64,000 nt of DNA, taken from contig JAACJP010000003.1 of the NCBI GenBank assembly GCA_013368375.1, positions 1,488,001 through 1,552,000 of the forward strand, written 5' to 3'. Positions within the stretch are counted from its first letter, which is position 1, and each line of letters opens with the position of its first letter. Under the pieces are notes generated by a model that was not told the DNA's origin, searched no databases, and saw only the letters and a program-made list of their open reading frames with translations. This document shows positions 1 through 64,000 of this stretch, in pieces. The position numbers and the translations under genes were made by a program. The DNA comes from Tricholomella constricta. Taxonomy: Eukaryota > Basidiomycota > Agaricomycetes > Agaricales > Lyophyllaceae.

Positions 1-1459
1 AGGTATGAGCCGGAGGACGTGCCGGGGTGCGTAAGGAGCTCGGGGAAGTGGATCGGGGCTACCTCCGTCTTCAAGGATTTCACGTCAGTGCTAGTAGAAA
101 TCGTCCGGGGCGCTGTGGATTTAAGGTTGCCGAAGGGGTCGAAGGCGCCGCGGGATGTTAATGGTGGCTCGATCAGGTCGAGCTCACCAGGGACGGGCTG
201 CGTGATGTCCCATGACTTTTCTTTCATTAGGAGCTCGAGCTCGCCGGTAGTGATTACGCAGTCGACGTCGCGCGTCGAGTATATGTCGCTGTAGAAGTCT
301 GTCCGGGACGCCTCAAGTTTCTTGTCGTAGCACATCATGACAGTGACGTGGTAAATCTCGTTTGGCCTGCACATGCGAGAGAAATCCCAATCAAACTAGT
401 GAGCAGCGGATAGTAATAATAAAAACAGTGGGGATAGGATGAAACTGACAGTTTCCCCCAGCGCGCACCCATCCAATTCTTCACAAGCGTCCCCATTACT
501 TGCTGCGGGCTTTTCGTCCGGGAGATAAAAGGCAGCATCTCTGCATGCGCCTTTTCGGCATAGCATATCCACCCGGGACATGCGCTCGCGAGCATCGGGA
601 GTCCCTTCGCGCTGTCTCCGGCTCCAGTCCCAGTACTTGCTACATCGCTACCACCCTCTGTAGCAGCTCGCCACCGCTCCTCGAACTCCGCTATATGTTC
701 CTGCAGGGCAATGTGCCGAGCGAAGGTCGTGTCGAACACACATTCGAAACCGAGGACCTCGACGCAGAATGCACGGATGCGCCGCATAATTTGGAGAGGG
801 GTAGGGTGCTCCGATGTGGAGGTGGATGGTGAGGCCGCGACTGCTGCAGCGAGCGAGGCAAGGCTCTGTGGGGCTATTGAGATGACCGGAACTTTGTAGG
901 ATTCTGCGACTGGAGCGACATCAGGCGTGCTGGATATTACAGGGATGCGGCCCCGATTTTTCTCGTTTTCTTCGAGGAAGGTCAGGACTTCTGTATGGGA
1001 CTGAAGGGTGATAAGGACGGATTCGGCGGATGTTATGCAGCCGCTGTGAAATGTCAAAGCTTTTTCAAATATGGAGGGATCAAAGTGCGTACGAGCATGC
1101 CAAGCAGTCATTCAGATTTATTTGAGCCTGCTCTAGTTTCTTGGCTGGTGCAGGCGTTCCATTTGTGATCGATTTACTCTCTTGTGTCACTTCGTAGTAC
1201 GCGCCACTCCTGTCGATTTGGATCTCTGTCTGCAGGAAATTGACTGTCAAGCTCAATGCACAGGATGCAGACGTACCGCAGCAGCACCGGGATCCTTCTC
1301 CTCTGGTTTATTGGGATTGAGCTGCTCAACAGGCTTGATGCATGCCTGCGATGGAGTAATAAAGTCGTTGAGGTCGGTAAGGGTCTAGTATATACATGCT
1401 AAGTGAAGCAGAGAGGGCAGCGACCAAGGCAGACATACGAGTGCACCAGAGAACGCCAT
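1..1459 (-). CDS. NAR1: Nar1-like cytosolic Fe-S assembly factor (3' part outside window)
   Basis: Hydrogenase-like Fe-S protein of the cytosolic iron-sulfur assembly (CIA) machinery. The N-terminus was rebuilt by splicing. Exon 1 (1439-1459) encodes MAFSGAL, exon 2 the [18 protein letters not shown] segment, and exon 3 ends in CLACS, which joins across an intron to exon 4 (about 450-1043) starting GCITSAESV. This gives the family's N-terminal cluster cysteines. Exon 4 carries [17 protein letters not shown] and the [10 protein letters not shown] stretch typical of Nar1. Exon 5 starts at 366 with [21 protein letters not shown] and runs off the window at [14 protein letters not shown], so the C-terminal part is missing only because of the window edge. 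It is divergent from the F-box gene, with about 107 bp between the start codons. The exon 4/5 donor (GTCAGT near 449) is the least certain junction. Confidence 0.93.
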
Positions 1460-1566
1460 GGGCAGAAGGAAAGAGTCGCCGGGCGAAAGTTACTAATAGC
1501 CTAAGCACGTGATGCGCGATCATTGATCGTCAACCACCGAATGAGGGGCTGCCAGATCTCATCATC

Positions 1567-2439
1567 ATGGCGCTACCACCAGAGCTGACTGACGCGATAA
1601 TCAGCCATATCGATGGCGAGGACACGGCCACCACTCTATGTGCCTGCGCGCTTGTTTGCCGTAGCTTTATCGCAGCCAGCAGACGACACCTCTTTTCCCT
1701 TGTCGCACTAGGGACGACACACGATATGGACAGTTTTAAACAACTCCTATCGTCACCACTTTGCACGATTCCTCAACGTGTTAGACACCTGAAAATTGGG
1801 GGGTCTGTGCGCTCAACTCACCCTTTATGTGCGGATGATGTCCACACCATCCTCACCCGCTTCTCTCCTAAGTACTCGACAGATGTCCGAACTATTGTCG
1901 CTGCCCTGTCGCATATCGAAAGTCTCACCATCACCTCATCTTTTGGGGAACCTATCACTCACCTAGTACTTCATCCTCCCCGTCTCGATTGCGTACTCGA
2001 ATTAGAACTCAGAGCTGTACCTTTTGAGTCAGCAGCCGAAGCTATCCACTTTGTCTGTGCTTTCCCCAGCCTCCGCATCCTCATCTTCAACAGCGTCACT
2101 TGGAGAACTTCGAGAGCCGCAATTATTCCCGCCGCCCGACTACCTCCTAAACTCACCACACTCCAGCTCATGTCCGGCTGCAACGATTTTTTGCGCTGGA
2201 TGCTTCACCTCCACGAGTCCTCCCCCGCAAATTTACCCCCATTATCATCACTCACCCTTGCTGGTGTTTCCAAAGTGGAGACCGATGCCATCTACACACT
2301 TATCACAGCCCTCGCGGGGTCTTTGCGCGTCTTAGCGATAGACTTTGAGGCGAGGAGCGCTACGTCCGAGGTGCTGCTGCGTAGTCATCCACTTCTGGCC
2401 GCGATACCTACCCTATGCATGAGGCACCTTCGATTTTGA
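1567..2439 (+). CDS. F-box domain protein, hypothetical
   Basis: Intronless 290-residue ORF. The N-terminus MALPPELTDAIISHI, followed by about 20 residues to TLCACALVCRSFIAASRRHLF, has the F-box pattern (LPxEL, then I..H...., then ..VC..F....R..LF) common in the large agaricomycete F-box families. The rest contains irregular leucine-rich stretches (for example LSSLTLAGVSKVETDAIYTLITALAGSLRVLAI) that resemble degenerate LRRs used for substrate binding in SCF ubiquitin ligases. No specific substrate can be inferred. The start was chosen because the F-box begins directly after it and NAR1 starts divergently 107 bp upstream. Confidence 0.8.
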   Translation: MALPPELTDAIISHIDGEDTATTLCACALVCRSFIAASRRHLFSLVALGTTHDMDSFKQLLSSPLCTIPQRVRHLKIGGSVRSTHPLCADDVHTILTRFSPKYSTDVRTIVAALSHIESLTITSSFGEPITHLVLHPPRLDCVLELELRAVPFESAAEAIHFVCAFPSLRILIFNSVTWRTSRAAIIPAARLPPKLTTLQLMSGCNDFLRWMLHLHESSPANLPPLSSLTLAGVSKVETDAIYTLITALAGSLRVLAIDFEARSATSEVLLRSHPLLAAIPTLCMRHLRF

Positions 2440-2689
2440 GGTCGCCTCTGAGTATAATATTATTATTCACTGTGTAACCTATACTTGGACATTTTTAAAA
2501 TACGGCGCCCACAAGTGTCCTTTTGAGATCGTCTCACGGTCGCGTGAATTTGATTTGCCGGCGGCGTGTGATCGAGAATGGACGCGGCGCATCTCCGACT
2601 CGCTGACGTCCCAAAATATTTAATTTCAGTCCAATTACTCCTTCCTTGCTTCCTGCCATCACCTTCAAACTCAACCTTTTCCTTGTACC

Positions 2690-4195
2690 ATGACTCTGGC
2701 GGCTCCACGGACTACAGCCACAGCGTTGACTCGTTCGCTAGCGCGCTCCTTTGCCTCTTTGCATAATGCACCTCCAGCAGGCAAAAGGTAATAGTCTTCT
2801 CTGCTTCTAGACTTGTCATGTCCTTTAATTAACGCACAAAAAGCCCTACAGGTACGTTGTCTAATATCCGGAGTCGTCACTGCACGCAGCAACTCAACAC
2901 CAACTCAGCCATCGTCATGATGAACATGGGAGGACCCGAAACCGTTCGTGCTTCCCCCTCGTCCCATCTGCGTAACTCTGACGTCTTTTCAGGTTCCCGA
3001 AACCCAAGATTTCCTCAAAAACCTCTTTTCCGATGGTGACCTCATCCCCCTCCCCTTCCAGCGGTTCCTGGCCCCGATCATTGCCCGCCGGCGCACGCCT
3101 CAGATCGAAAAACAGTACACAGATATCGGCGGCGGGTCCCCTATTCTCCACTACACGCAGCTCCAGGGCGAGGGCATGGCCAAGCTTCTCGACGAGTTGC
3201 ACCCGGAGACCGCCCCGCACAAGGCGTACGTGGCCTTTCGGTATGTCCGCCCGCTAACGGAGCAGACAGCTAAGCAAATGAAGGCGGACGGTGTGAAGCG
3301 TGCCATTGCGTTCACGCAGTACCCGCAATATAGCTGTAGCACGACGGGGAGTAGCTTGAACGAGATGTTTCGCCGGGGGAGTGCAGGCGATGCTGGGGAC
3401 GGCGTCCAGTGGAGCGTGATTGACCGCTGGGGTACGCACCCCGGATTTATCGAGGTGTGTATTTACGCGACGCGAGGGTGCTCGATGAGCGACATCTCAT
3501 ATCACGTATCGACAGGCCGTCGCACAAAATATTGAGGCTGCACTTGCAAAGTTCCCTGCTTCTACTCGGAAGGACGCGGTTCTCCTGTTCTCGGCACACT
3601 CGTTACCCATGTCTGTCGTAAACCGCGGGGACCCATATATCCTCGAAGTTTCAGCTTCCGTATCTGCCGTGATGGATAGGCTCGGGCACAGCAATCCTTT
3701 TCGCCTGGTATGGCAATCCCAGGTCGGCCCTTCAGCTTGGATGGGGATGCAGACGGGTGAAGCGCTCAAAGGCCTCGCGCGGCTGGGAAAAAAGGAGGTT
3801 GTGCTTGTGCCAATTGCGTTCACCAGTGATCACATCGAGACCCTGTACGAGCTTGATTTGGAATACGCCGAGGAGGCACGCGAGGTGAGACGCCATCATA
3901 TCATGAAATACAGAATACAGAACACAGGACTGATGACCGGCGTCTTTTTCTCTCTTTTCCCATCTACGGCTATTTTTAATCTGTCCAACAGCTTGGCATG
4001 GAAGTTCACCGAGCAGAGTCATTGAACGAGTCACCTGTGTTCATCCGAGCGCTTGCTGATATCGCCGCGCAGCACTTGCGGGACTGCAGTGCAGGTAAGG
4101 GCCCCGTCAGCACACAGTTCAATCTGCGGTGTCCAGGTTGCACGAACGCGACGTGCGGACAGCAAAAGACGTGGTTTGCGCGTGGAGGGCGGTAG
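2690..4195 (+). CDS. HEM15: Ferrochelatase, mitochondrial
   Basis: Inserts Fe2+ into protoporphyrin IX, the last step of heme synthesis, at the mitochondrial inner membrane. The Arg/Thr/Ala-rich N-terminus ([20 protein letters not shown]) looks like a mitochondrial presequence. Core motifs: [124 protein letters not shown]. The C-terminus has the [11 protein letters not shown] cysteines expected for the [2Fe-2S] cluster of fungal and animal ferrochelatases. At least four introns; those after GGPET, after HPGFIE (GTGTGT..CAG) and after EEARE are clean. The first junction (about 2787-2866) is unclear: keeping the frame needs an acceptor at CCGGAG, giving ..[16 protein letters not shown], so that junction may be wrong. 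Confidence 0.93.
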
Positions 4196-4380
4196 GATTG
4201 ATTATCTGTATGTACCTCGGCCACACGACGCGTCTCGTAATATAGAACGCAGCTCCGATAGTAAACTTTTTTTGTTTCTACGACCGCGGTGATCAAGTAG
4301 CTCGCCTCTTGGCTGAGTCAGCCTGATCAGTATCTCAGCGCAGATGAATTCTGCATGCCGAGCCAGGTGGAACGATTATC

Positions 4381-4414
4381 TCCACGCGTCTCCACGCGTC
4401 GACAGAGTATAAAG
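4381..4414 (+). promoter_or_regulatory. ERG8 promoter: duplicated ACGCGT decamer and TATA box
   Basis: The decamer TCCACGCGTC occurs twice back to back (4381-4390, 4391-4400); each copy contains ACGCGT. A TATA-like TATAAAG follows at 4408-4414, about 55 bp before the ERG8 start. ACGCGT is the core of the MluI cell-cycle box bound by MBF-type factors in ascomycete yeasts. Use of that box here is inference only. Confidence 0.45.
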
Positions 4415-4466
4415 CCGGCTCATCCAGCCCAGGGTACTTACATAGACCCCTCTCATAAGATCTCCT

Positions 4467-6616
4467 ATGGCCCATAACATCACCGTCGTCTCCTCACCAG
4501 GCAAGGTTTTGATCTCCGGAGGTTATCTTGTGCTTGATTCCAAGTACTCCGGGACTGTGGTGTCGACGTCGTCTCGCTTCTACACCGTCGTTCGCGGCAA
4601 TTCATCCACCGGAGCGAACCACATTCGTGTGCGGTCACCACAGTTCCTCGATGCGACATGGGAGTACACTGCGTCAGCGACCGGGGCGACGGTAAATGTC
4701 GAAGATTCGCCGACCAAGTGCATATCTTGATCATCCATCCCTTGGTTTGCCCGCTGATGAGATTGAAATCTACCCTAGCGCGAGCAAAAACAAGTTTGTG
4801 CACCTGGCGTTGCAAAGTACTCTTGTTGTTGCCTCCGAGATCAGCGGTATCGCTTCCGTGAACGAGATATTGGCTCAGGGTCTCGACATTGCCATCGTGG
4901 GCGATAACGATTTTTACTCGCAGAGAGAAAAGGTCAAGATCTCTAGCCAAATGTTACTTTTGTCCTGACGTGATTCTCACCAAAGCTCGCCTCCCTGAAC
5001 CTCCCCCGTACCCTGGCGTCGCTGCACAAGATCCCGCCCTTTACCTCCACTGGCGTTCCCCTCTCAAAGGTGCACAAAACAGGACTCGGGTCCTCCGCCG
5101 CTCTCATCACGTCCCTGGTCTCTGCTCTCCTCCTCCACTTCGCCAGTATCCCCGCGACATCGCTCTCGAGCCCAGCCAGCCCCGGCAGGCTGCTCGCGCA
5201 CAACCTCGCGCAGTATGTACATTGTCTCGCGCAGGGCAAAGTCGGCAGTGGTTTCGACGTCGCCGCAGCCGTGTTTGGCAGCCACATCTACACGCGCTTC
5301 AACCCAGCCGTACTGCACGGACTGATGAACGACGAGGCTGTAAGTGCTTACTCCGGCTCGGTTCATGTGGCCGGTGTCCCGTTTTGATTGACGCCCTTTT
5401 TTTTTGGTTCCTGGCGTAGCTCCGTACCCAGGCTCTCCACCCGATTCTTGCGCCTACGAATCAGGCATGGGACTACGCCATCCATCCGTTCAAGTTGCCT
5501 CCGCTGACCAGACTTATGCTTGCGGATGTCGATGCGGGCAGCGACACCCCCTCGCTCGTGGGCAAAGTCCTCAAGTGGAGGACTGAAAATCCCGAAGAAG
5601 GTTCGCACCGTCCTGCTCTCCGTCATGGTCTATAATTGCCGCATCCCGGGAGTGTGGCGTCTCGTCTTCTTGCGCTAACGTCCCCGTTTTTTTTTTTTCG
5701 TGTTTACATTCTAGCGCTCGCCCTGTGGACATCCATCGATAAACTGAACACGCGCCTCGCGCAGACGCTTCTTGATATCTCAAAGTTGCACGATAGTGAC
5801 AAGGAGAATTATACAGTGGCCGTCAAGTACATCGCGTCGCTCCAGCCCATTCAGGTCTGTAACGCTCTCTCTCAACCGATCCCTCGAATTCTGGACTGAT
5901 CTTCCCGCGCCGCACCAGTGGGGATTCGCCAACCCCCTCCATTCAGATATACTCCCCGTCATATCAAAGTTCTACGAAGCCCATCAAGTCTCCCAGGTAT
6001 GTCATCTCACTCTCGCCTTCTCCTGTGTGTCCATCCAGACCGCACAAGTCGGATCGATTAGCTTTACATGTATAATTGACGCTAATAATTGTGCACGCGC
6101 AGGCTATTCGTGTACACATGCGTGACATGGGCGAGCGCTCCGGCGTCCCCATCGAGCCGCGCGAGCAGACACAACTTCTTGACGCGTGCGTGTCCCTTGC
6201 CGGCATCATCGGCGGCGGCGTTCCCGGCGGTATGTGCCTTTCCCCCACTCCCATCGGGATCCCTGCGTCCTTTGAAAATCCCGGAACTGACTCCCACTCC
6301 TTTTCTTTTGCTTCTTCTTTCATTTTTTTTTTACTGCGTTTGCTTGCCGGCATTTGTTCGTACTTGCGGATCTTTGTTCTCCGACCTGGTATTGCCTTGT
6401 GCAGCGGGCGGATACGACGCGATCTGGCTCCTAGTATGCGATCCCGTCGACGCGGCTCCGGACATCCCGCCAAGTGAGCGCGTCGAGAGCGTCTGGAGCG
6501 AGTACAAGGACCTTGACGTGTCGCCACTGTCGGTGGTGGAGAGCCTCGCGGGCGGGGCGCGTGTGGAAGAGTTGGATGCCATCCCGGGGCTGAAGGAGGT
6601 GACAGCTTTGGCGTGA
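4467..6616 (+). CDS. ERG8: Phosphomevalonate kinase
   Basis: Phosphorylates mevalonate-5-phosphate to the diphosphate in the mevalonate pathway feeding sterols, dolichol, and farnesyl groups (including those on mating pheromones). GHMP-kinase family: N-terminal SSPGKVLISGGYLVL; the central glycine-rich ATP loop KVHKTGLGSSAALITSLVSALL; QGKVGSGFDVAAAVFGS; C-terminal SLAGIIGGGVPGAGGYDAIWLLV, all in family order. The first intron (donor GTAAAT at 4692, acceptor GATGAG near 4760) restores IEIYPSASKNKFVHLALQ in phase. Later introns follow SQREK, NDEA, ENPEE, LQPIQ, HQVSQ and GVPG. The last exon ends in GLKEVTALA with the stop at 6614-6616. All junctions keep the frame, so the gene looks intact. Confidence 0.94.
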
Positions 6617-7426
6617 TCACGTGTTGGGTGAGTTCTTGGTGCTGTATACATCTAGTGTTGTTGCTTGCCTGGGCTGTATGTACTCTATATCTGCTTTGTA
6701 GATGCTTATAAGCATGTCTTGCTTTTTTGTTGTTGTTCACTGTCCCGGGCTTATTGCGCAGACTAATCCGACTGTGGTGATTATGCAGTTTTCTGATGAT
6801 ATTCACCATACGTACCATGCTTTCATGTCAGACGAGTGGACAACGACTCGTAGCAATGAATCCTTCAGCGTGTCGGGAATCCAACCCGCGATCATATTCC
6901 AGCTGATGGCAACTCCAAGTGTACGGAGACATCGTCAGTTGTCAAATTGTGATTTTTCGGACTTCGACTGAATTTAATGCCTACCCGAACCCTATGATAC
7001 AGCCTGCAGCCAGGAAGGTCCTTGATACACGAGCCGAGAGTGGGCCCCGGGTGGTCAATTGGAGTCCAGATCTAACTTTATGTGCTTGTACGATAAAATT
7101 ACAACAGGATAACAATGAAACAATGACCAGGATGACTTCCTTGGAGTCATGTGCAACTACTGAACTAAATATTCAAAGCTCGCAAACAGCGGAAGCTCGA
7201 CATATATCGATGTAAGGTGGAGTTTCAAAGCAAAGCTTGACCTCGAGACGGGCCTCTCCCGGTAAGAAATGCCGAAAGACCCTTGGACAAGATTATTTTG
7301 TAAATATACTACCCAATGCTTGTCCGATTACAAGTCCAGTTTACTCTCCAAAACTACACAACAGCTCCCAACTTGTAAATAGGGAAAGTGTTGCCCAGCG
7401 CTGAGATGCGGAAAGCAAGTCTAAGA
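6617..7426. other. Intergenic region, convergent 3' ends of ERG8 and the transporter
   Basis: About 810 bp between two converging genes. Only short open frames without family signature are present, and no repeat structure was noticed. It should contain the 3' UTRs and polyadenylation sites of both neighbours. Confidence 0.6.
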
Positions 7427-9761
7427 TCACAAACACATTTTCGGATCGCCTTCCCTGGTCCACGACTTCCCGAGTGCAAGGAAGAGCGATATAACCATAA
7501 CGACGACGCCGAAGGCCGCGCACAGGACGGCCGGGAGCTTCGCGCGGCTGTGCCACGGGAGCTTGGGGTCAAGGAGTTTGATGTAGCACGCGGCGGGGAA
7601 GATAAAAGCAAGGGTGGTTGCTGAGACGCCACCCGTGATTTCAAGCATGACGCCGAGGTCGCATGTTACGAGTGCGACTGCGGGTGGATTCCTTTCAGCG
7701 AAAGCTAGAAGTGAGCATAGGATGGGTGTACTTGCCGATGAGGGAGGCGAGCAGGATAGTGGTGGTGAAGAATACGTGCCGTTGTTGATTGAAGGACTCG
7801 TGGGCGAAAAAGTAGTGTTCGATGACCTACAACAAAGGGTAAAGACACACAAAAACAGATCAACAAATCAAAACGGACCTCTCTGCACACAAAAAGCTCG
7901 AGAGGGAGCGTTGTGAACATGTTTAAGCCGAAGCAGAACCGCGCCACATTGATCAGGGTATCGTTCTACAGGCAGTGGCGTTAGACCGTGTGATCCTAGT
8001 TGCTCAAACAGAATGTACCGAGGAAAAGTTGTTCAAAATATTCCCTTGCGTCTTGTCGGTGAACACCAAGTATGCTGATATCGCCAGCGTCATACAACAA
8101 ACAAGCGACATCATAGTCGAGACATGTGTGACTTTGGCGAACCTATCGATTGTTGGCGTCCGCAGACTGCCGTAGATGAGGAGAGAGTTATGATGACATA
8201 CTGGAAAACTCATCTAGCCACACAGCGTAAATTGAAAGACAAAGGGTGCTCACCAAATGCGAAGCTGATAACCCCAATGGCCTGGAAGATACCGGGCTGA
8301 ATGATTGTAAAGCGCTTCGACGGATCGCCTCTGAGTTCAGGTGCAGAGTGAGGCCCTTCGATGATGACGGAGATGACGATGATGAGCATGCCAACGAGCG
8401 CGACACCAGATGCCCGGGAGAGCTTATGGATGTCACGGTATAATGAAAGGGGATAAGAAACACAGACGGTGCAGAGAGTGATAATGAATTGACGGTTAGC
8501 AAATATCTTGAGGATAGATATCGAAGAGAGCTTGGGAAATAATGAGCGGACGACGTGAGGTATTGTATCGCCGATGATAATTCCAAACGCACACATGCCT
8601 ATACTCCTAGTTAGCAGCATGAAATTGGAAGAGTAAATTAGATATTCACCTCCAAACGCAAAAGCAAATTGAAAGAATGAGACAGCGGCTCTGCCGCTAG
8701 ACCCAAAGCAATGGTCCATGATTTCAATGTATGAATGGCGCCCACTTAGTTTAGCGTTGACCACAATCAGGCGGATTGTCCAATCTGTAATGCCGCACAA
8801 GACCACGAGGAGTATTAGTCCTGTGAAGAAGCCGGCTTGGCTGACTGCGTAAGGTAGTCCTAAGGTCGAGAGTATTAGGCCAAAGGACAATCCTTCAAAG
8901 TAGTTGTTGAGGGTATACCAATAATGCCTGAAGAACATTAGAAGGAGAGTAGATATATAGTCAATGCGCGAGGAACTTCACCTGCTCCTAAAATCGAGTT
9001 CGCCATGTTGGCAATTGAATCTACCAACCCCCCACCTGCGGTTCGCTTCGCCGCTATTTCTTCCAAGTCATAATCTTCACCTCCTGACATCTCATGCCCA
9101 TTGACTGCGTCCGTACTCCGCCGCGCCGCCGACGTATCGAAAAGGCCGACAAGCAGCGGCATGGTCTGGTCCATATGCCCTCGCGGCGCGACATGGTCCG
9201 TGTCATCGAGGTCATCAGAGTCTAGCTCATACTCTGGAATACAAAGGCCACGATGTCAATACGTGAATCAAAAAGTAGCCCGGGTCGAGCAGAATCGGAC
9301 ACGTACACACCTGCTTCGCGACTGGCGAGGGTTGATCGCAGCGGCGGCCCAATGACTCGCACTTCCTCATGAAACCGAACGCTATGATCCGACCTGGAAG
9401 TGTTGAGCGCTGTTCCCTCTGCCTCGTCATCGTCATCCTCGACGGAAAATATTGTCTGAGCGCCTGAGAGGTCCTCGTGCGAGCCTAGCAGTGGGACTGA
9501 GTATTCAGCCTCAGTTGGGCCATTTCGATCCCTCTTTGTAGATTTTGGAAACATTATGTGGCCACCATGGACGTTGTCTGCTCGGCGTCTCGACTTGTCT
9601 TTCCAGTGAGCAGTTGTGAGCAGCCTCGGCGCTGGGACGAGTGTGGGACCTGGGTGAAATTGTTCACACGTGACCGATTCAAAAGGAGATTTCGTATGAC
9701 ATTGACAGTAGTCGACATTCTCCTTCAGCCTGTATGTATCTTGTTTCAACGTTAATGCCAT
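7427..9761 (-). CDS. Vacuolar amino-acid transporter, AVT/AAAP (SLC38-like) family
   Basis: Membrane transporter moving neutral amino acids, probably across the vacuolar membrane. An acidic N-terminal cytosolic region leads into the family signature SIANMANSILGAG-IIG-LPYAVSQAGFFTG. More membrane segments follow (LILLVVLCGITDWTIRLIVVNA, FQFAFAFGG, FIITLCTVCVSYPLSLYR, VALVGMLIIVISVII, a segment with PLELFVCREVIEHYFF, then VALVTCDLGVMLEITGGVSATTLAFIFPAACYIKL). It ends WTREGDPKMCL. Two odd splice features are described separately: a 9-nt micro-exon (8919-8927) and a GC-AG intron (7678-7735). The start is uncertain: M1 at 9761 gives a 69-residue low-complexity extension, while the next in-frame ATG at 9554 (MFPKSTKRDRN) may be the real one. 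Which AVT subgroup it belongs to is not clear. Confidence 0.88.
8919..8927 (-). other. 9-nt micro-exon of the AVT-type transporter
   Basis: On the minus strand the exon ending in GGAGCAG has a GTGAAG donor. An intron ends in TTCTTCAG at 8928. The next nine bases GCATTATTG are followed at once by a second donor (GTATAC, from 8918), whose intron ends in CCTTAG at 8860. The joined frame reads ILGAG-I-I-G-LPYAVSQ, exactly the invariant family motif. Both flanking introns contain CTAAT-like branch sites. Confidence 0.85.
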
Positions 9762-9962
9762 GATATCAGCATCCTAGACCGATTCTCTGCTTAAAGCTCT
9801 CTAAGGCATAGTAACTGCGGTCTGCAAGCTGAGCGCGCCTGGCGACGTGTACTTCGCATTGAAATGTTCCGAGCTATGCAATTATCGCAGCGCAATTGGT
9901 TGATTCTTATCCTCAGAATTGCTCACTGAATGTAAGAAAATGCTTGGGGGATCCACGGACCG

Positions 9963-10200
9963 TGTATGCCACGCAGGAAAGAGCTTGAGCGTGGTCCCCG
10001 CAGTACGCAGTCCCTTGCATATCATTTCAAGTTGACAATTTCAGATTGTACTTCACAGTAAAAGAATCTGGGCTATGCGATTATCTTATCTTCAGGACTC
10101 GCTTGGGCGATCCTCGAAGTTACGTATGCCACACAGGAAAGGCCTTGAGAGTGGTCCCCGCAGTACGCAGTCCCTTGTATTTCATTCCAAGATGACATTT
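9963..10200 (+). repeat. Two-copy tandem repeat in the divergent promoter region
   Basis: A block at 9963-10040 (starting GTATGCCACGCAGGAAAGAG and including GTGGTCCCCGCAGTACGCAG) recurs at 10123-10200 with about 90% identity and an offset of 160 bp. Weaker similarity extends to the left of each copy (CTATGCAATTATC and CTATGCGATTATC). The repeat lies between the transporter start (9761) and the first PL14-like gene (10646). The remainder of this 885-bp intergenic region shows nothing else recognisable. Confidence 0.8.
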
Positions 10201-10584
10201 GCCTCAAGTTGATCAGATTGTGTATCTCACTCACGTCAGATTGGTTTTCCGAACCACGTCCTCCTTGGTACCAGTATTGCAGAAAAATGGAAAGACATTC
10301 GCGGTTTCTTTACCTAAATCGATGTTCCCCGATGCGGCTTTATTTAATGTCCACCCAGTGCTCGTCTTTCAATGCTTTGCTGCATGAGCGCGTCCGATCT
10401 TCACGCGTGACGCGTCAAGCTCAGGCTCAGGGTCCATCAGGGTCCGAACGCGTCCAGTCAGGACCGCGTTCAGCGGCGTCGCGGTGATAAGAGTACCACG
10501 TGATCGCTTTGAAACGATCTTGGCCTCGCCGCCCAGGGAGCTGAACACTGATTTCTTTTTCAAACACAAGCACTTGAGGAGGGC

Positions 10585-10590
10585 TATAAA
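10585..10590 (+). promoter_or_regulatory. TATA box of first PL14-like gene
   Basis: TATAAA lies 61 bp upstream of the ATG at 10646, a spacing usual for regulated fungal genes. The paralogue at 12630 has only an AATAAAAG-like element near 12551. Confidence 0.5.
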
Positions 10591-10645
10591 ACCTGGCCTC
10601 GAGTCCAAATTCACGCAGGCTCTGTCTGCTCCACGATCCTTGACC

Positions 10646-11995
10646 ATGTTCCACTCCATGTCCACCCTCCCTTTCCTCTACCTCCTTACCATAACGACTC
10701 CAATTTTTGCCGCGACACTTCAAGCGTCCGTCGAGCAGGTGGTAGCTGATTATGCGCTCTCTACCAGCACATCTCTTCCGTTCCCTAGTGCCACCCAGAA
10801 TCCTGCAGACACGCAAAAGATAATGGTCGCGGACTGGTCGCTAGGGAAGGGCGCTATCCAGGATAACCCAGGCAACCTCGCCTTCGTCGCCGACCCATTT
10901 CCCAACGCATCAGCCCCTTTTCCGACTGGGCAAAATCTATCAGGCCCTGTACTCCAAGCCAGGTACCCGCAAGGAAGCTTCTCTTATGAGACTGGCGGCA
11001 GCCAGTGGTACAACCTGTGGAACGCCACTGCTGGAGCGAAGTTTCAGACGATGCTGGTGTCATATGAGGTCGCTTTTGATGAGAATTTTGACTGGGTTAA
11101 GGGCGGAAAACTACCAGGGCTCCGCGGATCGACGAAATCCAACTTGGCTGGGTGCAGTAGCGGAAAGGAGAAGGAGACGAACGGCTCAGACTGCTTCAGC
11201 ACGAGGTTAATGTGGCGAAAGAACGGCGCTGGAGAAGGTACGCCTCTCAAAGCTTTGAAGCAAGGCTCGATGCTGACTTGTTGCTTTAGTTTACGCTTCC
11301 ATCCCCACCGCCAATGGCCTTTGTTCTCAGGAGGGCGTCACTTGTAATTCTGATACTTCGACCAGCATTCAGAGAGGCACCTTCGGCTTCGTCAGCGGTC
11401 GGTGAGTGCCTCCATACTTCCTTATGTCTTGTCTTCCTAATGATTGCCAGTTGGAATCGAGTAACCCTTCTTGTCCGCCTGAACGACCCGCCAAATGTCG
11501 CTAACGGAAACATTCAACTCTTGTGCGTCCATGTGTCCGTGTTTGTGATCGATATGCTTGCTCACAATATTTATCATAGCTATAACGACCTGAAAGCCAT
11601 CGATCAGCAAGGCCTTCAGATCCGGACCAACTCGCAGGTCTACGTTAACGGGTTCTACTTCTCGTGCGTATCTTATTCTTTTCTTCCCTTTCAAATCACC
11701 ACCACTCACAATGTCGATCACAGAACATTTTTTGGAGGTGAACGCGTCATGCAAATCATGACCTGTAGATCACATCACTGATTATCCCCGTTCCACAGGC
11801 TCCGATAAAACCTGGGAAACACCGCGAGACGCCCACACGTACTATCGCAATATCCGCATGTGGGGTAGCAGCGCTGCATCTAACCTCACTGGTAACACCG
11901 TCGCCACAGCCGCAGCGAGCCGGACGACTGCGTCAGGCCTTGGGTTGTTTGGTGGCCTTGCCTTGACAGGGGTGGCGGCGGCGCTGTGGATTTAA
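10646..11995 (+). CDS. Secreted polysaccharide lyase 14-like protein, copy 1, probable GPI anchor
   Basis: N-terminal signal peptide (MFHSMSTLPFLYLLTITTPIFA). The body shows the conserved stretch of fungal PL14 (alginate/glucuronan-lyase-like) proteins: GGSQWYNLWNATAG, MLVSYEVAFDENFDWVKGGKLPGLRG, DCFSTRLMWRKNGAGE, GTFGFVSG, WNRVTLLVRLND. Introns follow GAGE (donor at 11238), FVSG, the NIQL segment, FYFS and the TFFGG segment. The last exon ends TYYRNIRMWGSSAASNLTG, then a Ser/Thr/Ala linker and a hydrophobic tail (GLFGGLALTGVAAALWI), which resembles a GPI-attachment signal. Several N-glycosylation sequons are present. Lyase activity and the substrate (uronan, or a fungal wall glucuronan) are inferred from family resemblance only. 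Confidence 0.82.
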
Positions 11996-12629
11996 GCGTC
12001 CGCCGCTGGTCGGTTGGAATCCGGGGTTAGTATTACCTTGCATTTGAAATTTTCCTTGCACTCTTTGACTCATGACTGTGGTATGTTTGTACTGCTGTTC
12101 AAATTTGCTTTCGCATACGGAAAGGGGATGGATAGATGGATCGTCATCTTGTATTTTTTTTTAAGACTGATGGTGTCGATCAATAATAATGACAGACGTT
12201 GTCTCTGAGGTCTTGTAAGGTGCGTTGACATCGAGGTGAGTCTTCTCATAAATAGGTGATGATGGAGGGGAATGGTAAATGCCGATTTTAAAAATCTTAG
12301 CGGACGACTCGATGGCGCTTCTCGATGCTTTTGACATTGCACTGCAGAAACAGCTGAATACTAACAGCTGCAGCAGTGGTTTGGACAACCCTGGCGGGAA
12401 GTGTGTATCTCTTACCGAAGTCGAAAAAAATGAAAGCTGTTTTGTTGCAGATGAGTTCATGACCCATCAGGCACGTGCCCTGATTTGAGAGATGACGGGC
12501 CCACACCGGCGCAGTGCGCAGTTGTTGTACGACAGACTCATTCCCGCCTAAATAAAAGCAGACTCTGTATATCTTTGGGGCCGGTTCCCAACGCCCGCAC
12601 GGCTCTACAACTCTAGACGATCTTTAACA
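11996..12629. other. Spacer between the two PL14-like paralogues
   Basis: About 630 bp, AT-richer, with short open frames only. It carries the terminator region of copy 1 and the promoter of copy 2 (AATAAAAG near 12551). No RNA gene or repeat was recognised. Confidence 0.5.
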
Positions 12630-13980
12630 ATGTTTCGCTGCCCGCCTGCTCTTTGCTTTTTGTATACCCTTCTTGCAACAGCCCCAGTATACGTTGCTAG
12701 CCAACAAACGGCAGTGGAACGAATCGCATCTGCATACGGCCTCACGACCAGCACGACCTTCCCGTTTCCCAGCGCCACGCAAAGTTCGACGGACACAGAA
12801 GCATTGCTGGTGGGCCAATGGTCTCTGGGCAAAGGCCGTGTCCAGGATAGCCCTGGCAATCTCGCTTTCGTCTCCGATCCCTTCCCGAATAAACCTGCGC
12901 CCAGCTCGTCCAAGGCTAATTCGACCGGCCCTGTGCTGCAGGCAACGTACAACGCTGGAAGCTTTGGGTCTGCAGATAGTGGCAGCCAGTGGTACAACCT
13001 TTGGAACACGACGGATGGATCGACGTTCCAGACGATGGTCGTTTCGTACGAGGTGGCGTTCGATGAGGGGTTCGATTGGGTTAAAGGCGGGAAGCTGCCA
13101 GGTCTGCGCGGCGGTCTGAATTCGACGGGGTGCAGTGGGGGACACGCGTCGAATGGCAAAGACTGTTTCAGCACGAGATTGATGTGGAGAAAGAATGGCG
13201 CTGGAGAAAGTAAGTTGTTCAGGATTCTGAAGCAGGCCCGGGTCTCACAGGAGCTCTTGACCATGTTCTCCCTATAGTCTACGCGTACATTCCGACTCCC
13301 AATAATCTTTGTTCCCAAGAAGGTATCAACTGTAATTCAGACTTTGGCATCTCGGTCCAGCGAGGCTCTTTTGGTTTCGTCAGCGGCCAGTGAGTTGCTC
13401 CTGGCCTTTATATGTCTTCCTTTTCTTATTCTCCGCAGATGGAACCGAATCACTCTCCTTGTCCGTTTGAATGATCCTCCAAACGTTGCCAATGGGAACG
13501 TGCAGCTTTAGTTCGTCCGTGCACGTACTCTTGAGGATCAGGTTAACTTGACGCTACTTTCCTCATTGTAGCTTCAACGATTTCAAGGCCGTTGATCAAC
13601 AAAACCTACAAATTCGCAGCAGCTCTTCAGTAACTGCCAATGGTTTCTATTTCTCGTACGCATCCGCTTTTCACTTGCTCTATATCTACTTGACTATCCC
13701 CCACCTATAGGACATTCTTCGGAGGTAAATAAATCATGGACAAACGCACTCTTTTCTTGCTACTGGTCCTGATCAGCTGAATGCAGGTTCCGACGACAGT
13801 TGGGCAACACCCAACACCGTACACACATTTTATCGCAACATTCGCTTGTGGGGTGGAAGCGCACCCTCCAACCTCACTGGACAAGTCGTCAGTGCGGCTG
13901 GTCGTACCGCCACCTTCGGCCTCGGCACTCAACTTTTGGGTCTTGCCTTGGGCGGCGTGATGACAGCGTTATGGCTTTAG
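12630..13980 (+). CDS. Secreted polysaccharide lyase 14-like protein, copy 2, probable GPI anchor
   Basis: Tandem paralogue of the gene at 10646, with the same architecture. Signal peptide MFRCPPALCFLYTLLATAPVYVAS, then GSQWYNLWNTTDG, VSYEVAFDEGFDWVKGGKLPGLRGG, DCFSTRLMWRKNGAGE, GSFGFVSG, WNRITLLVRLNDPPNVANGN, FYFS, TFFGGSDDSW, TFYRNIRLWGGSAPSNLTG and a hydrophobic tail (LGTQLLGLALGGVMTALWL). Introns sit at the same protein positions as in copy 1, so the pair arose by duplication of a spliced gene. Protein divergence is substantial, arguing for an old duplication. The conserved acidic and Lys/Arg residues of the FDWVKGGKLPG region are retained in both. Confidence 0.82.
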
Positions 13981-14522
13981 AGTAGCATCCTCACCGTATT
14001 TATGTCAACTGTAGAACGATGTCTGGGTTGAACATTCGACTCGAGCCTCTAGGACTCGTACATAGCTATCGCTATCATCCCTACTTATTGTTATACCCGG
14101 AGCATGAACTTGCAGTAATTTTTGCATCGGCACTTGTTTGCCTGCAGGGTGCCAAATCGTGGACTCGATATGACGGTCGTGCCAAGACTGTACGGTACAT
14201 AGGTTCAGTGACGACTAGAATATTTTTGGCAGGCTGTCACAGCACAAGTCGCAGTTAATTCCATTCTCCCAGCACTTGAGGTAGCATGTACAGTAACCAT
14301 AGCTTCATCCGAGAGGCGGAGAGGAGCGATCACTCAGTACTCAGTGGCGATGCAACTTGAATGTTTTAAGTGTGAACCTGATCTCTTGATTCTTCTTGTT
14401 CCTTCATTCGAATTCATTTCCTTTCTTATATTCACCCACCGTCCTTATAACCTTTCAATGCCTTGTCTTTAACGACTATCGTCGACTATCACCAATTTCG
14501 AACTTATAAAACAGTCCATTCT
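13981..14522. other. Intergenic region upstream of the MscS channel gene
   Basis: About 540 bp; only short open frames without family signature. Pyrimidine-rich sequence before 14460 is consistent with a fungal core promoter. Confidence 0.4.
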
Positions 14523-17500
14523 ATGCACCACTCGCGTGCCCAGCCATCTCACGACGGATATTACCAAGTCGGGCTCCAAGACCCCCAGTACAACTCGCCT
14601 TCCACTATGTCCTACCCCCCGACGCGTCCGCAACTGGAGCGCCAGATATCGTCTAATTCTACCATGCCCCTGTCACAAGAGCAGCCGCACAACCCACAGG
14701 TGGCTTTCGCGGGCCCGTACGACGCAGAACAAGGACAATCTCCTGCAGGACAGGGGCCGTACCCTTCCAAAAGCCGCAGTTCCAGTTGGGACCTCCTCGC
14801 AGGCATTAAGAAGATCGAACACTCGTATGAGGAGTTCGACTCGCGGAATGCCAGCCAAGTTCACCTGATTCGCGCTGATGGCGATATTCCGAAAAGCAAG
14901 GTCAGTCGTCTGCATCACGATGCATTTTATGTCTATGAAATACGTTCTGATAGACGGAAACGTGCCAATGTAGTTCTTTCGGTTCTACAACTATCTTCTG
15001 AACGTGTCCATTGTGACGCGTTGGATCCTGTTCATTGTCCCAGTGCTGGGCATAGTCTGGATTCCTGGTATTCTCTCTCTTACCACCTTTCCCGACGCCA
15101 CTGTGAGAGGGTACCTTTTACTACTTTCGTCGGTTCAGATTAACACCCTTCTTGTTCATATAGGTCTTGGGTGTCAGGCTGCTGTGGTGGAGTATTTGGC
15201 TGAGTGTCGCATGGGGAGGTTCGTTCATCGTTGTAAAGCTTTGAATTTTTCGCTGAATTTTGATGTGAAGGGTGGTGGGCGGCCCTGGCTGTTTCGTGAG
15301 TCGCACGACGCAGGGCTTATGCCCAAACGTACGTTAATAATAACCTTTCTAGGCTCGTCATACCGCCCATCCTGCGATCTACGATCGGTGTTGTGGCCGT
15401 GGGAACGAGGAGATACATCGAGTGGATGCAGGCGCTGCACAGGTAATAATGCTGTCTAAATAGCAGCAGCGCGGATGGCTAAAGACTAATCTGGGATGTA
15501 GATACATCGCGTTATTCGCATGGACCCTAGCAATTTGGATTTCTTGGGGGCCATTAATCGACAACAGGCAGAAACCTGGCACTGGGGAGAAGAGTATAAG
15601 GGCTTCCGATACGGCGGCGCGTTTACTCTTCGCATTCTTCCTCTGTTCGGCCGTTCTCTTGTTCGAGAAATTCTCCATTCAGTGGATAGCTGGGAAGTTC
15701 CATGAACGATCCTACGCTGGTATGTGCATTCCTATAATCCGGATTGTAAATCAATCTTAATATGACGCGACGTGGGCGTGAATTTTAAAAGAGCGTATTG
15801 CTGATCAAAAATTCGCGGTGAGGTCCCTCGTTACTCTGTATCGCAACTCGTCAGATATTCCGGGTCGATCAGACACCCTTCATGATGGACCGACGAAAAG
15901 AGGCTCCGTAAATCCTAAGCGTTTCTTCAAGAAGTTCAGGCAGGGTATACGCATGGCCGCCACTACAACTACCACGGCGTTAGGGAACGTTGCATCGGAA
16001 ATTGCGGGAAGGTGATCATGCCTGTATCCCGTTTGCCGTGACACTCGAGGCTGACGTCGGGCTTCCGTAGCTCTGTCCTTCAGCCCAACTCTCCCCAGGC
16101 AATGGTGAAGACGGCTCTGGAGTCAGCCAACAAGTCAAGACTGGTACGTCACAGGCATCCGGACTTCAGGTACCAGCGCGTCATGACCTGCCGATCACGC
16201 TTTAGCTTGCCCGGCGGCTCTTCTATTCCTTCGCCCGACCTGGTGCAGAGTATCTCCTTATAAGCGACATCGAACGTTTCTTTGAAACCCCCGGCGAAGC
16301 GGAACATGTGTTTACACTCTTCGACAAGGACGTGAACGGGGATGCGTCGCGCGATGAAGTCGAGATGGCGTGCCTGTAAGTGAAGCCCACTTCCACCATC
16401 ACTTTTCGGTTCCGGAATCCCCGAGACGTCCGTGTGCTTGTGTACTCATCGTCCGCGTTTGGCTCGATAGGGAATTTCATCGGGAGCAACTGTCAATTGA
16501 GAATTCGATGCGAGACCTCGATAGTGCTGTCGGACGCTTGGACAACATTCTGATCAGTGTGTATGTCATTGTTTCGATTATCATCATTGCTGTGGCATTG
16601 GTGCGTTATCTTTAGGCTCACTTGTGTTCGTCGATGGATTTTCTGATGATGATCGTATGTTTAATAGGAAGCACAACTCGTTGCCCTGGTCACAGGGGCG
16701 GGCACTCTTATTCTGGGTCAGTAAATTGACAGTTCTTTGTTTTCTGGACAATACCAATGTTCTGATCTTGCGTCTGTTCTTATCGTGCAGGCCTGAGCTG
16801 GCTCATCGGTGGAAGTTTGCAAGAAGTTCTCACCAGCATTATATTCCTGTTCATCAAGCACCCATTCGATGTCGGCGATAGAGTCAACATCAACAAAGAG
16901 ACTTATACGGTGAAAGAGATACGTCTCCTCAGCACTGTCTTCCTCGACTCGAATAGTGCGCTCGTGCAAGCACCGAATAACTTGCTTAACACTATGGTAT
17001 ACCTCAATGCTTCTCTTACCAAAATGGCTGATTGGATCTCTTCGATATAGTTCATCCAAAACTACCGCCGCAGCCCGCAGGCAAGTCTTATTTCTCGTGT
17101 TCACGAGGCCTCATTTTGCTCATCCTGGATAAAGATGTCAGAGACCTTCACGTTTGACGTCAGTTACGCCACCACGTTTGAAGATCTGGAGAAACTCCGC
17201 GACAATATGCTCGCCTTTGTTAAATCAGAACGACGTGACTATCAGCCCGCCTTCGACGTTTCCGTGAAAGGTATGGAAAGTTCCAATGACTGTTTCGGTC
17301 CATATGTGGATGTTCATTGCTCTAACGCCTGCGTACAGATTTCCCAGAGCAGGAGAAAATGACACTGACAGCTGACATCAAATACAAAAGCAACGGCCAG
17401 CAAGGCGCGCTTAAAGGTGGGTAAAGGATTCTCCACAATCAACGCTACGTAAGAACCCACGCTCTTATTAATAAATTGTCAATCACAGCGAAGCGGCGAA

Positions 17501-18057
17501 ACAAGTGGATATGTGCTCTCAAGACAGCGCTAGCCGAGTTGGAAATATATGGTCCTAAAGGCAACCCTAACTCGCCGCCAAGTACGACGCGGTACACCAA
17601 GGTTCCCTACGAGGAAATCAAGGCGAAGGAATTTCAGGACGCTCAAGACGTTCCCCTTTCTCCCGGCGTGCCACTGAAAGGGTGGCAGCTCACAGACAAC
17701 AATGCCGTGATCGGTACGTTGACAGCTCCGTGCATATTCCCTTAGATGCAAAGCCAACCCCCATCTGTCTACAGTGGACGACTCCAACGACGTGTTTGGT
17801 GAACAAGACGAGGTACGCCATTCTCCCGCGCCTCCACCACTTTTCATGTGCAAGGCGTCAATCCTATACTGATGATTGCCGTCTGTGTTCCATAGCTCTA
17901 CTTGACAAGCCCGAGGAGAAATCTTTCGGAAGGCCCTGGCGGCATGCGGCACAGACCTTCGGGACCGGATGTCGTCGCTTCAATGCCTAGGCCGGCTGTC
18001 GCAGCGTCTTCTTCGGGCAGTCGGACGGATGTCATCGAAATGACACCGCGACACTAA
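14523..18057 (+). CDS. EF-hand MscS-type mechanosensitive ion channel
   Basis: Fungal MscS-family channel with a calcium-binding EF-hand, like S. pombe Msy1/Msy2 of the ER membrane, which act in hypo-osmotic Ca2+ control. A disordered Pro/Ser/Gln N-terminus is followed by FFRFYNYLLNVSIVTRWILFIVPVLGIVWIPGIL and further membrane segments. A cytosolic stretch with the EF-hand loop (DKDVNGDASRDEVEMACL) precedes the pore-lining part ([37 protein letters not shown]) and the beta domain (SALVQAPNNLL.....FIQNYRRSPQMSETFTFDVSY). The tail is disordered and ends IEMTPRH. There are more than ten short introns, and several exons are shorter than 100 bp. Alternative start at 14608. Frame is kept throughout, so the gene appears intact. 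Confidence 0.88.
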
Positions 18058-18692
18058 AACGGCTGGCTGCTACAATCGCTTGACCCAAAACTCCAAACGT
18101 GGATGAAGCTGCATCAGCACATGTACCTATTTTTTTATCAATTCATATGTACTTACAGCCTGGGGCACGGTGTTTTCTCGATATCATTTCGATATCACCA
18201 TTCATCTATTAATATCGGTTGGAAAATACAATACTGTTGATTCGTTGAATATACAAGATGTTCTCAAAGGACTATATTGGCCCGCAAGTTGTCCAGTCTT
18301 TGGAGTTTTCCCATCGGGGAAAAAGAGGGCCACCACAAATAGTTCATGTGAGGCTTCCATGCGTTCAACGATCATATATGTCCACCTGTATTCGATACAT
18401 ATTGATAACACCGGACCATTGTAATGTGCTTGGAGAAGAACCTGAAGCGTTTCGTTCAGCGTGATCCACCCACAACGGGTCACGAGAGATGGATTCTCAG
18501 ATCAAGGAGTCCTGGCAGCATAGTCCGAAACCGAATATGCTATAGCCAATGATACTGGCGACTGGCAATTGAACGACAAGCAGAGGCAAGATCGCGTTTG
18601 TTGTGAGCACAATTGCGGAATGCTGTTATCCAAATTTACAAAGATGATATCGATACAAATCTCCTGGAATGATGGAGACTCAACGTACAACA
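18058..18692. other. Intergenic region between converging MscS channel and RPB3
   Basis: About 635 bp, AT-rich. No ORF with recognisable content, no tRNA and no repeat noticed. Confidence 0.5.
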
Positions 18693-20164
18693 TTACACGT
18701 TCCACCCGTTGGCCTGTTGGTCTGGACTACCCCATCCAGCAGCCGCAGCACCCCCGCCCCATGCACTCGTAGCCCCACCACCACTGGTAGCAGGACTTGT
18801 AGACCACGCACTTGTGGGGCCGCCTCCGCGGGCCGGACTCGAAGCACCCCAACCGCCACCCCCTCCGGCACCCCAGCCCCCACCTCCGCCGCCTCCGCCA
18901 CCTGCACCCCATGCATCGGGAGCGGCGTGTCCGTTGCCCTGCGGTTCAGCCCCAGTAAGCATATCCAGCTCAGGCTGGGACTTGAGGCCAAGAATTAGAT
19001 TCGCTAGTTTCGTCTGCAGTTCCGCTAAGCCCTAGAAGGAAGAATCCAGAAGTCGTGAGATGTGCACGTCAGAGATTCCGGAGGAGCATGCGCCGGACCT
19101 TCATAACCACCTCTTGCGGCCCTAGACTTCCATCCGTCTCTACCTCAAAATAAAATTGCCGGGGTTGAGCGTTGAAATCGAATGACTCGTTATCCCGGAG
19201 TGCTTCTTCTTCCTGAGCATTGGTACTCAGCGGCCATTCCCCTCGTTCGTCTGATTCGAACCAATGGGTCGTATGCCGCAGTTTGTTGTATGGGTCGTAT
19301 TCGAAAGACACTGCTGAGCAAGGCGACCATTTTGCATGCTCTTTGGCTATACCCTATATCACAAGAGATCAAGTTCTAAACCCCAAACTGACAAGAATGG
19401 GAAGACCTTTTTCGCCACACATCGTAGCTTCAGGTGCTGCCCTTTGCGAATTTTGCAGATCAATATCGGGGGAGACCCGTCATCTCACACATCTTCTTAA
19501 TTGATTGAAGCTTTGCAATCCTAAAAAATGACACACCTTTCCCCACGGGCCTCCCAAAGCCCTCACCGCGTTTTGACAGTTCCTCTCCAGGATCACTCTC
19601 TTCTCCACCCCAAATTCCACCTGTCCCAGGAGGGACAAGATCCAAATGGTGACTGGTCACGTCCATGGTGTGGCTATCATTGCATGAAACGTCCAGAAGA
19701 AGCATGATGGAACAAGAGTCGCAGCCCGCAAGACATGTGCAATCCTGGATAGACCTGATAAATAAAGAAGTAGTTTGGCGCCCAAAGGACTGACCCTTGT
19801 ATTCCGTATTGCCTCGTCACAGTTTGAACTGCCAAGTGGTACCATTCCTAACCTGTGAGCAATAAATTCGTCGGGGAGAACGGTGGTATTGATTTCGATT
19901 TCAACCATGTCGATTGCTGGGACATCATGAGATAGAACATCCAAAATGACGCACGACGTACCAACTGTGGGTATATCTGCCATCATGACTCTCCGTAGCG
20001 AATTCGCGAAGCTGAAGAAAGCGAATGTTCAGAACAAGAAAAACTAGTTGATTCAGTAGCGGTTTGGCGCACGCAAGGTCAACATTTTTGAGGACGAAGT
20101 TAACCCTATCTTTCTTAAGCTCGCGGATGTGTACTGTGGGCTCGAGATCATCGTGTCCTTGCAT
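18693..20164 (-). CDS. RPB3: RNA polymerase II subunit Rpb3
   Basis: Core assembly subunit of RNA polymerase II (alpha-like, pairs with Rpb11). The first exon (20073-20164) starts [26 protein letters not shown] 61-bp intron then joins DLA to [16 protein letters not shown] (19962-20011). After a further intron comes [38 protein letters not shown], then [17 protein letters not shown] (zinc-binding cysteines) and [20 protein letters not shown]. Next are [77 protein letters not shown] and [15 protein letters not shown]. The C-terminus is an unusual Gly/Trp/Ala-rich tail of about 75 residues (runs of [10 protein letters not shown]) ending GWNV. The ATG at 20164 fits the family's start just before the [10 protein letters not shown] motif. 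Confidence 0.93.
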
Positions 20165-20976
20165 CCTGGATAGTATGGCGGTGAAACGTGAAGGAGTTAG
20201 CAGATTTGTCACGAGTTCTGGGTGATGGCCCCCGCTCATAATATAGCCAAATACCCGGGCAGGCTCTCTATTTTCCTTGGAAAGGGTCAACTCGTCCGTA
20301 AGCTTTTCATGTACATGCTCATTTCAAACACGATCGAATCTATGTTCAATTTGCCCAGGTGCTTTGTGATGCGTCCTGCATTGTGCCTGTCACTTTAATT
20401 GTCGCCGCGGGGTCCGATCACTGTCATCGTTTCTGGTTTCTGTGTTGTGCATTTATAACAAGTTCCGGCATTCTCTCAATCACCCTCGGAACAACTAGCT
20501 AGCAAGCTTGCCAAGTGGACACAGTCGTACTTCAGCGTCCAAAATAAATAACTGTTACGTTAGGACCATTCCAATATGACCCTTTCCTCCCTGGATAGAA
20601 GGCTTTACATTGGGATGGTGGTCACCCTCGCGCGGCGCTCCTGGATCAGGCACATATGTTTTAAAACGTCCTTTTAGGTAAGGAGTCTATCAAGGACTAC
20701 ACGAACTTGAACTCAACGATTGTGTCAAGTCTTCTTCAGATACCAGAACTGTTTCGAGTCTCGCCTAATTGATTTGCATCCATGGGTGGTTTTCTGTTAG
20801 AGACTCACTTAAGAAAACTTTGAACGAACATTGCATTGTTGATGCTGTCATTTCCACAGTGCCAGCATCAATCATTCTCGCCGGCCACGAAACACCACAT
20901 TTGCCGCTCGCTTGTTGTTCCGTGAGACAGGATGAACGATGAATCATTCAGATGTCAGTCCGAACGACCTGCGAGA
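20165..20976. other. RPB3 upstream region up to the LTR element
   Basis: About 810 bp containing the RPB3 promoter. Open frames here are short and unrecognised, and no repeats were noticed before the LTR element begins at 20977. Confidence 0.4.
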
Positions 20977-21206
20977 TGTAAGCCTGGCGCCCCAGCCTTA
21001 CGCGCGCGGACTCTTAACTTTCACGTGACCTTCGAACCTTATCTTATCAACTGACACGTACCATATATGGACACTGAACCTTAATCTAGTATAGATCATC
21101 GTACCGTAACCCCGTCCTGTATCCCCTCGCGTTCTCGAGAATACACTGTGGTCCTGTTAACTTGTGGGACCGCAACCCAGTGAGCCTAATCGACGACAGG
21201 CTTTCA
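20977..21206 (+). repeat. 5' LTR
   Basis: 230-bp left long terminal repeat; identical by eye to the right copy at 21888-22117. Confidence 0.93.
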
Positions 21207-21685
21207 CTTTTTTTTTAACACCGGCTACTGTGCTTCTTTGCTTGTTATCTTATCTGCTGGCCACCCTGGATAACGACACCCCCATCCGTTTCACCCACCA
21301 CACCACATCTCTATACAACCTTCCCATCCTTCCTCCTCTCGAACCATCCCCTCGTTTCCGAAAACCCCAGCTGTCTGCCCCTGACCACCTCTTGGACGAC
21401 GAATCTGAGGCCGAGGACCATCCACCCTTTTTTGGCACCTTCCCTCGTCCCTTCTGGCTCCCACCTCGTGTAGCCCTTCCCAAACAGATCATCCCTCCTT
21501 CTCGCATTCAATCCCCTTGCCCTGCCCCCTCGCTCGTCCCATCACCCCCTCTGCTACCACTGACTGGCTCGGGCAGTGAAAGATGGTCTTTCAATGTTGC
21601 TGGAGCTGCCCTCTCCACCATCAATAATCCTTATGAGGACCCCCAGTTGAATCTGGATGACAGGACCGATTCCGAGATGGACTAG
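21207..21685 (+). pseudogene. Proline-rich open frame inside the LTR element
   Basis: An open frame of about 170 codons runs from within the 5' LTR to the stop at 21685. It is Pro/Ser/Leu-rich and acidic near its end (NLDDRTDSEMD). It has no in-frame ATG start at the LTR side (the frame opens with GTG) and no gag zinc knuckle or pol motif. It may be a remnant of the parental element's coding region or fortuitous. Confidence 0.35.
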
Positions 21686-21887
21686 CTCCCACATCCCCTT
21701 CCCTTTCCCACATTTTCACCAATCGTTTTTCCCACATTTTTGCCACTGGCTGGCCGCACTGCCGTTTTCCGTCACCGTGCCGTTTTTCTGGACGTAGACT
21801 TATGCACTCTGCTGCCTAGGACCCCACATTGTCAGAGGACTTCCGGGGAATTTGGAGTAGTGGACAAGGTTTTAAAGTGGGGAGGGG

Positions 21888-22117
21888 TGTAAGCCTGGCG
21901 CCCCAGCCTTACGCGCGCGGACTCTTAACTTTCACGTGACCTTCGAACCTTATCTTATCAACTGACACGTACCATATATGGACACTGAACCTTAATCTAG
22001 TATAGATCATCGTACCGTAACCCCGTCCTGTATCCCCTCGCGTTCTCGAGAATACACTGTGGTCCTGTTAACTTGTGGGACCGCAACCCAGTGAGCCTAA
22101 TCGACGACAGGCTTTCA
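21888..22117 (+). repeat. 3' LTR
   Basis: 230-bp right long terminal repeat, preceded directly by the polypurine tract and followed by the CGAGA target duplication. Confidence 0.93.
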
Positions 22118-22838
22118 CGAGAGGTATAAATGTGAGTCCTTCGTTGATTTTCTCGTGTTATGTATCAATTGAATCGGAAGCACTCGGACCTGGTCCAGAG
22201 AATTCTAAAGGAAGCAAGCCACTCACTCGTCAGCGGGGAAGTTGTACTACCTATCTTCAAGCCACTTGGAGCTCAGCCTGATCGAATCAGACTATCCATG
22301 GGTCCATAGGCGCACCAGTCAGCGTGTGTGCCCGCCATTATCGCATCCGAGGACGTTGGCTTGTGAGGCAACATCCACTTGGAGATGTGACCCTTCTCTG
22401 TCAGATTAGTCGAGCCTTACAGGCACGTTCAACGCCAGTATGTGTATTTACTGTCTTGGGGGATTGGATGCGAAACTTCGTCCTCCGAGTCCATAAGCTT
22501 CATGACGATGCTTCACATCACGACTGTAAGCTTCGTAGGCTCGTTCCCCGGCGGCCAATGTGGATACCGCTAAAAGAAGCAGGCCAACCCAGACGAGGAT
22601 CTCGGGTAAAAAAAATCTACATGCGGTAAGAAAGCAGAAACCGCGGAAATGGGTGCTTCCGCGGAAATGTGAAAGGTCCGTCTCTCAACATCATTTGTTC
22701 TGTAATAGCCCTGACCGTGATAGTATTGGAGAGTTCCGTGGAGTGACAGCCATTCCCTTTGTGAGCCATACACCTTACCATAAAAGCGGGTGGTCCCAAA
22801 ATGAAACCGTAAATCTTTCTATTACATTCGACTAGCCG
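22118..22838. other. Intergenic region between LTR element and acyl-CoA synthetase
   Basis: About 720 bp; no ORF with recognisable content. The promoter of the downstream synthetase should lie in its right half. Confidence 0.4.
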
Positions 22839-25693
22839 ATGTCGTGGTCGCCTGCACGAACACTAGCACAGAGTAACTTTTCTCCATCTCGTTCTCTGTC
22901 CGCAGATACTGACTCTCTGCAGCTGAGGCCATTCTTTGCGCCCCCGGCCACATCCATGAAGTCGAAACCATTCTTCTCGACGGTCGACCGCAACGTGTCT
23001 ATAAGCACCTCTGGCCGTCAGTGAGGGCGTTCTGGATGTCATCTGTCGAAAAGTTCGCCAAAAAGACATATATCGTCTTCGAGGGTCAGCGTTTCACCTA
23101 CAACGAGATCCACCAACGTGCTATCAAGGTGGCCGCTGTCTTCCGCCACGTATACGGCATAAATAAAGGTAGCTCTCATGCAATGCGGCTTTCGCGCTTC
23201 GCTCCGGTAAATTCACCTTGTTATCCAATCCACAGGGGACAGAGTCGGGATTTGTTCTCGCAACTGTCCAGACTACCTTGTCTCCTTCTGGGCTTCTCGT
23301 ATGTATCATACGATAATTTCACTGTAACTCGACAGCTCATTGGACTTATTCAAGATCTACTTGGCGCCGTGCCGGTTTTAACCAATGCGTCAGTCTCAGT
23401 TGGCAATCTTCTGCTTCCCGTCCTCATCTATTTTGCGCCAGCTGGCTTCCTCTGGAGCCCCTGCGTTACTGCCTACGGCACACAGACTGTAAATTAATCA
23501 TTGTCGATCCTGAGAGGGCCGACAGACTCGTTCCAGTTGCTCTCGATATCCTCAGAGACACGATTGCCATTGCGTTCTTGGTATTCGACAATCACGAAGG
23601 CAGCCGCCGATGGCATGGAATGAACTCTTTCCCTGCGATCGTCGAGCAGTATCGCGGTGGCGTCACAGATATTTTGACAACAGATCTTCAAATTCTACCT
23701 GAAGATAATGCCGTTATTATGTTTACATCAGGCGCGTTTATTTCTCGCCTGCATTTTTCACAACCGCGCTGACTTTCCTATGGATAACAGGGACCACTGG
23801 CTTGCCTAAAGGCGTGTTGAGCACTCAGCGGCAATTCCTGACAAATGCATTGAATGTAAGATAGTCATTATGCGCCCCCAGAACTTATCTGACGATGTTT
23901 TAAAGGTTATGGTGGGCGGCCTCAGGGCGAGCTTACGCAGAGGCGAAGAATATCCTGACTCCAAGGACGAGATCCCTCAGAAAGCAATCCTGATCGCAGT
24001 ACCTTTGTTCCATGTTACGGGAACAACGAGTTTCGCGGTATATTCTTCGCTTCCAATGATCTGTCGCTTGCTTGACAGCCCATTAGATGATGGCGACTGC
24101 AACGGGCATGAAGATCGTCTTGACGCCGAAGTGGGTTGTAGAAGACGGTTCGTCCTTCTCTCCATGATCTCGCGCTCTTCGCATTGATTAATAATTGCCA
24201 CGCCACCATTAGCCGTGAGGTAATTACTGCCTGTCGCTGCCAATGCGTGTAACGTTTAAAATTATATCTAGGCTGATCGAACAGGAGAACGTCCGCGTGG
24301 CAGGCGGGTGAGTCCACGCCAAAATCTTAAACAACCTTTCCACATCCTCATCCGCCCCTTCTCTTGTAGAGTTCCTGCCATGGTTGCAGATCTTACGGAG
24401 AGTTCGTTGGCCGGGCACTCACTGGACGGCCTTCTCTTCGGCGGTTCGCCTGCGCCTGATACCCTCGTTCCAAGGGCCCGAAAAGCGTTTCCATCAGCTG
24501 TCATGTAGGAAATGCTTTATCTCTACGTATCCTGTCACGATACTGACCACGATGACAACAGGATACAAGCCTATGGCTTGACGGAGACGAACTCTATAGC
24601 AGTTTCCGTAAGGCATCATATCAACTCCACCACACATCAAGGCCCGCTTATTCTTTACTGCCATTCATAGTTTGCCGGCGAAGACTACACAGCAAGGCCT
24701 ACAAGCACGTCAGTTAACCTGTCTGTTCCGTGCACCCTCTTCAAGTACTCAGCCTGTGTCGCTTAGTGGCCGAGCTTCTCCGGTGAACGAAATCAAGATT
24801 GTGCACGAAGGTACAGACGTGCCTCCCGGGCATGTCGGCGAAGTCTGGCTGTACGTGGCTCTTATTTCGCCTTTACATGAAAGAGCTGAGCGCGTATTCA
24901 GGCGCGGCGCAAACGTCATGAAGTGTTATTGGCGTGAGCCAGGTAAATTAAATTTTATTCAACTCGGTCCCACTTTTAAAATGGGAGCGATGCAGCGGCC
25001 ACAGCCAAAGCGATCACAAATGACGGTTGGCTGAAAACTGGCGACCTTGGGTTTCTCGACGAGGAAGGATTTCTATACATTAAAGACAGACGTAAGTGTC
25101 CCCTCTTATTCAAGGCGCTCTGTCGGATCCCGACCATATCTTTTTCTATAGTCAAAGACATCATTATCCGTGGCGGAGAAAACATTGTGAGTGTCCACGT
25201 ATTGATATGTGTCCTTGTGCTGACCGATGCTTTTTTAGGACTCGGTATCAGTTGAGAATGCCTTGTACCGAGATCCTCGGATACTGGAAGCCGCGGCGGT
25301 GGGCGTCCCGGACGAACGCCTTGGGGAGCTGGTAGCAGCCGTGGTATCCGTGAAATCTTCGTTCCAGGGGAACGTGACAGAAGCCGCTCTGATAGCACTG
25401 GCACGAAAACAGTACGTACGAGTTCTTCGAACGACCACATGGATCGACGCTGACGTATGACACTGCAGCCTTCCCAGGTTCGCTGTTCCCGTGATGATCG
25501 TTGTTCTTGATAAGCCCCTTGGTGCGCTTTTTCTCGAATGTGCTCTAAAATGGCTTGCATTGACCTTTTGTCGTCAAAAGAACACACGCCCTCGGGAAAG
25601 ATCGTGAAGGGAGAACTTCGCCTGCTTGCTCGGCGCCATTGGGAAACGCGGTGTCGCAATGGAACCGCTCGGGAACCTCGAGCCAATCTATAA
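22839..25693 (+). CDS. AMP-forming acyl-CoA synthetase (adenylate-forming enzyme)
   Basis: Class I adenylate-forming enzyme activating a carboxylic acid to its CoA thioester. Exon 1 ([11 protein letters not shown]) joins by a 52-bp intron (GTAACT..CTGCAG) to [37 protein letters not shown]. Then come [51 protein letters not shown] and [29 protein letters not shown]. The ATP signature [14 protein letters not shown] is assembled across a GC-AG intron. [71 protein letters not shown] and [36 protein letters not shown] follow, then the short C-terminal lid ending EPRANL. About a dozen introns. Whether the substrate is a fatty acid or a coumarate-like acid cannot be decided. Confidence 0.86.
23732..23790 (+). 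other. GC-AG intron inside the ATP-binding signature
   Basis: The frame ACA TCA G ends at 23731 and resumes with GG ACC ACT GGC at 23791, giving [10 protein letters not shown]. The intervening 59 bp starts GCGCGT and ends AACAG, with a CTGAC branch-like site. No GT donor nearby keeps the frame. Confidence 0.7.
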
Positions 25694-26091
25694 CGCGAGT
25701 TGAAGACTCAAGAGCTGCTAATTAAGGCGGTCACCGATGCAGTATTATGATTTCCGAGTCCACCATATTAGGATTCACACACGACGACATGCACTTCCAT
25801 GATTTTTATAAATTCAATTTCATTTACCTGTATACCACCACACATCCGTAGACGATAATTTACCTGATCTCTCTCGATATCCACTTGCGCTTTCCTGTAT
25901 CGAACGTATTACTACTGTCGAGCAGCACAGCCGCTGTGCATCATTATTTTGCTTAATTTCACATCATTACGTAACTGATATGTACCATGATAAATGTGCG
26001 TCGAATCTTGCACGCAACTTAAAAAAGTTTTTATTTTCAGGCAAATGCTGGACGCTGGTTGTGCTCGCGGTAGAACATATGTACCCGTACC
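25694..26091. other. Intergenic region, acyl-CoA synthetase to RRN5-like gene
   Basis: About 400 bp, AT-rich, without recognisable ORF. It contains the 3' end of the synthetase and the promoter of the SANT-protein gene. Confidence 0.4.
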
Positions 26092-28374
26092 ATGAGCGAC
26101 GAAGACTCTCCTTCAGAGCCTGAAAGCACCATATATCCCCCATATGCCTTTCGATTTCGCCAGCACCTTGCTGATGTTCAAGCACACTTGGCTGGTTTGG
26201 ACGGAGAAGACTTGCTGCCCTCATACATACCACCCACAGGATACTGGACTTCTTCGGAGAAAAACGTTTTCTTTCACTCGTTGGGCGTATATTCACGGTT
26301 CAGGCCTGATCTGGTTGCTGCCTGCATTGGCACCAAAACTGTCTTAGATGTCTGTGCCTACATCAACGCTCTGGACAATGCTCTATACCAGGACAGACAT
26401 CTCCTTCGCCCGAGGTCTGATCTAATGGGTGCTATGGAGGTATCTACTGCGTGGGTGCGGCGGGAGGAACGGATGGCCGAGGAGCTTAGCTTTCTCGAAC
26501 CAGAATGGGAGGAGAGGATTATGTTGCTTCAGCGCGAGGAAGAAATATCAGCCAGGAATACTCTCACATCATCCGCGGCCCCAGAAGAAGAGCTAGCTTT
26601 TGATGACGAGACATGGGCGCATGACAGGCGGAGGCACTGGAGGCAAGAAGATGCGTTAAGTCAGCTGGATTGTCATCACCTGAGGGTCATGGAGGGAATG
26701 CTGAAGGAAGAAGAGTCTGGCAAGCTGGATGGTGAAGATACCCTACCCGAGGATCAGCAGCTAGCGGGGCCTGTACCTTTGCCTTCCCAGCCCCTGGACA
26801 TACAATCTTCGGACCGAACTCCTCATTCCTCTTTCGTCGATGTCGGGATGATCGATCCTATTCTACTTCGTTTGCCTGGCCTTCCAGTACCTGAACAGCC
26901 TTCGCAGAATGACCTCTCTCATCAACAGCGCGTTGAACCTTTACCGCACGTCGAAAAGCCTCACGACCCGTGCTCTCCATGTAACACCGCCTCTTCGCCG
27001 CCATCATCGCCTGGCCCTGTCCTCCCTCAACCTTCACCCCATGCCCGATCCCCGAGCCCTGAAGGCGACAAGGAAACTGCGATCGATCCTTCAGATCTCA
27101 GCCCTGCGTCTCGCCGACGTTTCCAAAAGCGACTTTACATGCGGCGCAAACGCGCTGCACAAAGGGGCGAGGAGGCAAGTGCTGTTGTCGCCAAACTTCG
27201 TCCCGGAAGGAAAGTCAAAGACCGGAAGACGCGGAAGCCTCGAGGAAAGGCCCATACCACTGAACCCGAGCCCTCGCAGCTAGATGACGCCGAGGGAGCG
27301 GATGCTCTGATGGATGTCGATCAGAATATTTTGGCACCATCCAGCTCAGCCCCGGCCAAGGATGTGCTGCAGGATGAAGCGAACGATGACGACTACGGGG
27401 ATGGATATGCTAGCGACGCCCCACGACCCCGTCGCCGCAACAATAGCGGCATGACAAAACCCTACAAAATCAAGAAAGAGTTCGCGTTCAACGGAATAGA
27501 TGCCGATACCCTAATCGACAAGAATTTGGGATTTTTCCACCTATCGACCCTTAGCCGACTAATGACGTGAGTCCTTCGGCATCCTCTATGTTTGACGTTA
27601 ACACGCACTTTAGGTTGTACAAGTCGGGCTACGACATCAAAAGCTCAGACGCTGTCATGGCGATATCTGCAGATACCATTCGACTGCTGACGGCTATCCT
27701 CGTGGAATTCACAACTGAAGTCGTGCAGCGCACGTGCGTATCGCGAGAGCAAGAAAACTACATGAAAGGCGGTATCAAAGTCTATCGCCATCTACGTAAC
27801 GAGGTATGCCAACGTCCGATGTTGAATTAATCTCCATCTGACAATTATTGGAGATTTCGGTTCGAAATGTAAACCATGTACTCGAGATAATGGGAATGAG
27901 GGGTTTGACGAAGAAACAATATTTTGCACAACTGCTGGGCGAGGACATGCCCGAGACGCCAGAGGTGGACGAAGACGGAGAACTGCCGACTGGTGATGGG
28001 AATGCGCCAGAGAACGAGGATGAAGTGGACGATGGCGGTGATGGTGAAGACAACACTGAAGAAGAAGACGAGGATGACGATGGCGGTGGTATTTACCCTC
28101 CAGAAGAACCACGCTTTCCTGACCTCCTTCCCCTTCACCGCGAATGCCATCCACCTCTCGTTCACCTCCCAAACTCCTTAGTCCCCCATGCTCTAGCAGG
28201 TCCTGGGGCTACAGCCATTACGGATGAACTTCTGATGCCAGTCGATACAGACGAAGATGAGTTACTTGGAGAGTTAGAGGAAGAAATGGAATTGGATGAG
28301 ACGGACCAAACCGTGGCACGCACATACGAAGAGAACCTCTGGAAGCAATATGGGAAGGAAACTGGGAATGGGTG
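26092..28374 (+). CDS. RRN5-like SANT protein, probable RNA polymerase I upstream activating factor subunit
   Basis: A SANT/Myb-like domain near residues 40-95 contains GYWTSSEKNVFFHSLGVYSRFRPDLVAACIG and TKTVLDVCAYINALDNAL. This arrangement (WTS.EK..FF..L...SR.RPDL....IGTKT..DVC.Y) resembles Rrn5 of the yeast rDNA upstream activating factor. A basic region (RRRFQKRLYMRRKRAAQRG, later GRKVKDRKTRKPRGK) follows. After two introns comes a helical part (SADTIRLLTAILVEFTTEVVQRTCVSREQENYMKGGIKVYRHL) that could be histone-fold-like, then strongly acidic stretches. It ends ENLWKQYGKETGNG. The Rrn5 assignment rests on the SANT region and overall layout; a different SANT-domain chromatin protein remains possible. 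Confidence 0.68.
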
Positions 28375-28506
28375 AACAAGGAGATCGCTGTCCGGGATTG
28401 TAATATACAGCCTCATAATGTGCATACGATATTATCCAACTATATACATCTACAGTACATACATATATAATCGTTAGTTTTCTTGTTTCCTACTATGCCA
28501 GTGATG

Positions 28507-29943
28507 CTACAGTCTTGAGTCGTTTTCTTCCCGGACGCGTGCGATGGCTTTCCCCCAGGTTTCGCGTCTCTCGAGAGCAGCGAGGCCGTCAGAGAGCTTC
28601 TCCAGGGAGTAAATTTCGCTGTACGTGACAGGACGAGCCTTGCCCGACGAGAACAGGCTGTGAAGGACGTTAAAAGAGGCCATCTGTCGAAGGGAATAAC
28701 ACATACTCAAGTAATGCTTTCCAGACAACGGGAACCCGTTCTTGTTCAAATTCTGTTTTAAGAGTGCATATCAGTATGCAAGGTATATATTTGGAAGCAA
28801 GGGGAAAATACGGACTGGAATATGCTCCCCAGTGCAAGCCGACCAGCGAAACATTCTTCAGGAGCACGAGGTTCATTGGGACCTATATCTTGATTCAGTC
28901 TTACTATCAAAGAATTGCAAGGGGGAGTTCCAACCTTCTCGATGGTTCCTGCAGCAAAACCAATGATCAAAGCCCGGCCCTTCCAAGCGATACATTTCAG
29001 AGAATCTGGAGGTGCAGGTAAGGCCTTGTAGCCACATGACAGAATTGAGCAGTTGATGTACCGTTGATAAGACCGACGGGGTCATAAATAACATCTACAC
29101 CCTTGCCGTTGGTCAATTTCAGTACTTCCTTTTGCCATCCCGGATTCGAGTAGTTGACGCCATAGTCCGCACCACCGTATCGCTTGGCGATGTCGAGTTT
29201 TGCCTCCGAGCCCGCGGCAGCTATTACTTTGGCGCCCAGAACTGAAAATGGATATGTAAGCAGGCGTAGAGATACGCTGCAGAGCTAACAGTACCTTTGG
29301 CAAGTTGGACGGCTGCAATACCAACACCGCCAGCAGCGGCCGTCACCAGGACCCATTCACCTTCATAACGCGTTGTCAGATGGTCGGGCATTAAATAATA
29401 GCAAAAATGTACTCACCCGGCTTCAACTCTGCGCGTCCAACGAGGGCCTCGTAGCTGGTAGGCCAGGTAACAAATAGACCTACGCCAGGCGTTCATAAAT
29501 ATCTAGCGGACCAGAAAATGACTATACCTGCGCCCTGGTCATACGTGATGGCATCTGGGAGCGGCAGCACTCGCTCGAGATCTGCAGCGACCTTATCCGC
29601 ATAACTTCCCTGACCCGCACCAAAGACTCTGTCACCGGGTTTATACGGGCAGCCTTCGGGGATAGGAGAGTCTTTGGATATCCTGCCGGCGAATTCTGTG
29701 CCCAGCACGAATGGGAGAGGAGGCTTGTTCTGATATTTGCCCTGGCTTTGCAAAATCTGGAAATGGGTGGTTCCTTGAGTAAGAGAATGGATGACCAAAG
29801 GAGATACGGACATCGAAGAAGTTGAGGCCTGCACTGTAAACATCGACCAGGACTTGACCAGGTCCTGCCTTGGGCTCTGGCACGTTCGATGAGAGAGAGA
29901 TCTCCGAATGGTGCTTGAGCTCTGAAACGACAAATCCACGCAT
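28507..29943 (-). CDS. Quinone-oxidoreductase-like MDR dehydrogenase
   Basis: NADPH-dependent medium-chain dehydrogenase/reductase of the quinone oxidoreductase (zeta-crystallin) type. Starts MRGFVVSELKHHSEISL; then GPGQVLVDVYSAGLNFFD, and after an intron ILQSQGKYQNKPPLPFVLGTEFAGRI, KPGDRVFGAGQGSYADKV. The Rossmann glycine motif AAAGGVGIAAVQLAK follows, then GAKVIAAAGSEAKLDIAKRYGGADYGVNY, GKGVDVIYDPVG, WKGRALIIGFAAGTIEK, IPMNLVLLKNVSLVGLHWGAYS. No zinc-binding cysteine cluster of alcohol dehydrogenases is visible, fitting the QOR branch. A short upstream open frame (14 codons, MGWLNSTCILTSTP) lies in its leader, and a hAT-type MITE begins about 118 bp upstream of the start codon. Convergent with the RRN5-like gene (130 bp apart). 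Confidence 0.88.
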
Positions 29944-30061
29944 GATTAATTTAGGGCGTCGAGGTTAGTATGCAGGTAGAATTAAGCCATCCCATGGTGC
30001 TCAAGGTATAAATGCGTTTGATCGGCTTTCCACAATACCGGTTTCCCGGCGTTGCTTGGAA

Positions 30062-30189
30062 CAGGGGGGTACCAGCGGTGAAAGCCGTGAAACCAACTCC
30101 CGCGAAATTTCTTGATCGGTAGGTTCGGGGTCTTCGCCTGAAAAGGAAGTGTCTGGAGTCCGTGGTCCGCTTTAGGTAGCGCGCGCGAT
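30062..30189 (+). repeat. Left terminal inverted repeat of the MITE
   Basis: 128-bp arm ending inward in GCGCGCGAT; pairs with 30659-30783, with a few substitutions and a 2-3 bp length difference. Confidence 0.9.
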
Positions 30190-30658
30190 GTAAATCAATG
30201 GCAATGAATAACACTCGACGTTCAACAGCTCGTCCTCCTCTTGTTGTGTTCTCTCCACAATGTCCCCAGACACTCTAATGTCCTTCATGATCCACCTGAT
30301 TGATGCACTTCTTCAATGTGGTTTGAGAAATCTATGCAAAGTCTACAGAATCATTGTGCAATCCCAAATTCTGATGTCCTTCAGGAGAAAGTGGCGAGGT
30401 CACAGGCCAGAGAGAGGCAACGAGCTGCAGGTGGCAATACATATCAGTAGAGTAGAAGAGGAATGGGAGTGGCAGCCACAGCGACTGAAACTTATCGCGA
30501 GAAATACGAGATCCCCAACAGTGATGGATTGGAAGACATGTGGAAGGAAGAATATTTGGACCAAGTGTCTCACACACCTCTACCGCATCCCGCCAGTCAT
30601 CGCCTTCAAAGGCAATGTGTTGTAGTGGAAATACTTAGTGGTAGAAGTAATCTAGTCT

Positions 30659-30783
30659 ATCGCGCGCGCTACTTAAAGCGGACACAGACTCCAGACACTT
30701 CCTTTTCGGGCGAGGACCCCGAACCTACCGATCAAGAAATTTCGCGAGTTGGTTTCACGGCTTTCACCGCTGGTACGCCCCTG
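30659..30783 (-). repeat. Right terminal inverted repeat of the MITE
   Basis: 125-bp arm beginning ATCGCGCGCGCTAC and ending GCCCCTG at the outer boundary, followed by the GCTTGGAA duplication. Confidence 0.9.
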
Positions 30784-31007
30784 GCTTGGAATTAAACACA
30801 AAGGCAAATACCGCGTATTCCTTCCCGGTGGACAAGTTCAGAAGAAGGAACAGTAGCGACAGAAAGAATGGTTTAATATCAATGCTTGTTGTATATACAA
30901 TGAGATGCTGATTCTACACGATTCACGGTCTGCTTTTGAGTATGGTATCAGTAATACAGCTGCCTGCTCTTCTCCTCAATCTACCTGTTCGGATAATTCC
31001 AGTTCAT

Positions 31008-34000
31008 CTAGCTGAACGCAAAGCCTTCGCCACCCTCGTTGATCGCCAGTAACAGCTGTTGTCGGAGCATTTCATACGACGTATATCGGGGAAGATCAAT
31101 CTGGTTGAAGCCTATGAAAGGAGTGGGATCAGCGACCGTGCCCAGCACAAGGAAAAGCTTGATCATACATGTATGAGCTTGTGGTAGTCGATCTGACGCT
31201 CCATATGCCTTGTGGATGGAAAATCTTTGGACGCCTTGCACGCCTTGCAGATCGACGAATCCGCTGAGCGGCACACGGGATGTGCCGGTCGCGAAACTGA
31301 GGACCTTGGCGCGCTCGTCCCGGTTGAAGGACTTGAGTGCTCGCCACCACCAGACGATGTTCGGATCGGAGCTGCTATATCCGTTGTACTCTGTGGCAGC
31401 CCGCCATTCGTCCACATCAATATCGGGTGTACCGGAAATGAGGAGCTCAAGTTCTTGCTCGTTAAACTGGGTGAAGGAGATGGATTAGTTCGCAGAAGCG
31501 ACGGAAGCTTAGATATACGAACGATTTGAATAAGATCCTTGGGAATGATCTCATAGAATCCACTTGATAGGCTCTCAATTTGCTGATGGATAGAAGAATA
31601 GAGCCGGTACTGGGCAGAGAGCTGCACAAACTCTCGCCGATTCTCCTGCGTCACAGATATATGTTCGCCGCCTTCTTTCAGGGGTACAATGCGATTGACA
31701 CCAAACTAGTCAAATGCGTCAGTCAGCCAGGAAACCATTCTCGAAATCAGGACACGTACCTCGTCCGCCTCGACGCTGAAATTCAAATCCAGAGGAGTTG
31801 GATCGTTCTCAAGAATCCAGCACAATGAGTTGTAGTACTCGGGATCCACCCACTCGACATCTTTGTAGTCCACCGGCTTGCCCAGGAGCTGCCTGTACAA
31901 GCTGCGCGCAAAATAGGCATCGAGGAGCCGCCCATCGTAGATGGCCTTGCCAATGACACGACCCACAAATTTGAAGAACGACAGATGCTCGGGGTTGACC
32001 CACGAGTTCTTGTTGGGCTGATAGGTAAGCTTGTCGGCAGCGCATGGCTGGAACAGAGCATTGTTCGGGTCGAACATCTGCCGAGCGAGGATCTGGAACC
32101 ACTCCCGTGTCACACCACCCGCGTCCACACCTTCTTCATCGTAGAACCGCACGCTGAGTTTGCCATACTTGATCTGCTCGCCGGTCTTGCGCTGCAGATA
32201 CTGGAAGCTGTCCTCGAATACCCGGGCTCTGCGAACATTGAGCTGCAATGTGCCATGATGTTCTCGGGAATGGGGGCGTCGGTGAAGCTGCTGGTTGAAG
32301 TAATTCCGTTTGTTGTCGAAGTCGAGGACTCGGGGATTGTGGACGAGTAGAGAGAATGAACCACTCATTAAGGAAGGATTGTTGCGGACCATGAGGTTGA
32401 GAACTTTCCTGTGGTTGTCGGTGAACGTGACGAAAAGGTCCTCCATGGACTCCCCGGATGTCGTGGGCGACCTCGGTGAAGAAGATGCACGCAATGCCCG
32501 AGCAACGCTGGCAGCTGATCCCTTGGAGCCGACATATTTGCAGACGACCATCAAGGCTTCAATGAGAGGCAAAAGAACCGTGGCGATATGTTCCGTCTCC
32601 GGCTTCTCCTCAATGACAGACAAGCAATTTCCAAGCCGTTGCCAAAGACCTGCGAACTGGAACGATTCATAGATGTTTTGCACTTTCTCGACATCTTCGT
32701 TGTTGACTGCCTCTACAGGCACCGATGATTTGGGAGTGTACATGTAGTCGATGGTCTTCAGAACGCGAAGGAGCTTTGCTTGCACTGAAGATGCAGGAGA
32801 GAATTTGGCGGCGACGGAAGAAACGAGGAGGTCGCCTTGAGATCCTTCCAATGCAAGAGCAAGCTCGTCCAAGTCCGACGATAGGCCCTGCCCAGCTTCT
32901 TGTGCCTTCGCCTTCAGTTCCTGTGCAATGACGTCTCGGGCCTCGGGGATATAGGAAAGATGTTGGATGAGAGCCAAACTTTGCTGGAATGTCCGCCCTG
33001 AACATTCGCCAACTGTGAGGATGTTGACGATGAAGCGTAAGACAACATGGGGAATTTGAGGAGGATTGGCCAAAAGAATTTTCTCCTCTACTGCCTCGAT
33101 GGATAGGTCACGGTCTTTGGATGGAGGGGCTTGAATGGTCGATTCTGCAGGAGCATCCCCTTCATAATGACTGTCAGCGCGAGCTTGACACAAGGAAATA
33201 AAACACACCACCTGTTGATCCAGCAGCTGCTGACTGTCCTTGAGGTGTCTGCTCTGGTGGAGGGGCCGAAGTTCCCTCATCTTCTGTTACCTGCATCGGC
33301 ACTGGATCTGATTCTGGAGGAGCGGTAGTGGCACTAGGCGCCGACGCCTTGGATTCCGTTGGTTTCTTGTCCTTCAAACTGGCAAGGGGTCGCGTTACTG
33401 TGGCGAGAAGCCCTACGACAGACTCCATGATAGCAGGCGTCTTGAGAAGCGATTGCCGGTCTAGCAGGCCAAGCAAGAGGACAATGGGATAGTGTGTTTG
33501 GGGCATCTGTTTCTCTTTACCTTTGCCCTTCTTAGACGTCGACCGACGGAGGCCGGCTGGGAGTTCGTGTTCGGTTAAGAAGAAGAGGGAAGACAATTCG
33601 TTCGAGCTGACGATGTAAGTCAAGGCTTCGAGACACCGCTGGACGATCAGATCTGGGACAACTTCATTCTGCGAATTGTTGATGGCTAGTCCCGTCAAGT
33701 ATTCCGATCCCGCTTTCTGTTTGCCTAAGGTTTTGGCCGTTGGGGGCTTAGTATTCCGGAAAGACATCTGTGCAAAGCTCTTGTCGACAGCAGCGAGGTC
33801 TCCAGTTCCATCTTGCAAGATGCTGAGCAAGAGGTTGAACAACTCAGTGCGTGTTTTGGCGTTTTCACAGAGGTTGACAAGAACTTTAAACAGTAAGGTC
33901 TTCTTCAAGACGTGAGGGAAGAACAAAAGTCGCACAAGCACGGCAACTCCAACTTTGTCAAGGAGCTGTATGGCATCGTGCTGCGGTGCAAGCTTTCGGG

Positions 34001-37000
34001 GAGCGTGCGCAGATGCAGGCGGGTGTCCCCGAATAGCTGATTGTCGGGCAAGTCGAGTACTTGGCTGAAGGCCATCGCGGAAGGATCCAACTTCGGCAAG
34101 CATGTGCGACGGAAGGCTTTGAATGAAACCTTCATCTTGTTCCATGAGAACGGTCTGACGAAGGGTAGGGTCAAGGCTAGCAAGGAAGCTCGCATTGTCG
34201 ATCTCTGCCGCAACTCCTGTGGGTGCACGTGCCCTCTGCAAAGCTTCTTGCTGAATGATCTCCGCGCGAATTTCAGGCGGTAATGCGTCAAGGAATTCAG
34301 AGCTGATTTGGGAATCGGCAGGTCGTTCTACCCTTGCAGCTCGCTGATCGCGTACATGCTGGTTCAAAACTTCCTCTCTCATGTCGTCGGGTAGTGCTTC
34401 CAAGAATGTAGGGTCGATCCCAGTCTCAGTGATATCCACCGCACTTCCGTGTATCATGACTGTGACGCGTTCGACGGGTGCTGGGGCGGACGTTGATTCT
34501 GCGGGTAAAGAAGAGGTACCGGCTTCTCCTTGCACAGGCGATTGATCTTCGGCGGGGGTGGCGTCCACCATGTCAGCGTCCGAGTCGACTGGGGCAGACA
34601 CGACAGTTGTGGCGTCCTCCATAGGTTCATCCTGATGGATTGCTGCCGCTGGCGGGACCGCAGGCTCAACGTTTGAAACGGCCTCTGGAGCAGCCAAAGC
34701 AGACGACTGTGTTGCTTCCACCTCTGCTGCGTCTGCGTCTGCTTTTGCCTTTGCCTTCGCGTCCTCGACTTCCTTGGCCAATGCTTCCGCCTTCACCTTC
34801 TCTTCAGCCTCCGCCTTTGCGCGGGCTTCAGCCGCCTCTCGTTCTACACGTTGCTTCTCCTCAAGAGCTTTGGCACGCTTGAGAGCTTCAAGAGCAGCTG
34901 GAAGTAATGCTAGGATGACGTGGTTCGTAAATTTGCTCAGGCGCTCCGTCACAAATTCGCCGTTGAGAATCTTGACTTCTTGTGCCCATCTCTGCGAGGT
35001 GAGCAATGGATCGAGTTCACGGCCAATTCGATCGTGGGAAGGAGGCTCAACACGGATGGCTGCTGAGAAGCTTCCATGTGGGCCGCGTCGTTGCTGAAGG
35101 TATCCTCGATCAAGATTCATGACAGCACCGGCAGGAACGTCAAGGCGAATAGTTTCCGCGCCGCCAGCACCTCGGCCGCGGCTCATAATATGGTGGAAAA
35201 GCTGAACCGCCCCTCCGCCGATGAGATCGTCGATGGTTTGAAGAAGCTCAGCACTTCCGCTGGCAACTATACGCTGTGGTTGACGGGTACCTCGAGGTTG
35301 ATTCGAAGGAGTGCGATGGCCAGGAGTAGATGTGTCGAGAAGAAGAGGATGGGTCGTTGCCTCTGGCTGGATAGCAGAACTGTTGCGAGCACGACCAAAA
35401 ACGTGGCCGTCATCCACTAGCCCAATAATCAACGATGGAACAACCAACAAAGGTGCTGGTACTTACTGATAGGCCGGCCACGATGCACGAAAACCCCACC
35501 GTCCCGACTGACGAAAGCATCTCCGTAGCCAAATTCTTCTCCATTCACAGCGCCGTTCTCAAGCGCATAGTCTTCTTCATCGGAACCCATATCATCGGCT
35601 TCATTGTCCTCTTCGTGAATAATTTGAATCGGAACTGGGGTTAGATGGTCAGTAATATACCACCAGGAGTGCAGACGTCATACCAATATGATTATGCTCG
35701 TCATCTTCATCCATATTACCTCTTCCCAGTCGTACGCCATCAATCTCACCCCGAATATCCTGATATGACATAAGTTGAGATTCTGGGAGAACCTTAAGCC
35801 CACGTACCTGCCACATCATATCCTCCTCATCTTCATCTTCTCCTTCATCCTCGACATGATGATCATCGCCCTCTTCATCATCTTCTTCGTCTTCATTCTC
35901 TACAAGGTCCTCTTCTTCCTCTTCACCATCATCCCACTCCTCCCCAGAGCCACGTGTTTCGTCGACGTCCTCCTCACCCTCGTCCTCGGTGTTCGATGTG
36001 TCCTCACTACCGGTTTCTTCACCAAAGTCCATTTCAACGTCCTCGTCCTCATCTCCTTCATCCTCGTCCATTTCGTCTTCATCGCCATAATGGGCGTCGT
36101 CCATCTCCTGTGTTGTGGTAGCGAGATTACTTCGAATCCTCTTTTCTGTAATAAAGAATCACATACCCCGCCATACATGCCGAGTGCCGAGTTGCGGTAC
36201 AGATCCGGCGTTTCTTCACGACCCACGTCCTCCGTTTCTGAGCCATCCTCTTCGTCTGATTCATTTGAGGAAACACTTTCTGCTTTTGTGCCTTCAAGAG
36301 CTTCCTTGTTTTTGCCGGAAGACCTGCTCATCTTGATCGCTATTTTTGTCCTAAAGCACAGATCAGTAGTTTGGTAAGCCAAGCAGTTCATATCCTTACA
36401 AATATTCAAGAGGCCGCAGAATCGATGGCACCAATCCACGGATATTTGGGTAATTGAGGTCGATCTCAGAAAGAGCCGTCGTGAGAGTGGCGACGAAGTT
36501 TTTCTCGAGCATGACCTTGGCAATGTGTGTCGGGTTGTCGTCAACCTGTTTACGCGAGACTGAATTGAATTTAACTGTAAGTAAACGATGGCACAGGTCT
36601 GCGAGGGCTAGGAGTCGGCCATAGCGAGCGTCCACATTGTCAGTAGGCGGTGGGTCCTTAATCGCACGACTGACAGCCTCCAACACGAACTTCCGGACAG
36701 ACACCAAGTCTGAGGATAGCTCCTTCACTTCATGATTTGTTGTGCTATCCACACACAGAGCGACGATGACAGACATCGCCCAATTACAGACGGCGATGCG
36801 TTTGCGGGCTCGGCTGTCCGGTTGAGGGTAGATCGTCCCAAAGGTGACGAGATCGTTCAGCAAGAACTGAAGGGTGCCACTTCTGTACTTGCTGGGCTCC
36901 TTGGCTGGCGTTTGTGTGCGTTTCTTCGGCGAATATGAAAGGAAGGCAACTTTGCAAGAGTCGTACGAGAAGAGCAATTCGCTCAGGCATTGCATGATGA

Positions 37001-40000
37001 AGGAAACGTAGTCGTAGAGATCGTGTTTGGATTCTTGAGATGGCGGCGCATCTGGACCCTGAGTCGATGGGACCGTCGCTGCTCGTGTCGCTTCATTGCC
37101 TGTCGTCGTTTTCTGTGCCACGGTGTCGGGGTCGCTGGGTTCCGGAGGTGAAGGCGTAGGATGCTCATTGACGGTCTTCATCGTGGTCATGAGTTCCCCG
37201 ATCAATGCATGTATCACGCTCTCGGCTGAAGCATTAGACGGGGAGATTGACGGTGTTGATGTCACTGGTTGGTCAACCTGCATCTCCGCGACGCCTTCAA
37301 CGTCAGACTTTCTCTCTTCAACCGCGGGAGGTTCATGTTTGAGGCTGATATGTGGCGAGGAAGAATAAGGCGAGCCCAGTTCGCAGAGAGAAGACGTGAC
37401 CTCGAGGAAGATCTCTGAATTGCGGAGAGCAAGAGCGCTACAGTTCCTTACGTAGCTGGAAACATCGACGACGCGAGTCCGAGGCTGGGCAAAGTAGCGC
37501 TTGACGGTGTGCTGCATGATTTGGCGAAGAGTCTGGGAATCCTCAACGACATGGCGAAGAATGGTCGCAATATACGATGAACTGCCGGCCACGGATGATT
37601 CTCTGACACGCTTGAGAAGGAGCGAGATACCATCGCGTTTGAGGAATTGCGTTGCCATATCGTAATCCCGAGAAAGGAGGACGAGAAGTCGCAGGACTGA
37701 AAGGAATTCATCTCCGGGTAAGCCGGTTGTGCCAAGGAGCCGCACACAGAAGTCGAAGACGATAGCCTTTGCTTCTGTAAGAGGGGGACCAACTGAAATG
37801 GCATTCGGAACGATAGGCTCTCCTTCTCTGGGGAGTGTAATGGCACGCGGCTCCGCTGCAAGGGTAAACAACGCTTCCGTGACCAGAAGATGTGTTGCCA
37901 GCCATCGCGGAGGGTGGTCTGGGTGGTCAACACTGGACAACAACAAAGCCAAAAGGCTGTCCATTAGAGTGGCCCGTACTTCTTGGCTGAGAAGCGACGG
38001 CGATTCGGAAAGTACCAAGGCCAGGAGACGACACCTATTGGCCAGCGGCTGCTCCTGAACGTCGTACGCGAATGGAGAGAATGCTTTAATATCATCGACG
38101 AGATCTTGAACAGCTTGTTGGCGGTGTGCGCTGTTTGAACGAACGAATATGACATGGAGCTCAAAGAGCAAGGAGACGTGCTCGTCGATGAGTAAGAGCG
38201 CTTGACGACTAAAGCCTGCGCGAAGCGACTCTCGCGCCTCATCTAATTCCTTCCGCCACTGCTCGGCCGTCTTTCCAGGCGCCACTTCGGGCTCAGCAGG
38301 AGGCGCTGGTGGCGGCGACTCAGCAGGTTCTTCCTGTGGCGCAATAATGGCTTCTTGGGCAGAAGCAGCTGGTGCAGCAGCTTCAGCAGGAGCTAAATCC
38401 TCCTCTGGTTCAGGATCAGGTGGCAAAGGGAATGGCTGGGAAAGAAGGAGCTCAGTGGCCGCGTTGAGATTGTTGCCCGTACGCATGAGAGCACGCTCGA
38501 CGGCAGAACGCGGGAAGCCCATGTCCATCAGGATTTGAACACGACTCTCATCAGGACCAGGAGGACGTGTTGGCATGATGGTCGGCGGCGCGGCAACGTC
38601 GATCAAAGAGACTTCCCCCTTGACTTCCTCTCCCTCCCCACTCACGAGCTCCAAGAGGGCCTTGACGACAGACTTGCTGACATTGAGCGGCGCAGAGATC
38701 AGCCATGGGGCCTCCCACAGTTCTTCCAGAAGGGGCAGGACCGCAGTGCGCAGCCTCACCAGAAAGTTGTGGGCTTCAAAATACCCGGGATCTGTGTCCT
38801 TCTTGTCGCGAGTGAGCAGAAGGGCCGTCTGACCCGATTCGGTCAAGGGCTTGGAGGAAATGATGGGTCGAATGAGGTGTAAGGCCACTTTCATCGCGGC
38901 GAATGCGTGGTCGAGTTCGCTCTGCTCTGGCTTCGTGCGGTCCTCCTCTTTCACTTTCATGATCCTCTCAATTGATCTCATCAAAGTCCTGCAGACGCTC
39001 AGAATTGTGTCAAAGCCGCCTGCTCGGTAAAAAGCAAGCAGCTGAACAGTGTGGAGCGTATGAGTTGTGGTCCGCTCTGAGTGTATAGTTTGTCAGCTCC
39101 GATATCAAACCGAAATAAAACTTACTGACCATCGACAAGCAAAACGGTGTACAAGCCTAACATGACGCTGTGATACGCGTACAACGATGGCACATCATCT
39201 ATGGGCCAACCATCAGAATCGACTGGTTAAAAGATTATTCTTGAAACCCACCAAAGTCTTTAACTTCAAGATGCTTAACCATCAAATTCGCTACAATGCC
39301 AGACGATTCTGCAATCTGCTTCTTCTGTGTAGGCTCAGGATTACGCCTCGCATGGAACATCTTGACCATCGCTGTACGCAAAAACAATGTCGGAAGAGGT
39401 CAACTGAGCAAGACAGAGCTACTTACCTTGGAAGAAAGGCGCCAACGCGCTGGGCAATCCATGGGTCAAATGCTTCAAAGCCACCGAGTTCAGTTCCTGA
39501 GGTCCTTCAGGCTTAGATGAATCCCTCGACGATGACACAGTGTTCGATTGAACGCCATCCATGAAATTAGGCTCGCCGTAAATGGGGTGGGATCCGCCCT
39601 CTCCATCAGGAAGGAACGTGCTAGACTGGTTCGGCGTCCTTCCCAAGGGTGAGGAAAGGGGACTGGCTTTAACTGCAATGCCGCGCGACGCAAGTCCGAC
39701 GTTGAGGGCGATGTTTTCCCAGATACTGGACCGGTGAAGGGAGCCGAGGTCTGCAACGACTTCAGGGGACGTGTTACTCATCAAGGTGAGTAGAAGTCCA
39801 ATGGCGGCCCTTCCATGCGCATAGCCGGCTGTAGAAAAGACATCCGAGAGGAGCGTGACGCGAATGTGCAAGGTGACGAGGTTTCTGAAGCGACAATTGG
39901 CCTCTTCCTCTTGCTCGGCTGTGGGAATGAATTAGTTGAAAGAGGTGGTAGATGTCAGATGATGACGAGCCTGTTATCTCGACGAGCGGTAGTAACTTGG

Positions 40001-42978
40001 AAGGCTCCTCAACTTTTTCCCAGAAGCTCCGCGTGTCGGCCAACGACTGCTTAACGAGCTTAGCCAGATGCAGCAGCGTTTCGTCAGTCGCCACTTCCGT
40101 CAGGGTCCGCATGACTTGAACCATAGAGTCTGACGCGACGCTGTTGGCATAATCGTATGGAAGGCACGGGAGACTCGTGAGTTTTCCGAGAAGTTTCAGT
40201 CCATCAGCGGCATTGATAAAGTCCCTGCAATGAGGTGTGTGTTGGAACAGGCCTTCCAGAAACTAACGCCGACAGTCAACAGCCGGTAGCGACAAGATAT
40301 CGAAGAAGCTTACCCGACCAAGGATATCAATGAAAGACACGATATGGTTATCATGTGCCTTGGGCTCCTGAAGTTCTTCCTCCTCAGACGGCGTCGCGTC
40401 TGCAGTAACCGTCTCAGATCCTGACGGAACAGCAACCGCAGCACCGCCCTCTACATCCTCCATCGCAACATCCTCGTCCTGTTGCACCTTCACAGGCACT
40501 GGTACCAAGCGATACCACTGTCTCAACTCCTTGGGAACCTCATAAGCGTTGCCGAGAGCTTCGATCTTTGTGATAGTGGCCTTGACCGCATCGAACACAG
40601 CGGCCTTGAGCGAGGGGTGGTGTCGGATGAGCTCGTCAATGGACGTTCCGATCAGGACTGCGTTCTCCTTCTCCAGCAGGACCTTCAGGTGCCGCTCGGA
40701 AGTGAAGACGGAGATGATCCCGGGGATGATACTTGGGCGTCGTGCCAGTTGTGCTTGTCCGACCTCGTTAAGACAGAGCGCGCCGATCGCGTTGGCGACA
40801 GCTTGAATGACCTAAAAGAATCGCTATTAGTTCAATGGAAGAAACCTACATTATTAACACACCTCAATTGCAGGCTCCAAGCCAGCTTCGAGAGCTTTGT
40901 AGAACGCCTCTGGCAGTGCTGCCTCCTGAATAATAGCCAGCGACGTAGGCTCATTGTGGACAAACGTCGCCATGATGTTGATAGCTAAACCATGATGAGC
41001 GAAACCGGACTGCGGAACTTTAGAATGATGCGCCTACCCAAAGGGAGGACAGTAGGCCCGAATATAATGCGATTCTCAATGATCTTCTTGATTGACTTCA
41101 GCAACGACAAATCAATGAGCCCACGAAGACCCTCTGCCGTTCCGGACGACTGCATCATGCGGTGCATCGAACGAAGGATGTGCTTCAATGCGGCGCTGCG
41201 CGCGATAGGCAGCTCACCTAGCGAAGATGTAAACTATCTGTAGCGTCAACCTGCAACTATACATACCGTGCGATCCAACTACGTCGCGCACCCGACCCGA
41301 CGCCTCATGCTCCTGGATGTTCAGGTCGACTTCGTGCTACAACCCGAGGATCACCAATTCGATCACGTGAAAGACGAGAATGCCTTCAGTAACTTACCTC
41401 GATGCGGTTGACGAGCGTCTCCACTCCGCGAGACGTGCAGAAGATGTTGAACGCATTGGTAAAGCCATATAGGATGTTATCAACGAGTTGCATGGTCTTC
41501 GACAAAACTGGAAGGCGATTCGGGAGCTTGTTGTCTATGGCCTGGATCAACAGCGGGATGAGGCCTGCGCCGACGATCATGTTTCCGCCGGATGCATGTG
41601 ACGAGATAAACGATACGAAGGACAGAAGCGCATCGATGAACGACTGGGGGAGGGTCGACGCAGGATCCGCAGCCTCAGTGAACGTCTTGCGCACGAGGGC
41701 CATAAGAATTCCATGGTTGACGCCCGCATTGACGGCGGTGAGTACCTCCTGGTTGCGTGTCCTGTAGCGCGCAAGGGAATCAAGCGCGGCGACGGCAGTG
41801 GTCTGCACGCGCACGGGGATGTTGCTATCAATCTGGAGCAGCTCTGCAATGTGGGCAATCACATCGGGTTCGTAGAGAAACAAGGAAGTCGTCGCCTGGG
41901 ACTCGGGGTGTGTGTGCCCAAAGATAGCGATGGCGAGCAGCCGAATGGTGACGAGCTTCACGCGGTCGGCCTCCTTCCCCTTTGTCAGCGCCTGCGCGGC
42001 GCGGATGCGGCACATGAGCTCGAACTTCTCGTCGTCCGGCACGGAATAAGCCTCGATAATGTCCGCAAGTATCTCCATGGTTGGTTTCGCAGCCAGCTCC
42101 TGCTCGTCGAGATGGATGTTGATCGCGCCGGAGCCCGGTGCGGCCGATGGCGCGGGAGCCTTGCGCGGGGAGCCCTGCGTTGCATCGAAAGGGTCTGTCT
42201 CCATCTTTTTCTCCTTCTCCCTTTCACCATCGGCGGCGGCGTCCGTCTTGTAGAAGCTGAAGTTGACTTCGCGCGCTTCTGCCGGGAGGGCATTGACTTC
42301 TGGGCTGCCCTTCATTTGAGCGAGATCTGCGAGGCCGATGCCGTACTCGCGTAAATGGGGCCATCTTTTCGCGAGCGACAACAGGCGGGGTGTCGAGATG
42401 CTGAGCGCATGGCTCACTGATGCCTGGGCAGAGTATTGCTGTGCAGGCCGGAGGAGGACGTTTAGGGCCAGAATGACCACGTCGAGATCCGACGAAAACA
42501 AGAGGGCGTTGAGGCGCTACATGAAGGAAAATGAGCATTGTTTGGGATGAACCGGAAAAGAGGGGTGTGTGCTCACGTCGTAGGAGTTAAACATTTTTCG
42601 GTTGGTCGAGTTCTCAAGCAAAAGACGCTCGAATCTGAGCACAGAACATACCGTCTTCTTTGTGATTGCATCGAAGACCTTCACCTGGAGTTTCTCCACA
42701 TTATAATCGCGAATGATTTCCTCCAGGACGGCGTCAAACTTGTTGAGGACTTTTATCCATGCATTGAGATCGGAGCGGGGCCATTTCCACATGTCAATCT
42801 GCGAAAGGACTTCATGGAGGTCGTTAGTCGTAGTGTTGAGAAGTTTCGTTATGAGCTCTGCAACTTGTGCAGGCTGGATATAAAGACAAGTTCCAGTCAG
42901 GTCGCGTTCGTATAGGCAGAAGTGTCTGATGAGACTAACCGGTGGAACCACCTTCTTGGATGTTCGTAGGATCTTCAT
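31008..42978 (-). CDS. TOM1: Giant HECT E3 ubiquitin ligase, Tom1/HUWE1 family
   Basis: About 12 kb of gene for a protein of roughly 3,500 residues, the usual family size. The start MKILRTSKKVVPPVS at 42978 is the conserved family N-terminus (an in-frame ATG lies 12 bp upstream). Armadillo-like N-terminal regions follow: LRFERLLLENSTNRKMFNSYD, LLRPAQQYSAQASVSHALSISTPRLLSLAKRWPHLREYG. A UBA domain (VQILMDMGFPRSAVERALMRTGNNLNAATELLL) lies near 38,430-38,560, a highly acidic Asp/Glu tract near 35,700-36,100, and the DUF4414/ubiquitin-binding repeats (DPTFLEALPDDMREEVL, SSEFLDALPPEIRAEII) near 34,270-34,420. The C-terminal HECT domain has GVTREWFQILARQMFDPNNALF, FFKFVGRVIGKAIYDGRLLDAYF and the catalytic AHT-C-FNQIDLPRYTSYEML. 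The catalytic cysteine codon is split by an intron. It ends NEGGEGFAFS. At least ten introns; I did not fix all of them. Confidence 0.94.
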
Positions 42979-43238
42979 TGTCCGCGACACAAGGAGTCGG
43001 GGAAAATGTATCCCGGGCGTTCAGAGATGGTTGGTCAAGTCCAAGACGTGGGTTATAAGTGAGAAGAGACGAATTTCAGGGCCTTTGCCTATTGCGTCAG
43101 CAATCCAAATCGGGATATCCATTTCTCCAAACCCAAGCCAATTAATGCGTGAGCCAAGCTGCATCGCTCATACATGCATAAATTCGTGAATAATGTATTG
43201 AGGTTCTTGTCCTACTTAGAATATGTCTATGGGTATAT

Positions 43239-44445
43239 TTACTGGACCTTCAGAGTTTTTGGTGCGCTGCCCTCAGCCTCAGCTTCAGCTCTGATCCCTT
43301 CAGCCTCAACCTCGGCCATCAGCTTCGCCTCAATGGCATCCTGCTGTTCCTTGCTCGCATCCTTCATGGAGGCCTTGGCAGCCTTGACTCGTGCCCGGTA
43401 CTGCAGGTATTTGTCATCGGTACCGAAGATACGATCCCACCAGCGGAAAGATGTGGAGAAGTTGTTGGTGAACGCCATATGATGGAAATCGTGATGCTCG
43501 GCACCGGACCAGAACGGAACGATGTGCTGCAAGGACCAGGGGAAGTCTGTATGATTCTAATCAATGATGACATACAAAAATGAAAATTATATTTTGGCTT
43601 ACCGTAGCCGCTGTGCGCGTCAATGGCCTGGAAGAGACGAAGAGTGATCCATAGATACATGGTGACAATGTGGAAGTCGCGGGTGAAGTAACAGTACAAC
43701 AGAGGACCGAGAATAGTTCCGGTGCCGAGGATCATAACTTCAGCGGGGTGGGCGTACTCGGCGGCAAGACCGAAAGGCGCCGAATACTTGTGGTGGATTT
43801 TGTGAATGTGCTTGTACAGGGGACCCCAGTGAAGCATCTGATGAGCTACCAAGAAAGTGAGTCAAAGGCCTCATTCGGGAAAATAAGGAATTGGCGAACC
43901 AAGATAGTGGAAGAGATCCTCGAAGAAGAAGAAGAATGCGACCTGGGGCGCCATCGTCTTTAGGGACGGGAAGGGCACCTGGTAGGTCGACATGCCGATA
44001 GACTCTGCCAAGGGGTGGAACAACCAAATCTATATTTACACGTCAGACACTCATCGAGCACAGAAACGTTCTGAGCTTACTGTGGGGAGTTCAATAGTGA
44101 AGTGAGAGAAAAGAACGAGCTTCGTGCACTCCCATTGCTCAGCCGGCGTGGGGACTTTATTAGCCTGGAGTTTCCATTTGCGAAAATAGGGTATAGCGTC
44201 GATGATAATCCAAGGAAGGGCCCGTCCAAAGTATACAATCTATATTATTTCGTCAGTGGGAGGGTACGAACATCAAAGACGAGAGAGAAACCCACTTCGT
44301 GGAGCAAGAAACTCATTAAACCGGTCGCGATGATGGGATTCCCAATCGTGACATACCACGCCACCCACTGGTGCTCGAACCAGTTAAGGGAGGAAAAGTC
44401 GGTCGTGGGGTAGAGGTCCACGGGTGTGGTCGTGTTGAAGGACAT
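43239..44445 (-). CDS. ERG25: Sterol C-4 methyl oxidase
   Basis: Diiron oxidase removing the C-4 methyl groups of lanosterol derivatives in ergosterol synthesis, in the ER membrane. Starts [31 protein letters not shown]. All three histidine boxes of the fatty-acid-hydroxylase superfamily are present: [29 protein letters not shown] and HHDFHHMAF (in [31 protein letters not shown]). Hydrophobic segments include [25 protein letters not shown] and [18 protein letters not shown]. The C-terminal tail is Ala/Glu/Lys-rich and ends in KTLKVQ, with no evident KKXX retrieval signal. Introns are short and in frame. It shares a 178-bp divergent promoter with the PC4/SUB1 gene. Confidence 0.93.
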
Positions 44446-44623
44446 GGTGGGTCAAGACGAACAAAATCGTGCGACCCTTGGCAACTTATAAGAAAATTGA
44501 GTGCCATATCAGACGAAGCGCACCACTTTCTTTGATTTTTCGTCACGTGCTTAGTAAAGCGGGTGATTCAGCTTGGCGTGTCTAGCCGTGTCGCGACAAC
44601 TTTTCTCACACGACGCGCTCCAG

Positions 44624-45324
44624 ATGGCGAAAAGAAAAGTTAGCAGTGACGACGACCACGACAACTCCGACTACGCCGGCTCGCCCGCAAATGATCAGCC
44701 CAAGTCGCGCTCTAAACGCGCCGCTCAGGTGAATGATCTCACCGTTGCATGCGATACACTCAGTGAATTAACTATGTCAATCATACAGAAAAAGAAAGCC
44801 GTAAAGAAAGAAGAATCCGATTCCGAATCTCCCTTCGTGAAAGCTGAATCCGATGACGACGAGGACGAGGACGAGCCTCCACTTGCCAAGAAGCCGAAAA
44901 CAGAAAAAGCCACAGACAAGAAAAAGGTGCGTGTAGGACGTCCAACCCCACATGATACTTCTTTATTTGTGTACTGACATGTCAAATTAGCCAAAAAACG
45001 CGTCCAAAGCCAGTGGTAGCACCGGTATCACAGTGGAAACAACGTCGGAAGGCGATAAGTACATCGAGCTCGGGAAGAAGAAACGCGCCACGGTGCGGAG
45101 CTTCAAGGGGACGCCGTTAATTGACATCCGCGAGTTCTACGGCGCAGATGGGGACGAGAAACCAGGGAAGAAGGGCATTTCGCTGACAATGGAGCAGGTG
45201 CGAGCGATTTCTACCTTCGACGCGTTAATTTCATTCATGGTTGGTTTGCTTCACGCAGTGGGAGACGTTGAAGAGCAGTATGAGTACGCTTGACGAGTTG
45301 TTCGCGACAGTGAAGAAAAAATGA
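44624..45324 (+). CDS. SUB1: PC4/Sub1-type transcriptional coactivator
   Basis: Single-stranded-DNA-binding coactivator of RNA polymerase II. The lysine- and acid-rich N-terminal part (MAKRKVSSDDDHDNSDYAGS, EESDSESPFVKAESDDDEDEDEPPLAKKPK) is followed by the PC4 fold: KYIELGKKKRATVRSFKGTPLIDIREFYGADGDEKPGKKGISLTMEQ, then after a short intron (GTGCGA..ACGCAG) WETLKSSMSTLDELFATVKKK and the stop at 45322-45324. Using that last exon gives the expected helix after the beta-sheet; reading through would not. Introns also follow RSKRAAQ and DKKK. Confidence 0.92.
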
Positions 45325-45588
45325 AATGATGTTGGACGCGATCGACACCATCAGGTCTTGTCATTTCAATTGGATTCTGCTACCGCTGTAATTTTAAATG
45401 TACAAAGTATAATTAATACTGTAAATTTGCCTTGGATTAGCGATCCCCTCAGTACGGCCCTCGGTGAACATGTGCCAAAGGATATATTCGTACACGCAAC
45501 GGCACCATAATTAAAAAAATTATATCAATACTTGTAGGTCTACTCCCCGTCTACTGAAAACCCACGAACGAATTTGAACGCAACCTCT
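45325..45588. other. Short convergent spacer
   Basis: 264 bp, AT-rich, between the stop codons of SUB1 and the ABC1-kinase gene. Nothing but shared 3' untranslated sequence is apparent. Confidence 0.4.
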
Positions 45589-48122
45589 CTAGTCATACGC
45601 CAACCCCGCCGCAGCCTGACGCGCACCCACAAAGCCTCTCCTCCACAAGCCCTTGATCCACGCCTTCGTTTTGACAGCGTAAGCCTCGAAGTCCATGAAC
45701 GTCTCCACCACTACCAGCTGCGTGTAGGCCTTTTCGAATTTCCTGAAACGACACTCAAGTAAGGGGTCGGGTTAAGGAGACAGACAGGGGAAAGTGGGTC
45801 AGCGAAGAAGGGCAAGACGCACCACCAGCACGTGAAATACTCTTTCAGGAGACGCAAGGAGAGGATGCCGTTGTGCTTCATAGCGTCGATGAGCCGCCTA
45901 CGCTCGTCCTGCCATACGGCGTACGTGCAATACTTGGCGGTGATTAAGAATATCCGGACCTATATATATCCAGATAATTTTAACGACGCCTTACGAGACG
46001 AACGAAACTCCACGTACGTTCGAATGCGTGGTCATGAGCGCATAATCAAGGCTCCTGATGCACAGGCCCCACAATTATCAAACCCGCATATGTAATCTTA
46101 GCGCACATGCGAACGTACCGTGTCAAATCATTCAGTTTAAGCACCATCAGCACCCGCCTCGGCACGCGGCGTAAGACATCAAACACAGACGTCAACAGGC
46201 CCTCCGTTGAGATGACCGCATTCCTGATCGCCTCCATCTCCGCCTCGGACTGTGGCATCATATCGATCATGCTCGATGCACGATGAAACGAGCCGTCGTC
46301 CTGATGGCTGGGGTCCACGGGACCCTCGAGCACAGCGCGTCCAGTGAGCGCCGCCTCAAACACGGGATACTGCGAGGCAAGACAAGGCAGGTAAGTCATC
46401 AGCGGGGGCCGAAATGTGGCGGGAGAAGCAGGCGTGGCGTACGAGATCGGGCCCAATGTTCCCTACGAGCTGCGCAAACTTCCGGCGGTCGAGCGTGGTC
46501 GCGGGCGATGCGGGAGCGATGAGTGAGAGCCACAATTTGCTGTAGTTGACGCGGAGCTCTGGGTCGAGGTCGAAATAGAGCCCGTGGTCAAGAAGCACAA
46601 TCTCAAAGTTGTATGGGGACTTCGAGGTGGATGACGCTGGACGGATTAGCAGGTTTCCTGGAGTGGCAAGCAAGAAAAAGATCAACCACACAATCGTTGC
46701 GGGTCGCGACACGGGTTACCTGGGTGAGGATCCTGGCGGATGGCGGTGACGTTAGGATTCGATGTGCAGGAATGCAGGATGAAAAACGTACGGCATGGAA
46801 CCAGCCGTTGACGAAGACCATCTGGTTAAATATCCGAGACAGCTCTAATGCCACCTTATTGCGGTCGATGTTGGCGTCGGCTAGGTATTTCAGGTCGTCT
46901 ACCCGTCCTCCTTGGATGTACTCCATGATAAGGACCCTCTTTGTGGCTGTAATTACCTCTGGTATATATAAAGATGTTCGTATGGATTTGAAGTCGTCTA
47001 TCGTCCGTGCCGCATTCTGCGCTTCGTGTACAAAATCCATTTCTTTTGGTAGATTGGTCCGCATTTCTTCCTGCAAAAGATGAGTGAGATTTTCGAGAAG
47101 GATTGGGTAGCAGTCCTACATACACCTAGCCACGTAAACTCGAACTCGGGAAACCAATACTTGATCCAACCTGAAAAATTATGTATTATGAGCCTATGCC
47201 ACACCCAAATTAATTCGGCAGCAGACCGAGTGTAACCTCCACCATTTCCATATCAATGTCACAGAACTCGGCGAGATGTGGATGTTGCAGCTGTCCACGG
47301 CAGTGAGGTCATGACAGCGGGTGTCATTAGATAAAACATACCTTCACCGCAACCTGCTTCCCTGTTTCCCGATGCGTTCCAATGTGGACCTGCGCCAAGC
47401 TTGCGACACCAACTGGAGTCGGGTTGAATTCCTCAAACATCTCTGTGAGTGACATCCCCATATCCGTCTGGAACAGAGAATCGAAGGCATCGTATTCCGT
47501 CGGTTCGCACTGATCCTGCAACGGCCGCATCGTGCTCGTCCATTCCACCGGAAGCACGTATAACGAAGCCAAGTGTTGTCCCATCTTTATGAAGACACCT
47601 GCCGTTCGCATGATTTAAAAACCCCAGCCACGCTGCGCTAAACGTACTGACCTCCGTTAGCGAGCAGTGCGCGAAGCACCCTCTGTGCACTGCGTGTATG
47701 ACACTGCGATAGCGCCTGCGTATACTCATTATCCGATTCGTATTTCCGGGCAAACGTCGCCTTATAGTCAATGACTCCAAGAATCGCCGCACCTGCCCCC
47801 GATACGATATTGAATCCCTTCACCGAAACAAACAAGCGGCGCACTCACGTCCAACCCTCGAGCAGCGCATGACAGCGAGCAAGGTGTGTCTAAACGGTTG
47901 CGAATTTTCATACGCAACCCAGCCGGCGCCGCCCAGTACTAGCAGAGATGCGGGGTAAACGGCCCAGCCTGAAGACTTCCGCGTCAGCGGCGATGGCGCT
48001 GTGTCATTGTTGAGGCTCCGTGGCCATCTGGGTATCCTAAGATGGCGACATTGGTGTTGAAAGAGCCTTGGTAGATTAAGTTGCCGCCTCCAGCTCAGGG
48101 ACTCGCGATGGAGGAAGGCCAT
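45589..48122 (-). CDS. ABC1/ADCK1-type atypical kinase, mitochondrial (MCP2-like)
   Basis: UbiB/ABC1 family protein of the ADCK1/Mcp2 branch, linked in yeast to mitochondrial lipid and coenzyme Q homeostasis. The Arg-rich N-terminus (MAFLHRESLSWRRQLNLPRLFQ) looks like a mitochondrial presequence, followed by one membrane segment (WAVYPASLLVLGGAGWVAY). Kinase-like core: the family's KxGQ motif in GVFIKMGQHLASLYVLPVEW, ASLAQVHIGTHRETGKQVAVK, LQHPHL, DIDMEMVE, FPEFEFTWL, EMDFVHEAQNAART, LIMEYIQGGRVDDL, NGWFHA then DPHPGN, and EIVLLDHGLYFDLD. It ends EKAYTQLVVVETFMDFEAYAVKTKAWIKG..GLAYD with the stop at 45589-45591. Several short exons between 47.0 and 47.4 kb are inferred from frame. Confidence 0.88.
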
Positions 48123-49544
48123 GAAATCGTGGCAAGTGTGTCGAGTGTCAACTTTTCATTATCCCCTTTTGGAACTTATAATTTCATACTTACAGAAGTC
48201 CCGATTAGCAAAAGCAGCTTAAGGATTCAATTGTCTACAGTGCACTTTGTTATTTAATGATCTCGCGGAGAGGCCTGGCGATTGATGCTTAGGTTGCAAC
48301 ACACGCGATCTTTAGAGAAAGTCGACACCATCGAACAAGGGCCCACAGTTTGCCAAATTGTCGATGGAAACTGCCGTTCAGTATTCGCGGGCACATAGTC
48401 ATCGAGATTTTGAAAGGGGTGTAGACTAGCTCGGGGACATTGGCCGGTGCTATCTTCTTCTTTGTGGCTCCATCGTTATATCAGGGGGGTCGGGACCAAC
48501 ACAACAAATAAAAGACATATGGGGGCGGATGGCAGCCCTCGTTGCCCTTCATACTCAAGGCAACATCATTGTATCTTTCAAGAAATTGAAGCTTGTATGG
48601 TGCATTTTCTGAGGTGTGGATTGTAGTGAATATAATCGAACTGCTTCCATTCATAACTGCATCTTGGCGACCGATTCTTGCTCAAACTTCAGGTCGATTT
48701 TGCTCTAGCTGAACGACGAGATGAATTTGTATGCCTGTCTCTGCTTCGGACATCAAACATCTTCATCAGCCTTGGGCTGTTTTTTTGAGTCACGCGGAAG
48801 TGGCAATTTTGCCGCCGCGGCACTTCTCGTTGTCTGCGATGACTATCGGTTACACCCACTAATGCTCTATCCTCAAAATGTTTGAGAGGATTAATTAGTA
48901 CTAAGGCATCCTGATTTCTGCGTATGATCTTCCCTTTAACGAAAGAGGTAAGTTGATCATCCGGCATTTGGCTTTTTTGTGTGGCGTCCGATCCATCACC
49001 AGCGCATTCGATGTACTGATGTGAATTCACATGCTGCTGCCACAACGATGATCGTGTAACCCCAACTCCCGCAGGCTTTAGTAATTGAAGGGGCCGGCGA
49101 ATTTCTTTTGCCTCGTCAGCTGGCACAATGGCTGCATGTGGTGTTCCTTACTTGAAGTTTAGCCACAACGCTTGGTACGTGAGCTTGATGATATTAATAG
49201 TCCCTAGGCCATGACATGCAGGTTCCGATCAATAGAAACAGGACGTTGGAGTCTTCTTTTGGTGTTTAGTGAACCATGGGCTCTGGAGTTGGGATCACGC
49301 TTGTCCCAAAACCAGTACCACAGGATCGATCTGTCAAAGTGTTGTGGTGCAACCAAGACACAGTTATAGACTGACAGCCCATTGCAGACTGAAACCCACG
49401 CACTTATCGCGATGTGTTCCCGACTAGTACAAGATGGCCTGGACTTCACTTCTGCAAGGACACCTCGAAAATGGTTAAAAGCATCGCCGTCCTAGGTCAA
49501 TTGGAATGCCCAGGGACCCTTCGCCCCACCTTCGAGTATCCACC
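48123..49544. other. Gene-poor region with a diverged dispersed repeat
   Basis: 1.4 kb without a recognisable gene. Open frames of up to 145 codons (minus strand, 48689-49126) show no family signature and look fortuitous. About 100 bp near 48,375-48,490 (containing GTGGCTCCATCGTTATAT) is similar to 51,630-51,770. Confidence 0.45.
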
Positions 49545-50838
49545 ATGCGCTTCAGCTTCACTTCTATCCTCTTTAGCCTTGTCGCTCTCAGCAGTAAGCT
49601 CGCTGCCTCCCTTGAGGTAGAGAACTGCGGTGGTGGAGGCGCTCTCGTAACCCCCAGTTGTTACACCTGCCCTCGTATAGCGCAGTTCAATGCAGGTTTG
49701 TTTTCCTCGGAAAAGACCAACCGCGTGTGTTTCGGATACCTACCAGGAGCCAAGGACGACCGGATGGCTTGCACGTTCGTAATTTTATTCTGCAATTTTG
49801 ACCTTCAACTGATCGTCTTTCTCTCAACCCTTGTAGGTACTATGAAAAAGGTTACTTGTGAGTTGCTACTGTCGTCTCTGGGTCATTGGCCTAACGTTCT
49901 CTCGTGCAGCTACACTGAAAAATATTTCAACGGCAATACCAAGGAACGCTACCAGACACCTCGTCTTATCGGCCGCTGCTATTACACCGTTCGTATTTTG
50001 TGCGGCATCGGTTCGGAGCAGTGTGGCTCATGCCTCCGTTTTTCATCATAGGAGGATGGTGATCTCAAGGGCGGTTCGTATTCTGGATACTCCAGCCAAG
50101 AGTGTCCGTCTAAAGCACCGAGGGAGGTCGAGTCGGAGTGCGCTCAGGAGCGGGACAAGGGCACATACTTCAAGAAATGTGCAGCTCCAGACTGCGCCTA
50201 TGAGACGGAGACGTGCTACGGGTGCCCAAGGCTCAACACAAACACCAACTACGTCGACGTGGATACACGAAACGGCGGGCTCAAGTGTAGGTGAGTGTTT
50301 CTTGGATCTACATTCCAGAGTCCGTATTGCCAGACTGACTGCGAATTTAGTTACTCCACCACGCTTGTGATAGGAAGTTACAACAACACATGCACCTACG
50401 ACGTACGTTTTCCTGCTCTTGGATTGGATGCTTTTCTACTTTACTGAAAATGGTCGCGGTTAGCCAAAGGACGGTAAACTCATCAACACCACCAACCTCG
50501 AGCCCCCCTGCCAGCTTGCCGCACCACAAGTTTTCGCCTGCGACCGCGTGCGCCAACAACGCATAGTGGAAGGGAAGAGAGCCCAGTTCATTAAGGAGAA
50601 CTACACGAACAAGGGATTGACCGCGAAACCTTGCATCCAGTTCCTGACCGAAAGGTGGTCGGAAAACGGATCTGTGGCTCCACTGTTCAGCATCTGGGAA
50701 CTGGAGGAGGTGTGCAACTTCCCCGAATATTACGTTACGATCAAAAAAGGTGATCCCTTGGCGAACGAAGACTTTATCAAAGACCTGGAAAACCTGCAGG
50801 AGACGCCGGGCTATGGGTACTATCATGTCACTGGATAG
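49545..50838 (+). CDS. Secreted cysteine-rich protein, unknown function
   Basis: Signal peptide MRFSFTSILFSLVALSSKLAAS, then VENCGGGGALVTPSCYTCPRIAQFNAGLF...CFGYLPGAKDDRMACT. Splicing with introns at about 49.77 and 49.86 kb joins YYEKGYF and YTEKYFNGNTKERYQTPRLIGRCYYT. A further intron (GTTCGT..CATAG) leads to an exon without a methionine, about 50,052-50,291: EDGDLKGGSYSGYSSQECPSK, CAYETETCYGCPRLNTNTN, TRNGGLKC. It continues with YSTTLVIGSYNNTCTYD and PKDGKLINTTNLEPPCQLAAPQVFACDRVRQQR, and ends TPGYGYYHVTG. It has many cysteines, several N-glycosylation sequons and two C-Y-x-C-P-R motifs. I recognise no family; an extracellular role (wall, effector-like or adhesive) is a guess. Confidence 0.7.
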
Positions 50839-53789
50839 CGACAGACAGGAGTTGAGAGGGAGGGAAAGGGACGCAATGCGTACGAGGTGACGAGGAATTG
50901 GTTGTGGAGGACTTAAATCATTCGAACATATGTCGTACTCCCTGCTTGTAGGACAATACTCAAGTTTTGTGCTGATTGACAGCGTGGCCCTGAAGAAACC
51001 TGTCACTTGGTTATAGTGCCGCCTGCACTATGGAAAGCCGGACCCGTACGAGTCTGACGATGATTTAGAAAAAAAGTTGAATCGGAAAGCCTTGTCAGCC
51101 GAGATGCCGGAGCCCCAATAGGAAGGATCTCCGTCATCAAGTGCCTGAATATTAAATCAGTCTACAGAGTTGCTGCAAGGGCTAGAAGCCTACGCTCGCA
51201 GATAGAACGGCCATGGCGCCAAAAGGTCCCCAGACAGCTCCAGATTCGATCGGCATGGATGGATGGATGGATGTATTAGGAATCTCTTCGTTTGATGTTG
51301 TCGCTAAACGGTTTCAATATCTAGATGGCTCCAAATTCTTACGGAAAGTCACCCACTAGCCCTGTTACAGCTGCAGGCGAAATAGTCCATTATCTTTGTG
51401 CACTCCGAGCGTACGATCTCGACGAAGATTAATATTGATGTATTTAGGAATCTTAAAATAATGTCGCGGGGGGTTCATCCGAAATATAATCTTACCTTTG
51501 GACATTTCTGGCGTAAATTAGTTTTAGTGAGGAGGAATACAATAATCATAAAACACGACGTTCATGCCCAAAAAAACCTGAGACCATTGAAGAAGCGTAG
51601 TGGGGCGCAACTGGAATGTTGAACATAGAAGGTGCCATTCGATGCTCGCGGACGCAGAGTCGTCAGCGGGATTGTCGATAATTTGTAGAATATAGCTTTC
51701 AGAGTGCAGGAAATTTGTCGGCGCCGTCTTCCTGTTCTGTGGCTCCATCGTTATATTAGGGAGATCGGTAGAAGCGCAGAGACGGACTCAGAATCGTGTA
51801 GCCTTCTTCAAGAGTCTCCCCAACGGCACGGAACAAGGCTAAATCATATGTCAATTACCTGGACATGGTCGGTGACAAAGGACATTAAAATCTACTCACC
51901 AGATTACCCTGCAGTTGCGCATGCACTCCTGCCACTCCTGTCTAACACATAGAAGTAAACCTATCGCCAGTCATATTTACGTGCAGGCCTTCGCCTCGGG
52001 GGGTCAAGGTCCAATTAAGAGTTGGATCCTCAAAATGGACACCAGTCCTGACGTCCAAGTCGATGTTTTTGAGGTTTCGACGCTCATGCGCGTCGTCGAT
52101 GGAGGTAGAGCAAGGTACTGGCAGACGTGGTGCAAGGTAGATATATTGCACGCTCTGTGGAGGACCGCGACCGCTCTCGCTCAATGCTTAGCGAGTTGCC
52201 TAGCCATAGGATTGGTCGGGACAAGGTCGTTCCTTTGGTGCCCAAATCCCGCGACCAAATTAAATAGGGAGGAGCGAGGCAGGGTAGCTTGGTAATGGAG
52301 GAGGAGAGGTAGTTGTTTGCGACTCACGAAGGAGTCAGGGCTCATGTTGACACCAGGTGAAAGTTGACAATTTGGACCACGGCCACACCTCACAAGCAAT
52401 CCCGTGCTCGCAGCTTGGAGAAATTTTTACACACTCAACGACGTAACCCAGCAAGACCACACTAGACCTATAATATGTTCAACGCTGGAGGCAGGAATTA
52501 ATTTTGCTGGGCCACGAGGGCCGCTCTTACGGGACAACAGAGAAGTGAGTTGACAAACCCCTCCTCCCGAAATTTGATATCACACGGGATATATACATAT
52601 CACAGTACCACCTCTAGACAGTAACCTCATCCATCTCGTCCCGTCCTCCAAGAGGTGCGACGCGAGTAGCCATCAGCGAACCATCTCGCCCGGAAGCCAG
52701 AGCGGTGGCAGATTATACGAATCGGATTGAAAGCACAACCCACAAGATTTGGCACAACACGCCCCCGTCGGTCTCCAGCTCTGCCTAACCCGAGCGCGGA
52801 CGTGCGGTGGCGGCCCGGACGTGCGCACTCGGCAGGCATGGGTCGTTTGCGCGTGAGGACCTATGCATCTGCGGTTGATCGGGCTCATTACAGATGCCTG
52901 AAGACCTGGTTGAATGGCGAGGCAGTCTGTACTTAACGACGTGATGCCTCCGCGTACGCGGGACCGTAGAGCACGTCAGAGCGTGGCCTTGGCTCTGCGA
53001 GGCCCTGCTGCCACTCAGGTGACGACCGCAGCTAATAGCCCTTGCAAGTCGGCGGGACTTCTCACACAATCTGAAAAAAAGGCCGTGCATATTTACTTTT
53101 CACCGCTGCTTCACGGGAAGTTTTTGAACTAATTACGCACCTCGCCAGGTATCCCAGTGACACGGAACATGGACAACTCGATCCGATGATGATAATTGGC
53201 CTAACGAATGCAAGTATCATCGTTCAAGCTTGGCGTTGAGAAAGGGAAATGGACGAACATGTCTGTTACCCCGGCTGATAATTAAGACGTGCAGGTCTAC
53301 TTCGAAGGGGCATCTTGAAGCACACTCCACGAGTTCGCGTTCATCTCTTCATCCCCAGGGACATTGTTATCATGATCCAGCCTCCTCATTTGATGTTGGC
53401 ATCGTTCTCCTGTGGTCTGAGAGATACCACCAAGAAGTTCGTCGTGGCGAGGATTCAGCAGATTACTCGTCGTCGGGCAAGTTGGACCTAATAAGATGGG
53501 CGAAAGGTATCATTGCTCAGCTAAACAATAAAAATGGTCAACGAACGAACACTCTGCGATCCCCAGCTGTTCGATGAAGCATTACGACAGATTGTCCTCA
53601 AGGTTCAATCCAGCGAGCATCGCATGAATAATACGGCCTGTTCAACCTGTCTACGGCATTTTGTGGTCCCTCGTTATATGATCATTTTTGAACGTGAGCG
53701 TCAGTGCGTCAGTATCAGATATTCGACTGAATTGGCCTTGCTTTCGACTCAGTTTGATTGTTGATCGTCGCGTTCGCCTTTGTTGCCTC
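50839..53789. other. Gene-poor region, left part
   Basis: About 3 kb. Scattered short open frames on both strands, none with recognisable family content. A small (ATGG)n microsatellite lies at 51255-51273. A diverged copy of the 48.4-kb repeat lies near 51.63-51.77 kb. Open frames around 53.33-53.76 kb might be decayed coding sequence, but no product can be named. Confidence 0.45.
51255..51273 (+). repeat. ATGG microsatellite
   Basis: The tetranucleotide ATGG is repeated about four and a half times. Confidence 0.7.
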
Positions 53790-54320
53790 GCTACTTTGAG
53801 GTGGTGGTCGGACAACGAACCGGAGGCGACGAGTCCACTACGGCTTCCCGGACGATGTACGGCGGCACCATGGTCGGGAGTACTCCATTCCCATGGTAAT
53901 GTACTCTTGCGGCGGCCTGGTAAAGAGGCGCCAACAGGTAGAGTACAAAATGAGATGGATCACGCCCGACCAAAGATTGGACCAACACGTCGTGAAGAGT
54001 AGATGGATGCAGCTTCACCCAGCACTCGGAGCATCGACTCAGAAGAGTTCGATGCCACTTGTGGAAGGAAGCAGGAGGGAGAGAGTGGATGAGTTGAGGT
54101 GGTGGTGATAGTAAATGGACGACAGGTGGGTGCTTTTATATGTCGCGGTCGAGTGATGTTGGTCACCAATAATTTGCTTTGTCACAAACAGGTTCTTACT
54201 TTCTCGAATCTGCGCCTGGGGTCTTCGTCGCCCCGTGGTCATCCGGTTTACTCCAGACATCATCATATACCCATGCCAAGGTCCGTATTTATGGCTCCAG
54301 ATATATCATGCTCATCATGC
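53790..54320 (+). repeat. Dispersed repeat / decayed gene, copy 1
   Basis: About 450-530 bp that recurs in inverse orientation at about 56,220-56,870. The best-conserved block (near 53,850-53,945) translates in part as RRHHGREYSIPMVMYSCGGLV. Further matches include GGTCACCAATA, TTGCTTTGTCACAAA and TGGGGTCTTCG. Frames are interrupted or shifted, so a formerly coding repeat is likely. Confidence 0.55.
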
Positions 54321-56219
54321 CTCCGGCCATAACGTGAACACTCACAGAAGTTTCTCTCCATTTGGGGCGTCAAAAGAGGGCAAACGAACTGGTTCTCGGA
54401 CTTTACCTGCCATTTTCGCATTCATTTCACCTTTTTCATTCACCGGCGCTCATCGATAAATCACCATTCACAAGTCATGCATTCTTTCCTGCTCGGAACG
54501 AAGCACGACCTTGGGACCCATGAGACGTTTCGGAAAAATGTTCCCTTGCCATCCGCCCAAGACTACACGAGGTCTGCGTCTTTTTCTGTTCGAAACGCGG
54601 CGTGATGGTCTTCGAGGGCAGCCCTCAACTGCTTCCCCTTCTAACAAGCCATCGATAATGACCCCCCCTCGCTTATCACCTTCTGTGGCTCAAATAATCT
54701 CTTCGCCCGTTGACTCAGCCCCCTAAGGCATCATGTGAACTAGAGGACACCCAGAGACTCCACTGGCTCGCTCCCGCCACTACATGGCAATATCAAACTC
54801 TTTTAAAGCCTTGAAGCACCTCTTAAAGATGAAATTATACAATGACTATACATTCTGCGTCACAGCACGCCGTTTCAGAACCCGCGTACTCCGCCATCCG
54901 CCTTCAACAAGCCAGGTGTCTCTGGCAATCACATGCCTTCAGGACATCAGGCCCGGGGGTGTCCTGACGATGCGCCACGAGGTGCTGAAGACCGCGAATC
55001 CTCTGCAGGGTCAGCGGGAATGGAAGCTGGGTCTCAAACGCGTATCGATATCGATAATTTACCACGAGCGGCTGTTATACTTGTCATGCTTGTCAAGTCC
55101 AACTCGGAGATGTCGCGGTGAGCTCAGTTGGTATATTTTTACCTGGCTTACTTTCAGCCCCGTTCGTTTCGTTATTTACACCGCGCTACTTCTCGCTGAG
55201 CATGCGAGGGAAGCGCACTTCGAAATCGAAACATATATATCGGGACTCACCTAATTGCCCACGAGGATGCGGTTATTGACCACTTGTTTCCCATAACTCC
55301 CCTCTATATATATTTCATCGGTTGGCAGAATTGATCCATCAGTTCAACTTCGTAGCTCAGGTCCAGTGAGCGCAGTCTTAGTAGGGCATGTCGAAGCAAT
55401 AGTGGAAATGCCCCAAAGCGTGCAGATCTGGAAACACATGCACGAAGGGCATTAGCCGTGTAGACAAAGATTTCTTCGATGAATACCGTCGTTCTTATGT
55501 CGTGTTAGTCAGGCGTATTACGACAGTTCACCCTCCGCCCCATTTTAGCGATCCAACAAATACTCCTGGAACGTTGTAGCGGGATGAAATCTGAGATAAA
55601 AGTCGCGTAAATATTTGAAACACGACTGGGAGAGAACTTGTATGACCTTACGACGAAACCTGAATTGAATTCTCCCGGACCTTTGGGAAACCCACACAGA
55701 AGGTCGCGATATAACACGCTACCTTGGCGCTACGTCGTGCGACGCGATGAGGGAGACGTCACCACACCAGGAAGACTCGGGGAGCTCGCAGCGGGCAATA
55801 CTGCGGTAGATGACAGGGGCAGACAAAGCCCAACATTTCTACGAAAGTACTCCGCGTGGTTTGCCTCAAAATGGTCGCGTCAATGACGGTAATTCCTGCC
55901 CGACCTGCCGCGTCATCCGTTGGAAGCCAATATACAAGTTACACGTATGGACAGGGGAAATTCAAAGAGGTGGACAGGGTATAAACACGACGCAAGGGGG
56001 AGGAACGAGCTGGGAAATGCCACCGTGCCTAAGGAAAAAAGATCTAGTCGTTTTGACCGATGTGCATGGATTCCACAGGCAGATGACTCGCGACGTGTAG
56101 TCCGAGAATGTCTTTCCAGCTCCATGCGCGTGTATTATGATGACATGTGGGTAATGGTTGATGAGCGTCTGCGAAGTAACAGGAGGAGATCAGCTGAATG
56201 GGGCGACCTTAAGCTTTGG
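54321..56219. other. Gene-poor region, between the two inverted repeat copies
   Basis: About 1.9 kb with open frames up to 156 codons (54784-55254, +) but without family signature, signal peptide or convincing splice structure. No gene can be supported. Confidence 0.4.
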
Positions 56220-56870
56220 ACCCCCAAAAAAGAAGAAACGGCGAGGTTCAGCTCGCCTCATGACATCGCTAGAAGCATGGAGAAGGAGCCCCGGACGTTG
56301 GGGTGATCCTTTTGAAAAGCTAGACTGAAGGAGGCACGGCGAAGACCCCAGACGGCGAGTCGGAAAGGATAGAGAGATATGGAATATCAGATGGCCTATT
56401 TGTGACAAAGGAAACTATTGGTGACCAACCATCGCCCAACGCAGACACAAGACCACCCACCTGTCCAATTGTAAATACCACAGCCGCCATTCACCCCCTC
56501 TCTCACTGTCTTCTCCTGCTCAATCGCATTTTCATTACAGTTTCTTTTTGAATTCGGTACTCCTGTGGCCGGGCGACGCCTCGTCCGCTTCCATTCACGT
56601 CGACTATTGGGCTAAGCCTTGGTCGGGCGTTGTCCATCTCACTGTACCCTTCCTGCTGGCGCCTCTTGGACAAGGCCGCCACAACAGTACATTACGACGG
56701 GCATGGATAATTTCCGACCATGGTGCCGCCATTCATCGTCTTGGAAGGTCAAGCGGACCCGCTCGGGTAACACTTCAAGCACCGGAGGCAGCAGGACCGA
56801 AAGCGCATGATCGAGAGTCTGGACTGGAGCCCATTTGGTCGAATTCTGGTGCAGATTACCTGACGACACT
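56220..56870 (-). repeat. Dispersed repeat / decayed gene, copy 2
   Basis: Inverse-orientation relative of 53,790-54,320. On the minus strand the conserved block reads LTFQDDEWRHHGRKLSMPVVMYCCGGLV, after which the frame differs from copy 1 (VQEAPAGRVQ-stop against VKRRQQVEYKMRW). This points to an indel and loss of function in at least one copy. Confidence 0.55.
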
Positions 56871-58931
56871 CATGGCGCGCAGCCAACACGGTGCCCCAAC
56901 TGAGTTCACCGATGTTCAGCCCACGAGGGCGACAGGAACATGGCCGCAGACGGACTAAAGGGCGTTGAGGATGGGCGGGATGAAATGCGCCTCGGCGGCT
57001 CCGAAGGACTCCGTTTAACGTAGCTCTACACCTCGTGCAAAGTGTTAGTCGGGGAGCAGATATGTACCTCAACTCCCTAATCTCAGTAACAGTACCAAAA
57101 GAACTGAACGGTGGTATATCTCGCTTTTTCGTCAGGTCCGACGACTTTGCGCGACACCGGAGAGCCTACCCGTCACTCCGAAGCAGTACCTGCCAAACAA
57201 CAGTCAGTCGAAACATCTCGATGCTAGGGGCAGATGTGTTCGTCCAGTCCTTATCCTCATTATCGAATGGAGCGATGATATCCTTTTGCCTGGCATGTTA
57301 GGCTCAACGGCTCGCTCAATACTGAGAGCCAGAACAGCCACGATGATGCGTCACCTGCCAAATTGGCCAGTCAGTCTCTGAAGTAGCTTTCAGCGAGGAG
57401 CAGAGATGTTCGGCTGCCCCTTTCTCTTTCCTGTCTGACCACGAATAATATACGCTTTCCAGGAAATCGGGGTCCAGCCAAAACCCAGCACCTCTGAGTC
57501 CCTGCCACTGCTCAAGGATGAGCCATTGACGGGCTCTGTACAGGCCCGTTGGCGCGTATAGATGTGGACTTTAAATGCTCTTGAAAGCCACATACCTGGA
57601 GGGCTGCAAATTTCTCTGCATCGAATTCCAATTTAGCCTAGGCCTAGGCTTCCAGCACGCAACCGCTGGGTCCTACAGACAGGCCGAAGGACTGTTAGTG
57701 TCCTTTGAGAGAAGCACACTTGAGGGACATATACCTGCGCAACCCATGTTCGGCTGTTGCGCCCGCGGCGAATGCGCGAGCGGCCGTGCATGTCGTCTCT
57801 GAGCAGTGACATGGTACTGATGCGTTGGGCGCTGCTCGTCCGGGAGCGAGTGGTTTAGGTAAAAATGATATCCTGAACATCGAGTTTATCTGACAGGGAG
57901 TGGTTCGAGTTCTGCTGATGCGATTAGGTGGTTCTCGCGGTCGAGTGTGCGACGCGATAGCCTACAAACTGGTCTGGTGGGCAGCTGAATGTGCGCCCTA
58001 TCGTGCGGAGAATACTTTCGCAATCCTTGCCTAAGATGTATATCCGTTGTGATATAGATTGTCCAGGAGTGGCTTGACGACTCACTTCTTAAAAGCAGTC
58101 CTCGCGCCCCATCAGTCCTGCACCCGGCGTTGAAGAATTTCCATAGGTCATGCGAATTCTTACTTGGCTCCATCGGTGAGTGTACGAACGGTGCGTTGCA
58201 GTCATAGGATCAGTTATGAGGAGCGATCAAGAGGTGGCCGTAACAGTCGAGGTTGTGGTTGCGTTTAGGTACTAAGGTAGCGCGGTTCTTTCCTGGGATC
58301 ATCACGGTCACGGATCCTTTCTTCCGAACACCCGCTTCCTCCCCCTGCATTTTTTATGCTCAAGGCTCGCGACTTCGCTGAGCTCATTCATGTGCTGTCT
58401 CAGGCTGGAACATGGCTGCTTGTGACCCCATAGCTCAGCGTAGGTTTGGTATCGACCGTGATAGCTCATACCCGTCCCCACAAGTGACTGCGACGGTCGG
58501 GGATCTTCAGGACCACTCCACGTATCTCCACTACAAGCACAGCGCGCCCTAAATACAAGAATTGAACTTATCTCGGGCCCTTGACCTTTATAGGGCTTTC
58601 TATGGCTTGATCACAGTGGTGGAAATTCATATGGGAGGCTGACACAACTTTGCCTTTCATTGTCTCAATGCAACATCGTTGGTCTCTTCGATTGAGGCGC
58701 ACCATAGCATGCGCATTATACCATGATCCTGAAGGGCGGATCTTGGTGCGTAAATTCGAATTTCTTCCATTCATAGAAACAGATCCATTTCAAAATTTCG
58801 GGCAGATATCGTTCTTGCCTGCCCGGATGTCCAACTAAAGCTACCATGTTCTATTTTCGTCTCAGGTTGAAGATGTTAGCCGCCTGGCAGTATAAAGTCC
58901 AGCCAGCCACTCCAGAACGACCCTCACTTCC
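56871..58931. other. Gene-poor region, right part
   Basis: About 2 kb. No recognisable gene; open frames are below about 110 codons and lack signatures. A TATA box (TATAAAG, 58891-58897) near its right end belongs to the following gene. Confidence 0.4.
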
Positions 58932-58932
58932 T

Positions 58933-58958
58933 ACCACCACCACCACCACCACCACCAC
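58933..58958 (+). repeat. (ACC)n microsatellite in the 5' leader
   Basis: An uninterrupted run of ACC/CCA triplets between the TATA box and the ATG at 58978; it probably lies in the 5' untranslated leader. Confidence 0.7.
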
Positions 58959-58977
58959 TCGGTAGCCCATAATCGTC

Positions 58978-59921
58978 ATGCGTCCTTCACCACGTCTCCT
59001 CATCTCCGGCCTAACGATCTTTACCTGGAGCGTCAGTGCTGCTTACGCCTCCGTCAACCCGTATATAACCCACACCGAGGGCATCTCACGCCGCCATCAC
59101 GACGCAGAGAAACGACAGATCCGCAACGCAGACTACGGTTCTTCCGGAAGTTCGTCGCCCAAGTCAGTCTATGACGAAAGTGAAGACAGCGTGAGAGATT
59201 CTACTGCACACGATCAGCAGTCCTCAAAGCCTTCGCGAAGCGACGAAAAGGAAAAGCGCGGTCTTTTCGAGATCGGCGATTCATTCCTTCTGGGCGCTCT
59301 TTCACTGAACGACCTATCGGATCTCCCTTTATGCGAACATCTGGTAGAATTTTTTCTGCTCAGTGGAGATCCCTACTCGGACGAAGAAGAGGGCCAGGAT
59401 ATGACAAGACGCAATGCCGGCATATCACAGCGAACATCCCAGTGCCCGGCTTGTGCTAGACGGATGGCCCCTGTGGGCACCAAAAGTATCCGTGGCTTTG
59501 CACATGTCATTTCGCGCGCCAACCATAGGCTCGAGCGCCATCGGTGGGGGGACGTCCAACACGAAAAAGGATCCATAGAGCTTCACCGAATGGGTACGAG
59601 ACAGGTCGATCGCGCCAGGAAGATTGTTTCGCCACGCAGCGATGGCAACACGATGATGACGGTTACGCCCACGTCCAGGACTGACTCAACAGGGCTCGAC
59701 AACCTCCGCATCGCACGAGGACTGAGAGAACACGATGCACCTGCGAATGATCCATCGACTCCACGTTTGCCTCGTGACCTTGGATATGATGGGCCCAGCG
59801 CCATGCGGCTTGTTAGGCGAAGAAATCAGCGGGACTCAAGCACTGTGTATGGTTCTACCAAACCCGACCACGACGAGCGAGTGAAGTTTCAGAATGATCC
59901 AAAGCTCGGCGCGTTATAGTA
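58978..59921 (+). CDS. Secreted, mostly disordered protein with dibasic Kex2-like sites, unknown function
   Basis: Intronless 313-residue ORF. A probable signal peptide (MRPSPRLLISGLTIFTWSVSAAYAS) is followed by a Ser/Asp/Arg-rich, low-complexity chain. Dibasic sites at RR38-39, KR45-46 (HDAEKR-QIRN) and KR93-94 (EKEKR-GLFEIGD) match Kex2 processing sites. A short hydrophobic stretch (SFLLGALSLNDLSDLPLCEHLVEFFLL) and a CPAC motif (near residue 160) are the only ordered-looking parts. A TATA box at 58891 and the start codon 87 bp downstream form a sensible promoter. It has no recognisable family. It is the last gene before the pheromone array, so a mating-related role is conceivable but unproven. 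Confidence 0.6.
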
Positions 59922-61010
59922 TCGTATTTGTTGTGTTGTGGCCACAGAATAGCAGAATTTCCTGTACAAGAATCTCCTCCTTTTCGCATGTCATTCACGC
60001 GTCTTTCCATGGATATGCTAATAATTCATGCAAAGTCGTGACTTATCTCATGAAGAGGAAAAAGCGGACATTTGAACATACCCATGTAACCCTTAATTGT
60101 CAACGAGGAGTCCTGGCCCAAGGCCCTTGCCATGAGGCGCCTTTTGGAGCGACGACGGCATCCCAGTGGGTCCGTAATTTCTGCCAGGATTGCTGTTCCT
60201 GGGTCTAGATGTGGCGTCTGGAGACATAGATGTTCGCCGCCTAACTATTTCGTCAAACAGCAGGTAGGCGCAAGTTTGTTGTCATTCAGGAGTCGTTGAA
60301 GTCCCTACAAGACCGGAATATAATTTGGCGCCATACTTTCAGGGTCACACGTTTGCAGCTTCTTGTTGTTGGAGTCGTTATTGTCTTGTCTTATTGTTCA
60401 TGACGCGGCCGGCGAAGTTCCTGAACGAACTTGTAATTAACGAGAAGAAGTGTATGTGTCCACGGCTGCTGTACGGATCATATATGCTGGGGAGAACGGG
60501 CGAATGTGAGACGGAAAGAGGGAGAAAAATGGAAGGCCATACTACAGTAGGTGGTGAGGCGCAACTTAGGGGGAAGAGAGATCGGCGACCTTGGCGCGAA
60601 TTTGAAATTATCGCAGTTTTTGCTTTGTCGTCTCTCCCAAGTACAATATGTGTCCTGGATATGTTCTTGGATCTAAAAATGACTGTGCACGCTTAGATGA
60701 CTTGAAGATGAAGTAGACTTCTTCCCCACACACGAAAGGGCATTGTGGCGCATATGCGGGCTTGTGTGCCTGGTGCGCCCCTGACCTAGTCAGTTTGCAT
60801 TGACCCGTTAGCTATAATGAGCCTATTCAGGAAATAAGGTGGTCTTGTGATGAAAGTCTAAACGGCAAAGCAGCGATGGTCTCGAGTTATTGAACAATAG
60901 CGAGAAAGGACCACATATTGTAACAATTGAATTCTTCAAACTTGTCAGTGTTGTCGATTATCAATTCCGGTGTTCGTTTGTCGGCGTCAGCATCTATGAG
61001 GAGGATAATA
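59922..61010. other. Intergenic region upstream of the pheromone array
   Basis: About 1.1 kb. The 123-codon open frame at 60325-60696 has no signature. No STE3-like receptor fragment is visible on either strand. Confidence 0.4.
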
Positions 61011-61054
61011 CCTTTGTTCCCGAAGGAGTGGCCGCCGACCTCAGAAGTATAAAA
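61010..61054 (+). promoter_or_regulatory. Promoter of pheromone gene A: HMG-type site and TATA box
   Basis: CCTTTGT (ACAAAGG on the minus strand), starting near 61011, resembles the ACAAAG core bound by HMG-box pheromone-response factors in basidiomycetes. TATAAAA lies at 61048-61054, 66 bp before the ATG. The role of the HMG-type site is inferred. Confidence 0.45.
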
Positions 61055-61113
61055 GGGCACGGCGCACAGCGACTAAAGATAGGCTCGCCTACTCACCACA
61101 TCCACAACACACA

Positions 61114-61296
61114 ATGGACTCCTTTACCACCATCGCTCAACTCGTTGCCATTGACACCGCACCCCCCGCCAACGAGGAGGGCACCGGAGGAAGCGGCACT
61201 GGCACCTACTGCGTCGTCTTCTCCAAGGAGGACGTCCCTTCCAACGAGGAAGGCACTGGAGGCAGTGGCACCGGCACCTACTGCGTTGTCGCTTGA
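61114..61296 (+). CDS. Mating pheromone precursor A, with two tandem pheromone cores
   Basis: 60 residues. The N-terminus MDSFTTIAQLVAIDTAPPANEE is the usual leader of agaricomycete pheromone precursors. The C-terminus CVVA is a farnesylation (CaaX) box, and NEE just before the core is the usual region of N-terminal cleavage. Unusually, the core NEEGTGGSGTGTYCVV occurs twice: residues 20-35, followed by F-SKEDVPS, and residues 44-59, followed by the terminal A. The two copies are identical in amino acids but differ at six silent codon positions. The mature peptide is probably about a dozen residues ending in farnesyl-Cys. It would act on a STE3-type receptor of compatible mates. The gene has a TATA promoter and a 57-bp intron just after its stop. 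Confidence 0.93.
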   Translation: MDSFTTIAQLVAIDTAPPANEEGTGGSGTGTYCVVFSKEDVPSNEEGTGGSGTGTYCVVA

Positions 61297-61340
61297 GTTA
61301 CTCGCGCACAACACCACTTCGTTCTCTCAGGGCTGTTCAA

Positions 61341-61397
61341 GTATGTGTATCTGGCAATATTTAATCAACTTAAATTCCTAACTGCTTCCATGTGCAG
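61341..61397 (+). other. Probable 3' UTR intron of pheromone gene A
   Basis: 57 bp beginning GTATGTG and ending ATGTGCAG, 44 bp after the stop codon, with CTAAC (TTCCTAACTG) as branch site. Gene B has an intron of equal length at the matching place. Confidence 0.65.
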
Positions 61398-62300
61398 CCA
61401 TTATAATTCGTTCTCTTTGGGGTTTAGGGTTTTCGTTCGCTGCCTGGGCAATGGGGAGGGAGGAACGAGCTGGAAATTCGAATCTGCTGCGGGGAGGATT
61501 TGTTGTATAACTTATGCCAATTTAACATATTCTCTGCTGTAAAACTGTCCGATGAAGCTTGTCAATTCACCTTTATGGAAAAAAAAACAGCTGATTGGCC
61601 AGCGGCCCGCACGTAACGAAGCGTCCTTTGCTGGGCGTATCGATCATCCTCCCACTTCACCAAGACCTGGCCGAAATTCCTCATATCTGTCACCCCAAAC
61701 ACACGTCGTGCACGGCAGATGTACCAGTTCCCATGGGGCGAAGCCCAGCAGAGAATGAATACCGGATCCCGGGACGGAACATTGCTTTTAGTTGCTAGCG
61801 GGCGAAGGACAATTTCCGTGGTGGACCATCGCGCCAGAAGCAGAACGGTTGGAGGTTGTATTGGGCTGTACTGGCGACTGCTGATGAGCGTAGACAATAA
61901 GCATCCACGAGATTGAATCGTGATCGGCAGGTTTTAATATGGATTAAAACGAACCTTGCAAGCCAGTCAGCCATAGATGGATAGAACGCTGGGATCGGGA
62001 ACAGATAGGTTCCGGACTGCACTTTCAGCGAAGTCTCCTGCCTATTGTGACCCTCCTGCGTCAGAGTTTTTTGGCGTACACGTATACCACCTTGACCAAA
62101 TTTGTGTGCTGATCAGTCCAGTGCCTTGATCTAACCGCAATCTTATCATGAGCGCAAGTAGTCGCGAACAAGAGCACTTTGTCTGTCTGCAAAACCCAAA
62201 AGTCATAGATGTGATGTTGTGAGCAGCTATTGTGTGATGTTACCATCAGAAGGAAACACGCAGGCTATGACATTTCGGGGACTCAAGGTCATCGATCAGC
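61398..62300. other. Spacer of the pheromone array between genes A and B
   Basis: No gene. The part near 61,440-61,480 (GGGAGGGAGGAACGAGCTGG) and the part near 61,890 (AGACAATAAGCATCCA) have counterparts after gene B (62,800 and 63,268). The spacer therefore belongs to a duplicated unit of about 1.35-1.4 kb. Confidence 0.6.
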
Positions 62301-62407
62301 ATTGTCGGCCACTCGGTCTCGGTGCCCGCATGCCGGCGCCAGCGTCCACGGGACATAGCACACCTTGTCTTCCTGATTAGACGACCCAGGGATTACGAGG
62401 TATAAAA
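62300..62407 (+). promoter_or_regulatory. Promoter of pheromone gene B
   Basis: CATTGT (ACAATG on the minus strand) at 62300 is followed by a block (CCACTCGGTCTCGGTGCCCG...) shared with gene C, then TATAAAA at 62401-62407, 59 bp before the ATG. An out-of-frame ATG at 62425 lies only 24 bp after the TATA box and may be upstream of the transcription start. Confidence 0.5.
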
Positions 62408-62459
62408 TCAGCGACAAAGCAACGATGAACGGCAGGCTCGCCTACTCATCACATCTGCA

Positions 62460-62636
62460 ATGGATTCCTTCACCACCGTCGCTCAACTCGTCGCCATCGA
62501 CACTGCTCCCCCCATCAACGAGGAGGACGGAGGCAGCGGCACAGGCACCTACTGCGTCGTTTTCGCCAAAGAAGACCTCCCTTCCAACGAGGAAGACGGA
62601 GGCAGTGGCACAGGCACCTACTGCGTCGTTGCTTGA
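62460..62636 (+). CDS. Mating pheromone precursor B, with two tandem pheromone cores
   Basis: 58 residues, paralogue of gene A. The leader MDSFTTVAQLVAIDTAPPINEE is followed by core NEEDGGSGTGTYCVV twice: residues 20-34, then F-AKEDLPS, and residues 43-57, then terminal A. The C-terminal CVVA is the CaaX box. The two copies differ at two silent positions only (GAG/GAA and AGC/AGT). The core differs from that of gene A (EDGG against EGTGG), so the mature peptide is different. It lies 1,346 bp downstream of gene A, start to start. An overlapping frame opening at 62425 covers the same DNA but makes a low-complexity Pro/Ser/Thr/Ala product and is not considered a gene. Confidence 0.93.
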   Translation: MDSFTTVAQLVAIDTAPPINEEDGGSGTGTYCVVFAKEDLPSNEEDGGSGTGTYCVVA

Positions 62637-62679
62637 GATGCTCGCACGCGCAACACTTCGTTCTTCGGGAAGCTATCCA

Positions 62680-62736
62680 GTGAGTACCCCTCTGGCTAGA
62701 TTGCAATTGAAGCCTGACTGTCCCGCTCCATCGCAG
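62680..62736 (+). other. Probable 3' UTR intron of pheromone gene B
   Basis: 57 bp beginning GTGAGTAC and ending CATCGCAG, 43 bp after the stop codon, with CTGAC as a branch-like site. Same length and place as in gene A. Confidence 0.65.
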
Positions 62737-63690
62737 CTATCGTGAATTGCTTCTCTTTTTGGTTTTCCACGAGCTACTTTATCATAAATGGGGAAGGAGG
62801 GAGGAACTGGAAAATTCGAATTCGCCACACGGAGAATTGTCACATATCATTATATATCAATTTATGACATTTTTATAAACTTCCTGTCCAAAGAAGCAAG
62901 TCAGTTATCTTTTACGAGGCAACACCGATGATTTACCTCTCCCTGAATACGATATTCGACATGTTCAGACGCATATTGCCTTTGGCTCGATGAAAATACG
63001 GTCGCTGGCTTGTCCATGTCGTTTTCGCACTCCAATCAGGCGCTGTTCCGTACTTGAGACTTCGCAAATCCTGGGCCTATGACCTAAACCCGTCTCTCAC
63101 AAGAGCCTTCGTGTAGTAGTTGACCCTCGGACGAAGATGCGCGTCCCGGCGATAACAGAGGGCATTCGTCTGCCTAGCGCGGCATACTTGCTGGAGTGAC
63201 CTCGCTGAGTCACAGAGTGGCCGGCTTAGAGACGATGTATGTCATAGGTAACGAGGCCTGAGGCGAAGACAATAAGCGTCCATCGAGATAAGATCGGAGT
63301 GATCGTGAGAGTTAAATTCGAATTTGAAACTAAGCTGATGCTTTGTCCAGCGAGTGGCCAATTAGTGGCTAGAGTGCTGATCCGCGAAAAGGTAAACACG
63401 TACGGCGGCTTTCCGTCATCTTCAATTGTTGAAAGGGTCTTCATAGGGACCCTCTGACCTCATAGGGTGTGGCGTACACTGCGCGGGACATATTTCATGT
63501 ACCTTAGCACACCCTGTGCCAATGAGGTTCGACTCGTGAATCTGAAAATAGCTTAGTCGTAAACAAGGGCGTATTGTGTGCGAAGACCAAATTGCGAAAA
63601 CAGTGATAGTCGATTTTGTGCACACCTTGCACAATGGCCCCATTAGAAGGGAATCAACACGGCATGACATGCAGGGGATTCAAGCGGTTC
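62737..63690. other. Spacer of the pheromone array between genes B and C
   Basis: No gene. It is a diverged counterpart of the A-B spacer, and the promoter block of gene C begins at its right end. Confidence 0.55.
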
Positions 63691-63696
63691 GACCAG

Positions 63697-63805
63697 CTTT
63701 GTCGGCCACTCGGTCTCGGTGCCCGCATGCCGACGTCAGCGTCCACGGGACACAGCACACCTTGTCTTCCTGATTATACGATCCAGGGATTAAGAGGTAT
63801 AAAAA
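63697..63805 (+). promoter_or_regulatory. Promoter of pheromone gene C
   Basis: CTTTGT (ACAAAG on the minus strand) at 63697 stands at the place of CATTGT in gene B. The next 160 bp are nearly identical to gene B, including GCATGCC, the CCTTGTCTTCCTGATTA block and TATAAAAA at 63798. Confidence 0.5.
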
Positions 63806-63857
63806 TCAGCGACAAAGCAACGATGAACGGCAGGCTCGCCTACTCATCACATCTGCA

Positions 63858-64000
63858 ATGGATTCCTTCACCACCGTCGCTCAACTCGTCGCCATCGACA
63901 CTGCTCCCCCTATTAACGAGGAGGACGGCGGAGGCAGCGGCACTGGCACCTACTGTGTCGTCTTCGCCAAGGAAGACCTCCCTTCCAACGAGGAAGACGG
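63858..64000 (+). CDS. Mating pheromone precursor C (cut by the window end)
   Basis: Third member of the array, 1,398 bp after gene B start to start. It reads MDSFTTVAQLVAIDTAPPINEED, then core NEEDGGGSGTGTYCVV followed by F-AKEDLPSNEED, at which the window ends. The second core and CaaX box lie beyond it. The first core has one Gly more than that of gene B. The leader is nearly identical to gene B, so B and C are the more recent pair. Confidence 0.9.
   Translation, partial: MDSFTTVAQLVAIDTAPPINEEDGGGSGTGTYCVVFAKEDLPSNEED

Follow-up and report, generated by a model that had tools for sequence, protein, structure and literature searches.

Precursor genes at the end of the window

Towards its downstream end, the window (the whole 64,000-nucleotide stretch of Tricholomella constricta DNA analysed here) contains the first genes of a tandem array. 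Together with the surrounding genome, the array comprises four precursor genes, each encoding the motif NEE-core-YCVV twice. The features within the window are:

61048..61054, + strand: TATA box (TATAAAA) of gene 1, 66 nt upstream of the ATG
61114..61296, + strand: two-core precursor gene 1, 60 aa plus stop; PF08015, 39.4 bits
61171..61221, + strand: gene 1 unit 1, NEEGTGGSGTGTYC-VVF; internal box CVVF, or CVVFS when read as five residues
61222..61242, + strand: gene 1 linker, SKEDVPS
61243..61293, + strand: gene 1 unit 2, NEEGTGGSGTGTYC-VVA; terminal CaaX
61341..61397, + strand: predicted 3'UTR intron of gene 1 (GTATGT...CTAAC...CAG), 57 nt, beginning 45 nt past the stop
62401..62407, + strand: TATA box of gene 2
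62460..62636, + strand: two-core precursor gene 2, 58 aa plus stop; PF08015, 34.1 bits
62517..62564, + strand: gene 2 unit 1, NEEDGGSGTGTYC-VVF
62586..62633, + strand: gene 2 unit 2, NEEDGGSGTGTYC-VVA
62680..62736, + strand: predicted 3'UTR intron of gene 2 (GTGAGT...CTGAC...CAG), 57 nt
63798..63804, + strand: TATA box of gene 3
63858..64000, + strand: two-core precursor gene 3, truncated at the end of the window; PF08015, 23.2 bits (truncated translation)
63915..63965, + strand: gene 3 unit 1, NEEDGGGSGTGTYC-VVF
63987..64000, + strand: start of gene 3 unit 2 (NEED..., continuing past the window)

Genes 1 and 2 translate as MDSFTTIAQLVAIDTAPPANEEGTGGSGTGTYCVVFSKEDVPSNEEGTGGSGTGTYCVVA and MDSFTTVAQLVAIDTAPPINEEDGGSGTGTYCVVFAKEDLPSNEEDGGSGTGTYCVVA, respectively, and all three window translations exceed the gathering score of PF08015 (Pfam Pheromone), 22 bits. 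The first-pass annotation had described tandem CaaX-type pheromone precursors with NEE-core-YCVV twice in each complete protein, the internal unit followed by F and the second ending in CVVA, and a third gene showing its first unit before the window ends. The two complete translations and the three Pfam matches bear out this description. The genome contains gene 3 in full (C3:1551858-1552040, 60 aa); it too has two units and corresponds to database protein P0002, which is itself annotated PF08015. Gene 4 lies beyond the window at C3:1553046-1553219.

When the 44 Mb genome was scanned with a degenerate core pattern, 13 sites matched: the eight array units, three single-unit precursors on contig C26 and two sites on C21. 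The reversed control pattern matched once; the array units are thus not chance occurrences. Two of the three C26 precursors encode NEEGTGGSGTGTYCVVA, identical to the gene 1 peptide. A subtelomeric position of these single-unit genes is unsupported, as the first 3000 bases of C26 contain no TTAGGG or CCCTAA telomere repeat, an absence that is not in itself decisive.

Genes 2-4 carry a TATAAAA element 59-60 nt upstream of the ATG, and all four array genes have a candidate 3'UTR intron predicted to begin 43-45 nt past the stop. Three pheromone-like genes of Agaricus bisporus are described with EST-supported 3'UTR introns (PMC8305134, section 3.5).

STE3 matches, counted by position, occur in at least seven places: six on C19 (one partial), where they form a cluster, and one on C3, the nearest on that contig, about 637 kb from the array. 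Identification of the array as B mating-type pheromone genes is not supported, there being no closely linked STE3 match. The genome also contains family matches for the CaaX machinery, with prenyltransferase domains on three contigs, ICMT and an Rce1-like protein. Among ten flanking ORFs tested, seven have no Pfam match; the other three resemble a protein kinase, an ABC1 kinase and a fatty acid hydroxylase.

Conservation of the two units

Summed over the four array genes, the two units of one gene differ at 17 codons, all of them synonymous and none non-synonymous (six differences in gene 1, two in gene 2). Collapsing repeats of the same codon pair at the same position leaves 10 events; without selection, all 10 would be silent with a probability of ~1e-6. 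In all four genes, GAG/GAA and AGC/AGT distinguish unit 1 from unit 2; the duplication of the unit is therefore older than the duplications of the gene. The core itself varies between array genes, and does so in parallel in both units of each gene. Gene conversion or a recent origin could contribute in part to the likeness of the two units.

To place the array among database proteins, a profile search returned 108 sequences, and with array genes 2 and 4 added, 110 precursors were examined. Two CaaX-type cores are present in 85 and one core in 19, a two-core share that is biased upward because two-core proteins served to build the profile. Of the two-core precursors, 81 come from outside the T. 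constricta genome and 13 named species are included, among them Tricholoma matsutake, Hypsizygus marmoreus, Lyophyllum shimeji, Coprinellus micaceus and Hebeloma cylindrosporum; H. marmoreus P0014 is a near named relative by precursor identity (65%). These Agaricales proteins share the two-core architecture of the array genes, while differing from them in core residues, internal X and linker. The earlier statement that mushrooms offer no equivalent is thus wrong. As for its proviso that the structure might prove common and known in the order, it is common in Agaricales according to this survey, but full-text searches of an open-licence library turned up no description of two-core mushroom precursors.

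Across the 85 two-core precursors, the X residue of the internal box is F in 43, A in 35, S in 5, and T and C in one each, with an entropy of 1.42 bits vs 2.06 bits at the following position; in the terminal box, X is A in 82. Over the ten residues before each Cys, the two cores of a precursor match on average at 8.65 of 10 positions, vs 4.10 for 2000 shuffles (maximum 4.67); the two are identical in 42 precursors, whereas they differ in, for example, T. matsutake P0013 and Collybia nuda P0037. Measured against the best-matching first core from another protein, a precursor's own second core is closer in 34 cases, tied in 28 and farther in 23. No universal cleavage motif is common to the linkers, of which 20 lack both K and R. 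The dipeptides KR and RR occur in none of the 85 linkers, and Kex2 processing, as in a Kex2-processed repeat protein (KEP), was rejected on this basis.

Likeness to described pheromone systems

G-rich, non-mating-type pheromone-like precursors matching PF08015 are described from Agaricus bisporus, Coprinopsis cinerea and Laccaria bicolor, with the core consensus GGGSGNGAYC/GGGSGNNAYC (PMC8305134, section 3.5). The same source gives a rule for precursors, consisting of an MDS/AF start, a charged dipeptide lying 11-13 residues ahead of where the mature peptide ends, and a C-terminal CaaX box (PMC8305134). The array genes show the start, the charged dipeptide and the terminal box, with MDSF, NEE and CVVA present in all four, and share with the G-rich precursors a G-rich core ending in YC; their candidate 3'UTR introns would be a further likeness. 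Compared by eye, the array core EEGTGGSGTGTYC and its variants are similar to GGGSGN(G/N)AYC. The difference lies in number: all four array genes hold two cores, whereas described G-rich members usually hold one, although this is not a defining property. The four A. bisporus precursors, for example, are said to yield four mature peptides, i.e. one each (PMC8305134).

Two or more cores with CaaX-like spacers between them, as found in the array genes, are a feature of the rhodotorucine A (RHA) precursors of Rhodosporidium and its relatives, which contain several prenylated-peptide cores in this arrangement (PMC3068285, PMC3236058). The comparison drawn in the first-pass annotation is apt. The RHA genes lie in the mating-type region (PMC3236058), in contrast to the array, which is far from STE3. 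Beyond Rhodosporidium, multi-core prenylated precursors are also described for Puccinia MFA1, Microbotryum, red yeasts, Hypocreales HPP1 and Verticillium Ppg2 (PMC3068285, PMC3236058, PMC10977897, PMC11077750). The precursors of cereal rusts (MFA1) and Microbotryum resemble the array genes in carrying tandem cores in one protein; MFA1, however, has three repeats of similar sequence, and its genes are associated with the receptor STE3.2-3 (PMC10977897). Repeats are likewise found in the h-type precursors HPP1 and Ppg2, which are ascomycete proteins with three to five repeats vs two in the array genes; Ppg2 has internal CaaX-like motifs, and its putative processing sites feature K and N (PMC3068285, PMC11077750).

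The HPP1/Ppg2 core differs from the array core, and the rhodotorucine A core probably does so too. In the sources consulted, some mushroom studies sought precursors near STE3 receptor genes, and the described precursors yield one CaaX peptide each. Two-core genes, although widespread, seem to have remained hypothetical proteins, and in the T. constricta genome they are distant from receptors. They supply candidate ligands for non-mating STE3 receptors.

Proposed maturation and fate of the internal unit

We consider each array gene to encode a G-rich, non-mating-type pheromone-like precursor in a two-core version that works like the rhodotorucine A precursors, and give this reading a probability of about 0.6. 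Both units are probably matured, because the internal X is limited to F, A, S, T and C and the cores match far above shuffled pairs. An endoprotease would cut directly after the internal box (before K or R in most F-type precursors), thereby making that box C-terminal, after which each of the two boxes would be prenylated, lose its last three residues and be carboxymethylated. Cleavage at N/EE would release peptides of ~12-13 residues, which after export would act on an STE3-type receptor. As each of the four genes has two cores, the outcome would be a higher dose of nearly identical peptides, produced outside the B mating-type locus. It counts against this reading that no protease is known to make the internal cut. 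For rhodotorucine A, the processing enzymes were likewise unknown as of 2010 (PMC3068285), and the exposure of internal CaaX boxes would become testable in culturable mushrooms with slightly differing cores.

That the apparent second unit is an artefact of splicing or mis-assembly is almost certainly not the case. GT..YAG pairs 44-116 nt apart do exist within the four coding sequences, but none of their GT sites fits GT[AG]NG, a single pair keeps the frame (gene 3, 63 nt), none excises exactly one 69-72 nt unit, and the stronger intron candidates are those past the stop. Splicing out of one unit, which the first-pass annotation had named as fatal to its claim, is on sequence grounds rejected, and the recurrence of the architecture outside this genome argues against both forms of artefact. 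A weightier alternative, though still unlikely, is that the terminal unit alone becomes pheromone and the internal one is a leader, spacer or relic that is never prenylated. Prenyltransferases normally require a C-terminal box, and standard CaaX enzymology works on such boxes, which counts against maturation of the internal unit; the split between terminal A and frequent internal F, and the relative P0067, which has Ser in place of the internal Cys, point the same way. A relic, however, would not be expected to show only silent codon differences between units, nor so narrow an internal X set and so strong a match between cores.

The internal F has also to be weighed against a further reading, which we regard as quite improbable, that the internal unit is released with a different end, either unprenylated or bearing another lipid. 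According to a review, F is a geranylgeranylation signal and A a farnesylation signal, but FTase also accepts five-residue boxes with such endings as A, S and Q (PMC9141697). In a five-residue reading, the last residue of the 43 F-type boxes is A in 39, S in three and Q in one, and farnesyl is therefore equally compatible with them; the other 42 internal boxes have A, S, T or C at X. Finally, a cut before the first NEE alone would yield a single long lipopeptide, bivalent through its two receptor-binding ends. The narrow Cys-to-Cys spacing (23-26 residues in 71 of the 85) would suit such a molecule, but NEE is repeated ahead of unit 2 in all four array genes and the unit 1 CaaX box would be useless in it; we regard this reading as very improbable.

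The F-type genes might conceivably, as a long shot, produce the same peptide with two lipids, the internal CVVF directing geranylgeranylation (C20) and the terminal CVVA/CTIA farnesylation (C15). This would explain the retention of F in the internal box and A in the terminal box, and a single gene would thereby send out its signal in two forms differing in reach.

Architecture and genomic position of the array

The tandem two-unit precursors described in the first-pass annotation are borne out by the sequence of the window and of the genome, and by matches to the Pfam Pheromone family (PF08015), whose cut-off is exceeded by all three window translations. The assembly comprises 44.09 Mb in 118 contigs, and the window lies on contig C3 at 1488001-1552000.

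Two-core pheromone precursor genes of the array (window positions unless the contig is named)
Gene 1: 61114-61296, + strand, near the right end of the window
Gene 2: 62460-62636, + strand, near the right end of the window
Gene 3: from 63858, + strand, interrupted by the window end, complete in the genome
Gene 4: C3:1553046-1553219, a fourth copy found in the genome

Genes 1-3 share one orientation, and their starts are spaced 1346 and 1398 bases apart. In all four genes the encoded protein begins with MDSF and ends with unit 2 (NEE-core-YCVVA); between them lie unit 1 (NEE-core-YCVVF, with the internal CaaX box) and a linker (SKEDVPS, AKEDLPS or AKEDVPS). Each gene carries a TATA box 59-66 nt upstream of its ATG.

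Directly upstream of the array lies a 313-aa ORF (58978-59919, +) with a signal-peptide-like start, as judged by eye, and KR sites (AEKR, KEKR); it gave no Pfam match. Elsewhere in the window, an 898-aa ORF (36396-39092, −) has relatives named HUWE1 ubiquitin ligase, and the long ORFs adjoining it on the same strand (31706-42516) may, by eye, be parts of one gene.

Conservation of the two units

The core varies from gene to gene (NEEGTGGSGTGTYC, NEEDGGSGTGTYC, NEEDGGGSGTGTYC, NEEGGGSGTGTYC) and is identical in both units within each gene. Units 1 and 2 differ by 6, 2, 6 and 3 codons in genes 1-4, respectively, all synonymous, or 10 events when each position and codon pair is counted once. Because the silent share expected without selection is 0.24-0.26, the chance of ten silent events out of ten is ~1e-6. 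In every one of the four genes, two silent differences set unit 1 apart from unit 2; the unit duplication therefore predates the gene duplications. The units are kept alike either by selection for matching peptides or by short gene conversion, and the silent differences speak against wholesale conversion in the recent past.

Loss of one unit by splicing, also raised in the first-pass annotation, seems unlikely, since no GT site within the coding sequences of genes 1-4 fits GT[AG]NG and, among GT..YAG pairs spanning 40-120 nt, a single one preserves the frame, a 63-nt pair in gene 3. In each gene, a candidate intron is predicted to start 43-45 nt past the stop; its donor fits GT[ACG]NGT, its branch site resembles CTAAC and its acceptor is CAG. 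An excerpt on Agaricus bisporus describes 3'UTR introns with EST support in three pheromone-like genes (PMC8305134, section 3.5).

Two-core precursors in other mushrooms

The array is real and not unique: it belongs to a two-core variant of a known precursor family, and this variant is widespread. A single-sequence search returned eight matches, all two-core, two of them from the same genome. A profile built from ten two-core proteins, which hence favours two-core matches, was scored against the 8000 candidates with most shared words and recovered 108 proteins. Together with genes 2 and 4, these form a set of 110, biased toward two-core proteins, in which 85 have two cores and 19 have one, with the Cys and its CaaX-like box taken as the mark of a core. 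In one further protein (P0067) Ser replaces the first Cys, and five database proteins have the first core but a truncated or out-of-frame second one. With 81 of the 85 two-core precursors coming from other genomes, including 13 named species, the idea that mushrooms hold no equivalent falls.

The named species are Tricholoma matsutake, Hypsizygus marmoreus, Lyophyllum shimeji, Sphagnurus paluster, a Termitomyces, Asterophora parasitica, Collybia nuda, Coprinellus micaceus, C. aureogranulatus, Candolleomyces efflorescens, C. aberdarensis, Coprinopsis marcescibilis and Hebeloma cylindrosporum. Look-up confirmed five of the 13 as Agaricales (Lyophyllaceae, Tricholomataceae, Clitocybaceae, Psathyrellaceae, Hymenogastraceae); the others also belong to this order. 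The named sources of one-core proteins are Coprinopsis cinerea, Pleurotus eryngii, Gymnopilus junonius, Crassisporium funariophilum, Panaeolus papilionaceus and Coniophora puteana.

The protein ends exactly with the second box in 79/85. In four (P0012, P0072, P0086 and P0089, the last with a short second core) W follows directly, presumably a TGA stop read with another code, and in two the sequence runs on (H. marmoreus P0014, Asterophora P0059). Between the two cores of a precursor 8.65 of 10 residues match, versus 4.10 when the pairs were shuffled 2000 times. A more demanding control, comparing the own second core with the best-matching first core from all other proteins, was mixed (own closer in 34/85, tied in 28, farther in 23), which may be partly due to related paralogues with alike cores.

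Among the matches listed from the open-licence PubMed Central library, none was found to mention mushroom precursors with two cores. The variant is apparently undescribed; a prior mention in genome papers or in reviews under subscription is possible. Excerpts of three studies describe receptor-centred searches: 5 kb either side of receptor genes in H. marmoreus (PMC8686365), up- and downstream of them in Pleurotus ostreatus (PMC12387193), and with hits far from the receptor family STE3 discarded in Trichaptum (PMC8970355). Such searches would therefore miss two-core genes wherever these lie away from receptors.

Proposed maturation and the pheromone machinery of the genome

We think that both units mature. 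A putative protease would cut after the internal box; as C-termini are the substrates of CaaX enzymes, this cut would have to precede the other steps. The N-side cut would fall at the N before EE, which fits that of the yeast a-factor type.

With the two aliphatic positions of the box motif restricted and X free, the internal X is F in 43 of the 85 two-core precursors, A in 35, S in 5, T in 1 and C in 1; T is an accepted prenylation residue. According to a review, farnesylation is signalled by A, M, S or Q and geranylgeranylation by L, I or F, with C among FTase hits (PMC9141697). Diversity increases just past X. After internal F (n = 43), the next residue is A in 39, S in 3 and Q in 1, and the one after that is K in 29, R in 12, H in 1 and N in 1. 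The F-type box thus has two readings, as CVVF or as a box of five residues such as CVVFA or CVVFS, mostly ending before a basic residue. In the non-F boxes (n = 42) the next residue is Q in 13, R in 10, H in 10, A in 5, K in 3 and N in 1. None of the 85 linkers contains KR or RR; K or R occurs in 65 of them, and the other 20 lack both.

Close parallels are rhodotorucine A, which has CaaX-like spacers and for which no enzymes were known by 2010 (PMC3068285), and Verticillium Ppg2, which carries internal CaaX-like motifs and, at its putative processing sites, K and N (PMC11077750).

Resemblance to non-mating-type peptides and distance to receptors suggest that the peptides would be ligands outside the B locus. 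On the minus strand of contig C26 (6654-9830) lies a row of three G-rich single-unit precursors, two of which encode exactly the gene 1 peptide NEEGTGGSGTGTYCVVA; the third differs. Another single-unit precursor lies on C15, and further diverse ones on C19, most close to STE3 matches. An exon-by-exon search gave lower bounds of at least 28 STE3 matches in at least seven places by position, six on C19, of which that near 536 kb is partial, and a seventh on C3 (911390-912451), ~637 kb from the array and outside the C19 cluster. Prenyltransferase domains matched on C8, C10 and C21, Rce1-like once and partially, and ICMT ten times, three of them on C19 (653-686 kb). One C19 ICMT-family match lies close to STE3 and pheromone matches near 650 kb.
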